From Fluviicola sp. (GTDB lineage Bacteria; Bacteroidota; Bacteroidia; Flavobacteriales_D; Crocinitomicaceae): a DNA stretch of 56,512 nt. Every line of letters starts with the position of its first letter. Position 1 is the first letter of the stretch. Shown here one piece after another: positions 1 through 56,512 of this stretch. The DNA is taken from assembly GCA_021300395.1 (NCBI GenBank), contig JAJTEO010000020.1:1-56512 (forward strand). The letters are read 5' to 3'. Both the position numbers and the translations under genes were made by a program. Under the pieces are notes generated by a model, which saw only the letters and a list, made by a program, of their open reading frames with translations, did no database searches and was not told where the DNA came from.

Positions 1-1
1 T

Positions 2-274
2 GGAAAAGACGAAGTAAAAGTAAAAGACATGCGCGTTATTTTTAATCAACTTCCAAAAAATAGTACGATAAGCATTTGTCCTGTGATGAATGAAGATTGG
101 GCCTTACATTCGTATTACCAACGTTATAAATCAGTCAGCTTAGATTATGACTTTCATAATAAGCATCGATATTTATTGATTCGCCCTTCTGAATGTACTG
201 ATTTTCAAATTCCTTCTGAATATAAAGAAGTGAAATTACAGACGATTGAGTATAAGTTATATAAAAAGTATTAA
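2..274 (+). CDS. C-terminal end of a membrane protein, possibly a GT39-type glycosyltransferase (5' partial)
   Basis: The reading frame is open from base 2, so the gene starts outside the window and the ATG at 29 is probably internal. The last 90 residues are soluble, rich in Tyr and Lys, and include the stretches PKNSTISICP and SYYQRYKSVSLD. They resemble the periplasmic tail of dolichyl-phosphate-mannose-type (GT39-like) membrane glycosyltransferases of Bacteroidota, but the membrane part is not visible, so this is a weak inference. The stop codon overlaps the stop of the convergent gene at 271 by 4 nt. Confidence 0.5.
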   Translation, partial: GKDEVKVKDMRVIFNQLPKNSTISICPVMNEDWALHSYYQRYKSVSLDYDFHNKHRYLLIRPSECTDFQIPSEYKEVKLQTIEYKLYKKY

Positions 275-639
275 AGCTCAATATAAACAATACTTATAAA
301 ACCTATTACTCCATAATCATAATAACGAACTTCAACATCAAAGTCATCGTTAAAGTAATTTCGCCAAAAAGTATATTTTCCATCATAAGAAACGTCCGCA
401 TCCCTTTTCTCACCAATTTCAAGTGGATCAATTTTGTATTCAACTTGTGTTTTTTCAAGTTCTTTTTTACAATTTTCAGTTAAATCCATATAGAAATAGT
501 GATTTTCAGAATACGATTTAACATGACACCATGTTTCCAAAGGCATTTTTTTAACTGAATACCATTTAAAACCATCATCAGTATGTTTTTGACCAAAAAT
601 GGAAAAACTAAGGATCGAGAAAAAGATTATTAATTTCAT
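271..639 (-). CDS. Small exported protein of unknown function
   Basis: A 122-residue protein. It begins with a short Sec signal peptide (MKLIIFFSILSFSIFGQ, cleavage expected near residue 17) and a mature part of about 105 residues rich in Tyr, Asp and Glu. Two Cys residues (in ETWCHV and ENCKK) could form a disulfide. No family is recognised. It ends convergently with the upstream partial gene (4-nt overlap) and has no downstream partner, so it looks monocistronic. Confidence 0.6.
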   Translation of the reverse strand: MKLIIFFSILSFSIFGQKHTDDGFKWYSVKKMPLETWCHVKSYSENHYFYMDLTENCKKELEKTQVEYKIDPLEIGEKRDADVSYDGKYTFWRNYFNDDFDVEVRYYDYGVIGFISIVYIEL

Positions 640-707
640 AATTGTACGTTTTAATTATGAAATACTGAATATTAAAAAAGTAACAGTAGATTGGTTCTAT
701 TTTATTT

Positions 708-733
708 TGATACTATCAAATGATACTATCAAA
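708..733. repeat. Perfect tandem duplication, 13 bp x 2
   Basis: The unit TGATACTATCAAA occurs twice head to tail in the 189-nt gap between two small genes on the minus strand. It lies upstream of the 271-639 gene. It may be a slippage duplication. Confidence 0.85.
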
Positions 734-804
734 ATTCTTGATAATTCATAAATTGTTGGTTTTGAGAATAGAAAATCAATCCATAATCCAAAATCTAAAA
801 TTTA

Positions 805-824
805 GACTGAGCGCAGTCGAAGTC
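805..824. repeat. Short palindromic intergenic motif (GACTG-AGCG-CAGTC core)
   Basis: Bases 805-818 form a perfect 5-bp stem with a 4-nt loop, followed by GAAGTC. The motif lies directly after the end of the next gene on the minus strand. A degenerate relative is seen near 6542-6561 and a partial one at 8279-8288. Similar short intergenic elements are common in flavobacterial genomes, as I remember. Confidence 0.5.
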
Positions 825-828
825 AATC

Positions 829-1212
829 CTATTCCTTAAATTTTACCAATCTTCCTTCAGGTTGTGGATAAATTCCTTCGCGTTCTAAATGTTTGTCTTT
901 TAGATACAATTTAATCTTTTCTTCCGCTTTTTGATTCTCTAATTTAGCTGAAATTAACATGAAACTATCAGCTGTAAATTCAACGTTATATGTTCCGTGA
1001 TCTTTTGTATTTCCAATCGTATAATTAACAGTTCCATCAATTAGAAATTCAATTTGAATAGAAACAGAATCTACTTCAACAATTGTTTTACCATCTTCCA
1101 TTTTATAAGCTGGAATAGATCCTGAATAATTTCCGCAGTATTTCTTTTTCAACTTATGTTGACCAAAACTTAAAAATGGAATCAAGAATATAAATGCAAG
1201 AATTAGTTTCAT
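829..1212 (-). CDS. Small exported protein of unknown function
   Basis: I chose the ATG at 1212 (127 residues, MKLILAFIFLIPFLSFGQ) over the in-frame ATG at 1236, because a -7 box (TATATTTG, 1241-1234) overlaps the upstream ATG and the signal peptide starts at the downstream one. The mature part is about 110 residues, with alternating hydrophobic residues of the kind seen in small beta-sheet proteins (FLIDGTVNYTIGNTKDHGTYNV). This suggests a lipocalin-like or META-like fold, but no family is recognised. It lies downstream of mtnB on the same strand but has its own promoter. Confidence 0.6.
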   Translation of the reverse strand: MKLILAFIFLIPFLSFGQHKLKKKYCGNYSGSIPAYKMEDGKTIVEVDSVSIQIEFLIDGTVNYTIGNTKDHGTYNVEFTADSFMLISAKLENQKAEEKIKLYLKDKHLEREGIYPQPEGRLVKFKE

Positions 1213-1233
1213 TTGTCTAAGGTTTGTTGTAAT

Positions 1234-1241
1234 CAAATATA
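1234..1241 (-). promoter_or_regulatory. Bacteroidota -7 box TATATTTG
   Basis: An exact match to TAnnTTTG on the minus strand, 21 nt before the ATG at 1212. Transcription would start near 1230. Confidence 0.55.
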
Positions 1242-1255
1242 CTTAAAAAGATTCA

Positions 1256-1873
1256 TTATTGTTGGTTAAGTGAAGTCAATTCACATTGACACAAATACTC
1301 CAACGTTTCCAAATGTCTTTTTGCCTCAAAAAGATTCTTACCCCAAGCATAAGTACCATGTTTACGCATGATAAACGAATGTTGTTTGATTTTTTCAGCT
1401 TCATTTCGAAGTGTTTCTGAGAAATCAATCATGTCTTGCGTATTATCAAAAATTGGAATGCTTACAGTAGAGTCATGTGTTGTTTCTCCATCAAATCCTT
1501 TTTGTACTTCATATCCAGTAAATTCAACAGAATTTGAACGTTTAGAAGAAAGAACAACAGGGTAAACGGAATGGCTATGCAAAATAACTTGTGTTTCCGG
1601 AAACAATTCATAAAGTGTACAATGAATCAAAGTTTCAGCTGAAGGTTTTTGTCCAACAGAAGCACCAATGGGTTCACCTTTATGGTTTACAGTAATAAAA
1701 TCAGAGGCATGAAATTGAGATTTATCAACTCCAGAGCGAGAAACATAAATGCAATCAGCAGTTAAATCATTTTTAAATGAATAATTGGTTGATGTAGCAG
1801 GCGACCATCCTTTAGCATTGTAATGGCGAATTGTTTCTGCGATATCCTCTTTTAATTTTTGTAATGTATCCAT
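1256..1873 (-). CDS. mtnB: Methylthioribulose-1-phosphate dehydratase (class II aldolase family)
   Basis: MtnB dehydrates 5-methylthioribulose-1-phosphate in the cytosolic methionine salvage pathway. The open frame extends to 1972, but I take the ATG at 1873 (205 residues, MDTLQKLKEDIAETIRHYNAKGW), which gives the normal family length and sits 4 nt after a -7 box. The Zn ligands of class II aldolases are visible: HSH (H99 and H101 from this start) and a third His in MRKHG (H172); Glu80 in SAETLIH is the likely catalytic residue. The usual partners mtnC and mtnD are not in the window. A DMT-family permease lies upstream on the same strand, 149 nt away. Confidence 0.88.
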   Translation of the reverse strand: MDTLQKLKEDIAETIRHYNAKGWSPATSTNYSFKNDLTADCIYVSRSGVDKSQFHASDFITVNHKGEPIGASVGQKPSAETLIHCTLYELFPETQVILHSHSVYPVVLSSKRSNSVEFTGYEVQKGFDGETTHDSTVSIPIFDNTQDMIDFSETLRNEAEKIKQHSFIMRKHGTYAWGKNLFEAKRHLETLEYLCQCELTSLNQQ

Positions 1874-1877
1874 AATA

Positions 1878-1885
1878 CAAAGGTA
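1878..1885 (-). promoter_or_regulatory. -7 box TACCTTTG, 4 nt before the mtnB start
   Basis: Read on the minus strand the order is TACCTTTG, TATT, ATG. The expected transcription start falls at or next to the start codon, so the mRNA would be leaderless or nearly so. Confidence 0.55.
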
Positions 1886-2022
1886 GGAAATGGGTTTTAT
1901 TTTAAGACTTTCAAGAAGAATATTTTCTTTGAAATCCCTACAAATTAATGCATTAAAATCATGAAATCTCAATGAAATAAAGTGCGTAAGTGTTTCTAAC
2001 GGTTAAAAACGGCTACCGTAAA

Positions 2023-2958
2023 TTAGTTTTTAGGAAATAATTTAGCCTTTAAATTCAACCAATAATTGGCAATAAATACACCAAACAAGATAACGAACAT
2101 AGCGCCAATTTGACCAAAAGTAATTTTTTCACCAACTGTCATTCCGATTAAAACGGCTACCATTGGAATAAAATAAGTAACACTACTCGCAAATAAAGTG
2201 GAAGAATTAGAAATTAATTTATTGAAAAGGATTACAGCAATGGCAGTTCCAAAAACACTTAAAAGGGTAATATAGATTAGTCCTTCCATTGCAAATTGGT
2301 TTGATAATGCAGTTGTGATAGTGTGAGTTTTAATACCTGCGATGATAGATGGAATAAAGACAATTCCAAAGGCTAGAGAAGTAATTTCGATCGCTTGAAA
2401 TTTTTGTAATGTAAATTTGATCGTATTTAAACTGATTGCATAACACAATGTGGCTAAAACAATTGCTGTTACATGTCTCCAATCTCCTTTCAATTGACTT
2501 TCTGCCGAATCAACCCCAGCATTTTGAACCAATAATACAATTCCAATCGAACCAATGATTAAGCCTATAAATTGAATCAACGTGAGTTTATTTTTGAAAA
2601 CAATAAATCCAATAATCATCGTGAAAATGGGAGTGAAGCTATTTAACATCCCTGCAAAACCTGAAGAAATGCCTGTTTCTGCATAAGTAAACAAAAAGGC
2701 TGGAAAGAAATTACCACAAAAACCAACGATTGCTAAGCAAATAAATTCTTTGAACGTTTGAATTCTTTTGAGTGCATTTACAGCAAAAGGAAGTAGGACT
2801 AATCCTGCAATAAACATTCTTAAAGCACCGACTTGACCATCATTAAAAATGGCTTGATGGTCCGAAGTAAACATTCCTCGTTTCATCAAAATAAATGAGC
2901 TTCCCCAAACGCAAGCCAATAGAATTAGTAAAATCCAATTTTTTGTTTCTTTTGTCAT
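2023..2958 (-). CDS. EamA/DMT-superfamily permease
   Basis: A 311-residue integral membrane protein with about ten hydrophobic helices arranged as two EamA repeats. The first begins ILLILLACVWGSSFILMKRG, the second near residue 165 (VTAIVLATLCYAISLNTIKF). The signature GSSFI in helix 1 and the mid-protein stretch FTPIFTMIIGFIVFK are typical of drug/metabolite exporters. The substrate cannot be predicted. It is divergent from gatC, and both promoters lie in one 65-nt gap. mtnB follows on the same strand, too far away to prove an operon. Confidence 0.85.
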   Translation of the reverse strand: MTKETKNWILLILLACVWGSSFILMKRGMFTSDHQAIFNDGQVGALRMFIAGLVLLPFAVNALKRIQTFKEFICLAIVGFCGNFFPAFLFTYAETGISSGFAGMLNSFTPIFTMIIGFIVFKNKLTLIQFIGLIIGSIGIVLLVQNAGVDSAESQLKGDWRHVTAIVLATLCYAISLNTIKFTLQKFQAIEITSLAFGIVFIPSIIAGIKTHTITTALSNQFAMEGLIYITLLSVFGTAIAVILFNKLISNSSTLFASSVTYFIPMVAVLIGMTVGEKITFGQIGAMFVILFGVFIANYWLNLKAKLFPKN

Positions 2959-2963
2959 AGCGA

Positions 2964-2999
2964 TAAAGATAAGGATTTGAACCTTTCTTCTTATCTTTG
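2964..2999. promoter_or_regulatory. Symmetric divergent promoter region between the DMT permease and gatC
   Basis: On the plus strand TATCTTTG (2992-2999) precedes gatC. On the minus strand TATCTTTA (2971-2964) lies 5 nt before the permease ATG. The two boxes lie inside a perfect 9-bp inverted repeat (2965-2973 and 2990-2998) with a 16-nt centre. Confidence 0.5.
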
Positions 3000-3022
3000 T
3001 GAAGAATAATTAAAAATTAAAG

Positions 3023-3313
3023 ATGAAGATTACAGACGAAATCGTTGATCACATTGCTCATTTAGCTCGTTTAAAATTTGAAGGAGACAAAAAAGTAGCT
3101 ATCAAGGAAGATATGAATAACATCATTTCATTCATGGATAAATTGTCTGAAGTTCCAACAGATAATGTTGAACCTTTAATTTTTATGAGTGAAGAAATAA
3201 ACGTGCTTCGTGAAGATATTCCTGTGGTTTCATTAACACAAACGGAAGCACTTAAAAATGCTCCTAAAAAAGATTCAGATTATTTCAGAATCCCGAAAGT
3301 ATTAGACAAATAG
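3023..3313 (+). CDS. gatC: Asp-tRNA(Asn)/Glu-tRNA(Gln) amidotransferase subunit C
   Basis: A 96-residue protein that stabilises the GatAB amidotransferase, which converts mischarged Glu-tRNA(Gln) or Asp-tRNA(Asn). The family pattern is plain: an N-terminal helix (VDHIAHLARLKF), a middle helix (DMNNIISFMDKLSEVPTDNV), and the C-terminal DxxxxSLTQxEALxNAPxKDxDYFRIPKVL. The length is normal. gatA and gatB are not in the window, as is usual in Bacteroidota, where gatC is separate. It is followed by a 55-nt gap with a small hairpin and then DUF4286 and rsmA. Confidence 0.95.
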   Translation: MKITDEIVDHIAHLARLKFEGDKKVAIKEDMNNIISFMDKLSEVPTDNVEPLIFMSEEINVLREDIPVVSLTQTEALKNAPKKDSDYFRIPKVLDK

Positions 3314-3351
3314 TTGGCTGAGCGGAATCCGATCATTCGGATGAAGGCAAC
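3313..3351. repeat. Imperfect palindrome in the gatC-DUF4286 gap
   Basis: The inner stem ATCCGA/TCGGAT (3327-3332 and 3337-3342, loop TCAT) is perfect. The outer arms GTTGGCT and AGGCAAC pair with one mismatch. No T-tract follows, so it is not a canonical terminator. It could be an RNA-processing site or a REP-like element. Confidence 0.4.
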
Positions 3352-3368
3352 CTTTAATAAATATTAAA

Positions 3369-3686
3369 ATGGTATTATATAACGTAACAGTAAGCATCGA
3401 TCCGAATGTACATGAAGATTGGTTGAATTGGATGAGAACTTCTCATATTCCAGATGTTTTAGAAACAGGTTGTTTTATCGAAAGTAGAATTTCGAGAGTT
3501 CATGGAGAAGAAGAAGGTGGAATGACGTTCGCTATTACGTATTTAGCACCATCTCAAGAACTTTACGATAAATATCAAGAAGAGTTTGCACCTGCATTAC
3601 AAGCAGATCACACCAATCGTTACGGAGGTAAATTTGCGGCTTTTCGCACAACTTTATCTGTGATCGAAGAATTTAAAAAAGCATGA
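3369..3686 (+). CDS. DUF4286 family protein
   Basis: A small cytosolic protein of 105 residues found in Bacteroidota. It has the family start MVLYNVTVSID, then HEDWLNWMRTSHIPDVLETG and FAITYLAPSQELYDKYQEEF, which look like a ferredoxin-like (dimeric alpha/beta barrel) fold. The function is unknown. Its stop overlaps the rsmA start by 4 nt (ATGA), so the two are translationally coupled. This pairing suggests a link to ribosome biogenesis, but that is inference. Confidence 0.85.
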   Translation: MVLYNVTVSIDPNVHEDWLNWMRTSHIPDVLETGCFIESRISRVHGEEEGGMTFAITYLAPSQELYDKYQEEFAPALQADHTNRYGGKFAAFRTTLSVIEEFKKA

Positions 3687-4483
3687 GCCAACACGTTAGA
3701 GCAAAAAAACATCTAGGTCAACATTTCTTGACGGATAAAAATATTTGTTTAAAAATCGCACAACAGTTTAAAGGACATAACGGTTGTAACCGTGTTCTAG
3801 AAATTGGTCCAGGAATGGGTGCCATCACAGAATATTTATTGCAAAGAGAAGATTCTGATTTGCATGTGATTGATTTAGATCGTGATTCAATTGCTTATCT
3901 AAAAGAACATTACCCAAAGTTAGAAGGTAAAATTATCGAAGGAGATTTCTTGAAAATGGATATGTTTCCAATTTTCGGGAATGAACCTTATGCTGTTGTT
4001 GGTAATTTTCCATACAATATTTCTTCTCAAATTCTTTTTAAATGCTTAGATCATAGAAACCAAATCCCAGAAATTATGGGAATGTTTCAAAAAGAAGTGG
4101 CATTAAGAGTTGCGGAAAAACCAGGTTCTAAAACGTATGGTATCATGAGCGTTTTATTGCAAGCGTTTTATGATATAGAATATTGTTTTACAGTGGATGA
4201 ACATGTTTTCAATCCACCGCCAAAAGTGAAATCGGGAGTTATTCGTTGCACTAGAAACAACCGTGAATCATTTCCATGTGATGAAAAATTATTTATTCAA
4301 GTGGTAAAGCAAACGTTTAACCAACGAAGAAAAACAATTCGTAATTCTGTTAAATCAGTAGTGAATGATCCAACGTTTGAACATCCATTTTTAACACTCC
4401 GTCCTGAACGTTTATCAGTGGAAGATTTCATCGAATTGACACAAGCAATTGAGAAATTTAGAAAAGAAAACGAAAATATTTAA
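3683..4483 (+). CDS. rsmA: 16S rRNA (adenine(1518)-N6/adenine(1519)-N6)-dimethyltransferase
   Basis: RsmA (KsgA) dimethylates two adjacent adenines in the 3' hairpin of 16S rRNA using SAM, late in 30S assembly. The 266-residue protein has the family hallmarks: KHLGQHFL at the N-terminus, the SAM-binding loop LEIGPGMGAITEYL, the catalytic NFPY motif (VVGNFPYNISSQI), and the C-terminal QTFNQRRKTIRNSVK. The length is normal. It overlaps the DUF4286 gene by 4 nt. Confidence 0.96.
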   Translation: MSQHVRAKKHLGQHFLTDKNICLKIAQQFKGHNGCNRVLEIGPGMGAITEYLLQREDSDLHVIDLDRDSIAYLKEHYPKLEGKIIEGDFLKMDMFPIFGNEPYAVVGNFPYNISSQILFKCLDHRNQIPEIMGMFQKEVALRVAEKPGSKTYGIMSVLLQAFYDIEYCFTVDEHVFNPPPKVKSGVIRCTRNNRESFPCDEKLFIQVVKQTFNQRRKTIRNSVKSVVNDPTFEHPFLTLRPERLSVEDFIELTQAIEKFRKENENI

Positions 4484-4541
4484 CTTTTTTAAACATACTA
4501 ATTGTTTTTTTATTTACTTTGTACTATTAAATTTTTGAAAC

Positions 4542-4733
4542 ATGAGTTCGACAAAAGTATTTGAAGCAATAGGAGATTTTTTATATAATACGATCTTTTT
4601 GATGTACGATAACATCGGAAACTTATTTAACTATTCTTGTATAGTTTTAGGTTTCTTTGGTTTATTCTATTGGTTGAGATACCAAAAGAAATTTAATGAT
4701 CAAGCAGCAAATGATCCAAATCAGTTAAAATAA
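4542..4733 (+). CDS. Small single-pass membrane protein (DUF6341-like)
   Basis: A 63-residue protein with a hydrophobic, aromatic-rich segment (residues about 13-45: YNTIFLMYDNIGNLF then YSCIVLGFFGLFYWLRY) and a short polar tail ending NDQAANDPNQLK. It resembles the small Bacteroidota membrane proteins grouped as DUF6341; the resemblance is from memory and only in layout. The function is unknown. In other flavobacteria, as I remember, such a gene lies beside a DUF6427 gene; here the DUF6427 gene is 37 kb away. A clear terminator follows at 4756. Confidence 0.65.
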   Translation: MSSTKVFEAIGDFLYNTIFLMYDNIGNLFNYSCIVLGFFGLFYWLRYQKKFNDQAANDPNQLK

Positions 4734-4755
4734 TTTACTGATTTATAAGATATAT

Positions 4756-4790
4756 AAGTTGTCATACTTCGGTTTGACAACTTTTTTTTT
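4756..4790 (+). terminator. Rho-independent terminator after the small membrane protein gene
   Basis: A perfect 9-bp stem AAGTTGTCA/TGACAACTT with a 10-nt loop (TACTTCGGTT), followed by seven T (4784-4790). Confidence 0.85.
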
Positions 4791-4805
4791 GCCCTACTTC
4801 GGTAC

Positions 4806-4836
4806 GAAATTTCAAAAAAATCATTTTTGAAATTTC
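4806..4836. repeat. Perfect 13-bp inverted repeat upstream of ispD
   Basis: GAAATTTCAAAAA (4806-4818) and its reverse complement (4824-4836) are separated by AATCA. The flanks (CCCTACTTCGGTAC on the left, CTACTCAGCAGGAC on the right) are loosely complementary, so the palindrome may extend to about 4791-4850. There is no T-tract. It looks like a small palindromic intergenic element, not a second terminator. Confidence 0.6.
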
Positions 4837-4934
4837 TACTCAGCAGGACAAAAAAGGTTCTTTAATAATCTCTGTTTCGCAGTAGAAAAGAAGTCTAATT
4901 TCTAATATCTAAAAATCTAATTTCTCTAAAAAAA

Positions 4935-5585
4935 ATGTTCTCAGTAATCATAACAGCAGGTGGAATTGGTAAACGAATGGGAAGTTCAATACCGAAGCAA
5001 TTTATTGAAATCAAAGGATTGCCAATATTGATGCGAACGATTCAACGGTTTTATGAGTTTGATGCAACTTGTCAAATTATCGTTACTTTGCCTTCTGATT
5101 GGATATCTTTTTGGAATGAATTGATTGAAAAACATGATTTTAGTATTAATCATCAATTGGTTGATGGTGGCGTTGAACGTTATGATTCAATAAAAAATGC
5201 GATCTCCTTTTGCAAACATGATATTATTGCTATTCACGATGGCGTGCGACCTTTTGTAAGTAATGAAACCATTCATAAAACCATCGAATTAGCAAAACAA
5301 AAAGGTTCAGCTATTCCAACTTTACCATTGAAAGAATCGCTTCGACAAGTGAAAAACGGCCAATCAATTGCCGTAAAACGAAGTGAATATGTAAATGTTC
5401 AAACACCACAAGTATTTCAAAAAGAAATCATAGAAAAAGCTTATTCAATTCCATTTCATGAAGCAATTACGGATGATGCCAGTTTGGTTGAAGAAGCAGG
5501 TTTTGAAGTTTTCTTGTGTGATGGAAATGAAGAAAATATTAAGATTACAACTCCATTGGATTTAAAAATAGGTGAAATTATATAA
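4935..5585 (+). CDS. ispD: 2-C-methyl-D-erythritol 4-phosphate cytidylyltransferase
   Basis: IspD joins MEP and CTP to form CDP-ME in the non-mevalonate isoprenoid pathway. The 216-residue protein shows the nucleotide-binding N-terminus (ITAGGIGKRMGSSIPKQF, with the Gly-rich loop and the Lys of PKQF), the AIHDGVRPFV motif, VQTPQVFQ and TDDASLVEEAG. The length is slightly short for the family but complete. It heads a compact group with a VOC and an SRPBCC gene (6- and 10-nt gaps), which are unrelated in chemistry. The other MEP-pathway genes are elsewhere. Confidence 0.95.
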   Translation: MFSVIITAGGIGKRMGSSIPKQFIEIKGLPILMRTIQRFYEFDATCQIIVTLPSDWISFWNELIEKHDFSINHQLVDGGVERYDSIKNAISFCKHDIIAIHDGVRPFVSNETIHKTIELAKQKGSAIPTLPLKESLRQVKNGQSIAVKRSEYVNVQTPQVFQKEIIEKAYSIPFHEAITDDASLVEEAGFEVFLCDGNEENIKITTPLDLKIGEII

Positions 5586-5591
5586 ATCATC

Positions 5592-6059
5592 ATGACAAAA
5601 GAAAACGCAACCAATTCAATCACTCCTTTTTTGTGGTTCAATGATAATTTAGAACAAGCACTGGATTTTTATAAATCAATCTTTAAAAATTTTGAAATCC
5701 AATCGTTGCAAAGTATGGGCGAAGGAGAACACAAAAAAGTGTTTGGAGCTTCGTTCAAAATCAATAATCAAAATTTTCAAGCGATCAATGCTGGTCCGAT
5801 GTATACGTTTAACCCATCGATTTCATTTTTTGTTTCATGCGATAATCAAACAGAAATCGATTATTATTGGGAGCAATTTTTAGCGGAAGGACAAGAATTA
5901 ATGTGCGGATGGATTACTGATAAATTTGGTATTACTTGGCAAATAATTCCTTCGACGTTGGGAGAATACATTCGCTATCCAGAAGGAATGACTGCCATGC
6001 GTCAAATGAAAAAATTGGACATTGAAACGTTAAAAAACGCAACCGAAAAATATAGATAA
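5592..6059 (+). CDS. VOC family protein (PhnB / 3-dmu-9 3-mt type)
   Basis: A 155-residue protein of the glyoxalase/bleomycin-resistance superfamily. The start NSITPFLWFNDNLEQALDFY and the middle part (FQAINAGPMYTFNPSISFFV, then ELMCGWITDKFGITWQIIP) match the PhnB-like branch, whose members are often annotated as 3-demethylubiquinone-9 3-methyltransferase domain proteins. They are probably not methyltransferases. The substrate is unknown. The gene starts 6 nt after ispD and is followed 10 nt later by an SRPBCC gene; this VOC-SRPBCC pairing is common in Bacteroidota. Confidence 0.85.
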   Translation: MTKENATNSITPFLWFNDNLEQALDFYKSIFKNFEIQSLQSMGEGEHKKVFGASFKINNQNFQAINAGPMYTFNPSISFFVSCDNQTEIDYYWEQFLAEGQELMCGWITDKFGITWQIIPSTLGEYIRYPEGMTAMRQMKKLDIETLKNATEKYR

Positions 6060-6069
6060 ACGAATAAAT

Positions 6070-6486
6070 ATGAGCGGAGAAAAAATTACAGTACAAGTTT
6101 CTATAAACTCAACTTTAGAAAAAGTTTGGAATGCAATGACATTACCAGAACACATTACGAATTGGTATTTTGCAAGTGCAGATTGGCATGCTCCAAAAGC
6201 AAAGAATGATTTGAAAGTTGGTGGAAAATTCATGACGAGAATGGAAGCGAAAGATCAAAGTTTCGGTTTTGATTTCGAAGGAGAATATACTTTTTTAGAA
6301 CTTCACAAACGATATGATTACATTTTAGAGGATAAACGAGAAATAGCAGTCATTTTCGAAGAGAAAGATGGTTTGGTAACCGTTACAGAAATCTTTGACC
6401 CAGAAAATGAAAATCCAATTGAAATGCAACAACAAGGATGGCAAATGATTTTGGATAATTTTAAAAAATATGTGGAGACATTGTAA
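6070..6486 (+). CDS. SRPBCC (AHSA1/START-like) domain protein
   Basis: A 138-residue single-domain protein with the AHSA1-like layout: ITVQVSINSTLEKVWNAMTLPEHITNWYFA at the start (split here by residue 20 into sheet and helix), a Gly-rich turn DLKVGGKF, and a closing amphipathic helix (QQQGWQMILDNFKKYVETL). The fold makes a hydrophobic pocket for ligands; the ligand is unknown. It is the last gene of the ispD-VOC-SRPBCC unit. Confidence 0.85.
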   Translation: MSGEKITVQVSINSTLEKVWNAMTLPEHITNWYFASADWHAPKAKNDLKVGGKFMTRMEAKDQSFGFDFEGEYTFLELHKRYDYILEDKREIAVIFEEKDGLVTVTEIFDPENENPIEMQQQGWQMILDNFKKYVETL

Positions 6487-6534
6487 GTTAGATTTTATTT
6501 TCATTAAAGTCTATTCGTAAATCTAGAAGTTTAT

Positions 6535-6564
6535 TGATGGAGGTTGAACAAAGTCGAAACCCCA
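6535..6564. repeat. Degenerate copy of the intergenic motif seen at 805-824
   Basis: The stretch GGTTGAACAAAGTCGAAACC (6542-6561) matches the 805-824 motif at about 13 of 20 positions, including the core AGTCGAA. It lies in the 163-nt gap before the metallophosphoesterase gene. Confidence 0.35.
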
Positions 6565-6649
6565 TTTCACCCCCACTTAAACACCTTTCATCGATATTCC
6601 ATTTTCAAAATAAAACAAACGAATTATCTTCGTAGCAAAATAGACACAC

Positions 6650-7900
6650 ATGTTAACTCGTTTTTTGATTGTGACCGTTATTTGGTTGCTGGTAGATTTA
6701 TATGTTTTTCAAGCTGTGAAAACAGTTTTAAGCGGAATGAACAGTACAACTAGTTCAATCATTCTTTGGGCTTATTGGATCGTTGATATTACATTGATTT
6801 TAATTATTCTTTATCTTGGAGCAACAGGGAAATTTTCTCATGGTCCGAATAAGAATTTCAACTGGATTATGGGAGCGATGATCATCATTCTTGTTCCAAA
6901 ATTAGTTGTAACGCCATTTTTATTAATTGAAGACATTGCTCGATTTGTTCAAGGGACTTATTCTTTTATTGTAACAAAAATGAATGGGATCACAAAACAA
7001 GGAAACTTTTTACCTGAACGTCGAAAATTTGTGAGTATTGTTGGGTTAAGCATCGCATCAATTCCATTCATCGGAACGCTTTACGGAGTTGTAAAAGGGA
7101 AATATGATTACCGAGTACATCGTGTGAAATTAGCGTTCAAAGATTTACCTGAAGCTTTTCATGGATTTACAATTACGCAATTATCTGATATTCATTCTGG
7201 AAGTTTTGATGATCCGATTGCGGTGCAACGAGGTATTGATATTGCGAAATCTCAAAAAAGCGATTTAATGGTTTTTACGGGAGATTTAGTAAACAATCAT
7301 GCGGAAGAGATGAATGATTGGATTGAACATTTTAGTCAATTAACAGCTCCTTATGGAAGTTATTCTATTCTAGGAAATCATGATTATGGCGATTATATTC
7401 CATGGCCTTCAGAAGAAGCGAAAGCTCAAAACTTGGAAAATCTAAAAAAAGTCCATGAAAAAATCGGTTTCAAATTATTACTAAACGAACATTTGCACAT
7501 CGAAAAAGACGGCGAAAAAATGGCGTTGATCGGTGTTGAAAATTGGGGTAAAAAAGGGTTTGTGAAACATGGCGATTTAAACAAAGCAACTGAAAATTTA
7601 GAAGACGATTTATTCAAAATTTTATTATCTCACGATCCATCACATTGGGATGCAGTAACCTTGGATCACGACAAACACATTCATTTAACACTTTCAGGTC
7701 ACACGCACGGAATGCAATTTGGGATCGAAATCCCAGGATTCAAATGGAGTCCATCGAAATACATTTACCCTCAATGGGCTGGAGCTTATGAGAAAAAAGG
7801 GAAATATATATATGTTAACCGTGGCTTTGGTTTCTTAGGATTCCCTGGTAGAGTAGGGATTATGCCAGAAATTACGGTGATTGAATTGGTGAAAGCTTAA
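6650..7900 (+). CDS. Membrane-anchored metallophosphoesterase (YkuE-like)
   Basis: A 416-residue protein. The first 150 residues carry about four hydrophobic segments (near residues 3-25, 38-60, 72-95, 125-147). The rest is a calcineurin-like phosphoesterase domain with all five metal motifs: DIHSG, GDLVNN, GNHDYGD, LLSHDPSHW and SGHTHGMQFG. It probably uses two metal ions. YkuE/LpxG-type enzymes act on phospholipids or UDP-diacylglucosamine, so a membrane-lipid substrate is plausible but unproven. The gene appears monocistronic, with a near-consensus -7 box (TATCTTCG) shortly upstream. Confidence 0.88.
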   Translation: MLTRFLIVTVIWLLVDLYVFQAVKTVLSGMNSTTSSIILWAYWIVDITLILIILYLGATGKFSHGPNKNFNWIMGAMIIILVPKLVVTPFLLIEDIARFVQGTYSFIVTKMNGITKQGNFLPERRKFVSIVGLSIASIPFIGTLYGVVKGKYDYRVHRVKLAFKDLPEAFHGFTITQLSDIHSGSFDDPIAVQRGIDIAKSQKSDLMVFTGDLVNNHAEEMNDWIEHFSQLTAPYGSYSILGNHDYGDYIPWPSEEAKAQNLENLKKVHEKIGFKLLLNEHLHIEKDGEKMALIGVENWGKKGFVKHGDLNKATENLEDDLFKILLSHDPSHWDAVTLDHDKHIHLTLSGHTHGMQFGIEIPGFKWSPSKYIYPQWAGAYEKKGKYIYVNRGFGFLGFPGRVGIMPEITVIELVKA

Positions 7901-7945
7901 ATTGTCAATGTTATCAAAGTTACACAGCCATAAACTCAAACGACT

Positions 7946-7953
7946 TAAATTTG
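7946..7953 (+). promoter_or_regulatory. -7 box TAAATTTG upstream of thioredoxin
   Basis: An exact TAnnTTTG match, 11 nt before the ATG at 7965. Confidence 0.5.
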
Positions 7954-7964
7954 TGAATAAATAA

Positions 7965-8264
7965 ATGAAAATGGGAAAATTCAACGAAATCATAAAATCA
8001 CAAACACCAACCTTGGTGGATTTTTATGCCACTTGGTGCGGACCTTGTAAAATGATGCACCCTGTTTTAGACGAGTTAAAACAAAAAATGGGAAATAAAG
8101 TCAACATCCTAAAAATCGATGTCGATAAAAATCCTGCGGTAGCTGATAAATTTCAAATTCGAGGCGTTCCAACTTTTATCTTATTCAAAAATGGAAAGTT
8201 AATTTGGAAGCAAAGCGGCGGAATGAGTGTAAGTACATTAAAGCAAAAAATAGAATCTGTTTAA
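7965..8264 (+). CDS. Thioredoxin
   Basis: A 99-residue cytosolic disulfide reductase. It has the WCGPC active site (C25 and C28) in FYATWCGPCKMMHP, the cis-proline loop RGVPTFILFKNGK, and a buried Asp in VDFYA. It is somewhat short, as only the thioredoxin fold is present, with no signal peptide. The ATG at 7971 is an alternative start. It stands alone between the phosphoesterase and topoisomerase III, with its own promoter and terminator. Confidence 0.92.
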   Translation: MKMGKFNEIIKSQTPTLVDFYATWCGPCKMMHPVLDELKQKMGNKVNILKIDVDKNPAVADKFQIRGVPTFILFKNGKLIWKQSGGMSVSTLKQKIESV

Positions 8265-8300
8265 GAATTCGATATAATTTGAGCGAAGAAAAGGTTTTTA

Positions 8301-8340
8301 AAATAGATAGGGGTGCGATTAATCGTGCCCCTATCTATTT
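8301..8340 (+). terminator. Strong hairpin after thioredoxin
   Basis: A perfect 13-bp stem, AAATAGATAGGGG (8301-8313) with CCCCTATCTATTT (8328-8340), and a 14-nt loop. The T-tract is short, so termination is likely but not certain. It is nearly palindromic throughout. Confidence 0.7.
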
Positions 8341-8418
8341 ATAAACATCATCGAACAATCTGCTTTTTTGTGGATAACTTTGTTCTGTTCGAAAGTCAAT
8401 AAACAAACACAAAATCCC

Positions 8419-8426
8419 TACTTTTG
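8419..8426 (+). promoter_or_regulatory. -7 box TACTTTTG, 5 nt before the topB start
   Basis: The order is TACTTTTG, CAGTT, ATG. The predicted transcription start is within a few nt of the start codon, so the mRNA would be leaderless or nearly so. Confidence 0.5.
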
Positions 8427-8431
8427 CAGTT

Positions 8432-10546
8432 ATGAAATTATGCATTGCCGAAAAGCCAAGTGTTGCAAAAGATATCGCTGAAATTATAGGCGCTAAACAG
8501 CGTTTTGATGGTTACTATGAAGGTAACGGATATCGAGTAACATGGACTTTTGGACATCTTTGCACCTTAAAAGAACCTCACGATTACAACGAAAAATGGA
8601 AGTATTGGAAATTAGAAGATTTGCCAATTATTCCTACAAATTTCGGAATCAAAGTCATCGAGGATTCAGGAGTTAAAAAACAATTTACGACGATTGAACG
8701 TTTAGTTGAAAACTGCTCAGAGGTGATCAACTGCGGGGATGCTGGGCAAGAGGGAGAATTAATCCAGCGATGGGTTTTATTGAAAGCAAAATGCAAAGTT
8801 CCTATCAAGCGTTTATGGATTTCGTCTTTGACCGAAGAAGCCATTCGTGAAGGTTTTGAAAAATTAAAAGAATCAAAGCAATACGATAATTTATATGCTG
8901 CAGGTAGTGCCCGTGCCATCGGAGATTGGATGTTGGGTATCAATGCAACGCGTTTATTCACGAAAAAATTTGGTCAAGGAAAAGTAACACTTTCTATCGG
9001 AAGGGTTCAAACACCAACCTTGGCGATGATCGTTCAACGTCAAAAAGAAATTGATGCATTCCGTGGCGAAGATTATTGGGAACTTAAAACAAAATACAGA
9101 GATACCGAATTTTTGTGTCAAATAGATCGTTTGAAATCGGCTGATAAAGCACAAAAGGGTTTAGAATATATTCAAGGAAAAGATTTCGAAATTACTTCCT
9201 TCGAACAAAAAGAAGGGAAAGAGGGAAATCCAAGATTGTTTGACTTAACAGCCTTACAAGTTGAAGCCAATCGGAAATTTGGATTCTCTGCTGATGATAC
9301 GTTGAAGCACATTCAGAATTTATACGAGAAAAAGTTTGTGACTTATCCAAGGGTTGATACAACTTATCTTTCAGAAGATTTACATCCAAAAATTCCAGCT
9401 GTATTAAATGGAATGAAGTATTATTCTCGTTTGATCGAACCTTTGATGCAGAAACCAATTCCAAAATCAAAGGCCGTTTTCGACGATAAAAAAGTAACAG
9501 ATCACCACGCGATTATCCCAACTGGAATTGTTCCTTCTGGTATTTCGCCTGCTGAAAATCAAGTGTATGATTTAATTGCGAAACGTTTTATCGCAGTTTT
9601 TTATCCTGAATGTAAAGTTTCGAATACAACTGTTTTGGGTCAAGTAGAAAAATTGGAATTCAAAGCAACAGGAAAACAAATCATCGAACCAGGTTGGAGA
9701 GCAGTATACGCTGACGAAACAACAAAAAAAGAAACGGCTGACGAAGAACGGATCATGCCGCATTTCGATGAAGGAGAAAAAGGACCACATGAACCTTATG
9801 TTCACCAAGGAAAAACAACTCCGCCAAAACCATATACAGAAGCAACATTATTACGTGCAATGGAAACCGCTGGTAAACAGGTGGATGATGAAGAAATGCG
9901 AGAATTATTGAAAGACAACGGAATCGGACGTCCTTCTACACGTGCAAATATCATCGAGACTTTGTTCCGTAGACGTTACATCGAACGTAAAAAGAAAAAT
10001 ATAGTAGCCACTCCAACTGGCATGGATTTAATTGATACCATTCAAAGTGAATTATTAAAAAGTGCTGAATTAACTGGAGATTGGGAGCGTAAATTACGTT
10101 TGATCGAAAAGGGAGAATACCAATTAGATGTATTCAAACAAGAATTATTTCAAATGGTTCGTGAATTAACAGACGATGTGATTTTCAATTCGCACCGCCG
10201 AGTGATTCAAATTATTCCTGAGGGGACAGTCGTTGAAAAACCAAAAGTAGAACGAGCTCCAAGAAAACCAAAGGAAAAAGTTGAATTGGATTCGTTGGAT
10301 TGTCCAAAATGCAAAGCAGCCAAATTAATGAAAGGAAAAGCCGCACTGGGTTGTTCAAATTTCAAAGAATGTGGTTTCAAAATTCCATTTGAATTATTAG
10401 GAAAAAAATTAACTGAATCTCAATTATTAGATTTAATCCAAAAAGGAAAAACAGGTCAAATTAAAGGATTATTAATCCCTGGAAATCCTGAACCTCAAAC
10501 GGGGAAATTTGAATTAGATGCAGGTTTTAATGTTCAATTGGGATAA
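8432..10546 (+). CDS. topB: DNA topoisomerase III (type IA)
   Basis: A 704-residue type IA topoisomerase that passes single strands and decatenates DNA. The TOPRIM domain is at the N-terminus (CIAEKPSVAKDIAEIIGA, then INCGDAGQEGELI with its acidic metal residues). The catalytic tyrosine is Y305 in FVTYPRVDTTYLS. The C-terminus carries a zinc-ribbon-like Cys cluster (CPKCK ... CSNFKECGFK) and a Lys/Pro-rich linker. It is the TopB/TraE-like form common in Bacteroidota. It stands alone, which fits a housekeeping copy; no conjugation genes are nearby, so it does not look like part of a mobile element. Confidence 0.93.
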   Translation: MKLCIAEKPSVAKDIAEIIGAKQRFDGYYEGNGYRVTWTFGHLCTLKEPHDYNEKWKYWKLEDLPIIPTNFGIKVIEDSGVKKQFTTIERLVENCSEVINCGDAGQEGELIQRWVLLKAKCKVPIKRLWISSLTEEAIREGFEKLKESKQYDNLYAAGSARAIGDWMLGINATRLFTKKFGQGKVTLSIGRVQTPTLAMIVQRQKEIDAFRGEDYWELKTKYRDTEFLCQIDRLKSADKAQKGLEYIQGKDFEITSFEQKEGKEGNPRLFDLTALQVEANRKFGFSADDTLKHIQNLYEKKFVTYPRVDTTYLSEDLHPKIPAVLNGMKYYSRLIEPLMQKPIPKSKAVFDDKKVTDHHAIIPTGIVPSGISPAENQVYDLIAKRFIAVFYPECKVSNTTVLGQVEKLEFKATGKQIIEPGWRAVYADETTKKETADEERIMPHFDEGEKGPHEPYVHQGKTTPPKPYTEATLLRAMETAGKQVDDEEMRELLKDNGIGRPSTRANIIETLFRRRYIERKKKNIVATPTGMDLIDTIQSELLKSAELTGDWERKLRLIEKGEYQLDVFKQELFQMVRELTDDVIFNSHRRVIQIIPEGTVVEKPKVERAPRKPKEKVELDSLDCPKCKAAKLMKGKAALGCSNFKECGFKIPFELLGKKLTESQLLDLIQKGKTGQIKGLLIPGNPEPQTGKFELDAGFNVQLG

Positions 10547-10626
10547 CAACAATTCATCGTTCAGAAAATTTGAAGTTTTATCTTTAAGTAACTTAGTTTG
10601 ATCTTAACTTTACAATAAAAATACAC

Positions 10627-11262
10627 GTGAATTTTCTAGATATTTTAATTTTAGTTCCAATCATATATGCAGCTTATAAAGGCTTTAAGCATGGATTGAT
10701 AATTGAAGTTTTTACATTGTTGGCTTTAGTTGTTGGCTTATATGCTGGAATACATTTGTCAGATGGTGTCTCAAAATGGCTAAAAGGAACGTTCGGTTGG
10801 ACTTCTGAATATTTACCTGTGATTTCATTTACCGTTACCTTTTTAGCAGTAGGAGCGATGGTTTATTTCGCTGGGAAAGCAATTGAAAGAGTCATTAAGG
10901 CAGTTAATTTAACACCTGTAAACAAATTCTTTGGATTATTTTTTGCCGCTTTAAAAATGACTTATTTTGTAAGCGTAGGAATTGTATTGATTGAATCATA
11001 CGATGAGAAAAGCCATTTTTTTCCAGTTGAAAAGAAAGAAAGTTCGCTTTTATACAATCCAGTTAAGAAAATTTCGACGACGACCATACCAGGAATGAAT
11101 GAAAGTAGAATCTTCCTGCAAAATGCGTTCAAAGAAGAGTCAGATAGCACAGGTTTAACAGTGGAAGAAATTATAGAAGCGAAAGAAATAGCTGATAGTT
11201 TAGGATTAGATGCAAATGATGCGAAAGAAATAAAATCAATCCATGATCAATATGCGAAGTAG
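10627..11262 (+). CDS. CvpA family inner-membrane protein
   Basis: A 211-residue protein starting with GTG (10627). It has four hydrophobic segments in the first 125 residues and the family pattern FLDILILVPIIYAAYKGFKHG near the start. The rest is a charged tail (EEIIEAKEIADSLGLDANDAKEIKSI). CvpA-type proteins were first linked to colicin V production and are now known as envelope-stress/division-related proteins. It overlaps the next gene by 20 nt, so they are likely co-transcribed. Confidence 0.85.
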   Translation: MNFLDILILVPIIYAAYKGFKHGLIIEVFTLLALVVGLYAGIHLSDGVSKWLKGTFGWTSEYLPVISFTVTFLAVGAMVYFAGKAIERVIKAVNLTPVNKFFGLFFAALKMTYFVSVGIVLIESYDEKSHFFPVEKKESSLLYNPVKKISTTTIPGMNESRIFLQNAFKEESDSTGLTVEEIIEAKEIADSLGLDANDAKEIKSIHDQYAK

Positions 11263-11770
11263 CCTTATTTTAGCTTTATTTTTAAGTCTTTTAACGACCG
11301 TTACTTTTTCCCAAAAGAAAGAATCGAAATGGCAAAATTTAAGGGATACTAAAATTAATATTTCTAAATCAGGACCTTATATTGGAATACAGAAAGGTCA
11401 ACTTATGAATTTAGAAATTGGTTATGAGTACCAATGGAAAAAAGTAAAATTGGTTAAACCAAGAACTAATTCGTTGCATTTAGGAATTAGCTACAATTAC
11501 TTTAACAATGTTTTAGGGTATGAATTTGGCTATTACAACAAAACAGGTCGAGCAAATTTCACTTATGGAATTAATGCAGTTTATTTAACGGATTTTGTTC
11601 ACAATCGCATTGGATTTACACCTGTTATTGGATATAAGTTATTTGGATTTCATTTACAAGCAGGTTATAATTTATTGACTCCATTAACAAATTTTAAAAA
11701 TGTGAATGGACCTTTTCTTTCCCTAAGGTTTTTTATTCTAAGGAAACGAGATTTAGATATTAAAAACTAA
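11243..11770 (+). CDS. Small outer-membrane-type beta-barrel protein, unknown function
   Basis: The signal peptide is MRSSLILALFLSLLTTVTFS, so the true start may be the ATG at 11252, which gives 172 residues. The mature part alternates hydrophobic and polar residues and is full of Tyr, Phe and Gly (LHLGISYNYF, LGYEFGYYNK, GINAVYL, VIGYKLFGFHLQAGYNL), the look of a small 8-strand outer-membrane barrel ending in aromatic FFILRK. No family is recognised. It overlaps cvpA by 20 nt and shares a terminator with the convergent gene. Confidence 0.65.
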   Translation: MINMRSSLILALFLSLLTTVTFSQKKESKWQNLRDTKINISKSGPYIGIQKGQLMNLEIGYEYQWKKVKLVKPRTNSLHLGISYNYFNNVLGYEFGYYNKTGRANFTYGINAVYLTDFVHNRIGFTPVIGYKLFGFHLQAGYNLLTPLTNFKNVNGPFLSLRFFILRKRDLDIKN

Positions 11771-11772
11771 AA

Positions 11773-11801
11773 AAGCGACTCATATTTGAATCGCTTTCTT
11801 A
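11773..11801. terminator. Bidirectional hairpin between two convergent genes
   Basis: AAAGCGA (11773-11779) pairs with TCGCTTT (11792-11798); the stem extends two more pairs past one mismatch. There are A-rich and T-rich flanks, so it can serve both convergent genes. Confidence 0.65.
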
Positions 11802-11818
11802 CTATTATTTAGACCTAA

Positions 11819-12346
11819 TTATTCATCACACATTTTCATGAATTCATCCGTTTGTCTTTCTCCCCAAGTTGGAATTAAAACTGATGAAGTATCTTGAGTT
11901 GGAAATAAAGGTTTTGCTTGTTCGAAAAAAGGTTTTGCTTTTTTACCTCCACCACCAAACATTTTTGGAGTGTAGAATAAAGCGGCACCTTTTAAATAAT
12001 AAATTCTTGGATTGTTTGGGTTTGAGTCATTTGGTTTAATTTCTTTTACTTTATCATAGTATTTATTTGCCATGTCTAAGTATAAATCCCTTCTTTTAGA
12101 ATCTTTTTCTCTATAAGAAATTAACGCTTTAGCATAAGCTGAATAGTAATTCGTAATGAATTCATTTGGATATTTATTTGTCAAGATATCACATGCTGAA
12201 GAAGCAGCCATAAATTGTCCCAAAGTTTTTGCAGTATCTAACTGTTGATAGGTTGCTTTAACGCTTTCTTCTAAAGTTTGAGCTTTAAATGCTTGATTTG
12301 CGATGCAGATAAGTGCAAAGCTTAATGTTGTGATTATTTTTTTCAT
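11819..12346 (-). CDS. Exported TPR-like protein beside a TonB receptor
   Basis: A 175-residue protein with a signal peptide (MKKIITTLSFALICIANQAFKAQ). The mature part is helical, with paired helices (SVKATYQQLDTAKTLGQFMA, YSAYAKALISYREKD) and a Gly-rich loop FGGGGKKAKPFFEQAKPLF. This resembles small tetratricopeptide-type periplasmic proteins. It begins 14 nt after the TonB-receptor gene on the same strand, so the two form an operon. A role as periplasmic partner of the receptor is inference. Confidence 0.7.
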   Translation of the reverse strand: MKKIITTLSFALICIANQAFKAQTLEESVKATYQQLDTAKTLGQFMAASSACDILTNKYPNEFITNYYSAYAKALISYREKDSKRRDLYLDMANKYYDKVKEIKPNDSNPNNPRIYYLKGAALFYTPKMFGGGGKKAKPFFEQAKPLFPTQDTSSVLIPTWGERQTDEFMKMCDE

Positions 12347-12360
12347 TATCAGTTATTAAT

Positions 12361-14520
12361 TTATAATTCGTCTTTGTCAAATTTTGATAAAGATAAGTTG
12401 AATCCGATGAATATTGATCGATATAATGGTGGAGTAATAGCATATCGCTGTGAACCATCCATAGAATATCTATAGCCTAATACGTTTTTCGTATTTAATA
12501 TATTATCAGCACTTAAATAAAATACGGCGAATAAACCTTTTATCGTTGTTAAATAAGATACCGTCATCGCAAAATTTTGATAAGCAGGAGCATGATCTGC
12601 TAAAAAACTTGTTGAATTTGGGTTGTAAAAAGATCTTCCGCTTGAATAAGAGTATGTTGCAGAGAAATTTGTTTGAATTTTCTCAACAAAGTATTTCGCA
12701 ACGATATTTAAATTGTGTTGTGAAACATAGTCAGGTGTTACCTTATCAATATAGTTTTGATAAATTCGTTTTGTATCAATGTAACTATATGAAATCCAAT
12801 AATCTAAATTTTTAATTGTTTTTTTATCTCGAAAGAAGAAATCAATTCCCTGAGCATATCCATTCCCTGAATTATCCAATTCCCCATAATTAAATCGAAA
12901 TTGATTTGGGGTATATGCAACTCCTTTTTCACGAACTAACTGATCGTAGCTTTTATAATAACCTTCAATTCTCAATGTACGATTGTTTCCCATTACTTGA
13001 TAGTTCAACATGTAATGAATGGCTTGTTGAAATCCAGGTCGATAGCCTTGTAATAAATATTGAGTAGATGCAGTTTGATAAAACATACCACCAGCAAATG
13101 AAACTTGACTCGCATTATTTATTTTATAGGCAAAAGCTAATCGAGGTACAACGTTTCCTCGAGCAATAAGTTTAGAATATTCACCTCTGAAACCAGGTTT
13201 TACAGCAAATCTTCTAAAAGGCTTATATTCTCCTTCTACATAACCTGCAGAAAGTAATTCATCAAATTGTCCAATAAGTGTGTCCAATTTTTGAGAATAA
13301 GTAATTCGTTGAATTTCAGAACCTACTAATACATTAAATTTTCTTGAAAATTCATTCCATAATTCCACTCTACCTTGAACGCGATTGTCTGTTTTATACA
13401 ATGGAGTTCCACCAAAGCCAATATTGTCGATGTTGTTACTAAATGAAAAGGCTGAGAAGTATTTTAATGTAGGTTTAATAAAATATCTAAATGAAGTATT
13501 GAAATAGGTGTTTTCGTTTTCTAAATTGAAATTGATTTTATCACCTGCAACAGCTGGATTTGAAATTTGAATTCCTGATTTATTAAAAGAGTTCGAAAAA
13601 TTCATTTTAAAAATACCATTATTATCATCTGTTTTTGAAACAAATCGAGTAGCAAAACTTCCTCCCTGAGGGACAGTATAAAAATCTACGTTTGTAGGAA
13701 CTAATTTATAAAATGGTGTAAGATTGGTGTAGTTTCCAGAGAATTCAATTGAATTTTTATTCATTAATTTAGCTCCAGAAACATATAATCCAGCCATATT
13801 TGCTCCGATGTTTATGGTGCTTTTCTCAGGTAAATCGTTTGTTTGTAAATCTAACACACCTGAAAGTGCTTGTCCATAACGAGCGGTATATCCACCACTA
13901 CTAAATGATGTTCCTTTAAATTGAAATGGGTTAAAACGACTTCTTTGAGATACACCTGGAACGCTACTATTAAAAGCATTTTGCGCAATCATTCCATCAA
14001 TGATCATCGAACTTTCATTCACATCACCACCTCTAACCATTAATCCTGTTTGATCACCACCATTTCGTTGAACTCCTGGTAAAGTTTGAATTGCTCCAAT
14101 AATATCTCCTTGAGCACCTGCAGTCGTCACAATATCTAAGGGTTTAAGAACTGCAACTGATCGGTCATTATTTGCTTCAATTGTTCCTGCTGTGATAATG
14201 ACTTCTTCTAAAATCTTTTGTGGTTCTCGAAGTGTTATTGCAAAACTAATTTCTTTATTTTCTAAAAGAACCACAGTGGTGTAATCTTCGAATCCTATAC
14301 TTGTAACTACAAGTGAATCGTTTCCTTCAAATTTAGTTGAGAAATTAAAAACACCATTTTCATCAGAGCTTGTACCTGTGGTTGCTTTTTTAAGATAAAT
14401 TGTAGCAAATGGAACGGGTTCTCCTTTTTTATCGACAATTTTTCCTTTTATAGTTGATTGACCATAATTTGTAAATGCAATAAATAGAATTGCAAAGAGT
14501 GTGTAAATAGTTAATTTCAT
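12361..14520 (-). CDS. TonB-dependent receptor with carboxypeptidase-like regulatory domain
   Basis: A 719-residue outer-membrane transporter. Order: signal peptide (1-20), a carboxypeptidase-regulatory-like domain (about 22-100: IKGKIVDKKGEPVPFATIYL), plug domain (about 125-230, with GDIIGAIQTLPGVQ and GLMVRGGDVNESSMIIDG), then a beta barrel to a C-terminus ending GFNLSLSKFDKDEL. The substrate is unknown; there is no SusD partner nearby, so it is not a standard glycan system. The plug has a GGDQTGLMVRGGD sequence common in Bacteroidota receptors of unknown ligand. It is followed by the small TPR-like gene. Confidence 0.9.
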   Translation of the reverse strand: MKLTIYTLFAILFIAFTNYGQSTIKGKIVDKKGEPVPFATIYLKKATTGTSSDENGVFNFSTKFEGNDSLVVTSIGFEDYTTVVLLENKEISFAITLREPQKILEEVIITAGTIEANNDRSVAVLKPLDIVTTAGAQGDIIGAIQTLPGVQRNGGDQTGLMVRGGDVNESSMIIDGMIAQNAFNSSVPGVSQRSRFNPFQFKGTSFSSGGYTARYGQALSGVLDLQTNDLPEKSTINIGANMAGLYVSGAKLMNKNSIEFSGNYTNLTPFYKLVPTNVDFYTVPQGGSFATRFVSKTDDNNGIFKMNFSNSFNKSGIQISNPAVAGDKINFNLENENTYFNTSFRYFIKPTLKYFSAFSFSNNIDNIGFGGTPLYKTDNRVQGRVELWNEFSRKFNVLVGSEIQRITYSQKLDTLIGQFDELLSAGYVEGEYKPFRRFAVKPGFRGEYSKLIARGNVVPRLAFAYKINNASQVSFAGGMFYQTASTQYLLQGYRPGFQQAIHYMLNYQVMGNNRTLRIEGYYKSYDQLVREKGVAYTPNQFRFNYGELDNSGNGYAQGIDFFFRDKKTIKNLDYWISYSYIDTKRIYQNYIDKVTPDYVSQHNLNIVAKYFVEKIQTNFSATYSYSSGRSFYNPNSTSFLADHAPAYQNFAMTVSYLTTIKGLFAVFYLSADNILNTKNVLGYRYSMDGSQRYAITPPLYRSIFIGFNLSLSKFDKDEL

Positions 14521-14536
14521 AATTATAATTGAAGAT

Positions 14537-14544
14537 CAAAAGTA
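14537..14544 (-). promoter_or_regulatory. -7 box TACTTTTG upstream of the TonB receptor
   Basis: An exact TAnnTTTG match on the minus strand, 16 nt before the receptor ATG at 14520. Confidence 0.5.
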
Positions 14545-14625
14545 CAAACTTTCGTTAATTGATTTTTGATTAATCGATAAATGGTAAATAATTGACGGTA
14601 AGTTGTACTGAATTTCTTTTTTTAC

Positions 14626-15969
14626 TTATTTCAAAGGTAGGTTTAGCGTAAATGTCGTTCCTTTTCCATAGGTGCTATTTACATGAATTGAACCATCATG
14701 TTCTTCTATAATTAACTTGACATAATATAAACCTAATCCAAATCCTTTAACATTATGAATATTACCTGTTGGAACACGGTAGAATTTATCGAAAATCATT
14801 CGTTGGTCATCTTTTTTGATTCCAAGTCCGTGATCTTCAACTTCAATGAAAAGCATTTTCTTATGATTGTAGGTTTTGATCTTTATTGAAAGGTCTTTAT
14901 CACTATATTTTATTGCATTATCAATCAAATTATAAATAACGTTTGTGATGTGAACTTGATCTGCATTAACAATATATTCGTCTGCTGAAAATTCTAGTTC
15001 TATTGTATTTTCTTCAACTTGATTAAATTCAAAAATATCTTTTGCTTCTTCAATAATTTCATGTAGATTGACCTGTGTTTTTTTCAAAACAAGTTTCTCT
15101 TTATCTAATTTTGCAACATTTAAAACACGTTCCACTTGATTTTCAAGACGTTTATTTTCTTTATGTATTATTTCAGCGTATCGTTTTAATCTATCTGGAT
15201 CTTGCGTAAAATCATTTCTCAATAACATTTCACTAGAAAGGCCAATGGTAGAAATAGGAGTTTTTAATTCATGAGTCATATTATTAATGAAATCATTCTT
15301 CACTTCAGAAAGTCTTTTTTGCTTTAAAATGATGGTTAAAGTGTAGCCAAAAAAGAAAAGAATGATCACAACAATAATTAATACAAAAATCCATGGGGAA
15401 TAGATATCAATATTCGTTGCATTGATTGATTTGGAAACGACATTTGGAAAATAAACAGTAAAATAATGTCCATCTGTTTTCCATTTTAAATTTTTTGAAG
15501 TTATTCCCAACATTGTGTCAGAAATAGGAGAGTAGAGGGAATCTTTTGTAAAATGAATTAGATTTCCGAAAACAATTGAATCTGAAAAGCAATCATAAAT
15601 TCCATATTGAAAATCTTCATGAATGTTTTCATTATAGAGTTCTCTTTTTAGTAAATTTTCAAGGTAAAAAGGATGTAATTCCTCACTGATATCTACAGAG
15701 AAATAATTGGAACTTTGTTGTTTTACAGCGCCATACAAATCAACACTATCTTTATGTTGATTTGTAATACGCTCTAATACATTTCTTAAGGCAATATGTG
15801 TTTGTTCTGAAAACTGTTTTAATTTTAATGAGTCTTCTTTTTCTTGAATCGCAATATTTGTTTCTTGAATCGCAATAGTTTTTCGAATCCAAACCATTTG
15901 CGTAAACAAAATTGTAGCAAGGGACATTATACCAAGTATAATGACTACATTAATATTTTTAGTTTTCAT
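14626..15969 (-). CDS. Sensor histidine kinase, orphan
   Basis: A 447-residue membrane kinase. TM1 is at about 7-27, an extracytoplasmic sensor region at 28-191, and TM2 at about 192-214. The phospho-acceptor is H233 in MTHELKTPIS (HisKA). The catalytic domain has an N-box (VIYNLIDNAIKYSD), G1 (VEDHGLGIKKDD), F-box (FDKFYRV) and G2 (GFGLGLYYVKLI). It lacks an obvious cytoplasmic PAS or HAMP domain. No response regulator is present in the window. The upstream gene on the same strand, 9 nt away, is a rhodanese, so the kinase is probably co-transcribed with it. The sensed signal is unknown. Confidence 0.92.
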   Translation of the reverse strand: MKTKNINVVIILGIMSLATILFTQMVWIRKTIAIQETNIAIQEKEDSLKLKQFSEQTHIALRNVLERITNQHKDSVDLYGAVKQQSSNYFSVDISEELHPFYLENLLKRELYNENIHEDFQYGIYDCFSDSIVFGNLIHFTKDSLYSPISDTMLGITSKNLKWKTDGHYFTVYFPNVVSKSINATNIDIYSPWIFVLIIVVIILFFFGYTLTIILKQKRLSEVKNDFINNMTHELKTPISTIGLSSEMLLRNDFTQDPDRLKRYAEIIHKENKRLENQVERVLNVAKLDKEKLVLKKTQVNLHEIIEEAKDIFEFNQVEENTIELEFSADEYIVNADQVHITNVIYNLIDNAIKYSDKDLSIKIKTYNHKKMLFIEVEDHGLGIKKDDQRMIFDKFYRVPTGNIHNVKGFGLGLYYVKLIIEEHDGSIHVNSTYGKGTTFTLNLPLK

Positions 15970-15978
15970 GTGAAGTTA

Positions 15979-16296
15979 TTACTGAACTTCTAGTGTTGCA
16001 TCGATTTCTCTTGCCCAAGCTAAAATACCACCGTCTAAATTATATAAATTAGTATATCCGTAACTTTGTTCTAAAAAAGCGATGGCATTTGCACTTCTAA
16101 CTCCAGAACGGCAATGAACGATAACTTTTTTGTCTTTTAAAATTTCTTCATGTCTAACTGGAATTTCACCTAATGGAATATGTAAGGCATTGATATTAGC
16201 ATTTTCATATTCATATTCCTCTCTCACATCGATCAATTGAAAATCTTCGTTGTTGTCTATTAATGATTTTAATTCGCTTACTGTAATCGTATTCAT
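15979..16296 (-). CDS. Single-domain rhodanese-like protein
   Basis: A 105-residue cytosolic protein with the rhodanese pattern: ELKSLIDNNEDFQLIDVREEYEYE near the start (the segment is longer than one motif, key residues DVRE), then HIPLGEIPVR, and the active-site loop HCRSGVRSA with Cys62. It probably transfers sulfane sulfur to thiophilic acceptors. It heads a two-gene unit with the histidine kinase 9 nt downstream. A functional link between them is inference. Confidence 0.9.
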   Translation of the reverse strand: MNTITVSELKSLIDNNEDFQLIDVREEYEYENANINALHIPLGEIPVRHEEILKDKKVIVHCRSGVRSANAIAFLEQSYGYTNLYNLDGGILAWAREIDATLEVQ

Positions 16297-16392
16297 GATT
16301 TTAATTTTAAAGAAATTAAACTGTAATTATTTACTAAGCTCAAAATTAAGAATAAGAGCTGTAAGAGACAAATAATTAAAGAAGTATTGATT

Positions 16393-19300
16393 TTATTTAA
16401 CAATATTAATATGCCCTACCAATTCTTTACGATTGTTAATGATATCTGTATATTGAATTTTCCACGTATAAGTTCCGATTGGACAATCCTCATTTCTGTA
16501 TTTTCCATTCCACGAATCATTTAATGAATAAGTTGTGAAAATGATTTCTCCCCATCGATTATATATGTTCATTTCAAACTCTTGGATGTTAATTCCAGAA
16601 GCTTTAAACTCTTCATTAAATGTTGTTCCATCAGGTGTAAAGGTATTTGGAACATAAATAATTCCCTCATAGAATAGATTCACATTTTCAGAAACTTTGC
16701 AATTATTTTCATCAATAAATGTCACTGTATAGGTGTAGTTCTCATCGGGATTAGCGATCGGATTGGAACAAGTTGTACACGATAAAAAATTTGGAGGCGA
16801 CCAATAAAATTGTCCTTCTACATTGCTTAATGCTATTAGTTGAGCGACTTCTCCTATGTTTAATTGGACTTCTGAACTAATGTCTAAAATAATTTCAGGA
16901 AATGTATTGATTTGAACCTTAGCTGTATCAGAACAACCATATTGATCCGAACCAATAACATAATATGTTGTATTCTTAATAGGATGAGCATAAGTTGTAT
17001 CCTCAAAAGGATTATTTAAAGTGTTAGAGGGAAACCAATAATAAGTGTTTGTTCCATTTGCCCATAATTTTACAGAATCACCATAACATATAGTGGTATC
17101 ATTTCCAGCATTTACAATTGGCCTTGGAATTTTCACATAAAGACTATCTCTTTTAGTGCCACATGAATTTGTAAAATCACAAAAATAATAACCTTCGTTT
17201 GGATTATTTATAACTACCGAATCACCATAAACTGTGTTAATAAACGTTGATGGAAACCAATTATATGAAGTTGCTCCCTCGACAACCACCAATTTACTTT
17301 CACCAAGGCAGTATACAATGGTGTCTGGCATTACAGGCATAGGAGGATTAAAATAAACGGATACTAAAACTGAATCATAATAAATGCAATTTTCTGGACT
17401 TGTAATTGTCACAATGTAATTAGTTGTTGTAACTGGAAAAGCGATTGGATTATTGATCATAGAATTACTCAAACTAATCGATGGAGCCCATTGATAACTA
17501 ATCCCACCTGAGCTATACAACTGAATTGAGTTTCCAATGCATAAAGAGGTGTCCTCTATGATCGTTGTATTAGTAGTATATACTTGTAATAAAACTTGAA
17601 TTGTATCTGCTCCACAACTATCTGAAACAATAACTGTAAACAAAGTTGTTTCATCAATTGTAGCTATTGGTGTAGGACTTGTTGCATCATCTAAATTAGT
17701 TGAAGGACTCCATAAATAATTTGTTCCACCATAGGCTTCTAATTGATAAGAAGTTCCTTTACATACAGGAGCAACGGGTTGAACTGCTCCTCCAGCAAAA
17801 TCACCAATATCAACTTGAAATGTAACTGAATCCGCGGACGAACAGCCAGATGTATCGGATGCGATTAGAGTAACATTGTAACTACCGGCTGTAGCATATA
17901 AATGAGAAGGACTTTCTTCAGTAGATGTAGTGCCATCTCCAAAATCCCAAAAATAAGCGTTCCCATTTTGACTATTATTAATGAATAATACTGGTTGCGG
18001 AATACATATATATGTTTGAGGTGCACTTACAATGGGCTCAATAGTATTTAACTCAAATTTAAATGCTGCAAGGTTACAGTTTGTACTGTTGTTAGTTGGG
18101 GAATATACACCTGGTGTAGTTGTAAAGCCTTGAAGTTGAGCGCCACAAGCAGCACAAACAGCATGATATATATTTCCGTTCTTGTCAAAACGACTTGTCC
18201 CACCATCTACATGATTATAACTGGAGTTCACTCCCCCCATAAAAGTTGCATATTTTAGTGAAGAAGCATTTGATCCTAAAAGTGCTATATAAAAATTGTT
18301 TCCATTGGTAGTTGGTTGAAAAGCATCAGAAGTCACTTGAAAACCATTTGTTGTGCTATTATGAGCCTGATTACTGAAGTTGGTATTGATTTCACCTCCC
18401 CATCCAGTAATGTAAATATCAAAACAATTAGAAACTAAAAATGCAGTGGGTGATATTTCAACATGTCCAGAACCTGCTCCTATCATCGTCGTCCAAATAG
18501 TAGAAGTTAAATTGCTATTGTATTTTCGAATAAATTGTCCTGAATTTGGAGTTCCATATAAACCAGGAGTGATAGGCCAATTACTTTCTGTTTGACCATA
18601 GATGTACACATCATTATTTAAATCTAATTGAACAAAATAGGCTTGATCATATTCATTTATTCCCATAAATGTTCCTGCTTCAATAATTCCAGTTCCCGCA
18701 TTAAATTTGGTGACATATCCATCAGAAATACCACCATTAAAACTTAAATCTTCTCCTGTATTGAATGGTAATGTATTTGAATTAGAACCACCAGCAATAA
18801 AAACTTTTCCATTGGTTGAAATTTGAACAGAATTTCCTGTTTCATTTCCAGAACCTCCAAAATAAGTTGACCATGAAATATTTGTTAATGCGGTATTTAT
18901 TTTTAGCAAAATAGCGTCTTGTGTGCCTTGTAATGAATTTTGAGCAGCATTTACTGTTGGGAAATCAACAGATTGAGTTGTACTAGAGATATACACAAAT
19001 CCGGCATTGTCTACAATTATTTCACCTCTAAAAGGATCTCCATAGTTATAATTTAATACACCAACGTTAATACCATCTGTACCTGTTCCCCCAATGAATG
19101 TAGCGCCAACAATTGAAGTGCCAGTTGAATTAAAATGAGTTACATAAAGATCTGCTCCTGAATTATATCCCAATTCATTTTCTGCAATGTAAGGTCCTCC
19201 ATTAAATGAATTATCAAAAGCAGTTGGAAGAACAGGGAAATTAGAAGAACTCGTAACACCTAAAACATACAAATCACCATTCGCGTCTGTAACTAAGCTA

Positions 19301-20313
19301 TGAGGAGCTTCGTTACCTAAACCACCTAAGTAAGTTGAGAAAAGTAAGTTTGTTCCATTGCTATTGAATTTTGATATGGCCACATCAAAACCAGGAGTTA
19401 AATATGTACTGCCATTTAACGTATAATTGAAACTTGTTCCTCCATTATAGGAAATATCAAAAGCCCCTGTTGTGGTTGGATAACTTCCTGGCCCAGTAAA
19501 AACAATTCCTCCAGCATATAAATTACCATTTAAATCTGGTGTTGCTGTCATTCCCCAATTATCCATTGTCGCACCTGTAAAAGTGGAAAATGTTAATAAA
19601 GGATCAATTATTAAAGTGTAGTTTTTATTATAGTTTTCTGGGAAATCGAATGATATTATTCCATTTTTCAATTTGAATTTTACTTCCACAAATTTCTTTT
19701 CTCCATTGATAATGTTCCAAGCGACTGGTTTTTGTTCAATGATTTCACCAAAGCGGTTTTTGATGTGTAAATCTCCATTTTCAGAAATATAATATTTGTC
19801 AGAGCCTTCAATTTTGTATTGAATAACAGCGGGATTCATTTGTGGAGCAATTTTAAAACTATATTTCAAATTTGAACTTGTACCCTCAATTAATAAATCA
19901 ATATTGTTATAATAGTTTTTTAACTCTACTGAACTGAAACTATAAAGCTTCGATTTCCATTTTGAAGGGTCGTTTCCTTGGAAATAATTTCGATAGAAGC
20001 TTGATGGATTAGAATTGTTTTTTTCACCTTTCCAATTTGAACCTAAAAAAACGGATTTGATGATTTGAAAATTAATACTTTCATCTTCTTTTAAACTTTT
20101 TGAATCATGATCGTGGGATTTTTTGTCATTGAAATTATTAAGCGCATAGGTAAAACCGTCTTTAGTCAAATACATTTCACCCATCGTTAGATCGATTTTA
20201 TATAATATTTCTTTGTCCCACTGGCCTTCGTTTGGATGCAACCAAATACCTTCCTGCTGAGATTTAGCAGAAAAAGTAATTAATATAATAGCAAGTCCAA
20301 GAATTAAACGCAT
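16393..20313 (-). CDS. Large T9SS-exported protein: DUF7948-like, SBBP propeller, PKD, Ig-like repeats, gliding-type C-terminus
   Basis: A 1306-residue secreted protein. Order: signal peptide (1-18); a DUF7948-like domain (about 20-240, starting WLHPNEGQWDKEILYK); a long Ser/Gly/Asn-rich region of SBBP-type propeller repeats (about 241-760); a PKD domain (about 764-838, FWDFGDGTTSTEESPSHLY); five Ig-like repeats each carrying a YxWxPS-like motif (YLWSPS, YQWAPS, YNWFPS, YYWFPS, FYWSPP; about 840-1210); and a type B T9SS sorting domain (about 1217-1306, YVPNTFTPDG ... IYNRWGEIIF). It is probably exported to the cell surface or released; a role in adhesion is inference. It stands alone, with its -7 box 4 nt before the ATG. 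Confidence 0.88.
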   Translation of the reverse strand: MRLILGLAIILITFSAKSQQEGIWLHPNEGQWDKEILYKIDLTMGEMYLTKDGFTYALNNFNDKKSHDHDSKSLKEDESINFQIIKSVFLGSNWKGEKNNSNPSSFYRNYFQGNDPSKWKSKLYSFSSVELKNYYNNIDLLIEGTSSNLKYSFKIAPQMNPAVIQYKIEGSDKYYISENGDLHIKNRFGEIIEQKPVAWNIINGEKKFVEVKFKLKNGIISFDFPENYNKNYTLIIDPLLTFSTFTGATMDNWGMTATPDLNGNLYAGGIVFTGPGSYPTTTGAFDISYNGGTSFNYTLNGSTYLTPGFDVAISKFNSNGTNLLFSTYLGGLGNEAPHSLVTDANGDLYVLGVTSSSNFPVLPTAFDNSFNGGPYIAENELGYNSGADLYVTHFNSTGTSIVGATFIGGTGTDGINVGVLNYNYGDPFRGEIIVDNAGFVYISSTTQSVDFPTVNAAQNSLQGTQDAILLKINTALTNISWSTYFGGSGNETGNSVQISTNGKVFIAGGSNSNTLPFNTGEDLSFNGGISDGYVTKFNAGTGIIEAGTFMGINEYDQAYFVQLDLNNDVYIYGQTESNWPITPGLYGTPNSGQFIRKYNSNLTSTIWTTMIGAGSGHVEISPTAFLVSNCFDIYITGWGGEINTNFSNQAHNSTTNGFQVTSDAFQPTTNGNNFYIALLGSNASSLKYATFMGGVNSSYNHVDGGTSRFDKNGNIYHAVCAACGAQLQGFTTTPGVYSPTNNSTNCNLAAFKFELNTIEPIVSAPQTYICIPQPVLFINNSQNGNAYFWDFGDGTTSTEESPSHLYATAGSYNVTLIASDTSGCSSADSVTFQVDIGDFAGGAVQPVAPVCKGTSYQLEAYGGTNYLWSPSTNLDDATSPTPIATIDETTLFTVIVSDSCGADTIQVLLQVYTTNTTIIEDTSLCIGNSIQLYSSGGISYQWAPSISLSNSMINNPIAFPVTTTNYIVTITSPENCIYYDSVLVSVYFNPPMPVMPDTIVYCLGESKLVVVEGATSYNWFPSTFINTVYGDSVVINNPNEGYYFCDFTNSCGTKRDSLYVKIPRPIVNAGNDTTICYGDSVKLWANGTNTYYWFPSNTLNNPFEDTTYAHPIKNTTYYVIGSDQYGCSDTAKVQINTFPEIILDISSEVQLNIGEVAQLIALSNVEGQFYWSPPNFLSCTTCSNPIANPDENYTYTVTFIDENNCKVSENVNLFYEGIIYVPNTFTPDGTTFNEEFKASGINIQEFEMNIYNRWGEIIFTTYSLNDSWNGKYRNEDCPIGTYTWKIQYTDIINNRKELVGHINIVK

Positions 20314-20317
20314 ATTT

Positions 20318-20325
20318 CAAATGTA
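20318..20325 (-). promoter_or_regulatory. -7 box TACATTTG, 4 nt before the 1306-residue gene
   Basis: Read on the minus strand: TACATTTG, AAAT, ATG. Leaderless or near-leaderless transcription is predicted. Confidence 0.5.
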
Positions 20326-20460
20326 CAAAATATATTTAAAATCATTTTAAATGAGCTATTTACGCTTTTTTTATTAAACGCTTTTTTTAAAGAAAAGTTG
20401 CTTTTTAAAAAGTTTAAAAACTATAACGATTTTTTAGCTAAATGGTTTAATTTAAAACAC

Positions 20461-20468
20461 TAAATTTG
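20461..20468 (+). promoter_or_regulatory. -7 box TAAATTTG upstream of the purF-like gene
   Basis: An exact TAnnTTTG match, 23 nt before the ATG at 20492. Confidence 0.5.
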
Positions 20469-20491
20469 CACAACATTTCATCAAAAAAGTA

Positions 20492-22393
20492 ATGAGCGAC
20501 GCAATACAACACGAGTGTGGAATAGCACTTTTAAGATTAAAAAAACCTTTACAATTTTATGTAGATAAATACGGTACAGCGTTTTACGGATTGCAAAAAC
20601 TCCATTTATTAATGGAAAAACAGCACAATCGTGGTCAAGATGGTGCAGGAGTTGCGAATATCAAATTCGATATGCAACCAGGAGAAAGATACATTTCTCG
20701 CCAAAGATCAATTGATAGCAAACCAATTCAAGATATTTTTGATCATATTAACGAACGTTTTCATCAAATTGAAGAAGAAAATCCGGCGTTATTGAAAGAT
20801 GTTGATTACTTAAAAAAGAATGCTGGTTTTACAGGTGAATTGTTCTTAGGACATTTAAGATATGGAACTTTTGGAAGAAATTCAATTGAAAGTTGTCATC
20901 CTTTTCTAAGACAAAATAACTGGATTACTCGTAATTTGGTAGTTGCTGGGAATTTCAATTTAACGAATGTTGATGAACTGTTTGATGTATTGGTTGAAAT
21001 AGGTCAGCATCCAAAAGAAAAATCAGATACAGTTACAGTATTAGAAAAAATAGGTCATTTCTTAGATTTAGAAAATGATTCAATATATAATGAATTAAAA
21101 GAAAAAGGTCTTCCTAAAAAAGAAATTTACGATTACATTGCTCAGAATTTAAATATTGAAAAAATATTAAAAAGAGCATCTGATGTATGGGATGGAGGCT
21201 ATGCAATGGCTGGATTATTTGGTCATGGTGATGCTTTTGTTATGAGAGATCCAGCTGGAATTCGACCAGCTTATTGGTTTGAGAATGATGAGGTGTGTGT
21301 TGTTGCTTCGGAAAGACCTGTTATCCAAACAGCATTCAATTTGAAAGCAGAAAGCATTAAAGAAATTCAACCTGGACATGCGCTGATTATCAAAAAAGAT
21401 GGATCAGTTTCTGAAAAATTAATCAATGAACCATTAGAGAAAAAAGCGTGTTCTTTTGAGAGAATCTATTTCTCAAGAGGAAATGATATTGAAATTTATG
21501 ATGAACGAAAAAAACTTGGAGCAGCTGTAGTTCCTCAAGTTTTAGAGTCAATCAATTTTGATTTAGATAATTCTGTTTTCTCATTTATACCAAATACTGC
21601 TGAAGTTTCATTCTATGGTTTAATCAAAGGTTTGGAAGATCATTTAAATGATAAAAAATTCAAAGCAATTTTAGATTTAGGGGCTAATCCTTCAGCTGAA
21701 GAATTACAGAAAATTATTTATCAAAGAGCTCGTATAGAGAAGATTGCTATTAAAGATGCGAAATTAAGAACATTCATTACTCAAGATGATTCTCGTGATG
21801 ATTTAGTAGCGCATGTTTACGATATTACATACGGAAGTGTTAATAGTGGAAAGGATAATTTAGTTGTAATTGATGATAGTATTGTTAGAGGGACAACTTT
21901 AAAGCAAAGTATCTTAAGAATATTAGACCGTTTAGAACCGAAGAAAATTGTGGTGGTTTCTTCAGCACCTCAGATTCGTTATCCAGATTGTTATGGTATT
22001 GACATGGCTAAAATGGGTGATTTCATTGCGTTTGAAGCAGCTATTCAATTGTTAAAGGACAATGGAAAAGAACAAGTGATTCAAGATGTTTACAATAAAT
22101 GTAAGGAGCAAGTTCATTTACCAAAAGAACAAATTCAGAACTATGTTAAAGAAATTTATGATGCATTTACGCCTGAACAAATTTCGGCTAAAATTTCTGA
22201 ATTGTTAACTCCTAAAAACATAAACGCTAAAGTTGAAATTATCTATCAAACTGTTGAAAATCTTCATGTTTCATGTCCAGATAATCTTGGTGATTGGTAT
22301 TTCACAGGAAATTATCCTACACCTGGTGGAAACAAAGTAGTGAACAAAGCTTTCATGAATTGGGTTGAAGGTAAAAACGAAAGAGCTTATTAA
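20492..22393 (+). CDS. purF: Amidophosphoribosyltransferase (PurF family, long Bacteroidota form)
   Basis: PurF makes 5-phosphoribosylamine from PRPP and glutamine, the first step of purine synthesis. The 633-residue protein has an N-terminal class II glutaminase domain. Its nucleophile is probably Cys9 in HECGIALL, freed by removal of an 8-residue propeptide as in Bacillus-type enzymes; NRGQDGAG and HLRYGTFG follow. The phosphoribosyltransferase half has the PRPP loop VVIDDSIVRGTT (about residues 459-470). It is longer than the usual 450-510 residues, with extra sequence between the domains and at the C-terminus (DNLGDWYFTGNYPTPGG), as in the long form I recall from Bacteroidota. A second PurF could exist elsewhere. 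purQ and purD lie 20 kb away. Confidence 0.85.
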   Translation: MSDAIQHECGIALLRLKKPLQFYVDKYGTAFYGLQKLHLLMEKQHNRGQDGAGVANIKFDMQPGERYISRQRSIDSKPIQDIFDHINERFHQIEEENPALLKDVDYLKKNAGFTGELFLGHLRYGTFGRNSIESCHPFLRQNNWITRNLVVAGNFNLTNVDELFDVLVEIGQHPKEKSDTVTVLEKIGHFLDLENDSIYNELKEKGLPKKEIYDYIAQNLNIEKILKRASDVWDGGYAMAGLFGHGDAFVMRDPAGIRPAYWFENDEVCVVASERPVIQTAFNLKAESIKEIQPGHALIIKKDGSVSEKLINEPLEKKACSFERIYFSRGNDIEIYDERKKLGAAVVPQVLESINFDLDNSVFSFIPNTAEVSFYGLIKGLEDHLNDKKFKAILDLGANPSAEELQKIIYQRARIEKIAIKDAKLRTFITQDDSRDDLVAHVYDITYGSVNSGKDNLVVIDDSIVRGTTLKQSILRILDRLEPKKIVVVSSAPQIRYPDCYGIDMAKMGDFIAFEAAIQLLKDNGKEQVIQDVYNKCKEQVHLPKEQIQNYVKEIYDAFTPEQISAKISELLTPKNINAKVEIIYQTVENLHVSCPDNLGDWYFTGNYPTPGGNKVVNKAFMNWVEGKNERAY

Positions 22394-22416
22394 TATTTTA
22401 GATATAACTAATAGAG

Positions 22417-22444
22417 AAATGCTGGATTTATTCAGCATTTTTTT
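22417..22444 (+). terminator. Rho-independent terminator after purF
   Basis: Stem AAATGCTG (22417-22424) with CAGCATTT (22433-22440) and an 8-nt loop, ending in seven T (22438-22444). Confidence 0.85.
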
Positions 22445-22471
22445 GCTCTAGTAAATTTGAAAAATAAAAAA

Positions 22472-22538
22472 CCTGAAAAGAGCTCTATAAAACAGTCGTG
22501 AAATTGTTTTATGTAAGAGATTTTGAACTCTTTTCAGG
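22472..22538. other. Nested palindrome in the purF-DUF2490 gap
   Basis: The outer stem is 11 bp: CCTGAAAAGAG (22472-22482) with CTCTTTTCAGG (22528-22538). Inside it is a second perfect 8-bp stem: ATAAAACA (22487-22494) with TGTTTTAT (22505-22512). No T-tract follows, so it is not a simple terminator. It could be a structured RNA, a repeat element or an mRNA 3' end. The strand of any transcript is unknown. Confidence 0.5.
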
Positions 22539-22633
22539 AATCTGCAAGATAAAACTTAAACCAAAGCTGAACAATCGTTATTGAGTCAACATATTACTTA
22601 GACGTATTAATTTTCAAATGGTTGGCTTTTTAT

Positions 22634-23326
22634 TTAAATTTCTTCTTTCCCTGATTTTTTCTTCCATTCAAATGTATATCCAATCGATAGTACGTGTTGA
22701 GATTTATTTTTATCACTATTAATGTTTTGACCATACAAGTATTTTAGATTGATGGTGTTTGGGCCTTTAAGATTTATATCTATTCCAAAAGAAGCACGAT
22801 ATTTCACAAATTGACGACCTAGTTGAACGTTTTGAGGATTGTAAAAGAATTCAACTGCCGAATTATAACTCATTTTACTTTTCTTAGGAGTGAAAGTTAA
22901 AGAAGGTTTTAATCGAATAACGGTACTGAAATCTGCATCATAATTATTTACATCAATAATACGTGTGAAAGTGGATTGATATCGAATTCTAAAACCAATC
23001 CCAATTTTTTTTTGAATGGTTTTTTCAAATTCAACATTAAAATTTAATCGATTGGATAGAGAAAAGCTACCGTATTTATTTCGTTGATCTAATAGGCGAT
23101 AATCAATGGAAGGTTTTATCCATTTGTTTAATTTATATTTATAAGTAATTTCTGGATAGAATAACTGAAAGAAATAGGAATAGGATCTTGTATTAATATC
23201 GATTGCTAATTCTGATTTTGGAGATAGTTTTGTTTTAGCACCAATACCTGTCCATACTTCTCTTGTCATTTGACTAAAAGAGTTTAATGAAATCAAAAAG
23301 AAAAAGAAAATGATATAACTTTTCAT
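22634..23326 (-). CDS. DUF2490 family outer-membrane protein
   Basis: A 230-residue protein with signal peptide MKSYIIFFFFLISLNSFSQ and a mature part made of short beta strands (IGAKTKLSPKSELAIDINTR, YKYKLNKWIKPSIDYRL, ISFGIDINL and a closing VLSIGYTFEWKK). This matches the DUF2490 pattern, a predicted 8-12 strand barrel. The role is unknown. It overlaps the upstream lipoprotein gene by 4 nt (23323-23326), so they form an operon. Confidence 0.8.
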   Translation of the reverse strand: MKSYIIFFFFLISLNSFSQMTREVWTGIGAKTKLSPKSELAIDINTRSYSYFFQLFYPEITYKYKLNKWIKPSIDYRLLDQRNKYGSFSLSNRLNFNVEFEKTIQKKIGIGFRIRYQSTFTRIIDVNNYDADFSTVIRLKPSLTFTPKKSKMSYNSAVEFFYNPQNVQLGRQFVKYRASFGIDINLKGPNTINLKYLYGQNINSDKNKSQHVLSIGYTFEWKKKSGKEEI

Positions 23327-23727
23327 TTCTTTTTAATAATAATTTCACCTAGATCAATCTCAGATTTTCTTTTGGTAATTTCTGTTGAATAAATAACGGC
23401 TTTTTTAGTGCTAGCTCCAGCTACTGCAGGAAGTAAATCTTCATAAATGTAAATTGTGTATTTTCCATTTTCAAGAAAATTAAATTCAAATGATCCATCA
23501 ACACTTGATTTAACATCATCATCAGCAGTTGAATCTTTATCTCCATACATAATGTAAACATCTAAATCAGCTCCAGCGTAAGTTCCTTCTAATACTGTTC
23601 CTTGAGAATTGAAATTTTCTATTTTTAGCTTGCCTTTTATTCTTGACGTACCACCTGGTCCTTCAACTTTACGGCATGAAACGATCGCAAATATTGAAAA
23701 GAAAATAATGTAAATAGGATTTTTCAT
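23323..23727 (-). CDS. Small lipoprotein with Ig-like domain, operon with DUF2490
   Basis: A 134-residue protein. The signal peptide ends in a lipobox (FAIVSC, Cys18), so it is likely a lipoprotein. The mature part resembles a carboxypeptidase-regulatory/Cna-B-like beta sandwich (IKGKLKIENF ... DGSFEFNFLENGKYTIYIYE). An acidic patch DSTADDD could bind metal. Its gene overlaps the DUF2490 gene by 4 nt. The function of the pair is unknown. Confidence 0.65.
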   Translation of the reverse strand: MKNPIYIIFFSIFAIVSCRKVEGPGGTSRIKGKLKIENFNSQGTVLEGTYAGADLDVYIMYGDKDSTADDDVKSSVDGSFEFNFLENGKYTIYIYEDLLPAVAGASTKKAVIYSTEITKRKSEIDLGEIIIKKK

Positions 23728-23883
23728 AATATGAATTTGATTGATGCAAATATGTAGAAAAAAGGCTTAATTATTTTATTTTTTACTTAAAAGCAACCTT
23801 TTTTCATTTTAAATGTATTAATAATTGATTGTAAAATAGAACATTTTAAAAAAATAATAGTTAATATTGGTCAAAGTAAACAA

Positions 23884-26697
23884 ATGAAAATTCTACTCCT
23901 ATTAATAATTCTAATCTTCAGTTCGAGTATAAAGAGTTTCGCTCAAGTTTTTATTAATGAATATTCTTGCTCTAATATTTCTACTATCACTGATTCTTAT
24001 GGCGAAAATGAAGATTGGGTTGAGTTATACAATCAAGGAGGTACGGCATTCAATTTAACCGGTTTTTATTTATCTGATAAATCTACTAATCTCACTAAAT
24101 GGCAAATTCCAAGCGGTTCGATTCCAGCAAATAGTTATAGGTTAATTCATTTTTCTGGTAGAGGTTTAGTAAATGGGTCAGAAATACACCCAAGTTTTAC
24201 CTTGTCTCAGACGAAGGGCGATTGGATTATATTAACGAATCCGGATGGTTCAACTGTTGTAGATTCTTTGAAAATCATTCATTTAACAAAATCAAATCAT
24301 TCTGTTGGAAGGCAATCAAATGGTGCTTCTACTTGGAAATTATTTTTGAATCCTACACCAAATGCTTCTAACAGTGGCGGTATTAATTTTTATACACCGA
24401 AGCCAATAATGTCTGTTGCTCCAGGTTTTTATAACTCTTCACAAACAGTTTCAATAACTTGTTCAGATCCTACTGCAACGATTAGATATACCTTGAATGG
24501 AAGTGATGTGACAAATTTTTCAACTATCTATTCAGGACCTTTAACAATTTCAACTACGACAGTATTAAGAGCCGTAGCTTTTAGTGTAAATCAACCTAGT
24601 TTTACAGAAACGAATACATATTTTATAAACGTAAATCATACAATACCAGTTGTTTCAATTTGTAGTGATGGTATCACAGAATTAATAATTGATGGAGATT
24701 TTAATGCAACACCAATTGGAGCTTTTGAATTATTTGAGCAAGATAAATCGTTTATTGATGAAGGTGAAGGAGATTTTAATAAACATGGGAATGACTCATG
24801 GGCCTATCCTCAAAAAGGATTTGATTTCATCATGCGTGATCAATTTGGTTATAATGATGCAATTAATCACCAGATATTTCAAGAAAAGACAAGAGATGAA
24901 TTTCAAAAGTTGATTTTGAAACCGGCAGCTAATGATAATTATCCTTTTGAAACAGGTGGAGCATATATTCGTGATGCTTTTGTTCATACTTTATCAATAA
25001 GAGCTGGATTAAAACTTGATGAGCGAACTTGGAGACCATGTGTTTTATATGTTAATGGTCAATATTGGGGAGTTTATGAAATAAGAGAAAAAGCCGACGA
25101 TGCGGATTTTACAAATTATTATTTTGATCAAGATAAATACAATCTTCAATATTTAAAAACTTGGGGTAGTACTTGGGAAGAATATGGTGCTCCAAATGGT
25201 ATTCCTGCATGGGATAATTTGGTCAGTTTTGTCCAGACAAACAATATGGGTGTAGCTGCAAACTTTAATTATGTTGATAGTTTATTAAGTTGGCATTCAC
25301 TTGTAGATTATTTTGTTTTTAATTCCTATGTTGTTACTCAAGACTGGTTAAACTGGAATACAGCTTGGTGGAGAGGAATGGATCCTTTAGGAGATAAGAA
25401 AAAATGGCGATATGTCTTGTGGGATATGGATGCTACTTTTGGTCATTATATTAATTACACTGGTATACCGAATAATACTGCCACAGCTGATCCATGTAAT
25501 GTTGAAGCGCTTCCAGATCCTGGAGGACAAGGCCATACAGTTATTTTACAGAAATTGATAGATGAAAATCCAACTGTTAGACAATATTATATTACCAGAT
25601 ACGCTGATTTAATGAATACCTATTTAAAGTGTGATTACATGATTACATTATTAGATAGTATGATCAATGAAATTCAGCCTGAAATGCAAGGTCAAATAAA
25701 TCGTTGGGGTGGAACCTATGCTGAATGGCAATCGAATGTTCAAGCTTTGAAAAATTTCATTAATACTAGATGTACTGCTATTCAAACAGGAATGGTTGAT
25801 TGTTATACTCTAACAGGTCCTTTTAATGTTCAATTTAATGTGTCGCCGCCAAATTCAGGTACAATTAAAATAAATTCAGATTTTGCACCTTATTATCCAT
25901 GGTCAGCTCAGTATTATGGTGGAATACCAACTTTATTAAAAGCAAATGCAAATATAGGTTATGTTTTTGATCATTGGGGATATGTAACAGGGCCGATGTT
26001 AAATGGTGATATGGAAGATACTAATTCAATTAACATTACTCAAAATCAAACAATAACAGCATTTTTTGTTATTGATGATGGAGATATAGATAATGATGGA
26101 TTGACCGATGATGAAGAGACAACAGGTATAGATGATCCTATAACACCTTTAGTACCTTCTTCAACTTCTAATCCAAATAATCCATGTGATCCTTTTACTA
26201 CTGGTCCAACTTGTGATCCAGATAATGATGGTGTAACGAATCAAAATGAAATTGTAAATGGTACTAATCCTTCAAATCCAGATAGTGATGATGATGGTTT
26301 AACAGATGGTGAGGAAATCTCAGGCGTTGATAATCCATCAACTCCATCAATTCCTCAAGGAACTTCTAATCCTACCGATCATTGTGATCCATTCAATTCA
26401 ACTCCAGAATGTAAAGTGATTCATGGAGTTAATATTCCTACTGGATTTTCACCAAACAATGATGGGAAAAATGATGTGTTAAGAGCCATTGTTGGTCCAG
26501 ACGTTCAATATTTTACATTTTATATTTACGATCGATGGGGAAATAAAATTCTTCAGACGACAGATTTTAAATTTGTATGGGACGGAACTCATAAAGGTCA
26601 ATTGGTCAGCGCTGGTGCATATCCGTATGTATTAGATGTTTTTTATTTTGATGGAAAACAAGAAAACAAATCTGGTAATATAACTGTCATTCGTTAA
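23884..26697 (+). CDS. T9SS-exported LTD-CotH kinase-TSP3 protein with gliding-type C-terminus
   Basis: A 937-residue secreted protein. Order: signal peptide (1-21); a lamin-tail domain (about 22-150, VFINEYSCSN and NEDWVELYNQGG); a chitobiase-C/Fn3-associated domain (about 172-246); a CotH-type kinase domain (about 297-590) with GVYEIREK at 396-403 and the metal motif WDMDATFG (D514, D516); thrombospondin type 3 Ca-binding repeats (about 735-840, DIDNDGLTDDEE and SDDDGLTDGEE); and a T9SS type B sorting domain (about 848-937, FYIYDRWGNKIL). CotH kinases phosphorylate secreted proteins, so an extracellular kinase is plausible. The PorP/SprF gene starts on the next base after its stop, so the two are co-expressed. 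Confidence 0.88.
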   Translation: MKILLLLIILIFSSSIKSFAQVFINEYSCSNISTITDSYGENEDWVELYNQGGTAFNLTGFYLSDKSTNLTKWQIPSGSIPANSYRLIHFSGRGLVNGSEIHPSFTLSQTKGDWIILTNPDGSTVVDSLKIIHLTKSNHSVGRQSNGASTWKLFLNPTPNASNSGGINFYTPKPIMSVAPGFYNSSQTVSITCSDPTATIRYTLNGSDVTNFSTIYSGPLTISTTTVLRAVAFSVNQPSFTETNTYFINVNHTIPVVSICSDGITELIIDGDFNATPIGAFELFEQDKSFIDEGEGDFNKHGNDSWAYPQKGFDFIMRDQFGYNDAINHQIFQEKTRDEFQKLILKPAANDNYPFETGGAYIRDAFVHTLSIRAGLKLDERTWRPCVLYVNGQYWGVYEIREKADDADFTNYYFDQDKYNLQYLKTWGSTWEEYGAPNGIPAWDNLVSFVQTNNMGVAANFNYVDSLLSWHSLVDYFVFNSYVVTQDWLNWNTAWWRGMDPLGDKKKWRYVLWDMDATFGHYINYTGIPNNTATADPCNVEALPDPGGQGHTVILQKLIDENPTVRQYYITRYADLMNTYLKCDYMITLLDSMINEIQPEMQGQINRWGGTYAEWQSNVQALKNFINTRCTAIQTGMVDCYTLTGPFNVQFNVSPPNSGTIKINSDFAPYYPWSAQYYGGIPTLLKANANIGYVFDHWGYVTGPMLNGDMEDTNSINITQNQTITAFFVIDDGDIDNDGLTDDEETTGIDDPITPLVPSSTSNPNNPCDPFTTGPTCDPDNDGVTNQNEIVNGTNPSNPDSDDDGLTDGEEISGVDNPSTPSIPQGTSNPTDHCDPFNSTPECKVIHGVNIPTGFSPNNDGKNDVLRAIVGPDVQYFTFYIYDRWGNKILQTTDFKFVWDGTHKGQLVSAGAYPYVLDVFYFDGKQENKSGNITVIR

Positions 26698-27558
26698 ATG
26701 AAATTTAGATTATACATATTTTTTGTTTTGTTGGTTTTTCAAGGAATGACCCAGGATTTTCATTTCTCGCAGACCTCACAGTCGCCATTGTTAATTAATC
26801 CTGGTTGTGCTGGAGCTTTTGATGGTTGGGAAAGGATTAGTCTGAATCAACGAAATCAATGGATGGGTTCTAATTCAAAATTTACTACCACTAATTTTTC
26901 ATTTGATGGTAATTTATATAAAAATTTGAGAAAACCAGCTAGTCATATCGGTTTTGGAATTCAATTTTACAATGATATGGGCGGAGATAGTAAATTTGGA
27001 ACGCGCAATGGTTCATTAACGTTGAGCGGAATTCTCCCAATGGCTCCAGGACATCAAATTTCAATTGGTATTCAAGGTGGTTTTGGAAGTAAACGCGGAG
27101 ATATTTCAAAATTAACTTTTGAAAATCAATGGAATGGAACTGATTTTGATCCTTCTTTGGCATCAGGTGAAGTCAATTCATTAAATAGTTTTGCTTACGC
27201 AGAAGTAGCATCGGGTATTTATTATATCTACGATGCCGGTAAATCATCATTTTCAAGAAATAACGAATCCAAAATTCAATTAGGTTTATCGGGTTATCAT
27301 CTTAATCAACCTAAATTAAGATATATTCAAGGAACAACTGATCGTTTAAAGAGAAAATATGTTTTTCATGGTTCTATTATTAAAGATATCTTAGATTCAA
27401 AATGGTCTATCGATGCAGGCGTTTTTCAATTTATTCAAGGAAGCCATAAAGAAACAATGGTTAGTACAATGTTTCGTTATCGTTTACAAGAAGGAACAAA
27501 GCAAACTGGCTTTTATGGTGAAAAAGTAGAAATCACAATAAAAAAAGTCTTAAAGTGA
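26698..27558 (+). CDS. PorP/SprF family type IX secretion-associated outer-membrane protein
   Basis: A 286-residue protein with signal peptide MKFRLYIFFVLLVFQGMTQ and the family stretch DFHFSQTSQSPLLINPGCAGAF, then a barrel-type body (ISLNQRNQWMGS, HIGFGIQFYNDMGGDSKFGT, LTLSGILPMAPGHQISIGIQ). PorP/SprF proteins help deliver type-B-CTD proteins to the surface through T9SS. It begins directly after the stop of the CotH protein gene (0-nt gap), so the upstream protein is likely its cargo. The gene after it, 21 nt on, encodes an unrecognised membrane protein. Confidence 0.9.
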   Translation: MKFRLYIFFVLLVFQGMTQDFHFSQTSQSPLLINPGCAGAFDGWERISLNQRNQWMGSNSKFTTTNFSFDGNLYKNLRKPASHIGFGIQFYNDMGGDSKFGTRNGSLTLSGILPMAPGHQISIGIQGGFGSKRGDISKLTFENQWNGTDFDPSLASGEVNSLNSFAYAEVASGIYYIYDAGKSSFSRNNESKIQLGLSGYHLNQPKLRYIQGTTDRLKRKYVFHGSIIKDILDSKWSIDAGVFQFIQGSHKETMVSTMFRYRLQEGTKQTGFYGEKVEITIKKVLK

Positions 27559-27579
27559 AACATTAACCGTTTTTCATTT

Positions 27580-28968
27580 ATGAAATTTATACCATTTTCA
27601 ATCTTACACGAACTTTTAGAAATTAATGAATTTGATGAAAATATTGATTATATCGAAATATTTAATCAAAAAAACCTAGAAAACATAAAGTTTAATAATG
27701 AAATAATTTCTACAGGCAATTGGAAAGAAATATTGAAATTGTTAAATCATCCCAAAAGTCAATTGTTTTTTTCATGGGTTGAGACAAATAAATCTTTGAG
27801 TGAATTTCTAACATTAAAACATCCCAATAAATTATTTAAAGATACATTTCAGCATTTAAATCATGGATTCTCATCTGAGTTTAGAGATTTTATTTCACCA
27901 TTTGTATCTGACGAAATTTTATCGAACACTTCTATTTCAGACATTAAACGAGCTGAATTAAATTCAAGTTTTTTGTGTTTATTGAATGATCAATTTCGAT
28001 CAAAAGTTGAGATTGAATTTGTTTCATTAATTAAAGTTCTTCTTAGTTCAATCTCAGATGAGCTAAAAAACAATTCAATAGAAGACGAATTGGTGAAAAA
28101 GATTACACCCATTTGTTCTTCAGAAATAGTTTCGATTTTAAATCAATTATCACGTTCAAATTATGCAATTAAAATTCAGTATGTTGATCAACTTTTAAGT
28201 GTTATCCATTTTAAAGGATGCACTGTTCGATTCGCAAATTGGATTTTAAATCAATTAAAAAATATCGATTTAAATAAAGAGCATTTTGATAAAATTGAAC
28301 AATTATCCAATGAATTGTCAAAAGGTAAAATTCATGTAAAAAATAATTTCGAATCGGTTAAATCTTCAAATCAAACAAAGAATAAAAGATTAGCGTTTAT
28401 TGGAATAATCATTTTTGCAATTATTTCGATTTCGATTTTATACTTCAAACCATTTGAATCAAAAAAGCATAGAATAGTTTCAGAGCATTCGGCATACGAA
28501 CAATTTACAGTTGCAGAACGAAAAGAAATCGATTCTATTTTAAAATCGATTGAAGCAAGTCAAAATGATAATACTGAAGTAGATCAAGATTCTTTTTTTG
28601 GTGAATCAGCTTCATTATACAGTGAACATAAGTTCAAAAACGAAAAAATGAGTAAGTTATATACTGACTTAATATTAGACGCAGCGTTTGAAACGATTGA
28701 TTTTGAGGTAAATTTGTATGATGAATTTTTATTTATTCCAGGTTCTAAATTTGGCCCATTTGTTTCTCCAAAAGTTGCTAAAGATCAACTGCCTTCATCT
28801 TCTTATAGACACCATTTCAATCAAGTTGATTTTAATTATGTGAATGGAATCAAGCAAGTTTACCGTATGAATATGCTCAATGATCATCCATTAATTATTA
28901 ACGCAATTGGTTCAAAGGATGGTATTTTTGAAATTGAAGATAACAGTGGTGGATTATTAGAAATTTAA
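27580..28968 (+). CDS. Unrecognised single-pass membrane protein in the CotH/PorP unit
   Basis: A 462-residue protein of no family I recognise. The first ~265 residues are cytosolic-type and helix-rich (LHELLEINEFDENIDYIEIF, HPKSQLFFSWVETNKSL, FVSLIKVLLSSISDEL), followed by one TM segment (about 269-289, LAFIGIIIFAIISISILYFK). The ~170 residues beyond the TM are acidic and include YEQFTVAERKEIDSILKSIE. No signal peptide is seen. By topology the N-terminal half faces the cytosol. It lies 21 nt after the PorP/SprF gene, which suggests it acts with this T9SS unit. It ends in a 4-nt overlap with the convergent SPOR gene. Confidence 0.7.
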   Translation: MKFIPFSILHELLEINEFDENIDYIEIFNQKNLENIKFNNEIISTGNWKEILKLLNHPKSQLFFSWVETNKSLSEFLTLKHPNKLFKDTFQHLNHGFSSEFRDFISPFVSDEILSNTSISDIKRAELNSSFLCLLNDQFRSKVEIEFVSLIKVLLSSISDELKNNSIEDELVKKITPICSSEIVSILNQLSRSNYAIKIQYVDQLLSVIHFKGCTVRFANWILNQLKNIDLNKEHFDKIEQLSNELSKGKIHVKNNFESVKSSNQTKNKRLAFIGIIIFAIISISILYFKPFESKKHRIVSEHSAYEQFTVAERKEIDSILKSIEASQNDNTEVDQDSFFGESASLYSEHKFKNEKMSKLYTDLILDAAFETIDFEVNLYDEFLFIPGSKFGPFVSPKVAKDQLPSSSYRHHFNQVDFNYVNGIKQVYRMNMLNDHPLIINAIGSKDGIFEIEDNSGGLLEI

Positions 28969-29360
28969 TCTATACGAGGCAGGTAAATTAACTCTTTAAC
29001 GATGAAATTTGTTTGAAAGTCTCTATCAATTGTAGCTTTGATTTTTTCTGCTTCTAAATGTGTTCTGAAGTTTCCAACTTTTAAAAAATAATTGGGCGCA
29101 TTGTAAATAATATACGTTTCAACTTTTGGATACATACTTGTAAATTTAGAACGAGCATCTTCCACCAATTTTTTGTCCGTATCGAAAAATAATTGAATTC
29201 TATATCCTGTAATTTGCGGTACGGTAGCAGGAGGAACAATTGCGCTTTGTTGCTTTACTAATTCATCAACACGAGAATCTTTAATTATTTCTACTTTTCC
29301 ATTTTGAGAAAAAGCAAAATTCATAATTAAAATGGCAATAATTGATGATAGATTTTTCAT
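28965..29360 (-). CDS. SPOR domain exported protein
   Basis: A 131-residue protein with signal peptide MKNLSSIIAILIMNFAFSQ, a short linker (about 20-50, with PPATVP), and a SPOR domain (about 52-131: ITGYRIQLFFDTDKKLVEDA, then NYFLKVGNFRTHLEAEKIK). SPOR domains bind denuded peptidoglycan at the division site. It is shorter than DedD-type proteins and has no TM anchor, so it is likely periplasmic. It has its own promoter (TACATTTG, 29411-29404). Confidence 0.85.
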   Translation of the reverse strand: MKNLSSIIAILIMNFAFSQNGKVEIIKDSRVDELVKQQSAIVPPATVPQITGYRIQLFFDTDKKLVEDARSKFTSMYPKVETYIIYNAPNYFLKVGNFRTHLEAEKIKATIDRDFQTNFIVKELIYLPRID

Positions 29361-29403
29361 GTTTTTTCCTTTAGAATTATATAACTCAACACTGAATTCT
29401 TTG

Positions 29404-29411
29404 CAAATGTA
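29404..29411 (-). promoter_or_regulatory. -7 box TACATTTG upstream of the SPOR gene
   Basis: An exact TAnnTTTG match on the minus strand, about 43 nt before the ATG at 29360. Confidence 0.45.
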
Positions 29412-29520
29412 TAAAATTCAACTAAGCAAATGAAATGCCAGTTAGATTAATATTTTGAAGAACATTAAATGAGAAATGAAAAGCTTATTTAGAAAGATTT
29501 TATTTAACGACAAAATTCCT

Positions 29521-29528
29521 TATTTTTG
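29521..29528 (+). promoter_or_regulatory. -7 box TATTTTTG upstream of mrp
   Basis: An exact TAnnTTTG match, 19 nt before the ATG at 29548. Confidence 0.5.
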
Positions 29529-29547
29529 TAATGTAAATTTTCATTAG

Positions 29548-30648
29548 ATGGAATTCAATAAAGAAAATATTTTAGAAGTATTAGGAACGATTATCGAACC
29601 TGATTTAAAAAAAGATCTTGTAACCTTGAATCTTGTTGAACACTTGGTTGTAAAGGACAATCGAGTAGAGTTAACTGTCAATGTTTCAAATCCAGCGCTT
29701 CATGCTCGTAAAAGAATGCAAGAAGCTATTGAATTTAATTTAAAACAGAAATTTGGTAACGGAATAGAAATCGTTTCTGCTATCAAAGGGATTTCTGCTG
29801 AAGAGCGTAAAGTTCAGAGAAAAATATTACCAGAAGTAAAAAACATAGTTGCTGTAGCATCAGGTAAAGGTGGAGTTGGTAAGTCAACAGTTACTGCAAA
29901 TTTAGCTGGAGGATTAGCGAAAGCAGGTTATAAAGTTGGTATTATTGATGCTGATATTTATGGTCCTTCGATGCCAACGATGTTTGATGTTGTAGGAGAA
30001 AGACCATCGATGTTAGATGTAGATGGAAAACCATTGATTAATCCTGTAATGAGTTACGGAATTAAAATATTATCGATCGGGTTTTTCACTGAGCAAGACA
30101 ATGCAGTTGTTTGGAGAGGTCCAATGGCAGCCAAAGCTTTAACTCAAATGGTTACTGATGCTTATTGGGGAGAGCTAGATTTCTTATTGATAGATTTACC
30201 TCCAGGAACAGGTGATATTCATTTATCTTTGGTTCAAACGGTTCCTTTAGATGGTGTTGTGATTGTGAGTACACCTCAAGAAGTAGCGTTAGCAGATGCT
30301 CGTAAAGGGATTAACATGTTCAAAATGGAAGGTATTAACGTTCCAATTGTTGGAGTTGTTGAAAATATGGCTTGGTTTACACCAGCTGAATTACCTGAAA
30401 ATAAATATTATTTGTTCGGTAGAGACGGAGCTAAAAATTTAGCAGAAGGAATGAATGTTCCATTTTTAGGTCATATTCCTTTAGTTCAAAGTGTTAGAGA
30501 AGCAGGAGATGTTGGTAAGCCAGCAGTTTTTCAAGAGAATACACCTACTTCAATTGCTTTTCAAGATTTAGCTAAAACATTCGTTGACGAACTAAAAATT
30601 GCTAAAATTAAAAATTCAACTAAAACTCAAGAAAATGTCGTTCAATAA
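29548..30648 (+). CDS. mrp: Mrp/ApbC family Fe-S cluster carrier ATPase
   Basis: A 366-residue cytosolic P-loop ATPase that holds and transfers 4Fe-4S clusters. The N-terminal DUF59/MIP18 domain is at 1-80, the deviant Walker A ASGKGGVGKSTV at 105-115, then DADIYGPSMPTMF and DLPPGTGDIHLSL. The usual CxxC near the C-terminus is missing: the place where it is expected reads MAWFTPAELPENKYY. I recall this variant in many Bacteroidota Mrp proteins. If so, cluster binding uses other ligands or the protein has a different role. The nifU-type gene overlaps its end by 14 nt. Confidence 0.9.
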   Translation: MEFNKENILEVLGTIIEPDLKKDLVTLNLVEHLVVKDNRVELTVNVSNPALHARKRMQEAIEFNLKQKFGNGIEIVSAIKGISAEERKVQRKILPEVKNIVAVASGKGGVGKSTVTANLAGGLAKAGYKVGIIDADIYGPSMPTMFDVVGERPSMLDVDGKPLINPVMSYGIKILSIGFFTEQDNAVVWRGPMAAKALTQMVTDAYWGELDFLLIDLPPGTGDIHLSLVQTVPLDGVVIVSTPQEVALADARKGINMFKMEGINVPIVGVVENMAWFTPAELPENKYYLFGRDGAKNLAEGMNVPFLGHIPLVQSVREAGDVGKPAVFQENTPTSIAFQDLAKTFVDELKIAKIKNSTKTQENVVQ

Positions 30649-30895
30649 AGAAGAATTAATTCAAAAAGTAAATGAAGCAATCACTGAATTGCGACCTTTT
30701 TTGGAAGCAGATGGTGGCGACATGGAATTTGTTGAATTGACAGACGAAGGTGTTGTTAAAGTCAGATTATTAGGTGCTTGTAGCGATTGTTCAATGAGTT
30801 TAATGACTTTGAAAGCAGGTTTAGAAGAAGCCGTTAAAAAAATTGCTCCAGAAATTAAATCAGTTGAAGCAGTGAATTTACCTACTTTAGCATAA
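30635..30895 (+). CDS. NifU-like C-terminal domain protein (Fe-S scaffold)
   Basis: An 86-residue protein starting at the ATG at 30635 (MSFNKEELIQKVNEAI). The frame is open further upstream to 30599, but that start would add unusual residues. The NifU C-terminal domain carries the CxxC that binds clusters (CSDC in LLGACSDCSMSLMTLKAGLE, within 20 residues per stretch). It works as a scaffold or carrier in Fe-S assembly. It overlaps the mrp end by 14 nt, so the two are expected to be translationally coupled. Confidence 0.92.
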   Translation: MSFNKEELIQKVNEAITELRPFLEADGGDMEFVELTDEGVVKVRLLGACSDCSMSLMTLKAGLEEAVKKIAPEIKSVEAVNLPTLA

Positions 30896-30914
30896 TTTAA
30901 TATTATAGTTATTG

Positions 30915-30945
30915 AAGCATGTAAGATATCTTACATGCTTTTTTA
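30915..30945 (+). terminator. Rho-independent terminator after the mrp-nifU pair
   Basis: A perfect palindrome AAGCATGTAAGAT/ATCTTACATGCTT (30915-30940) with a T-rich run after it. Confidence 0.8.
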
Positions 30946-31034
30946 TTTTTTTAAACTTTTAAGAAATTGATTTAAGATACTTTCGAAATAGAATGTTTAC
31001 ACTAAATAGTATATAGGAACTTAATTCAATTTTG

Positions 31035-31042
31035 TACTTTTG
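31035..31042 (+). promoter_or_regulatory. -7 box TACTTTTG for the yicC-gmk-nadD-recO unit
   Basis: An exact TAnnTTTG match, 15 nt before the ATG at 31058, and the only promoter seen for the four-gene unit. Confidence 0.5.
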
Positions 31043-31057
31043 ATAAAAAATTAGAAC

Positions 31058-31924
31058 ATGTTAAAATCAATGACGGGATACGGAAAGGCAACTGGAACGT
31101 ATAACACAAAAAAAATCTCTATTGAAGTTCGATCTTTAAACAGTAAATCACTTGATTTAAATGTTAGAGTTGCTCCGATTTATAAAGAATTAGAGTCTGA
31201 ATTAAGAAAAGTAATTGGAAATGAATTAGATAGAGGGAAAGTTGATTTAACAGTTTCTTTAGATAGTACAGGTGAAACTAAATCTTATGCTATCAATCAA
31301 GATTTGGCAAAAGCATATTACAAAGATTTAAAAGCATTTAATGATTCTGTTGGTGAAAAAACGGAAGATTATTTAGCTTTAATCTTAAGAATGCCGGATA
31401 TTTTCATCAATGAAAAAGATGAACTTTCTGAAGAGGAGAAAAACTGGTTGATTAATTTATTGAAAGAGGCTACGGATCACTTAAATGTTTTTAGAAGACA
31501 AGAAGGTGAAGCACTTGAAAAAGAATTTACTGAGCGTATCGAAGATATTAGAAGATTATTGTTGGAAGTTCCTAAATACGAAAATGAAAGAGTTACTGTC
31601 ATTAAAGAACGTATGCGTAAGAGTTTAGAAGAAATTGCTAATTCAACTTACGATGACAATCGCTTGGAACAAGAAATGATTTTTTACATTGAGAAATTAG
31701 ATGTGTCAGAAGAGAAAATGCGTTTAATGAATCATTTAGATTATTTTTTAACTACGATGAAATTACCTTCAGCAGGTAAGAAACTAGGATTTATTTCTCA
31801 AGAAATAGGTAGAGAAATAAATACTTTAGGTAGTAAAAGTAACCACGGAGAAATGCAAAAATTGGTGGTTGACATGAAAGATAATTTAGAAAAAATTAAA
31901 GAACAAATATTAAATACGTTATAA
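31058..31924 (+). CDS. yicC: YicC family endoribonuclease
   Basis: A 288-residue cytosolic protein with the N-terminal signature MLKSMTGYGKA and the C-terminal DUF1732 block (EIGREINTLGSKSNHGEMQ). The YicC/YloC family has been reported to have endoribonuclease activity; the substrates here are unknown. It is first in a compact unit with gmk (1-nt gap), nadD (2-nt gap) and recO (7-nt gap), an order often seen in Bacteroidota. Confidence 0.93.
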   Translation: MLKSMTGYGKATGTYNTKKISIEVRSLNSKSLDLNVRVAPIYKELESELRKVIGNELDRGKVDLTVSLDSTGETKSYAINQDLAKAYYKDLKAFNDSVGEKTEDYLALILRMPDIFINEKDELSEEEKNWLINLLKEATDHLNVFRRQEGEALEKEFTERIEDIRRLLLEVPKYENERVTVIKERMRKSLEEIANSTYDDNRLEQEMIFYIEKLDVSEEKMRLMNHLDYFLTTMKLPSAGKKLGFISQEIGREINTLGSKSNHGEMQKLVVDMKDNLEKIKEQILNTL

Positions 31925-31925
31925 A

Positions 31926-32504
31926 ATGACTTTTTCGAAAATTGGAAAATGTGTTATTTTTTCAGCTCCGTCAGGGGCTGGTAAGACAACGATTGTTCAT
32001 CATTTGTTGAAAAGGAATCTTGGATTAGAATTTTCTATTTCAGCATGTAGTCGTGATCCTAGACCGAATGAATTGGATGGGAAAGATTATTATTTTTTAG
32101 GTATAGAAGGTTTTAAAAAGCACATATCGGATTTATCGTTTGTCGAGTGGGAAGAGGTTTATACAAATAACTACTACGGAACTTTAAAGTCTGAAATCGA
32201 GCGTATTTGGGAAAATGGAAATACGGTTATTTTTGACGTTGATGTTATTGGTGGATTAAATTTGAAAAGAATTTTTGGTGAAAATGCTTTAGCAATCTTT
32301 GTTCAACCTCCAAGTTATGACGAACTAGAGAAAAGATTACGTCATAGAAGTACTGAGACGGAAGAGAAAATTCAACAGAGAATGTCAAAAGCAATAACAG
32401 AACTTAGCCATGCTGAAGATTTTGATCAAATATTAGTAAATGATAATTTGGAAAAAGCTTTCATTGAATCAGAAAACTTGGTTAAAGCTTTTATTACTAA
32501 ATAA
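31926..32504 (+). CDS. gmk: Guanylate kinase
   Basis: Gmk phosphorylates GMP to GDP with ATP. The 192-residue protein has the P-loop SAPSGAGKTT near residue 14-23, the GMP-binding stretch SACSRDPRPNELDGKDYYFL, and VFDVDVIGG with RHRSTETEEKIQQRM, as expected for the LID region. It starts one base after the yicC stop. Confidence 0.95.
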   Translation: MTFSKIGKCVIFSAPSGAGKTTIVHHLLKRNLGLEFSISACSRDPRPNELDGKDYYFLGIEGFKKHISDLSFVEWEEVYTNNYYGTLKSEIERIWENGNTVIFDVDVIGGLNLKRIFGENALAIFVQPPSYDELEKRLRHRSTETEEKIQQRMSKAITELSHAEDFDQILVNDNLEKAFIESENLVKAFITK

Positions 32505-32506
32505 GC

Positions 32507-33121
32507 ATGAAAATAGGATTGTATTTTGGTACGTTTAATCCAATTCACGTTGGTCATTTAGTGATAGCTAATTACATGGCCGAAAACACTGACTTGGATC
32601 AAGTGTGGTTAGTTGTTTCTCCTCAAAATCCTTTAAAAGAAAAGTCCACGTTATTGGCTGATTATCATCGATTAGCTATTGTTCAAGAGGCAATAGAAGA
32701 CAATCCTAAATTGAAAGCAAGCGATATTGAGTTTCATTTATCCAAGCCAAGTTATACTGCTACCACTTTAGCATATCTGAAAGAAAAACATCCTAGTCAT
32801 ACGTTTTCTTTAATCATGGGAGAAGACAATTTACGTACCTTACATAAATGGTATAACCATGAGTTTTTATTGAATAACTATACATTTTACATTTACCCTC
32901 GCGTATTAACCATTCAGGAGGAACAAGAATTAAGTATTGTAGAAAATGTTTCTTCTAATTCATTTTCGGGTCATAAAAATATGATTATTTGCAATGATGC
33001 TCCGTTAATGAAGATATCTGCAAGTTTTATAAGACAATCAATTAAGGAAGGTAAAGATGTTCGTTATTTATTAACTGAACCTGTTCTGAAATACATTGAT
33101 CAAATGAATTTTTACAGGTAG
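32507..33121 (+). CDS. nadD: Nicotinate-mononucleotide adenylyltransferase
   Basis: NadD joins nicotinate mononucleotide and ATP into deamido-NAD in NAD synthesis. The 204-residue protein starts with GTFNPIHVGHLVIANYM (the HxGH nucleotidyltransferase motif) and carries the second motif in ISASFIRQSIKEGKDVRYLL (canonical SxTxxR seen as SASFIR). The length is typical. It is third in the yicC-gmk-nadD-recO unit. Confidence 0.94.
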   Translation: MKIGLYFGTFNPIHVGHLVIANYMAENTDLDQVWLVVSPQNPLKEKSTLLADYHRLAIVQEAIEDNPKLKASDIEFHLSKPSYTATTLAYLKEKHPSHTFSLIMGEDNLRTLHKWYNHEFLLNNYTFYIYPRVLTIQEEQELSIVENVSSNSFSGHKNMIICNDAPLMKISASFIRQSIKEGKDVRYLLTEPVLKYIDQMNFYR

Positions 33122-33128
33122 TTTCAAA

Positions 33129-33830
33129 ATGAAACAGACAGATAAAGGTATATTAATTAATCGAATTTCATACGGCGATAGTAGTTATATTATTACATTC
33201 TATACCTTAGAAAAAGGGATACAAAAATTTATTTTTCAAGGAGTTAAAAAAAAGAAAATTCCTGTTTTCCCTTTACTTGTAGCTGAGATTACTTATTATA
33301 AAAGGCCAGATAGTGAATTAGGTAAATTAACGAATATTGATGCTAAAAATCAATTATTGGAATTATCTTTTCATCCTATAAAATCAATCATTTCTTTTTT
33401 TATTGCAGATGTTTTAAATAAATGCTTAAAACACGAGGAACAAGATGAGGAATTGTACTACTTTTTAGAGAAATTTATTCTTCATTTGAATGAAGAAGAG
33501 GAATTAGCTCACTTACCAGTTTTCTTTTTGACTGAGTTCTCAAAACATTTAGGAGTATCACCAAATATGTCGACTTCAGTAGACGCTATTTATTTCAATG
33601 TGATTGATGGAGAGTTTTCTTTACTTCGACCTACTGGAGATATTTATTATGAAGGAGAAACAGCTAAATTAATTTACTGTCTTTTTGAAAATGATTTAAA
33701 ATCAAATGCATTCACAAAATTGGATCGTAAGAAAGCGCTTGATGCAATGATTCAGTACTATCAAATTCATATTCCACAATTTGGTAATTTAACATCGTTG
33801 CCAATTATCTATGATATTTTATACGCATAA
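33129..33830 (+). CDS. recO: DNA repair protein RecO
   Basis: RecO loads RecA onto SSB-coated DNA in the RecF pathway. The 233-residue protein starts with an OB-fold (GILINRISYGDSSYIITFYT) and continues with the helical part (FFIADVLNKCLKHEEQDEEL, LPVFFLTEFSKHLGVSPN). The C-terminal Cys zinc knuckle found in some RecO proteins is missing. It is last in the unit and followed by a bidirectional terminator. Confidence 0.9.
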   Translation: MKQTDKGILINRISYGDSSYIITFYTLEKGIQKFIFQGVKKKKIPVFPLLVAEITYYKRPDSELGKLTNIDAKNQLLELSFHPIKSIISFFIADVLNKCLKHEEQDEELYYFLEKFILHLNEEEELAHLPVFFLTEFSKHLGVSPNMSTSVDAIYFNVIDGEFSLLRPTGDIYYEGETAKLIYCLFENDLKSNAFTKLDRKKALDAMIQYYQIHIPQFGNLTSLPIIYDILYA

Positions 33831-33862
33831 AAAAAGGCTATCAGTTTTGATAGCCTTTTTTT
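33829..33862. terminator. Bidirectional terminator between recO and the ABC substrate-binding lipoprotein gene
   Basis: GGCTATCA (33836-33843) pairs with TGATAGCC (33848-33855), loop GTTT, flanked by an A-tract on the left and a T-tract on the right. It fits both convergent genes. Confidence 0.85.
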
Positions 33863-33876
33863 GAAATATTTGAGAA

Positions 33877-35589
33877 TTAATCTCTAGGTTCTTTTATATA
33901 TACTTTTGAGAAATCAATTGCCTCCATAGAGTTTGTTTTAAAATCTCTAATTCTAGCATTTACCATCAAAATAAAGTCTCCCGTTAAAATTGGCATTACT
34001 GGACATCTATCAATGATTAATTGATCACATTTCACCATTAACTCATTTCTTTTTTGAGGATTTACTTCTCTTAAAGCTTGTTCGTATAATTTATCGTATT
34101 CTTGATTTTTGAATTGGAAACCATTTAATAAATAATCAGCACCATGAATGTTTCCACCATAGAAAATTGATAAGAATGTTTCAGGGTCTGGATAATCAGC
34201 AATCCAACCACCTCTCCAAATCTTAGCTTGTCCAGATGCAATTGCTTTATCTCTTTCTTTAATTGTACAAAGTTTAATTTTTAAGTGAAGATTTAAATTT
34301 TTATTTAATGCACTTACAACACCTTGAACCATTCTGTGAGATTTTGAACCTTCTTTTGTATTTACATAAATAGAAAGAGCTGGAAAATTTTTACCATTAG
34401 GATATCCTGCTTTTGCTAATAATTCTTTTGCTAATTCAACATTGTAAGAGTGACCAGTTACTTTATTGTTTGGGTAGATATCCATTGGTGGAACAAACCC
34501 ATTTAAAGCAGGGTAACCTTCACCTTCCAAGTTTGTATTTACAATTTCTTGTCTGTCTACTGCTAAATTAAATGCTTTACGAACATTTTCATCTTTAAAC
34601 TCTTTACTTTGACAAGCAAAGGCAATATATGCCATACTCATGCTAGATTCGTTCTCAATTTTATGTTTCACATTTAAACCTTTTTGAGCATCTTGAAGTG
34701 ATCCTAAAATGTTTTCAATTTCTTCAACAGGTATTTCCATTACAACATCAATCGCTTTCTTTCTAAAAGCCATCAATTCACTTCTCTTATTTTTAGAATA
34801 AGTTAAACTGATTTTATCTAAGAATGGTAATTGATTTCCAAAATTGTCTTTTCTCCAATAATTTGGATTTCTATTTAGAATAATTTGTTGGTCATTTGCG
34901 ATTTCTAACATAAAAGGTCCAGTTCCAACAGGGTGTTTGCTAATTTCTTCTCCATATTTCTCAAAAGCTTCTTTTGGAACAATGCTTAATCCTGTGTGAG
35001 ATAAAATTTTCTCTAAACCTATAAAAGGTTGGTTCAATTCAATCTTAACAGTATTAGCATCTACAACTTTAATTCCAGAAACACTTTTTCCGTTAATTCC
35101 ATTTTTAGTAGCTTCCATAAAAGATTTAGCACCTTTAATGTAATTCGTTAATAAGTAACTTACTTGATTGGAGTGTAATCCCGAGCATGCTAAATCCAAT
35201 GAAAATTTAACATCTTCTGCTGTTAATTCTCTTGAGCCATCGCTGAAACAATCATCTTCATGAAATTTCACTCCTTTTCGAATTTTAATAGTATAAACAG
35301 AAGCATTTCCATTCATTTCAAAAGATTCAGCTATTAAAGGAGTTGCTTTTAAACTTGTTAAATCAATTTTGAATAAAGGCTCATACATTTGACCTAAAAC
35401 TCTTTGAGAAAATACATCGATAGATTCTATAGGGAATAAGGAAGCAATTTTTTCAGAGGACATGAATTTTAATTCACCTCCATATTGTTTACCTCCTACT
35501 GCCACTTTCATTTTTTCAGAATTTGATCCTGAACAAGATATTAGTAAAACAGTTAACAGTGAATAGACAAAAATTAGTTTTGTTCGCAT
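33877..35589 (-). CDS. ABC transporter substrate-binding lipoprotein (peptide type)
   Basis: A 570-residue protein of the family 5 solute-binding proteins (DppA/OppA type). It has a lipobox (LLISCSGSN, Cys19) and family stretches such as RVLGQMYEPLFKIDLTSL, TAEDVKFSLDLA, VPVEEIENILGS and GYPNGKNFPALSIYV. The likely ligands are oligopeptides, but the specificity cannot be read. No permease or ATPase genes are nearby, so it is either an orphan or served by a system elsewhere. It has its own promoter (TAATTTTG, 35643-35636). Confidence 0.9.
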   Translation of the reverse strand: MRTKLIFVYSLLTVLLISCSGSNSEKMKVAVGGKQYGGELKFMSSEKIASLFPIESIDVFSQRVLGQMYEPLFKIDLTSLKATPLIAESFEMNGNASVYTIKIRKGVKFHEDDCFSDGSRELTAEDVKFSLDLACSGLHSNQVSYLLTNYIKGAKSFMEATKNGINGKSVSGIKVVDANTVKIELNQPFIGLEKILSHTGLSIVPKEAFEKYGEEISKHPVGTGPFMLEIANDQQIILNRNPNYWRKDNFGNQLPFLDKISLTYSKNKRSELMAFRKKAIDVVMEIPVEEIENILGSLQDAQKGLNVKHKIENESSMSMAYIAFACQSKEFKDENVRKAFNLAVDRQEIVNTNLEGEGYPALNGFVPPMDIYPNNKVTGHSYNVELAKELLAKAGYPNGKNFPALSIYVNTKEGSKSHRMVQGVVSALNKNLNLHLKIKLCTIKERDKAIASGQAKIWRGGWIADYPDPETFLSIFYGGNIHGADYLLNGFQFKNQEYDKLYEQALREVNPQKRNELMVKCDQLIIDRCPVMPILTGDFILMVNARIRDFKTNSMEAIDFSKVYIKEPRD

Positions 35590-35635
35590 TTTTTAAATTG
35601 TATTTTTTAAATTTTCAACTTTTGAATTTAGTATT

Positions 35636-35643
35636 CAAAATTA
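35636..35643 (-). promoter_or_regulatory. -7 box TAATTTTG upstream of the peptide-binding lipoprotein gene
   Basis: An exact TAnnTTTG match on the minus strand, 46 nt before the ATG at 35589. Confidence 0.45.
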
Positions 35644-35679
35644 AGAAAACCTAATTTTAAAACTACTATCTTTTATAAA

Positions 35680-36651
35680 TTAATTAAATCCTATTTTTTC
35701 TCTAACACGATCTAAAACTTTTCTTGCTACTTTTTTAGCTTTTGTAGCACCTAATGCTAATGCTTTATCAATTTTTGTTGTGTCAGCCATTAATGAATTA
35801 TATAATTCACGTTCACTTTTGAATTTTGTTAAAATTAAATCATAAAGAGCAATTTTAGCATGGCCATAACCATATCCACCAGCAATATAATTGGTTTTCA
35901 TTACTTCAATTTCTGCTTCTGAAGCTAATAATTTATAAATTGCGAAGATATGACAAGTATCAGGATCTTTAGGTTCTTCCAGTTCTTTACTATCAGAAAC
36001 TATTGACATGACTTGTTTCTTCAATTCTTTTTCAGGTAAAAATATATTTATAAAATTCCCTCTAGATTTGCTCATTTTTTCACCATCAGTTCCAGGAATC
36101 AACATTGTATCTTCTTGAATTTTGTCTTGAGGTAAAACGAAAGTTTCTCCCATTTTATGATTAAATCGTGCTGCAACATCTCTTGTCATTTCTAAATGTT
36201 GTAACTGATCTTTACCAACAGGCACGATTTCAGCATCATATAAAAGTATATCTGCGGCCATTAATATTGGGTAGCTAAATAATCCAGCATTTACATCCGC
36301 TAAACGATCGCTTTTGTCTTTGAAACCATGAGCTAATGTCAATCTTTGGTAAGGGAAAAAGCATAATAAGTGCCACATTAATTCAGTAACTTCAGGAATA
36401 TCACTTTGTCTGTAAAATACTGTTTTTTCAGGATTAATTCCAAATGCCAACCATGTTGCAGCTGTAGAATAGGTATTAGTTCTCAATTCATCTCCATCTT
36501 TAATTTGAGTTAAAGAGTGCATATCTGCAATAAACATAAACGATTCATTAGCAGGATTATTTGCCATCTCAATTGCTGGAATAATTGCGCCTAATAAATT
36601 TCCTAAATGCGGTGTTCCAGTACTTTGAACACCTGTTAGAATACGTGCCAT
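35680..36651 (-). CDS. trpS: Tryptophan--tRNA ligase
   Basis: A 323-residue class I aminoacyl-tRNA synthetase that charges tRNA(Trp). It has the HIGH-type motif TGTPHLGNLLGAI near residue 11 and the KMSKS loop DGEKMSKSRGN. Further Rossmann-fold landmarks are YDAEIVPVGKDQLQHLEM and IYKLLASEAEIEV. The length is normal. It is divergent from plsC (90 nt between starts). Confidence 0.95.
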   Translation of the reverse strand: MARILTGVQSTGTPHLGNLLGAIIPAIEMANNPANESFMFIADMHSLTQIKDGDELRTNTYSTAATWLAFGINPEKTVFYRQSDIPEVTELMWHLLCFFPYQRLTLAHGFKDKSDRLADVNAGLFSYPILMAADILLYDAEIVPVGKDQLQHLEMTRDVAARFNHKMGETFVLPQDKIQEDTMLIPGTDGEKMSKSRGNFINIFLPEKELKKQVMSIVSDSKELEEPKDPDTCHIFAIYKLLASEAEIEVMKTNYIAGGYGYGHAKIALYDLILTKFKSERELYNSLMADTTKIDKALALGATKAKKVARKVLDRVREKIGFN

Positions 36652-36705
36652 TTGATTCTTATTTTTTGGCTAATTTACTCATAATTTTAGCAAAAAGGAT
36701 GAGAG

Positions 36706-36737
36706 TTGTTGAGTTGAATTTGATTTTTGTATATTTG
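36706..36737 (+). promoter_or_regulatory. Promoter of plsC: TTGTTG, 18 nt, TATATTTG
   Basis: TTGTTG (36706-36711), an 18-nt spacer and TATATTTG (36730-36737) make a good Bacteroidota promoter. The GTG start follows only 4 nt later (ATAA), so the mRNA would begin at or next to the start codon. Confidence 0.6.
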
Positions 36738-36741
36738 ATAA

Positions 36742-37515
36742 GTGAAGTATTGGAAATTCATAGGAGGAAATAGTTGGAAAATTTATGTTGGGATTGTGTT
36801 TTTCTCGACAGGGATAATATTATATCCTTTTTTTTTAATTGTACTTGCCGTTCCAAGTTGGAAAAAAGTAAGTTTTAAATTATCTATACTTTGGAGTTGG
36901 TTGATTCGAATTCTTTGTTTTTACCATGTTTATAAAGTTAAAAAGTCTCCGTTGCCTGATGGACCTTATGTAATTGTTGCAAATCATGCCTCTTATCTTG
37001 ATATTTTTTTGATGTGTACGATAATGCCTCAACATCCTTTTGTTTTTTTAGGTAAAAGTGAATTGTTGAGCTATCCTATTTTGGGAACATATTTCAGAAA
37101 ATTGCATATTCCTGTTTTTAGAACCGATAAACGTAAAGCAGCAATGTCTTTTATTCAGGCAAAGAAAATGGTGAAAGAAGGTTGGAGTTTAATGATTTTT
37201 CCGGAAGGTGGAATTGCTGATGAGAATTTACCAAGGATGATGCCTTTTAAAGACGGCGCTTTCAAATTAGCGAAAGCATTGAGTGTACCTATTGTTCCGA
37301 TAACATTCACAAATAATCATCTGTTATTTACCGATCCTGGAAGTTGGTTTGGTGGTGCTAGACCTGGTGTTTCAAAGGTTCATATTCATGAATTTGTATC
37401 CGTTGCTGAAATAGGACTTTTAACAGATAAAGAATTGTTGAAATTGTGTTTTGATATAGTAAATCGTCCATTGATCGATGCGTTTCCGGAAATTTGTAAA
37501 AGTGATTTAATTTAG
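36742..37515 (+). CDS. plsC: 1-acyl-sn-glycerol-3-phosphate acyltransferase (PlsC family)
   Basis: A 257-residue membrane acyltransferase. It makes phosphatidic acid from lysophosphatidic acid in phospholipid synthesis. The start is GTG (36742), 4 nt after a -7 box. A hydrophobic segment (about 13-36) leads into the acyltransferase domain. The catalytic HX4D is H82 to D87 (NHASYLD), and block III is FPEGGI (153-158). No partner gene is adjacent. The cysteine desulfurase gene follows after a 69-nt gap with its own promoter. Confidence 0.88.
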   Translation: MKYWKFIGGNSWKIYVGIVFFSTGIILYPFFLIVLAVPSWKKVSFKLSILWSWLIRILCFYHVYKVKKSPLPDGPYVIVANHASYLDIFLMCTIMPQHPFVFLGKSELLSYPILGTYFRKLHIPVFRTDKRKAAMSFIQAKKMVKEGWSLMIFPEGGIADENLPRMMPFKDGAFKLAKALSVPIVPITFTNNHLLFTDPGSWFGGARPGVSKVHIHEFVSVAEIGLLTDKELLKLCFDIVNRPLIDAFPEICKSDLI

Positions 37516-37562
37516 AGTTTTACCATTTAGATACTATTTTTTCAAATAAACCTTCTTTTCCC

Positions 37563-37570
37563 TATCTTTG
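37563..37570 (+). promoter_or_regulatory. -7 box TATCTTTG upstream of the cysteine desulfurase gene
   Basis: An exact TAnnTTTG match, 14 nt before the ATG at 37585. Confidence 0.5.
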
Positions 37571-37584
37571 ACAAAATTTTTTTT

Positions 37585-38724
37585 ATGAGAGTTTATTTAG
37601 ATAATGCTGCTACAACACCTGTAGCTCCCGAAGTAATAGAAGCAATGATTCCAGTATTAAAAAATGATTTTGGAAATCCATCTTCTTCTCATTCTTTTGG
37701 TAGACAAGCAAAAGGTGTAATTGAAACTGCACGTAGGACTATTTCTAAATTATTAAACTGTCAATCTTCTGAAATAATATTTACTTCAGGAGGAACAGAA
37801 GCCGATAATATGGCCATTTATTCAGCTGTTAATTTAATGGGTGTTAAACATATAGTTACATCTGAAATTGAACATCATGCTGTTGGACATACAGTTGAAG
37901 CGCTTATTAAATCTCATGGAATTAGAGTGAGTTTTGTAAAATTGGATGAAAAGGGTAATGTTGATTTAAAAGAACTTGAAAATGTATTAATTACAGAAGA
38001 TAAAACGTTGGTTTCATTAATGCATGCCAATAATGAAATTGGTACAATATTACCACTGAAAAGAGTGAGTGAGATGTGCCGTAAATACAACGCTCTTTTT
38101 CATTCCGATACTGTCCAAACGATGGGTCATTATGCCTTTGATTTACAAGATTTAGATATTGATTTCTTAACTTGTGCAGCACATAAATTTCATGGACCTA
38201 AAGGAGTTGGGTTTTTATATGTCAACAAAAAAGCAAAAGTAGAATCATTAATTCATGGTGGTTCTCAAGAAAGAGGCTTAAGAGGTGGAACTGAAAACGT
38301 TCACGGAATTGTAGGTTTAGCTAAAGCGATGGAGTTGGCTTATGTAGATTTAGAAGAACATCAATCACATGTTCAATCTATTAAAACATACATGATTGAA
38401 ACATTAAAGTCATCCTTATCTACAGTTGATTTTCATGGAGAAATTGAACCTTCAAAAAGTTTATATACGGTGTTAAACGTAAGTTTTCCATCTTCTGAAA
38501 GAGGAGGGATGTTATTGTTTACGCTTGATTTGAAAGGTGTGGCATGTTCAGGAGGTAGTGCTTGTACATCAGGCGCAGCTAAAGGTTCACATGTTTTAGA
38601 AGGAATTAAAGCTGATACAACTCGTCCAAATGTTCGATTTTCATTTTCAAGGTATACAACGAAAGAAGAAATTGATTTTGCAATCGAAAAAGTAAAAGAA
38701 ATTTACGAAGAGATATTAGCATAG
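37585..38724 (+). CDS. Cysteine desulfurase (NifS/IscS family)
   Basis: A 379-residue PLP enzyme that takes sulfur from cysteine for Fe-S and thio-modification. It starts with YLDNAATTPVAPEVIEAM; PLP Lys is K201 in CAAHKFHGPKG, and His98 (EIEHHAVGH region) stacks on PLP. The active Cys is C327 in SGGSACTSG, in the flexible loop of the IscS/NifS (group I) type. Another Cys (C321) lies close to it. It is monocistronic here, with an isc-type scaffold elsewhere; the NifU-type and Mrp genes are 7 kb upstream. Confidence 0.93.
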   Translation: MRVYLDNAATTPVAPEVIEAMIPVLKNDFGNPSSSHSFGRQAKGVIETARRTISKLLNCQSSEIIFTSGGTEADNMAIYSAVNLMGVKHIVTSEIEHHAVGHTVEALIKSHGIRVSFVKLDEKGNVDLKELENVLITEDKTLVSLMHANNEIGTILPLKRVSEMCRKYNALFHSDTVQTMGHYAFDLQDLDIDFLTCAAHKFHGPKGVGFLYVNKKAKVESLIHGGSQERGLRGGTENVHGIVGLAKAMELAYVDLEEHQSHVQSIKTYMIETLKSSLSTVDFHGEIEPSKSLYTVLNVSFPSSERGGMLLFTLDLKGVACSGGSACTSGAAKGSHVLEGIKADTTRPNVRFSFSRYTTKEEIDFAIEKVKEIYEEILA

Positions 38725-38750
38725 TTTAAGAATTTTCTGTAATTCTTGTG

Positions 38751-38780
38751 TTTCTCAAAACTTTCGTTATTTTTGAGAAA
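38751..38780. repeat. Perfect 10-bp inverted repeat overlapping the glycosyltransferase -7 box
   Basis: TTTCTCAAAA (38751-38760) and TTTTGAGAAA (38771-38780) are separated by 10 nt. The right arm includes most of TATTTTTG (38768-38775). It could end the cysteine desulfurase mRNA or bind a regulator. There is no T-tract of note. Confidence 0.5.
38768..38775 (+). promoter_or_regulatory. -7 box TATTTTTG upstream of the glycosyltransferase gene
   Basis: An exact TAnnTTTG match, 15 nt before the TTG start at 38791. Confidence 0.45.
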
Positions 38781-38790
38781 ACCGTAAACG

Positions 38791-39819
38791 TTGAGTAAAG
38801 CTAAAAAACACATATTACTTTTAAGTTCTTGGTATCCATCGAGGATAAGTCCATTTTTAGGAAATTTCATTCAACGTTTTGCTCAATTAATAGCTACAAA
38901 ATACCAAGTTTCTGTCATTTATACCATTGCAGACGAATCGATTTCTGAATTTGAAATAGTTGATTCAAATATTGGGAATTTAAGAGAAATCATTGTTTAT
39001 CATCCGAAAGGAAAGTCGTTTTTACAAAAATTACTTTATCAAATAATGGCTTTTAATAAAGCTGCAAATAAGGTTCAGGACGTAGATATAATTCATGCAA
39101 ATGTCATCTTCACAAAAGGCTTACAATTTCTTTTGGCAAAGCGAAAATATAAAAGACCTTTATTATTACTCGAGCATGCATCTTACTATAGAAAAGAAAA
39201 ACGAGAAGATAGATCTATATATGAAAAATTGATTTTATTTTTAATTAAGCGTAAAATTGATCACTTAGCTGTTGTTTCAGAATTATTAAAAAAAGATATT
39301 GTTGTTGATTTTCCAAGTAAATCCATTTCTATTTTACCTTATCATTTAGAATTGAGTTTATTTGAACCCAAGAAACAAATGAAAGAAATTTCTGATTCAG
39401 AAAAGCCAACTCAATTCATTCATGTTTCTACGTTAGATGAAGCTGTAAAAGATCCTAAAGGAATTTTAGATGCATGTAAGGTTCTTGTTAATGGAGGTCA
39501 AACAAATTTTCATTTGACGATTATCAGTGATGAGCCATATTCTAAATGGGAAACATATTTGTACTCGAAAAAAATTACTGAATATGTTACCTTTAAAGGT
39601 CCTTTGGCATGGAATGAATTAGTGCCATTTTACCAAAATTCGGATGCATTTATATTGTTTTCAAAATATGAAACTTTTTCTATTGTGTTAAAAGGAATGT
39701 ATAAAATGATGAATAATAAAGGGAAATTCAATTCTACAGTTATTCGAAATCATGCTAAGTTATTTTCAAAAGAACATGTTTTAAAGACTTATAAGCATTT
39801 GATTGATTCAATGATTTAA
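38791..39819 (+). CDS. GT4-type glycosyltransferase, apparently with an in-frame deletion in the donor site
   Basis: A 342-residue protein starting with TTG (38791). It has the GT-B layout: N-terminal SSWYPSRISPFLGNFIQRF, a His-containing middle (VVSELLKKDIVVDF), then a C-terminal half with FILFSKYETFSIVL. In GT4 enzymes this point is followed by an EALACGxPV...GG...E..NG...V stretch that binds the nucleotide sugar. Here it jumps straight to the final helices (KGMYKMMNNKGKFNSTVIR). The junction is after residue 300, near base 39690. About 40-45 residues seem to be missing in frame, including the second Glu of the EX7E motif. It may be inactive, or an assembly artefact. It is followed 8 nt later by the Gre-like gene. 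Confidence 0.75.
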   Translation: MSKAKKHILLLSSWYPSRISPFLGNFIQRFAQLIATKYQVSVIYTIADESISEFEIVDSNIGNLREIIVYHPKGKSFLQKLLYQIMAFNKAANKVQDVDIIHANVIFTKGLQFLLAKRKYKRPLLLLEHASYYRKEKREDRSIYEKLILFLIKRKIDHLAVVSELLKKDIVVDFPSKSISILPYHLELSLFEPKKQMKEISDSEKPTQFIHVSTLDEAVKDPKGILDACKVLVNGGQTNFHLTIISDEPYSKWETYLYSKKITEYVTFKGPLAWNELVPFYQNSDAFILFSKYETFSIVLKGMYKMMNNKGKFNSTVIRNHAKLFSKEHVLKTYKHLIDSMI

Positions 39820-39827
39820 TAATCTAA

Positions 39828-40274
39828 ATGAATAAAAAAGACGTTCAAGAAGCTGCAGTACATTTTCTTCAATCTAAAATAGATGGATTAAAAATAGTAT
39901 TGGATGATATTTGTAATTCTACTTCGGAAGATTCAAAAAGTTCAGCTGGTGACAAGCATGAAACCGCAACTTCAATGGCTCAATTAGAACAAGAAAAGCT
40001 TTCTAAGCAGTTACAAGTTTTCCTTAATCAACGTGCTGTTTTAGATAGGATTGATTCGTCTAAAATGCATCATAAAATTGAAATAGGAAGTTTAATCCTT
40101 TCAAATAAAGGGTGGTTTTATTTTTCATCTGGATTAGGAATGATCAGTGTTAATAATGAAAATGTGTTTTGTTTGGCATTACAATCTCCAATAGGAGAAT
40201 TATTAAAGGGTAAGCAAAAAGGAGAATCTGTAGTTTTTAATGGGTCAACGACTTCTGTTTTGGAAGTGTATTAA
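39828..40274 (+). CDS. Gre-factor-like C-terminal domain protein
   Basis: A 148-residue protein. Its first half is helical, with the stretch SSAGDKHETATSM, and its second half has the C-terminal fold of GreA/GreB elongation factors (residues about 88-148: IELGSLILSNKG-like start, ALQSPIGELLKGKQKGESV). The GreA N-terminal coiled coil that reaches the RNA polymerase catalytic site is replaced by a helix of a different type. In flavobacterial genomes such proteins are often labelled as 3-oxoacyl-ACP synthase, which does not fit. It lies 8 nt after the glycosyltransferase gene and ends 9 nt before lspA on the other strand. Confidence 0.7.
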   Translation: MNKKDVQEAAVHFLQSKIDGLKIVLDDICNSTSEDSKSSAGDKHETATSMAQLEQEKLSKQLQVFLNQRAVLDRIDSSKMHHKIEIGSLILSNKGWFYFSSGLGMISVNNENVFCLALQSPIGELLKGKQKGESVVFNGSTTSVLEVY

Positions 40275-40283
40275 CATTTAACA

Positions 40284-41027
40284 TTATTCAGCTGAATCAT
40301 CTAATTTTGTTTCTTCAGATTCATTTGAACTTACTATTTCTGAAGAGTTTGAATCACTTTTTTCTACAGCGTTAATTGTTTTAACTTTTGGAAAGTAAGC
40401 ACGTTGTCTAATAAAAATCAAAACAATTCCAGAGGTAATTGCGAAATCAGCTAAGTTCCATATCGCCGGAAAAACTTCATTTCCACCAATACCTGGAATC
40501 CATTGAGGCCAATGAGCTTCAAATTTGAACATGTCTACTACATTTGCAAATAGAAAACCAGTATGACGTGTTTCAACTTGTCCGAAAATTCCACAATCGC
40601 TCTTAATTCCTGAACCTTCTAAATGATTAAAAGGCATACAAGGATCGTATTTAAAAACAAAATCATAGAACATCGAGTCAATTAGATTTCCTGCAGCTCC
40701 AGCTAATATAAGTCCAACAGCAATTAAGAATTCACGTTTAACACCTTTTTTCGCTTGTTGTAACCAATAATATCCTATTCCAATAATCGCAATGATTCTA
40801 AATATACTTAAGGCTAATTTATGCCAAGCTTGAGAGCCAAAAGTTGTTCCAAAAGCCATACCTTGATTTTCAATATAAATCAATTTAAACCATTCGCCGG
40901 CAATTGGAGATTCTTCTCCAGGTGAAAAATGACTTTTGATATATATTTTAATTGCTTGGTCTAAAAATAAAATGAGGGCAATGATAGCCCCCACAATAAA
41001 TATATTTTTCTTCAATGCTGAATTCAC
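40284..41027 (-). CDS. lspA: Lipoprotein signal peptidase
   Basis: LspA is the aspartyl protease in the inner membrane that cuts the signal peptide of lipoproteins. The 247-residue protein has four TM segments, the ENQGMAFG motif and the two catalytic aspartates D117 (GNLIDS) and D194 (NLADFAI). It is longer than the E. coli enzyme (about 160) because of a roughly 60-residue insertion between the aspartates (about 121-180) and a Ser/Glu-rich C-terminal tail (SDSNSSEIVSSNESEE). Such insertions are common in Bacteroidota. It follows the DksA-like gene with a 1-nt gap. Confidence 0.93.
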   Translation of the reverse strand: MNSALKKNIFIVGAIIALILFLDQAIKIYIKSHFSPGEESPIAGEWFKLIYIENQGMAFGTTFGSQAWHKLALSIFRIIAIIGIGYYWLQQAKKGVKREFLIAVGLILAGAAGNLIDSMFYDFVFKYDPCMPFNHLEGSGIKSDCGIFGQVETRHTGFLFANVVDMFKFEAHWPQWIPGIGGNEVFPAIWNLADFAITSGIVLIFIRQRAYFPKVKTINAVEKSDSNSSEIVSSNESEETKLDDSAE

Positions 41028-41028
41028 A

Positions 41029-41412
41029 TTAATCTTTTTGAATGTTTTTAGCTTCTATACTCATAGTTGCATGAGGTACTAACATTAATCTCTCTTTTGG
41101 GATTAATTTTCCGGTAACTCTACATAAACCGTACGTTTTATTCTCTATACGAGTCAATGCGTGTTGTAAACTTTGAACAAATTTTTCTTGACGAGCACTT
41201 AGTTGAGCAACTTCTTCACGTGATAATGTTTGTGAACCATCTTCCATCATGTTAAATGTACGACCAGTATCATCTGTACCATGATTATCGCTGTTTGATA
41301 AAGAAGCACGAAGTAATTCGTAATCTTCATTAGCTTCATGTAATTTACGTTGAATTAATTCTTTAAACTCCTGTAGTTCTGAATCTGAGTAACGTGTTTT
41401 TTCTTGTGACAT
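41029..41412 (-). CDS. TraR/DksA family protein with degenerate zinc finger
   Basis: A 127-residue protein with the DksA layout: N-terminal helices (RYSDSELQEFKELIQRKLHE) and a coiled-coil tip (MMEDGSQTLSREEVAQLSAR). The C-terminal region (NKTYGLCRVTGKLIPKERL) keeps only one Cys of the four that bind zinc in E. coli DksA. This is typical of the Bacteroidota branch. It probably binds the secondary channel of RNA polymerase and answers ppGpp or redox cues; that is inference. It is first in a two-gene unit with lspA. Confidence 0.9.
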   Translation of the reverse strand: MSQEKTRYSDSELQEFKELIQRKLHEANEDYELLRASLSNSDNHGTDDTGRTFNMMEDGSQTLSREEVAQLSARQEKFVQSLQHALTRIENKTYGLCRVTGKLIPKERLMLVPHATMSIEAKNIQKD

Positions 41413-41456
41413 TTGTGTATATTTTAAATATTTTGAAAAAGCATTTTTAATGGAGG

Positions 41457-41464
41457 CAAATATA
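41457..41464 (-). promoter_or_regulatory. -7 box TATATTTG upstream of the dksA-like-lspA unit
   Basis: An exact TAnnTTTG match on the minus strand, about 44 nt before the ATG at 41412. Confidence 0.5.
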
Positions 41465-41623
41465 AACTAAAATTAGAAATGACAATATAGAAGTTTTCCA
41501 CTATGATTAGTTTTTGTTTATAAAATTTAAATTAAGCAATATACTCTAATAAAAATTCTATTTTTCAACACTTATATGTCTTTAATTCTTGAATTAATCA
41601 ATAATTTGTAAAAAGAAATAATG

Positions 41624-41631
41624 TAACTTTG
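41624..41631 (+). promoter_or_regulatory. -7 box TAACTTTG, 4 nt before the DUF6427 start
   Basis: The order is TAACTTTG, TTTC, ATG. This predicts a leaderless or nearly leaderless mRNA. Confidence 0.5.
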
Positions 41632-41635
41632 TTTC

Positions 41636-42592
41636 ATGATTAAGTTATTCTTAGGGAATCGTTCGGTTGTATTGTTTTTATTGCCTTTTGTTATTGCAAT
41701 ATATGTAATGTTGAATACTTCTTCTAACTATTTCACCTATTCAACAGTTTCAAATTTTGGTTTTTGGGGTACTCAGAAAATGCCTTTTTCAATATTAACA
41801 AGCCAAATTATTGCTAGCTTTTTCATTCTTTTTAATGCTGTCGGTATCAATGCTATTTTTAACTGGAATGAATTTTTTGGAAGAAATAGTTTTATGCCTT
41901 CTTTACTATATATCATATTAATGAGTTTTTACCATTCATTTTATGAAATTGATGGTTTATTGGTTGCTCATAGTTGTATAATTACTACACTTTTCCAATT
42001 ATTTAAATTGAGACAAAATGAAGAAGGTAGAAAACTGGTTTTTAATTCTGCTTTTTTAATAGGAGTTGCTGCAACTTTTCATCCTCCATTATTGTTTATT
42101 ATGCCAATAGTAATATTCATGATTTGGACAATTAGACCTGTTGTAGTGCGAGAATTGGTGTTGGCTTTATTAGGATTTGGAATACCAATGATTTATGCAG
42201 GACTATATTTGTTGTTTACAAAGGCAAAAATCAACTTTCAATTATTAGAAGTTCATGAGAATTATAATAGGCATCAATTTGATTTTTTAGTTTCATCGGG
42301 GATTTTTCTTTTTTCTTTTTTCTTAAGTGTAATTAGTATTCAGGCAAACATCAAGAAAAGTTCTATTCGTTTGAAAAAGTTAGTGCAAATTCTTTGGTGG
42401 TTAATCTTTACTTCTATTGCATTGGGCTTGATGGATTATTTTTATTTCAACCAAATAGAGCGTTTTAACTTATTGATGATCCCATTATCTTTTTTATTAA
42501 CATTCTCATTTACCCATAAAACGTTGTTTCACGTTGCAAATGGGCTTTTTTATAGTACCTTGATTTATTCTTTTGTTAAATTTTTCTTGTAA
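41636..42592 (+). CDS. DUF6427 family membrane protein
   Basis: A 318-residue inner-membrane protein with about eight to ten hydrophobic segments (VVLFLLPFVIAIYVML, QIIASFFILFNAVGI, LLYIILMSFYHSFYEIDG and so on). It starts MIKLFLGNRS and shows the family sequence AFLIGVAATFHPPLLFIMPI, which I recall from DUF6427 proteins. The function is unknown. No upp or uracil gene is nearby. The promoter lies 4 nt before the start. Downstream of it are purQ and purD, after a 153-nt gap with its own promoter boxes. Confidence 0.75.
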   Translation: MIKLFLGNRSVVLFLLPFVIAIYVMLNTSSNYFTYSTVSNFGFWGTQKMPFSILTSQIIASFFILFNAVGINAIFNWNEFFGRNSFMPSLLYIILMSFYHSFYEIDGLLVAHSCIITTLFQLFKLRQNEEGRKLVFNSAFLIGVAATFHPPLLFIMPIVIFMIWTIRPVVVRELVLALLGFGIPMIYAGLYLLFTKAKINFQLLEVHENYNRHQFDFLVSSGIFLFSFFLSVISIQANIKKSSIRLKKLVQILWWLIFTSIALGLMDYFYFNQIERFNLLMIPLSFLLTFSFTHKTLFHVANGLFYSTLIYSFVKFFL

Positions 42593-42621
42593 AATCAACG
42601 ATTCTCTTTCGGATAATTGAC

Positions 42622-42656
42622 TAATTTTGCAGTAAAACTATGGAAATATAACTTTG
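42622..42656 (+). promoter_or_regulatory. Two tandem -7 boxes upstream of purQ (TAATTTTG and TAACTTTG)
   Basis: TAATTTTG (42622-42629) and TAACTTTG (42649-42656) are both exact TAnnTTTG matches in the 153-nt gap before purQ. The leader would be roughly 85-115 nt long. I see no known purine riboswitch core in it. Confidence 0.4.
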
Positions 42657-42745
42657 TTAGAATAAATAGGGTTGTAGTTCAAGGTTTAAAGAATTGAAGT
42701 TTAATGATATATGTTTATGAAAAGCATATATAAAAATAAATAAAT

Positions 42746-43432
42746 ATGAAATTTGGAGTAGTTACTTTTCCTGGTTCAAACTGTGATGAAGACATGGTTT
42801 ATGTATTACAAGACATTTTAGGTCAAAAAGTTGAGCAATTATGGCACAAAGATACTGACTTGAAAGGTGTTGATTTTGTAGTGCTTCCAGGTGGTTTTTC
42901 GTATGGTGATTATTTAAGATCTGGTGCTATTGCGAAACTTTCTCCAATCATGGGTGAAGTGATAAAACATGCCAATAAAGGTGGTTACGTTATGGGAATT
43001 TGTAATGGTTTTCAAATTTTAACTGAATCTGGTCTGTTAGAAGGAGCATTATTACATAACAATCAACAAAAATTCATTTGTAAAAATGTTCATATCAAGC
43101 CAGCTTCAAAAGCATCAGCAATAACAAAAGGTTTAGAATTAGAAAAAGCTTATAAAATTCCAATCGCACATGGTGAAGGTAGGTTTTATGCTTCAGAAGA
43201 TTCTTTGAAAAGCATTTTAGACAATGAACAAGTTATTTTCAACTATTGTTCTGAAGATGGAAAACTAGCAGATGAATTCAATCCAAATGGATCATTGTTG
43301 AATATCGCTGGGATTTCAAACAAAAATAAAAATGTATTTGGAATGATGCCTCATCCTGAAAGAGCTGCAGATCACTTGTTAGCGAATGAAGATGGGAAAG
43401 CTATTTTTGAATCATTATTGAAATATTGTTAA
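42746..43432 (+). CDS. purQ: Phosphoribosylformylglycinamidine synthase subunit PurQ
   Basis: A 228-residue class I glutamine amidotransferase that supplies ammonia to the small-PurL form of FGAM synthase. The catalytic Cys is C86 in MGICNGFQIL, and the His and Glu of the triad are in MMPHPERAADH. It starts FGVVTFPGSNCDEDM, the family pattern. A separate PurQ means that the large all-in-one PurL is not used by this gene set; purS and purL must be elsewhere. It is first in a unit with purD 36 nt downstream. Confidence 0.95.
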   Translation: MKFGVVTFPGSNCDEDMVYVLQDILGQKVEQLWHKDTDLKGVDFVVLPGGFSYGDYLRSGAIAKLSPIMGEVIKHANKGGYVMGICNGFQILTESGLLEGALLHNNQQKFICKNVHIKPASKASAITKGLELEKAYKIPIAHGEGRFYASEDSLKSILDNEQVIFNYCSEDGKLADEFNPNGSLLNIAGISNKNKNVFGMMPHPERAADHLLANEDGKAIFESLLKYC

Positions 43433-43468
43433 ATTAATTTTCCTTTTAAAGGAAATAAAAAAATAAAA

Positions 43469-44743
43469 ATGAAGGTATTACTTCTTGGATCTGGTGGTAG
43501 AGAGCACGCTTTTGCATGGAAAATTGCTCAAAGTTCAATGTTAGATGAATTGTATATTGCACCAGGAAATGCTGGTACACGCAATCATGGTACAAATGTC
43601 GACATTGATACAAATGATTTTAATGCAGTTAAAACATTTGTGCTTGATCACGGAATCAATATGGTTGTAGTTGGTCCTGAAGATTTATTGGTAAAAGGAA
43701 TTAGTGATTTTTTCTCTGCTGATGCGGAATTAAAAAATGTTCCAGTAATTGGACCTAATCAACATGCAGCTCAATTAGAGGGAAGTAAAGATTTTGCAAA
43801 GAAATTTATGTTTAAACATAACATTCCTACAGCAAAATATGCCACATTTACAAAAGATACTTTAAATGAAGGTTATGCGTTTTTAGAAACGATGAAACCT
43901 CCATACGTTTTGAAAGCTGATGGTTTAGCAGCTGGAAAAGGAGTGTTGATTTTGAATACTTTAAAGGAAGCTAAAGCTGAATTGAAAAGTATGTTAGCTG
44001 ATGCCAAATTTGGTGATGCTAGTTCAAGAGTTGTTATTGAACAATTTTTAAAAGGAATTGAACTTTCAATGTTTGTAATTACAGATGGTGAATCATACAA
44101 GATTTTACCTGAAGCGAAAGATTACAAAAGAATTGGAGAAGGTGATAAAGGATTGAACACAGGTGGAATGGGAGCTGTTTCTCCAGTTCCTTTTGCTGAT
44201 GCAACTTTCAAAGAAAAAGTTAAAAATCAAATTATTATTCCTACAATAAAAGGATTTAAAGCAGACGGAATCGTTTATAAAGGATTCGTTTTCTTTGGTT
44301 TAATCAATGTTAAAGGAGAACCATATGTAATTGAATACAATTGTAGAATGGGTGATCCTGAAACTGAAGTTGTAATTCCTCGTTTGAAATCAGATTTATT
44401 AGATTTATTTGAAGGCGTTGCTTCTCAAACGTTGTCTGAAAGAGATGTTCAATTCGATGAGAGAAGTGCTTGTACAGTCATGATGGTTTCGGGAGGTTAT
44501 CCAGAGGAATTTGAAAAAGGTAAACAAATTTTCGGATTAAATGCTGTTACAGATAGTCTTGTTTTTCACGCAGGTACTAAGTCAGATGGTCCTGCAGTGA
44601 TTTCTGCTGGAGGTCGTGTTTTGACAATTACTTCATATGGTAAAAACATTGAGTTTGCTTTGGCAAAATCTTACAGTTCAGCAGAAAAAATCGAATTTGA
44701 AAACGCTTATTTCAGAAAAGATATAGGTTTTGATGTAATCTAA
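43469..44743 (+). CDS. purD: Phosphoribosylamine--glycine ligase
   Basis: PurD (GAR synthetase) joins phosphoribosylamine and glycine with ATP in purine synthesis. The 424-residue ATP-grasp protein starts KVLLLGSGGREHAFAWKIA, with PPYVLKADGLAAGKGV, GLNTGGMGAVSPVPF and YNCRMGDPETEV as landmarks. The length is normal. It is the second gene after purQ and sits upstream of the gldE-like gene. Confidence 0.96.
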   Translation: MKVLLLGSGGREHAFAWKIAQSSMLDELYIAPGNAGTRNHGTNVDIDTNDFNAVKTFVLDHGINMVVVGPEDLLVKGISDFFSADAELKNVPVIGPNQHAAQLEGSKDFAKKFMFKHNIPTAKYATFTKDTLNEGYAFLETMKPPYVLKADGLAAGKGVLILNTLKEAKAELKSMLADAKFGDASSRVVIEQFLKGIELSMFVITDGESYKILPEAKDYKRIGEGDKGLNTGGMGAVSPVPFADATFKEKVKNQIIIPTIKGFKADGIVYKGFVFFGLINVKGEPYVIEYNCRMGDPETEVVIPRLKSDLLDLFEGVASQTLSERDVQFDERSACTVMMVSGGYPEEFEKGKQIFGLNAVTDSLVFHAGTKSDGPAVISAGGRVLTITSYGKNIEFALAKSYSSAEKIEFENAYFRKDIGFDVI

Positions 44744-44782
44744 TTCAGAAAATTGTATTAGATTTACTCGTATTAGAAAAAA

Positions 44783-46039
44783 ATGGAATCCGAACTGATT
44801 ATAATAATCGCAACGCTAGTTTTTTCTGCGTTTTTCTCTGGGATGGAAATCGCTTTTATCGCTTCAAATCGATTAAAAGTTGAAATGGACCGAACAAAGG
44901 GGACATTGAACGGCCGAATTCTAGGAGTTTTCTATAAAAACGAATCACATTTTATTGCTACTTTATTATTAGGTAATAATGTTTCATTGGTTGTGTTTGG
45001 AATTTCTGCAGCGGCATTATTAAATCCAATAATTGAAAGTTGGGGTATAACAAGTGAAGGAGTAATCTTAATTATTCAAACTACCTTATCTACTTTATTA
45101 GTTCTAAGTACAGCTGAATTTTTACCAAAAGCATTGGTTCAAATTAATCCTAATGGTTATTTAAAATTTACTTCAATAATAATGATTTCATTGTATTGGA
45201 TTTTATATCTTCCAACACAATTAATCGTTTTTTTGAGCAATGGATTTTTAAAATTAGTAAAATCTGAAGGAGATGACAATTCTCAAAAAGTATTTTCTAA
45301 AGTAGATTTAGAGCATTACGTTCAGGATATTAATGAACGTATTAAAGAAGAACAAGAATTCGGAAATGAAATGCAAATTCTTCAAAATGCTTTGGATTTT
45401 TCAAATTTAAAAACACGTGATTGCATGGTTCCACGAATGGAAATTGTAGCTATCGAAGTAGAAGAAGAGATTGAAGATTTACAGCAACTATTTATTAATA
45501 AAGGATTATCAAAAATTCTGGTTTATAGAGATAGTGTTGACAATATTATTGGTTATGTTCACTCTTTTGAGATGTTTAAAAAACCACAATCAATTAAACA
45601 AATCTTATTGCCTATTTCTTTTGTTCCTGAAGTTATGCCTGCAAAGGAATTAATGGAGCTTTTTTCAAAACAATCAGGAAACATTGCTGTAGTAGTTGAT
45701 GAATATGGAGGAACATCAGGAGTTATCACGTTAGAAGACGTAATTGAAGAAATTTTTGGTGATATTGTGGATGAACACGATAAAGAAGATTTACTTGAAC
45801 AAAAAATATCTGATTCAGAATTTATTTTTTCAGCAAGATTAGATATCGATTACATTAATGAAGCCTACAATTTAAGTCTACCAGATTCAGATGAATACGA
45901 AACACTAGGTGGATTGATTATAAATACAACAGAATCGATTCCTGATTCTGGGGATGAGGTAACTCTCGAGAAATACACTTTAATTATAGACCAAGTTAGT
46001 GATCGTAAAATCGAAGTGGTAAAAGTTATAGTACTTTAA
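44783..46039 (+). CDS. CNNM/CBS/CorC-HlyC domain protein (hemolysin family, GldE-like)
   Basis: A 418-residue membrane protein. The N-terminal CNNM-type domain has four hydrophobic segments (starting ELIIIIATLVFSAFFSGMEI), followed by a CBS pair (about 205-325: LKTRDCMVPRMEIVAIEV, then IAVVVDEYGGTSGVITLED) and a CorC/HlyC transporter-associated domain at the C-terminus. This is the layout of magnesium/cobalt efflux proteins and of flavobacterial GldE. It could be either; the usual gldE neighbours are not here. It sits between purD and a small secreted propeller gene. Confidence 0.85.
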   Translation: MESELIIIIATLVFSAFFSGMEIAFIASNRLKVEMDRTKGTLNGRILGVFYKNESHFIATLLLGNNVSLVVFGISAAALLNPIIESWGITSEGVILIIQTTLSTLLVLSTAEFLPKALVQINPNGYLKFTSIIMISLYWILYLPTQLIVFLSNGFLKLVKSEGDDNSQKVFSKVDLEHYVQDINERIKEEQEFGNEMQILQNALDFSNLKTRDCMVPRMEIVAIEVEEEIEDLQQLFINKGLSKILVYRDSVDNIIGYVHSFEMFKKPQSIKQILLPISFVPEVMPAKELMELFSKQSGNIAVVVDEYGGTSGVITLEDVIEEIFGDIVDEHDKEDLLEQKISDSEFIFSARLDIDYINEAYNLSLPDSDEYETLGGLIINTTESIPDSGDEVTLEKYTLIIDQVSDRKIEVVKVIVL

Positions 46040-46048
46040 GTCACCTAT

Positions 46049-46894
46049 ATGATTAGAATTTCATTATTATTAATTGTCTTTTTATTTTCATTTTTAACTT
46101 TTTCTCAAAAAAAAACGGTCGCAGAATTACCAAATAAATTAAAAGAAATTTCTGGACTTGCATTTTTAAACGATACCGTTTTAATAGCACATAATGATAG
46201 TGGTAATGATGCAGAAATTTATTTTTTAGATCTTTTAGGAAATAAAATTCATACTGTAGTAATTGAAAATGCTGAAAACAAAGATTGGGAAGATATCACT
46301 GTAGATCAAAAAGGACATATTTATATAGCTGATATTGGCAACAATAATAATACGCGTAAGGATTTATGCGTTTATAAAGTAAATTCTAAAAATATACTCG
46401 AAAAAGAAACTGTAAAAGCAGAAAAAATAGCATTCAATTATCCTGAACAAATAGCATTTCCACCAGAAGAAAAGGATCTTCATTTTGATTGTGAAGGAAT
46501 AGCATTTTATAAAGATTCGCTTTATTTGTTTACGAAATGCAGAGCAGAACCTTTCGATGGGAAAACCTTTTGTTATTCGATTCCATCAAAATCTGGCGTC
46601 TACAAAGCAGAGAAACAATTTGAATATGTCTTGGGAAAAGGTGGTTGGTGGAAAGATGCTGTAACTGGTGCTGAAATTAAAAACGATAAATGTTACTTAT
46701 TGACTTATGATCGATTAATTATTTTCTCATTTAAACATAAAAAGCTAGAATTTTTACAGCAAATTGGTTTAGGCAAAATCTCTCAAAAAGAAGCTATTGC
46801 AGTTAATACTATCGGACAAATTTACATCGCTGATGAACGACATAAAGTTTTAGGTGGTGGTAATTTATACCGTGTTAAAATTCCCAAGAAATGA
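46049..46894 (+). CDS. Secreted beta-propeller-like protein (SdiA-regulated-like)
   Basis: A 281-residue protein with signal peptide MIRISLLLIVFLFSFLTFSQ. The mature part has propeller-blade repeats: ISGLAFLNDTVLIAHNDSGN, ITVDQKGHIYIADIGNNNN, GIAFYKDSLYLFTKCRAE and GQIYIADERHKVLGGGNLY, as in SdiA-regulated or phytase-like six-bladed proteins. No enzymatic residues are obvious. It overlaps the following HAD gene by 4 nt and starts 9 nt after the gldE-like gene. Confidence 0.7.
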   Translation: MIRISLLLIVFLFSFLTFSQKKTVAELPNKLKEISGLAFLNDTVLIAHNDSGNDAEIYFLDLLGNKIHTVVIENAENKDWEDITVDQKGHIYIADIGNNNNTRKDLCVYKVNSKNILEKETVKAEKIAFNYPEQIAFPPEEKDLHFDCEGIAFYKDSLYLFTKCRAEPFDGKTFCYSIPSKSGVYKAEKQFEYVLGKGGWWKDAVTGAEIKNDKCYLLTYDRLIIFSFKHKKLEFLQQIGLGKISQKEAIAVNTIGQIYIADERHKVLGGGNLYRVKIPKK

Positions 46895-47553
46895 AATTAT
46901 CAATTCAAGATTTTGAAGCAGTCATATTTGATATGGATGGAGTTCTAATTGATTCGGAACCATTATGGAAAATTGCGATGGAAGATGTTTTTAAATCAGT
47001 TGGTTGTAATTTAACTCGAAAAGATTTTCAAAAAACTGTTGGTCTTAGAATTGATGAAGTCATTTCTTATTGGTATCAGCATTCTCCATGGGAAGTAGTT
47101 TCAAAAGATGAAGTAGAACGTAACATCGTTCTTCGTATGATTGAATTAATCACTGAAAATGGTTCTCCATTAACAGGTGTCATCGAAATGCTTACATTTT
47201 TGAAAGCGAATGGTTTGAAAATTGGTTTGGCAACTTCTTCTTATTCCGTTTTAATCAATACAGTTTTGGATGTATTAGATATTCGACATTTTTTTGATTA
47301 TACACATTCTGCAGAAAATGAAGATTATGGTAAACCGCATCCAGCTGTTTATTTGACTGTATCAACCTTTTTAAAGGTTCAACCAACAAAGTGTTTGGTG
47401 ATAGAAGATTCGTTAAATGGAATAATCTCAGGTAAAGCAGCACGCATGAAAGTCGTTTGTATCCCTGAGAAAACTCATTCACCAGAACCTAAATTAGCAT
47501 TAGCAGATTTTCAATTCGATGATATGTTAAAAATGTTAGATGAAATAAATTAA
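46891..47553 (+). CDS. HAD family phosphatase (beta-phosphoglucomutase/HxpB-like)
   Basis: A 220-residue Rossmann-type hydrolase with all four motifs: FDMDGVLID (D14 nucleophile, D16), the Ser/Thr motif ATSSYS, Lys in ENEDYGKPHPAVYL, and the acidic VIEDSLNG. The cap domain is the small helical type 1 (EPLWKIAMEDVF onwards). Likely substrates are sugar phosphates such as 2-deoxyglucose-6-phosphate. It shares a 4-nt overlap with the upstream propeller gene and is followed 12 nt later by bestrophin. Confidence 0.88.
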   Translation: MKLSIQDFEAVIFDMDGVLIDSEPLWKIAMEDVFKSVGCNLTRKDFQKTVGLRIDEVISYWYQHSPWEVVSKDEVERNIVLRMIELITENGSPLTGVIEMLTFLKANGLKIGLATSSYSVLINTVLDVLDIRHFFDYTHSAENEDYGKPHPAVYLTVSTFLKVQPTKCLVIEDSLNGIISGKAARMKVVCIPEKTHSPEPKLALADFQFDDMLKMLDEIN

Positions 47554-47565
47554 ATCCTTATTCAA

Positions 47566-48432
47566 ATGATAAATTACAATCCTAAAAGCTGGCTTCATTT
47601 GATATTTGCTTTACATAAAAGCGATACACTTCGAATGCTTTGGAAAGAAATGATTTATATCTGTTTTTTCACTCTATTTATAACATTTGTTGTTCTTCAT
47701 TACTATCCAGAAAAGACGGTTTTAGGTGAGTTAAAAACAGTTTTTTCGTTGATCGGTTTTGTGATTTCGCTTTTGCTTGTTTTTAGAACAAATACAGCTT
47801 ACGATCGTTGGTGGGAAGGAAGAAGAAAATGGGGTGAAATGATTAATGATTCTAGAAATCTAAGTTCTAAATTATCAAGTTTATTAGTTGCGATTGATGA
47901 TAAAGAATTTTTCAAACGAATGATTCCAAATTTTGCATATAGTTCTAAAGAACATTTAAGAAGAGGAGTGAAATTTGAAGAATTAGATTTGAATCAAGAA
48001 GAACAGATTTATTTAGTAAGTCAAAAACACATTCCTTTGGCTATCACACAGATGATGTATGCTCGATTAATTGAATTAAAGAATACTGGAAAAATAACAG
48101 AAAATGATTTTTTGATAATTGATAGAAATTTAAATAATTTCATGGATTGTGTTGGGGCTTGTGAACGAATTAAAAATACACCCATTCCATTTTCATATAG
48201 TTTATTTATAAAAAAATTCATATTCATTTATGTAACAACATTACCCTTAGCATTTGTTACCATCTTTGGTTATGCTTCTGCTTTTATTGCAACTTACGTA
48301 TTTTATGTATTAGTTAGTATGGAAGTGTTAGCAGAAGAAATTGAAGATCCATTTGGAGTGGACGATAATGATTTACCAATGGATGCTATTTGCGATAAAA
48401 TAAAAGAAAGCGCTCAACAAATGCTGTCCTAA
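47566..48432 (+). CDS. Bestrophin family anion channel
   Basis: A 288-residue membrane protein related to eukaryotic bestrophins (bacterial type, formerly UPF0187). The family sequence FRTNTAYDRWWEGRRKWGEM is present, as are hydrophobic helices near 28-50, 68-85, 222-243 and 245-263, and the C-terminal EEIEDPFGVDDNDLPMDAIC, in which the acidic cluster forms the calcium-clasp-like region. It is predicted to conduct chloride or other anions. It is last in the purQ-bestrophin unit and ends in a 4-nt overlap with the convergent gene. Confidence 0.9.
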   Translation: MINYNPKSWLHLIFALHKSDTLRMLWKEMIYICFFTLFITFVVLHYYPEKTVLGELKTVFSLIGFVISLLLVFRTNTAYDRWWEGRRKWGEMINDSRNLSSKLSSLLVAIDDKEFFKRMIPNFAYSSKEHLRRGVKFEELDLNQEEQIYLVSQKHIPLAITQMMYARLIELKNTGKITENDFLIIDRNLNNFMDCVGACERIKNTPIPFSYSLFIKKFIFIYVTTLPLAFVTIFGYASAFIATYVFYVLVSMEVLAEEIEDPFGVDDNDLPMDAICDKIKESAQQMLS

Positions 48433-50006
48433 ATATCATTAGGAAAATACAGTTTATTTCCTGTTTCTATTTCTCTTTTAAACTTTGATTGAACAATTTC
48501 TTGAACGGTCTTATTTTCTATTTTACACTCCAACCAGGAAATAATGTCCAAATATAAGAATGGTCTTTTTTCAAATGGTTGTAAAGAAAGCTTTACTAAT
48601 TTGTGATGTAAGATTTTAAAAGCACGAATTAATTCTGAGTTGCTTGAAATCGGAAGAGAACGTAAAAAATTAAGAATCTCTTTCTGAACTCCATGTAAAT
48701 CGCCCATTTTAATTAAAAAACGGTAAACACTTTTGATTTGATACTCGACCAAATCATCATTTCCAAGTTCAAAATGTGCAATCAAATTCAAAATTCGAGC
48801 AAAGGATTGAATGTCTTCTCTTAATGTTTCTTCCTTAAACTGAATGACTTTATTTAAATACCAAATTGACTTTTTATTATCACCACTACCAAAGTAGAGA
48901 CAGGCAATTTTGTAATAAAAAACCATTATACGATGACTATCTAATTGATCCTCATATTTTTCAATGTAATTAATGATTTCAGGTACAATTTTTAAACCTT
49001 CTGTGAATGTTCCTTCTAGGTAATGTTTATTAATAAGATTTGAGTGAAGATATAAATTATGAAGAATCACTTCATTTTCAGGTTCCCGATTGGAAAAAGG
49101 ATAACTTTCAAGCTTTTTCAACTCTTCTGAAAAACGCTTATAACTTCTTAAATTGAATAATGCATTTAATAAATTATGGGTTCCTTTGAGATACATTTCT
49201 CGTTTAGAATCCTTCATTTCAGGATATTCCTCGAATAAATCAACCCAAAGTCGTGCGTATTTATAACACATTAAAAAATCTTGATTCATGTAATAAAACC
49301 AAACAAATGCATTATACAAATGCATTTTCTCTTCGAATTTCATTTCATCAATTCGATAAGGTTTTAAACGTGAATAGAAAAACTCTTTCGTAAATAAATA
49401 ATCTTTTTCATCCCTCGAAAATCCAACCTTCAAATAAAGTGCATACAACTGTAAAGCTAAGTTTGAATAATCGACTGAAGATTCAACATGACTTTGTAAT
49501 TGTGTGCTTTCAAGCGTTAATTCATCTGAACGTGTTACAATTGAACGTGTAATATATTGCGATTCAATGACTTTTTCAAATTCGACTATTTCCAAACAAA
49601 GAATTATAGAATTGGCTTTTTGAGCCAAAAGCTTTGCCTTATCGAGCATTTTTAAAGCTTGGTGATAAAATGCTTTTTGATATAAAACTGTTGAGAAATC
49701 AATTAATTCTCGGATTTCTATTTCAATATGGTGATTTGTATATTGTAAACGAAGGCTAGTTAATATTTGCTTGTATAAGTGTGCTTTGATATTCGATAAT
49801 TGGGACTTTTTAATTTCAGTCAATTTTAGAAGTGCAGCTTCATCCGAATAATTTGAAGTTTTATCAATAAAATCAAATAATTGTAAGAATTTTAATTCTT
49901 CTGGAGTTGAAGAATTTCTATTCGCATATAATTTAAAGCTTCTCTTTTCAGCTTTGGATAACGATTGAATTAGTTTAATTAAATTATCTGTTGTTGTTGT
50001 GGACAT
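48429..50006 (-). CDS. Large helical-repeat protein, conserved in Bacteroidota, unknown function
   Basis: A 525-residue cytosolic protein without a signal peptide or TM segment. Its N-terminus is basic (LIKLIQSLSKAEKRSFKLYA), and the rest is helix-rich, with many Leu/Tyr/Phe at repeating distances (KAFYHQALKMLDKAKLLAQK, ALYLKVGFSRDEKDYLFTKE, YLNKVIQFKEE). This is the look of TPR-like repeats. I have a recollection of such ~500-residue proteins in Bacteroidota genomes but cannot name a family. It could be a regulator or scaffold. It ends convergently with bestrophin in a 4-nt overlap. Confidence 0.65.
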   Translation of the reverse strand: MSTTTTDNLIKLIQSLSKAEKRSFKLYANRNSSTPEELKFLQLFDFIDKTSNYSDEAALLKLTEIKKSQLSNIKAHLYKQILTSLRLQYTNHHIEIEIRELIDFSTVLYQKAFYHQALKMLDKAKLLAQKANSIILCLEIVEFEKVIESQYITRSIVTRSDELTLESTQLQSHVESSVDYSNLALQLYALYLKVGFSRDEKDYLFTKEFFYSRLKPYRIDEMKFEEKMHLYNAFVWFYYMNQDFLMCYKYARLWVDLFEEYPEMKDSKREMYLKGTHNLLNALFNLRSYKRFSEELKKLESYPFSNREPENEVILHNLYLHSNLINKHYLEGTFTEGLKIVPEIINYIEKYEDQLDSHRIMVFYYKIACLYFGSGDNKKSIWYLNKVIQFKEETLREDIQSFARILNLIAHFELGNDDLVEYQIKSVYRFLIKMGDLHGVQKEILNFLRSLPISSNSELIRAFKILHHKLVKLSLQPFEKRPFLYLDIISWLECKIENKTVQEIVQSKFKREIETGNKLYFPNDI

Positions 50007-50108
50007 TGTAATTTAATACCTTTAAATATTGTTATAAATACTGTTAATCAACTGTTTATTTCCATTTTAATGAATTTGGACATCGTAATTATAAAAAACA
50101 ATTATTTC

Positions 50109-50136
50109 TTGAACTTGTCCTTTTCACTTAGTTTTG
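50109..50136 (+). promoter_or_regulatory. Promoter of the putative small RNA: TTG, 17 nt, TAGTTTTG
   Basis: TTG (50109-50111) and TAGTTTTG (50129-50136) are separated by 17 nt. This is a good Bacteroidota promoter in an intergenic region. It faces right, towards a hairpin cluster and a terminator. Confidence 0.55.
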
Positions 50137-50139
50137 CAA

Positions 50140-50322
50140 TGTGTTAAAAACACTAATGCATTTGAGAATCGTCTCAAACAAATATGCAAAAAATAAGTCA
50201 ATAAGTTTCAGTTTTTTGAAACAAAAAAATATTTAACTTCTTTACAAGAGTAGGGGTATTCTTGTATTATTTTCGGTTAACAGCAAAAAAAATCTCATTG
50301 ATATCTCGATGAGATTTTTTTT
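50140..50322 (+). ncRNA. Putative small RNA, about 183 nt
   Basis: In the 380-nt gap between two divergent genes (50007-50386) I see no protein-coding frame, but several hairpins in a row: GTGTT/AACAC (50141-50153); TTTGAGA-ATCG-TCTCAAA (50161-50178); GTTTCA/TGAAAC (50205-50222); and a 9-bp stem with one G-U pair and a GGGG loop (50244-50252 with 50257-50265). A terminator follows (50285-50322). A promoter lies just upstream (TTG-N17-TAGTTTTG). I do not recognise a known family: it lacks the tmRNA, RNase P, SRP or 6S hallmarks. Expression is not shown. Confidence 0.55.
50285..50322 (+). terminator. Rho-independent terminator in the 50.1-50.3 kb gap
   Basis: AAAAAAAATCTCAT (50285-50298) pairs with ATGAGATTTTTTTT (50309-50322); the loop is 10 nt and T run is long. 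No annotated gene ends here on either strand. Confidence 0.85.
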
Positions 50323-50369
50323 TAACCTTAAAGTTGATAAGCATCATGAATTTCAATAAAATTTATCAT

Positions 50370-50377
50370 TAGCTTTG
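50370..50377 (+). promoter_or_regulatory. -7 box TAGCTTTG upstream of the Cys-rich protein gene
   Basis: An exact TAnnTTTG match, 9 nt before the ATG at 50387. Confidence 0.5.
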
Positions 50378-50386
50378 TAACATAAT

Positions 50387-50779
50387 ATGAGGTATATATT
50401 TTTAATAGGATTTACATTCGTTATATGTTTGCAGTCTTTGCAAGGATTTATAACTATTTCTTATTGGAAATATAACCAAACTGAAATCACCAAAAAGTTC
50501 TGTGAGAACAAGGCGAAGCCAAAATTAAAGTGTAATGGTAAATGTCATTTAGCAAAACAGTTAAAGGCTCAGGATAATCAAGATGATTCTTCAAAAAGCA
50601 GTTTGCCAAAATTTAAAAAAGATGTTGAAATCAATTTAATTCATCAATCTATTGAAGAACCATCTTTTTCAAAAGTAGATTTTTACTCAAATAAACAATC
50701 ACAATTTTTCATAGTTAACAACTACGCATTCAAAAGTGTTAACGATTGTTTTCATCCCCCAAAATATCAATTCGTTTAA
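50387..50779 (+). CDS. Small Cys-rich membrane-anchored protein, likely copper-related
   Basis: A 130-residue protein with an N-terminal hydrophobic segment (about 2-22, RYIFLIGFTFVICLQSLQG) that may be a signal anchor. After it comes a conserved-looking block FCENKAKPKLKCNGKCHLAK with C39, C49, C53 and His54, and a C-terminal DCFHPP (C121, His123). I recall this short protein in Bacteroidota next to copper-linked genes; I have no family name. These residues could bind metal or make a disulfide. It is followed 178 nt later by an MbnP-like gene. Confidence 0.6.
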   Translation: MRYIFLIGFTFVICLQSLQGFITISYWKYNQTEITKKFCENKAKPKLKCNGKCHLAKQLKAQDNQDDSSKSSLPKFKKDVEINLIHQSIEEPSFSKVDFYSNKQSQFFIVNNYAFKSVNDCFHPPKYQFV

Positions 50780-50780
50780 T

Positions 50781-50795
50781 GAGGTTATTAACCTC
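50781..50795. other. Short hairpin after the Cys-rich protein gene
   Basis: GAGGTT/AACCTC with a 3-nt loop directly after the stop codon. There is no real T-tract, so this is at best a weak terminator or a processing site. Confidence 0.35.
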
Positions 50796-50957
50796 AAATT
50801 TCTAGGTGATTCAATATTCTTGAACTAGGTTTTTCAAGGGTTGAATTATTATTCAAATTTTAAATTATCATTAGGGTATTTCTATATGATAATGAATTAG
50901 TTAAATGATTAATGTCATCTTGAATTTCAAGTTGATTAATAGATATTATATATAAAA

Positions 50958-51758
50958 ATGAAAACAATTATTTTAAAATTTATTGCGGTAGCGGTTGTAT
51001 TAGTTTCAGTAATGACTTCTTGTAATAAAGATAAAACAGAGGATCCTGAAACACCTTCACCAACTCCAACAGTTGTTGAAAAAGGTACTGTTACAATCGA
51101 CTTATCTCATAAATGGGGTTTCAGTAATGAAACTGATTTTGTTTTAGGGATCGATTTAATTCATCCCATGAAACATGATACTTTGAATTTTACAAAACTA
51201 AAGTATTACATTTCAAATGTGAAATTGAAAAAAGCAGATGGAACCTGGTTTACTCAAACAGAAAGTTATCATTTAATTGATTTATCAGAAGTTAGTTCAT
51301 TAGCTATTACATTAAACGATGTTCCAGTTGGCGATTATACTGATGTTTATTTCACAATGGGTGTAGATTCTACAAGAAATGTTTCTGGTGCCCAAGCTGG
51401 TGCTTTAGCAACTTCTAATGGAATGTTTTGGAGTTGGAATTCAGGATATATTATGTTAAAAGCAGAAGGAACTTCAATTAATTCTACTTCAGGAAGTTTT
51501 GCTTTTCATTTAGGTGGGTTTTCTGGTGTGAATAATATTGTAACTGAAAAGTATGTTCAATTTGCTGGTAATAATTTAACGGTTACTAAGAATCATACTT
51601 CTAGCGCTTTTCTTCAAGTTAATCCAGGTTGGTTATGGCATTCAGCTCCAAGTGTAAGTGTGTTAAATACAGTTCACATGCCAGGAACAGATGCTAAAAC
51701 AATGGCAGATGGATTCTTTACTAATAATTCAATTACATTGGATCATATTGTTGAATAA
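50958..51758 (+). CDS. MbnP-like copper-binding lipoprotein
   Basis: A 266-residue protein with a lipobox (VMTSC, Cys22), a Pro/Thr linker and the MbnP-family body: TVTIDLSHKWGF, LNFTKLKYYISNVKLKKADG, and the Trp-rich motif GMFWSWNSGYIMLKAEG (W158, W160). In the methanotroph system the MbnP partner enzyme MbnH turns a Trp of MbnP into kynurenine, which helps bind copper. A similar job is inferred here, as an MbnH-like gene follows. The residue modified cannot be read from the sequence; W158/W160 are candidates. Confidence 0.8.
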   Translation: MKTIILKFIAVAVVLVSVMTSCNKDKTEDPETPSPTPTVVEKGTVTIDLSHKWGFSNETDFVLGIDLIHPMKHDTLNFTKLKYYISNVKLKKADGTWFTQTESYHLIDLSEVSSLAITLNDVPVGDYTDVYFTMGVDSTRNVSGAQAGALATSNGMFWSWNSGYIMLKAEGTSINSTSGSFAFHLGGFSGVNNIVTEKYVQFAGNNLTVTKNHTSSAFLQVNPGWLWHSAPSVSVLNTVHMPGTDAKTMADGFFTNNSITLDHIVE

Positions 51759-51764
51759 ATTTTT

Positions 51765-51797
51765 AAATGGCTCTTTAATAATAAAGAGCCATTTTTT
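51765..51797 (+). terminator. Terminator or attenuator between the mbnP-like and mbnH-like genes
   Basis: A perfect 13-bp stem AAATGGCTCTTTA/TAAAGAGCCATTT (51765-51777 and 51782-51794) with loop ATAA and a T-tract. It separates two genes expected to act together, so it may set their ratio. Confidence 0.85.
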
Positions 51798-51815
51798 ATC
51801 TAATTTGAATGTATT

Positions 51816-52847
51816 ATGAAACAATTTGTACTCTATTTATTTATTGTTTTTTTTGTTTTAAGTTGCAAAAAGAAAACAGTGGAAGTTAAAGTATATAGCG
51901 AAAGTGATCGATGGGGTTTTGAATCGCCTTCACATTTTCCTTCACCTGATTATCAGTTTGTAAACAATGAACAAACTAGGTTGCGTTTTGAATTAGGACG
52001 ATATTTGTTTTATGATACATTGTTATCTTCTGATCAAACGGTGTCGTGTTCAAGTTGTCACGCTCAAGCTCATGCATTTGCAGATCATAATGTGAAATTT
52101 AGCAAAGGGGTTGGAGGTGTTTTAGGTCATCGAAATGCACCAGCATTGTCAAATTTAGCATGGTATCCAAATTTTATGTGGGATGGAGGAGTAAATCATC
52201 TTGAAGTACAGCCACTCGCTCCATTAACCAATCCATTGGAAATGAATGAAACGATGTCGAATGTTGTATCTAAGTTGAATGCGAGTAGTTTTTATAAGGA
52301 AAAATTTAAATCAGCATACGGTATTGATGAAATAACAGATCAAAAGTTTTTACAGGCTTTGGCTCAATTTACATCAATGTTAATTTCTTCCAATACTAAG
52401 TATGATCAATACTTAACAGGAACAACAACTTTTACAGATAAAGAAACTAGAGGTTTACAATTGTTTAGAGATAATTGTGCTCATTGTCATAAAGAACCTT
52501 TGTTGACAGATTTCTCTTTTAGAAATAGCGGTGTTGAAACAACAATCGTTGATATAGGTAGAGAGTTGATAACGCAAGATCCAAATGATAAAGGAAAATT
52601 TAAAGTTCCTTCACTTCGTAATATTGATTTGACATATCCATATATGCATGATGGACGGTTTTTTACTTTAACTCAAGTAGTTGATTTTTATTCGGATGGT
52701 ATTCAACAATCTGCAACAGTTGATCCAACTTTAGGTGATGGATTTCATTTCACATCTCAAGAAAAATTAGATTTGATTGCTTTTTTGAAAACGTTAACCG
52801 ATTATTATTTAATAGGTAATCCAGATTTTTCTGAACCTAAGCGTTAA
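51816..52847 (+). CDS. MauG/MbnH-like di-heme cytochrome c peroxidase lipoprotein
   Basis: A 343-residue lipoprotein (FFVLSC, Cys17) with two CxxCH heme motifs: C78/C81/H82 in CSSCH and C221/C224/H225 in CAHCH. Further family features are RNAPALSNLAWYPNF, VPSLRNIDLTYPYMHDGRFF (Y276, M277, H278 near the second heme). MauG/MbnH enzymes oxidise a protein partner with peroxide. The adjacent MbnP-like gene makes an MbnH assignment likely, but ordinary bacterial cytochrome c peroxidase is the alternative. Its end overlaps the end of the next, convergent gene by 11 nt. Confidence 0.82.
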   Translation: MKQFVLYLFIVFFVLSCKKKTVEVKVYSESDRWGFESPSHFPSPDYQFVNNEQTRLRFELGRYLFYDTLLSSDQTVSCSSCHAQAHAFADHNVKFSKGVGGVLGHRNAPALSNLAWYPNFMWDGGVNHLEVQPLAPLTNPLEMNETMSNVVSKLNASSFYKEKFKSAYGIDEITDQKFLQALAQFTSMLISSNTKYDQYLTGTTTFTDKETRGLQLFRDNCAHCHKEPLLTDFSFRNSGVETTIVDIGRELITQDPNDKGKFKVPSLRNIDLTYPYMHDGRFFTLTQVVDFYSDGIQQSATVDPTLGDGFHFTSQEKLDLIAFLKTLTDYYLIGNPDFSEPKR

Positions 52848-54378
52848 TTTCTTGTTTTCTCATGCTATAAATCGCAATAAAAAAGGAAAAAATTGTGGCG
52901 CCTAATTGTGTTTCAATTGTATCTTCGATTAATGCTGTAACACAAAAAACAGAGATAAATAGGAGGCCTAAAGTATTTTTGTTTTTCAGTTGGAATTGAA
53001 TAAATACTATTATAAATACACAAAAAATTAAAAGACCAATAATTCCGAATGTGATAATATTCGTTAGATAATAATTGTGAGCACGTAATCTGTTTTCAGG
53101 TTTTAATTTAGTGTGATTTAAGCTGTATTCTTTATTGAATGCAATTTGTACATCACCCGTTCCAACTCCGATTAGCCAATTGTTTTTTACAATTTTAATG
53201 GCAGCTCTCCAAAATTCTATACGTTGTAATAGTGAATGGCCATTTGGATCTTCGTTATTTTGAAGTTGATACTTTAATCCATATAAACGACCAATTATAC
53301 CTGTTTTATTTTCATTGATATTTGCAATTCCATTCTCGATGGATTGAATATCGTTGGATGTCAACTGATTAATCCCTTCGCCATCTTTGCTTAAATTCTT
53401 TGAAGAGATATAGCGCATGATTGTTGTTCGAATTCGTTGATTCAAAGAATCTCTACCATAATAGGATATAGTTGATTTTTTATTCCATTCTCGTTCAAGT
53501 TCTTTATCACATATGCTAAGTGAAATGGGTCCGTTTTCAGCAGTTCCTCTTAATGTATAATCATTTTTATAAATATTGCCTTCAGCTGTAATTTTAGGTA
53601 GTTTTTTGAAATCAATTTGAGAATTGGTTTCAGGTTTTAAGAAATTGAAAATAAAATAAATGCTTAGGATTAAAATTGAACAAATGCCTATTAAAATCAT
53701 TTTGTTTTTTCGATAAAGTTGAATAAAGGTATAAACAAGAATAGCTGTTAGTAATGAAATTATTCCTGTAAAAACTTGGCTATAAAAAGTGTAAAATAAC
53801 AACCAGCATACAATACTAATCAGTACTAAATTTATTTTTTTAGAAGTATTGCTTTTGAGATAATGAAATATAATTGAAATGGAAAGTACAATTAATATAG
53901 AGAATCGAATATGAGAGCCAAATAAGGACATCTCTCGAATATCAAGATATGAACGATTACCTATTATGTGATTGTAATTAAGGAAGTTTATCAGTGAACT
54001 CGCTGTAACACTTGTAATTAGAAGAGTTAATAGAAGTTTTAATCGTTGTTGAGTAATTGGTTTTGATACAAGAACTAAAGGTAAAATAAGTATTGTTGAT
54101 TTTGTTCGAATATCACCAATTGCATATTGATAATTAGTAGACCATAAAAAACCAATCAAATGCATTAAAAAATAGATGACTAACCATTTAATGACTGAAT
54201 TTGATTTTAGATTTTCCCAATAGGATTTAAAGTCTGCCTCTATGAGGATATTTAAAAGTACCATCATCGTTCCCAATGACATGAGTACTTTACTAAATGA
54301 CATTCCAATCGCAACGAGTGAAAAACCAAATAAATGAAAAAACAAATGAATATCTTGACGATTCAAATTTTTAAACAT
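52837..54378 (-). CDS. O-antigen ligase-like membrane protein
   Basis: A 513-residue protein with about 10-12 TM helices and a large periplasmic loop (about residues 245-390). The Wzy_C-type sequence GVGTGDVQIAF and RLRAHNYYLTN (His) are seen after the loop, and the last TM stretch ends IYSMRKQEINA. Such proteins ligate O-antigen or make other surface-sugar polymers. No lipopolysaccharide gene cluster is nearby. It precedes the ctpA-type gene in reading direction only in the sense of lying downstream: 45 nt separate its start from the protease stop. Confidence 0.8.
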   Translation of the reverse strand: MFKNLNRQDIHLFFHLFGFSLVAIGMSFSKVLMSLGTMMVLLNILIEADFKSYWENLKSNSVIKWLVIYFLMHLIGFLWSTNYQYAIGDIRTKSTILILPLVLVSKPITQQRLKLLLTLLITSVTASSLINFLNYNHIIGNRSYLDIREMSLFGSHIRFSILIVLSISIIFHYLKSNTSKKINLVLISIVCWLLFYTFYSQVFTGIISLLTAILVYTFIQLYRKNKMILIGICSILILSIYFIFNFLKPETNSQIDFKKLPKITAEGNIYKNDYTLRGTAENGPISLSICDKELEREWNKKSTISYYGRDSLNQRIRTTIMRYISSKNLSKDGEGINQLTSNDIQSIENGIANINENKTGIIGRLYGLKYQLQNNEDPNGHSLLQRIEFWRAAIKIVKNNWLIGVGTGDVQIAFNKEYSLNHTKLKPENRLRAHNYYLTNIITFGIIGLLIFCVFIIVFIQFQLKNKNTLGLLFISVFCVTALIEDTIETQLGATIFSFFIAIYSMRKQEINA

Positions 54379-54423
54379 AAGCAGATAAAATTCGTCTAAA
54401 AGACTATTTAGAAATAATAACGC

Positions 54424-56073
54424 TTATTTTTTAAGAATAGTATTGTATTCTTTTTTGTTTTCTAGAATTTCTTTCGCTTTGTTGACAAAAAGGTCATTTC
54501 TAAATGCATCAATTGCCCTTCCTTTTTGGTAGTAGTAACGCGAAATAATTTCATTTTCTAAGAGCATTTTTATTTCTTCCTTGAATTTATCTAAATCTCT
54601 TTCTTTTGAAGGAGTCACTTTTTTTAACAATGCTTCATATTCTGTTTTTGAATCTTCGAAATAACCTTCTTTGATAGCGATTTCTTTCATTTTTTCTAAA
54701 CGTTCTTCGGAAGCTGTTGAATACGTAAACGTATCTTTTATTACAAAGTTTTTAAAGTCATTGAATTCTTCATCCGTTAACTTAAACTCCCCAGCGGGTG
54801 CTATTTTTGAATGTGTTGAGTGATATTTTGTTGCATAGTTGAATACTAAATTATTACCATAAACCATACTCGTTAAACGACTAAAATCTTTTTGTTCAAT
54901 TTTTAGATCTGGCTCAATACCTCTTCCATCGATTACATCACGACCATTCGTAGTTTTGAATATTTTCAATAAAGAATCAGCAATTTCTTTTGGTTTTTCG
55001 TCATCTCCTTTATCGTAATACTCTAGACGTTGAACGCATCTTCCTGAAGGAGTGTAATATTTAGCAATCGTTAATTTCATTTTAGAACCATATTTTAAAT
55101 CATATGTTCTTTGAACCAATCCTTTTCCATAAGAAGTTTGACCTATGATTACAGCTCTATCTAAATCTTGTAAACTTCCAGAAACAATCTCACTTGCCGA
55201 TGCAGATCCATCGTCTATTAATACTGTTAAGGGTATTTCTAAATCCATCGGTGCTTCTTGTGTCAAATAGGTTCTGTTTTCATCAGTTACTTTACCTTTA
55301 GTAGTAACAACAACTTGATCTTTTTTGACAAACATATTAACGATTCTAACAGCTTCAATTAGTAATCCTCCACCATTTCCTCTTAAATCAAAAACTAATT
55401 CAGTCATACCTTTTGATTTCAATTCTGTGAAAGCTGTTTTAACTTCTTGAGAAGCTGTTTGTGTAAAGCTATTTAATTTGATGTATCCAATATGATCGTT
55501 CAGCATTCCTGAATAAGGGACGTCTGCCAATTTTATTTCGTCACGAGTAACAGAAATTATTTTTTTTCCTTCTCCTTCACGTTCGATTTCAACTTTGATT
55601 GTTGTTCCTTTAGGTCCTTTTAGTGAACTAGAAACATCGTCAGAGTTTTTTCCAACCATATTTTTTCCATCAATAGATAAGATTTTATCACCTGCAACAA
55701 AACCTGCTTTTTCAGCAGGATTTCCTTCGTATGGTTCAGCTATGTATATATAATCTCCTATTTTTCGGATTAATGAACCGATACCACCATATTGACCAGT
55801 TGTCATCATTCTGTAATCTTCCATATTTGATTCATGGTAATATACGGTGTAAGGATCTAATTCCTTTAACATTGCATCAATACTAATTTTTGAAAGATGG
55901 CCAACTTGAGGTTCATCCACATAATATTTTTCAAGGTGTTCATAGATTTGATCCATTAACTCCATGTTTTTAACCATTTCAAAATGATTGGACTGACCAA
56001 ATGATTGAAATGATAGTAATAGAACAAAGAAAAATTGTGTTAATTTCTTGAATTGTATTGTGTTGTTTTTCAT
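54424..56073 (-). CDS. C-terminal processing peptidase (S41 family)
   Basis: A 549-residue periplasmic protease when started at the ATG at 56073 (MKNNTIQFKKLTQFFFVLLL, a signal peptide). The ATG at 56103 lies inside rnpA and would put 10 polar residues in front. The order is: signal peptide; helical N-terminal part; PDZ domain (about 85-165, GIGSLIRKIGDYIYI and GDKILSIDGKNMVG); S41 protease domain with the Ser-Lys dyad in DDGSASASEIVSG and QTSYGKGLVQ. A further C-terminal part (about 350-549) is helical. It cuts proteins at their C-termini, for example in envelope turnover. It follows rnpA with a 1-nt gap. Confidence 0.9.
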   Translation of the reverse strand: MKNNTIQFKKLTQFFFVLLLSFQSFGQSNHFEMVKNMELMDQIYEHLEKYYVDEPQVGHLSKISIDAMLKELDPYTVYYHESNMEDYRMMTTGQYGGIGSLIRKIGDYIYIAEPYEGNPAEKAGFVAGDKILSIDGKNMVGKNSDDVSSSLKGPKGTTIKVEIEREGEGKKIISVTRDEIKLADVPYSGMLNDHIGYIKLNSFTQTASQEVKTAFTELKSKGMTELVFDLRGNGGGLLIEAVRIVNMFVKKDQVVVTTKGKVTDENRTYLTQEAPMDLEIPLTVLIDDGSASASEIVSGSLQDLDRAVIIGQTSYGKGLVQRTYDLKYGSKMKLTIAKYYTPSGRCVQRLEYYDKGDDEKPKEIADSLLKIFKTTNGRDVIDGRGIEPDLKIEQKDFSRLTSMVYGNNLVFNYATKYHSTHSKIAPAGEFKLTDEEFNDFKNFVIKDTFTYSTASEERLEKMKEIAIKEGYFEDSKTEYEALLKKVTPSKERDLDKFKEEIKMLLENEIISRYYYQKGRAIDAFRNDLFVNKAKEILENKKEYNTILKK

Positions 56074-56074
56074 A

Positions 56075-56455
56075 TTATTCAATGTGTTTTGTAATTTGCT
56101 CAAACAAAAGTTCGTTTTTCTTCATCAATGTTGTAAACGGTATTTCTTCTTTTGAAGTGTATACCATAAACATAATAATGTTTTTTTGACTTTTTGAAAT
56201 TTTATCTTCTAAAATCATTTTGTTAAATCGAATCGTTTCACGCATTAATCGTTTTATTCTGTTGCGATCATGTGCTTTTCTAAAATTTCTTTTCGGAGCT
56301 GAAATTGTAATTTGAAACGGAGCGTCTAACTTTTCATCTACTTCCAAAAAATGAACCACAAATGGGTACTGTTTTACAACTTTTCCGGTTTTAAACACTC
56401 CATCAATTAATTTTCTTCTACAAAGTTTGTATTCTTTTCCAAACGATTGACTCAT
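56075..56455 (-). CDS. rnpA: Ribonuclease P protein component
   Basis: A 126-residue basic protein that helps the RNase P RNA cut tRNA 5' leaders. The family box is present: FQITISAPKRNFRKAHDRNR and NRIKRLMRE (the RNR motif with its Arg and Asn). The N-terminus is GKEYKLCRRKLIDGVFKTGK. rpmH is not visible upstream in the 57 remaining bases, unlike many bacteria; in Bacteroidota rnpA is often separate. Its -7 box is 4 nt before the ATG. The ctpA-type gene follows with a 1-nt gap. Confidence 0.93.
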   Translation of the reverse strand: MSQSFGKEYKLCRRKLIDGVFKTGKVVKQYPFVVHFLEVDEKLDAPFQITISAPKRNFRKAHDRNRIKRLMRETIRFNKMILEDKISKSQKNIIMFMVYTSKEEIPFTTLMKKNELLFEQITKHIE

Positions 56456-56459
56456 ATTA

Positions 56460-56467
56460 CAAATATA
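56460..56467 (-). promoter_or_regulatory. -7 box TATATTTG, 4 nt before rnpA
   Basis: Read on the minus strand: TATATTTG, TAAT, ATG. A TTG lies about 22 nt further upstream. A leaderless or near-leaderless mRNA is predicted. Confidence 0.55.
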
Positions 56468-56512
56468 GAAATAGCTATGAAATATAATGCAAAAAAAAGA
56501 GGCTACTCATTG

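Follow-up and report, generated by a model that had tools for sequence, protein, structure and literature searches.

Our results suggest that the intergenic gap described in Table 1 very probably holds a small-RNA gene that matches no known family. The gap lies in the window, by which we mean the whole 56,512-nt stretch of Crocinitomicaceae DNA (deposited as Fluviicola sp.) that was analysed. We consider it rather likely that the product of this gene is a small RNA peculiar to the lineage and acting in trans, controlled by the divergently encoded TPR-type protein and pairing with mRNAs without Hfq. The independent gene with its own promoter and terminator at about 50141-50322, which a first-pass annotation had proposed, was borne out on sequence grounds by comparison across 28 genomes. 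To the right of the gap, positions 50387-52847 encode a small cysteine-containing protein, then an MbnP-like and then an MbnH/MauG-like di-haem protein, a copper-related cassette.

Table 1. Elements of the predicted small-RNA locus in the window (putative and predicted features are named as such).
Feature	Position	Strand	Remarks
Intergenic gap	50007-50386		between minus-strand gene 48429-50006 and plus-strand gene 50387-50779
-7 promoter box TAGTTTTG (TAnnTTTG type) of predicted small RNA	50129-50136	+	
Promoter-like string TTG-N17-TAGTTTTG	50109-50136	+	
-33 region TTTCTTG	50105-50111	+	from ungapped alignment of 28 loci
Predicted small RNA, about 182 nt	50141-50322	+	start from -7 box, end from terminator, 28 homologous units
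Variable 5' part, hairpins 1-3	50141-50243	+	varies among genera and partly inside the window's genus
Hairpins 1, 2 and 3	~50141-50153, ~50157-50188, ~50205-50222		minimum-energy fold
Core hairpin ACAAGAGUA-GGGG-UAUUCUUGU	50244-50265	+	covariance model R1, 9 pairs
Conserved linker, 19 nt, AUUAUUUUCGGUUAACAGC	50266-50284	+	commonest form UUUUCGAUUAAUAGC
Intrinsic terminator	50285-50322	+	A-tract, stem-loop, T-run
Motif copy 1, putative operator, GTGGACATTGTAAT	49999-50012	+	overlaps start codon of minus-strand gene
Motif copy 2, putative operator, TTGGACATCGTAAT	50076-50089	+	
525-aa all-helical TPR-like protein, putative regulator of the small RNA	48429-50006	-	

The elements that had been read from the window itself were all recovered. 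The gap contained no frame of at least 60 amino acids, as claimed, and five frames of 20-31 codons; these short frames are known from the window only, and the frame test across genomes covers the core. There, a conserved coding frame was ruled out, since the lengths of the hairpin plus linker among relatives (41, 44, 45, 46, 47 and 48 nt) break any frame. The promoter-like TTG-N17-TAGTTTTG was found at 50109-50136, and the minimum-energy fold of 50140-50322 included the terminator and all four of the hairpins, the fourth (GGGG loop) at about 50243-50266. This RNA folded at -45.5 kcal/mol, compared to -24.4 +/- 3.5 in shuffles (z -6.0, 0/200 as low), and with the terminator removed z was still -3.6 (0/200 as low).

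No Rfam family reached its gathering score in the window, and the 12 weak matches in 50000-50400 were all under cut-off. The 6S, tmRNA and other Rfam families were rejected. FopS (RF04319) scored 23.4 bits against a cut-off of 56, on the opposite strand. 6S-Flavo (RF01685) gave nothing above cut-off in 10 genomes; note that 14 control genomes gave no true positive for this family either. No description of the RNA appeared among the papers listed for Fluviicola small RNAs (judged by title), Crocinitomicaceae noncoding RNA and flavobacterial sRNAs, a search made largely outside subscription papers.

Comparison of genomes shows the unit, its conservation, its strict neighbourhood and the motif pair with its geometry. 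We built a covariance model of the hairpin and linker, R1, from 10 sequences; against the window, whose sequence is among these ten, it scored 67.2 bits (50240-50287). At E<=0.01, R1 matched 30 of 240 family genomes, and in 28 of the 30 the match adjoined an orthologue of the regulator. The matches in the other two (G193 and G032, E ~0.007) were discarded as chance because no regulator orthologue was adjacent. The RNA unit was therefore assigned to 28/240 Crocinitomicaceae genomes (Fluviicola, Taishania, the window's genus and others), and all 28 units are divergent from the orthologue of the 525-aa gene 48429-50006. When 399 genomes drawn from the order were searched at E<=0.001, R1 matched 25, every one inside the family. 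The predicted RNA measures 82-197 nt across the 28 genomes, with one locus per genome (G003 has two near-identical contigs).

Other searches gave the same picture from other starting points. A DNA search of 119 genomes (that of the window plus relatives) found a match at E<=0.01 in 43, mostly short AT-rich pieces. Four genomes of the window's genus (G003, G010, G006 and G011) matched most of the query or the two thirds at its 3' end, and G005 plus five genomes of other genera matched at about positions 152-205 of the query (50241-50294 of the window). The regulator orthologue, at >=52% identity, was present in 17 of the 119 genomes, and the gap holds the core hairpin, linker and terminator in 17/17; GGGG closes the core hairpin in 15 of these, with other loops in G014 and G035. 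Within the window's genus, six of 12 genomes had both orthologue and RNA and six had neither. A pattern scan of an 84,980-species collection returned 22 stretches. The orthologue was adjacent in 20, and the sequence of L115 ends before the regulator. The Nostoc stretch L105 was rejected as a chance match, having no regulator and reading as coding by eye. No viral contig matched. Records titled Glaciecola amylolytica (CP034120; L114), Chryseobacterium gleum (L103 and L111) and Actinomyces viscosus (L121) also contain the RNA-regulator locus; protein identity at this locus is 66-98%, and these records are probably mislabelled assemblies.

As its alignments describe it, the RNA is a variable front joined to a fixed rear. 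The importance given to all four stems by the first-pass annotation did not hold: across genera only the GGGG hairpin, the linker and the terminator are kept, and hairpins 1-3 vary. Of the 14 Fluviicola-genus genomes with a match we aligned 13 (G148 was omitted, its RNA being the same as that of G143). In this alignment the 38-nt hairpin-plus-linker is invariant except for one 1-nt gap, and the 5' part and the terminator stem diverge. Taken as a whole, the structure is paired in 90.5% of cells, compared to 86.9 +/- 0.6 in shuffles (0/500) and at most 54% in slid versions, with pairing of just 54-64% in the 5' helices and no variation at all in the core hairpin. In the window's genus (5 sequences), the core hairpin, the terminator and the two-pair helix 3 are 100% paired, helix 1 85%, and helices 2, 4 and 5 73-80%.

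Compensatory changes, which the first-pass annotation had named as support, were seen in some stems and hardly in others. Nine pairs changed on both sides in the Fluviicola alignment, five in the 5' hairpin and four in the terminator, a number reached by 6/500 shuffles (slid versions, up to 6). Across genera, the 9-pair core hairpin is paired in 98.6% of cells with two pairs changed on both sides, equalled by 32/500 shuffles; its covariation is modest because it hardly varies. Two-sided changes in the window's genus were no more than in shuffles (136/500). A T-run preceded by a stem-loop lies 57-72 nt after the core start in 28/28 loci (-12.9 to -21.5 kcal/mol; the best T-run was picked per locus, and the figures are without shuffle control), and the terminator stem sequences differ among the 28. 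In the window's own fold six bases of the linker pair with 50233-50238; in many relatives the linker is unpaired.

Promoter geometry is conserved too. The -7 box starts 53 bp past motif copy 2 in 25 of the 28 genomes, where it matches TAnnTTTG at 6/6 positions in 6 and at 5/6 in 19; the distance is 54 bp in G054 and G142, and the box of G145 is degenerate (4/6 positions). A TTT 22-24 bp upstream of the box is also conserved (consensus of 14 of the 28 loci, which were aligned without gaps). A study of Flavobacterium psychrophilum gives TAnnTTTG at -12 to -5 as the sigma-A consensus (PMC9723704), and because of this placement the predicted start is 50141 and copy 2 is centred near -58. The promoter is not shared with a fixed downstream gene, no single gene being next among the 17 loci read.

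The DNA from the regulator start to the RNA carries two copies of TTGGRYATYGTAAW, and part of copy 1 doubles as start-codon sequence. They are 77 bp apart in the window and 77-79 bp apart in 27/28 genomes (88 in G141). A pair occurred at such spacings in 2/7000 resampled regions, a control that is partly dependent, since the loci that supplied the motif consensus also supplied the spacings. Moreover, the window contains four motif matches with at most one mismatch, compared to 0.7 expected, and 0/100 shuffles reached four. When copy 2 plus promoter was used as a pattern in 18 genomes, the sRNA promoter was recovered in 12 of the 13 genomes that have the sRNA; in the five others the promoter of the regulator was found in none (0/5). 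Scattered extra matches were present in each of the 18, one of them recurring in four genomes of the window's genus (G000, G003, G006 and G010).

The 525-aa neighbour had no Pfam match. Against NF058569, the BT2802 ribose-utilisation family, residues 5-504 scored 119.6 bits with a cut-off of 550, so by score the protein would be a distant relative only of the BT2802 family. Its AlphaFold model is all helix (mean pLDDT 78, pTM 0.61). Profile searches gave weak matches to TPR proteins, and fold searches weak, generic TPR matches, with eukaryotic LGN first and the bacterial regulators Rap and NprR included. Since no DNA-binding part was recognised by Pfam or among the fold matches, we call it a regulator on the strength of the motif pair, its divergent arrangement and its distant family relationship.

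For the working of the locus we infer transcription, binding by the neighbour, activation, mRNA pairing and the identity of the targets. Transcription from the sigma-A-type promoter at 50105-50136 would run for about 182 nt and stop at the terminator (50322). Its working part would be the GGGG-loop hairpin plus the linker UUUUCGRUUARYAGC, leaving the 5' part free to vary. The divergently encoded TPR-type protein (48429-50006) most likely controls transcription through the two motif copies, which would lie on the same DNA face. The copy over the protein's own start codon would serve autoregulation, and the other, with its centre some 58 bp before the RNA start, activation; this is a usual place for an activator. 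The RNA would then pair with mRNAs through loop and linker, probably independently of Hfq: no Hfq match was found in 12/12 genomes searched, in a search whose control matched 5 of 14 named genomes.

We also looked for mRNA partners of the RNA, in searches that were narrow. Linker complements with at most one mismatch were sought in 11 genomes, and of the 40 places listed, the 30 inspected included none that recurred near gene starts beyond near-identical genomes. The matches were to the RNA gene itself and to scattered places, mostly inside coding frames. One complement is found again in G000, G003 and G010, three genomes that hardly differ at this place; it lies in a 419-codon frame, 68 nt from its start. 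The RNA was tested against the mRNA of the regulator in 8 genomes and paired no better than shuffles did (z +2.1 to -1.4), and direct action on this mRNA was rejected.

The main rival to mRNA pairing, which we regard as unlikely, is that the RNA acts by binding a protein, either titrating its TPR neighbour or binding RNA polymerase as 6S does. The near-invariance of stem and linker is what protein binding would demand, the RNA is strictly the neighbour of one protein gene, and no mRNA target emerged from the searches made. However, the fold lacks a 6S-like rod, 6S-Flavo was without a match above cut-off in the 10 genomes, and 13 of the 30 regulator loci read are without the exact RNA core, including those beside leu and fabH genes.

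A weight matrix from the sRNA loci was applied to 19 more distant orthologues of the regulator. Two motif copies scored above threshold in nine, 67-68 bp (six) or 79-80 bp (three) apart, and all nine had a -7-like box 52-53 bp past copy 2 that matched at 4 to 6 of 6 positions (G080: 4/6); in the other ten no second copy was above threshold. The spacings 67, 78 and 88 would differ by about one DNA turn each. The gene divergent from these nine, labelled by eye, was LeuA-like in one, a small LeuB-like protein in five and fabH in three. Profiles confirmed fabH in G060 (under the family cut-off), G068, G090, G080 and G030, and the check also covered the LeuA fragment of G019. Among four small LeuB-like proteins, two matched Iso_dh at E 0.03 and 0.06 and two had no match. 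By eye, the 74-96 aa proteins divergent from the regulator orthologue in L056, L057, L060, L063, L064 and L065 resemble the N-terminus of isopropylmalate dehydrogenase; G019 has a comparable 83-aa protein after leuB (L132:3488-3739).

In a tree of 37 proteins, which took in 16 of the 28 sRNA-linked regulators, these 16 form one clade (99/99). It adjoins a clade with leu or LeuB-like genes, in which a single entry, the long-branched G060, has fabH instead; in the next clade out fabH is the neighbour in 5/6. The G081 regulator is placed as sister to the sRNA clade with weak support (80/57). In G059 (L067 ~3178-3352) and G081 (L054 ~3159-3278) a promoter and a strong terminator enclose, in the same place next to the regulator, an unrelated-looking unit of 120-175 nt. 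R1 gave a terminator-only match in G059 (E 0.038) and, in G081, one well beyond the unit (E 3.5). These units may be diverged homologues or independently gained small RNAs.

From this we put forward, tentatively and as a possibility less probable than its opposite, that an old local circuit of one TPR-type regulator, two phased operators and one divergent promoter switched its output in the course of evolution. Leucine genes or fabH would have given way to a non-coding RNA as the single output of the regulator that is still conserved, and this RNA would control branched-chain amino-acid or lipid metabolism post-transcriptionally. The leuC gene is present in 7/119 relatives, three of which carry the RNA (G005, G006 and G010); in these three the leu genes lie apart from the regulator and leuA is not preceded by a motif pair. 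For a leucine operon as present-day target this gives no support either way. The unlinked leuA genes of G006, G005 and G010 share, by eye, a similar leader around GAAGTTTGT (L129, L130 and L131, last ~130 bases before 3693, 305 and 849), perhaps a separate control element.

The same loci could be read in another way, namely that transcription from this promoter formerly extended into the leucine operon, which would make the RNA a terminated leader (an attenuator remnant), acting in cis or left as mere debris. We hold this to be improbable. The similar promoter layout before LeuA-like and small LeuB-like genes at the more distant orthologues and the absence of leuC from most relatives agree with it, but the genes after the terminator in the 17 loci read are MbnP-type, convergent or other genes, the core is invariant across species, unlike debris, and the unlinked leuA leaders described above have no such core by eye.

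Folding by itself does not give the strand, since the opposite strand folds nearly equally well (z -5.3), and the generic terminator scan listed none within 49000-51500; note that the sigma-70 scan of the generic tool does not include the Bacteroidota promoter type found here. Both results would suit an untranscribed conserved DNA element or a chance fold in an AT-rich gap. We give this very little credence: in 28 genomes promoter, core and terminator follow one another in a constant order and the spacing of the promoter is kept, on which our choice of strand and boundaries rests, and the terminator stem changes with compensatory pairs. Least probable of all is the first-pass suggestion that the RNA regulates the adjacent copper-protein (MbnP/MauG-like) cassette, which adjoins it in the window genome (G000), G003 and G011 but was abandoned as a general role because 25 of the 28 RNA loci have no MbnP match inside ~1.5 kb on either side. 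The conserved partner is the opposite neighbour of the RNA, minus-strand gene 48429-50006, and the paired motif lies between this gene and the RNA.

The trans-acting RNA proposed here would be of interest for several reasons. To our knowledge, few small RNAs have been described in Bacteroidota outside Bacteroides and Flavobacterium, and the hosts of this RNA-regulator pair belong to a family of freshwater and soil bacteria. The near-invariant 38-nt core, the single place per genome, the obvious candidate regulator and the named species Fluviicola chungangensis and Taishania pollutisoli make control and targets directly testable. Moreover, one regulator and one promoter layout would here be shared by enzyme genes in some clades and by an RNA in a different clade.

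Several known systems can be set beside this one. The distant family match of the 525-aa protein recalls RusR of Bacteroides thetaiotaomicron, which we take to be BT2802, although the protein lies far under the family cut-off (119.6 versus 550 bits) and the neighbours of its relatives here are leucine-type genes, fatty-acid genes or the RNA. RusR is described as a regulator of ribose scavenging (PMC12596196), and literature searches for the BT2802 protein or a leucine regulator of its kind gave nothing beyond this description of RusR. 6S-Flavo is likewise a non-coding RNA of Bacteroidota (PMC2864571), although the RNA here has no 6S-like rod or match above cut-off in 10 genomes. Rfp18 of Flavobacterium, compared by description only, is likewise structured, and its conservation is known within one genus of this order (PMC9723704), whereas R1 finds nothing outside Crocinitomicaceae among 399 genomes. 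GibS of B. thetaiotaomicron is an intergenic sRNA with a terminator, a conserved unpaired stretch and no obvious Hfq; the GibS seed, however, lies in the 5' part (PMC7366714), whereas in our RNA this part is variable and conservation is found next to the terminator. By analogy, the most economical reading of our locus would be a regulator-sRNA pair of the GcvA/GcvB type. GcvA is a LysR-type factor, whereas the neighbour here is TPR-like; the two systems share no sequence family, Hfq was not found here, and the control that we suggest is proposed from layout. Escherichia coli gcvB is divergent from gcvA, the gene of its activator, and it is in this arrangement, a free-standing sRNA divergent from an adjacent regulator gene across a common intergenic region, that the 28/28 loci resemble it (PMC1557403).
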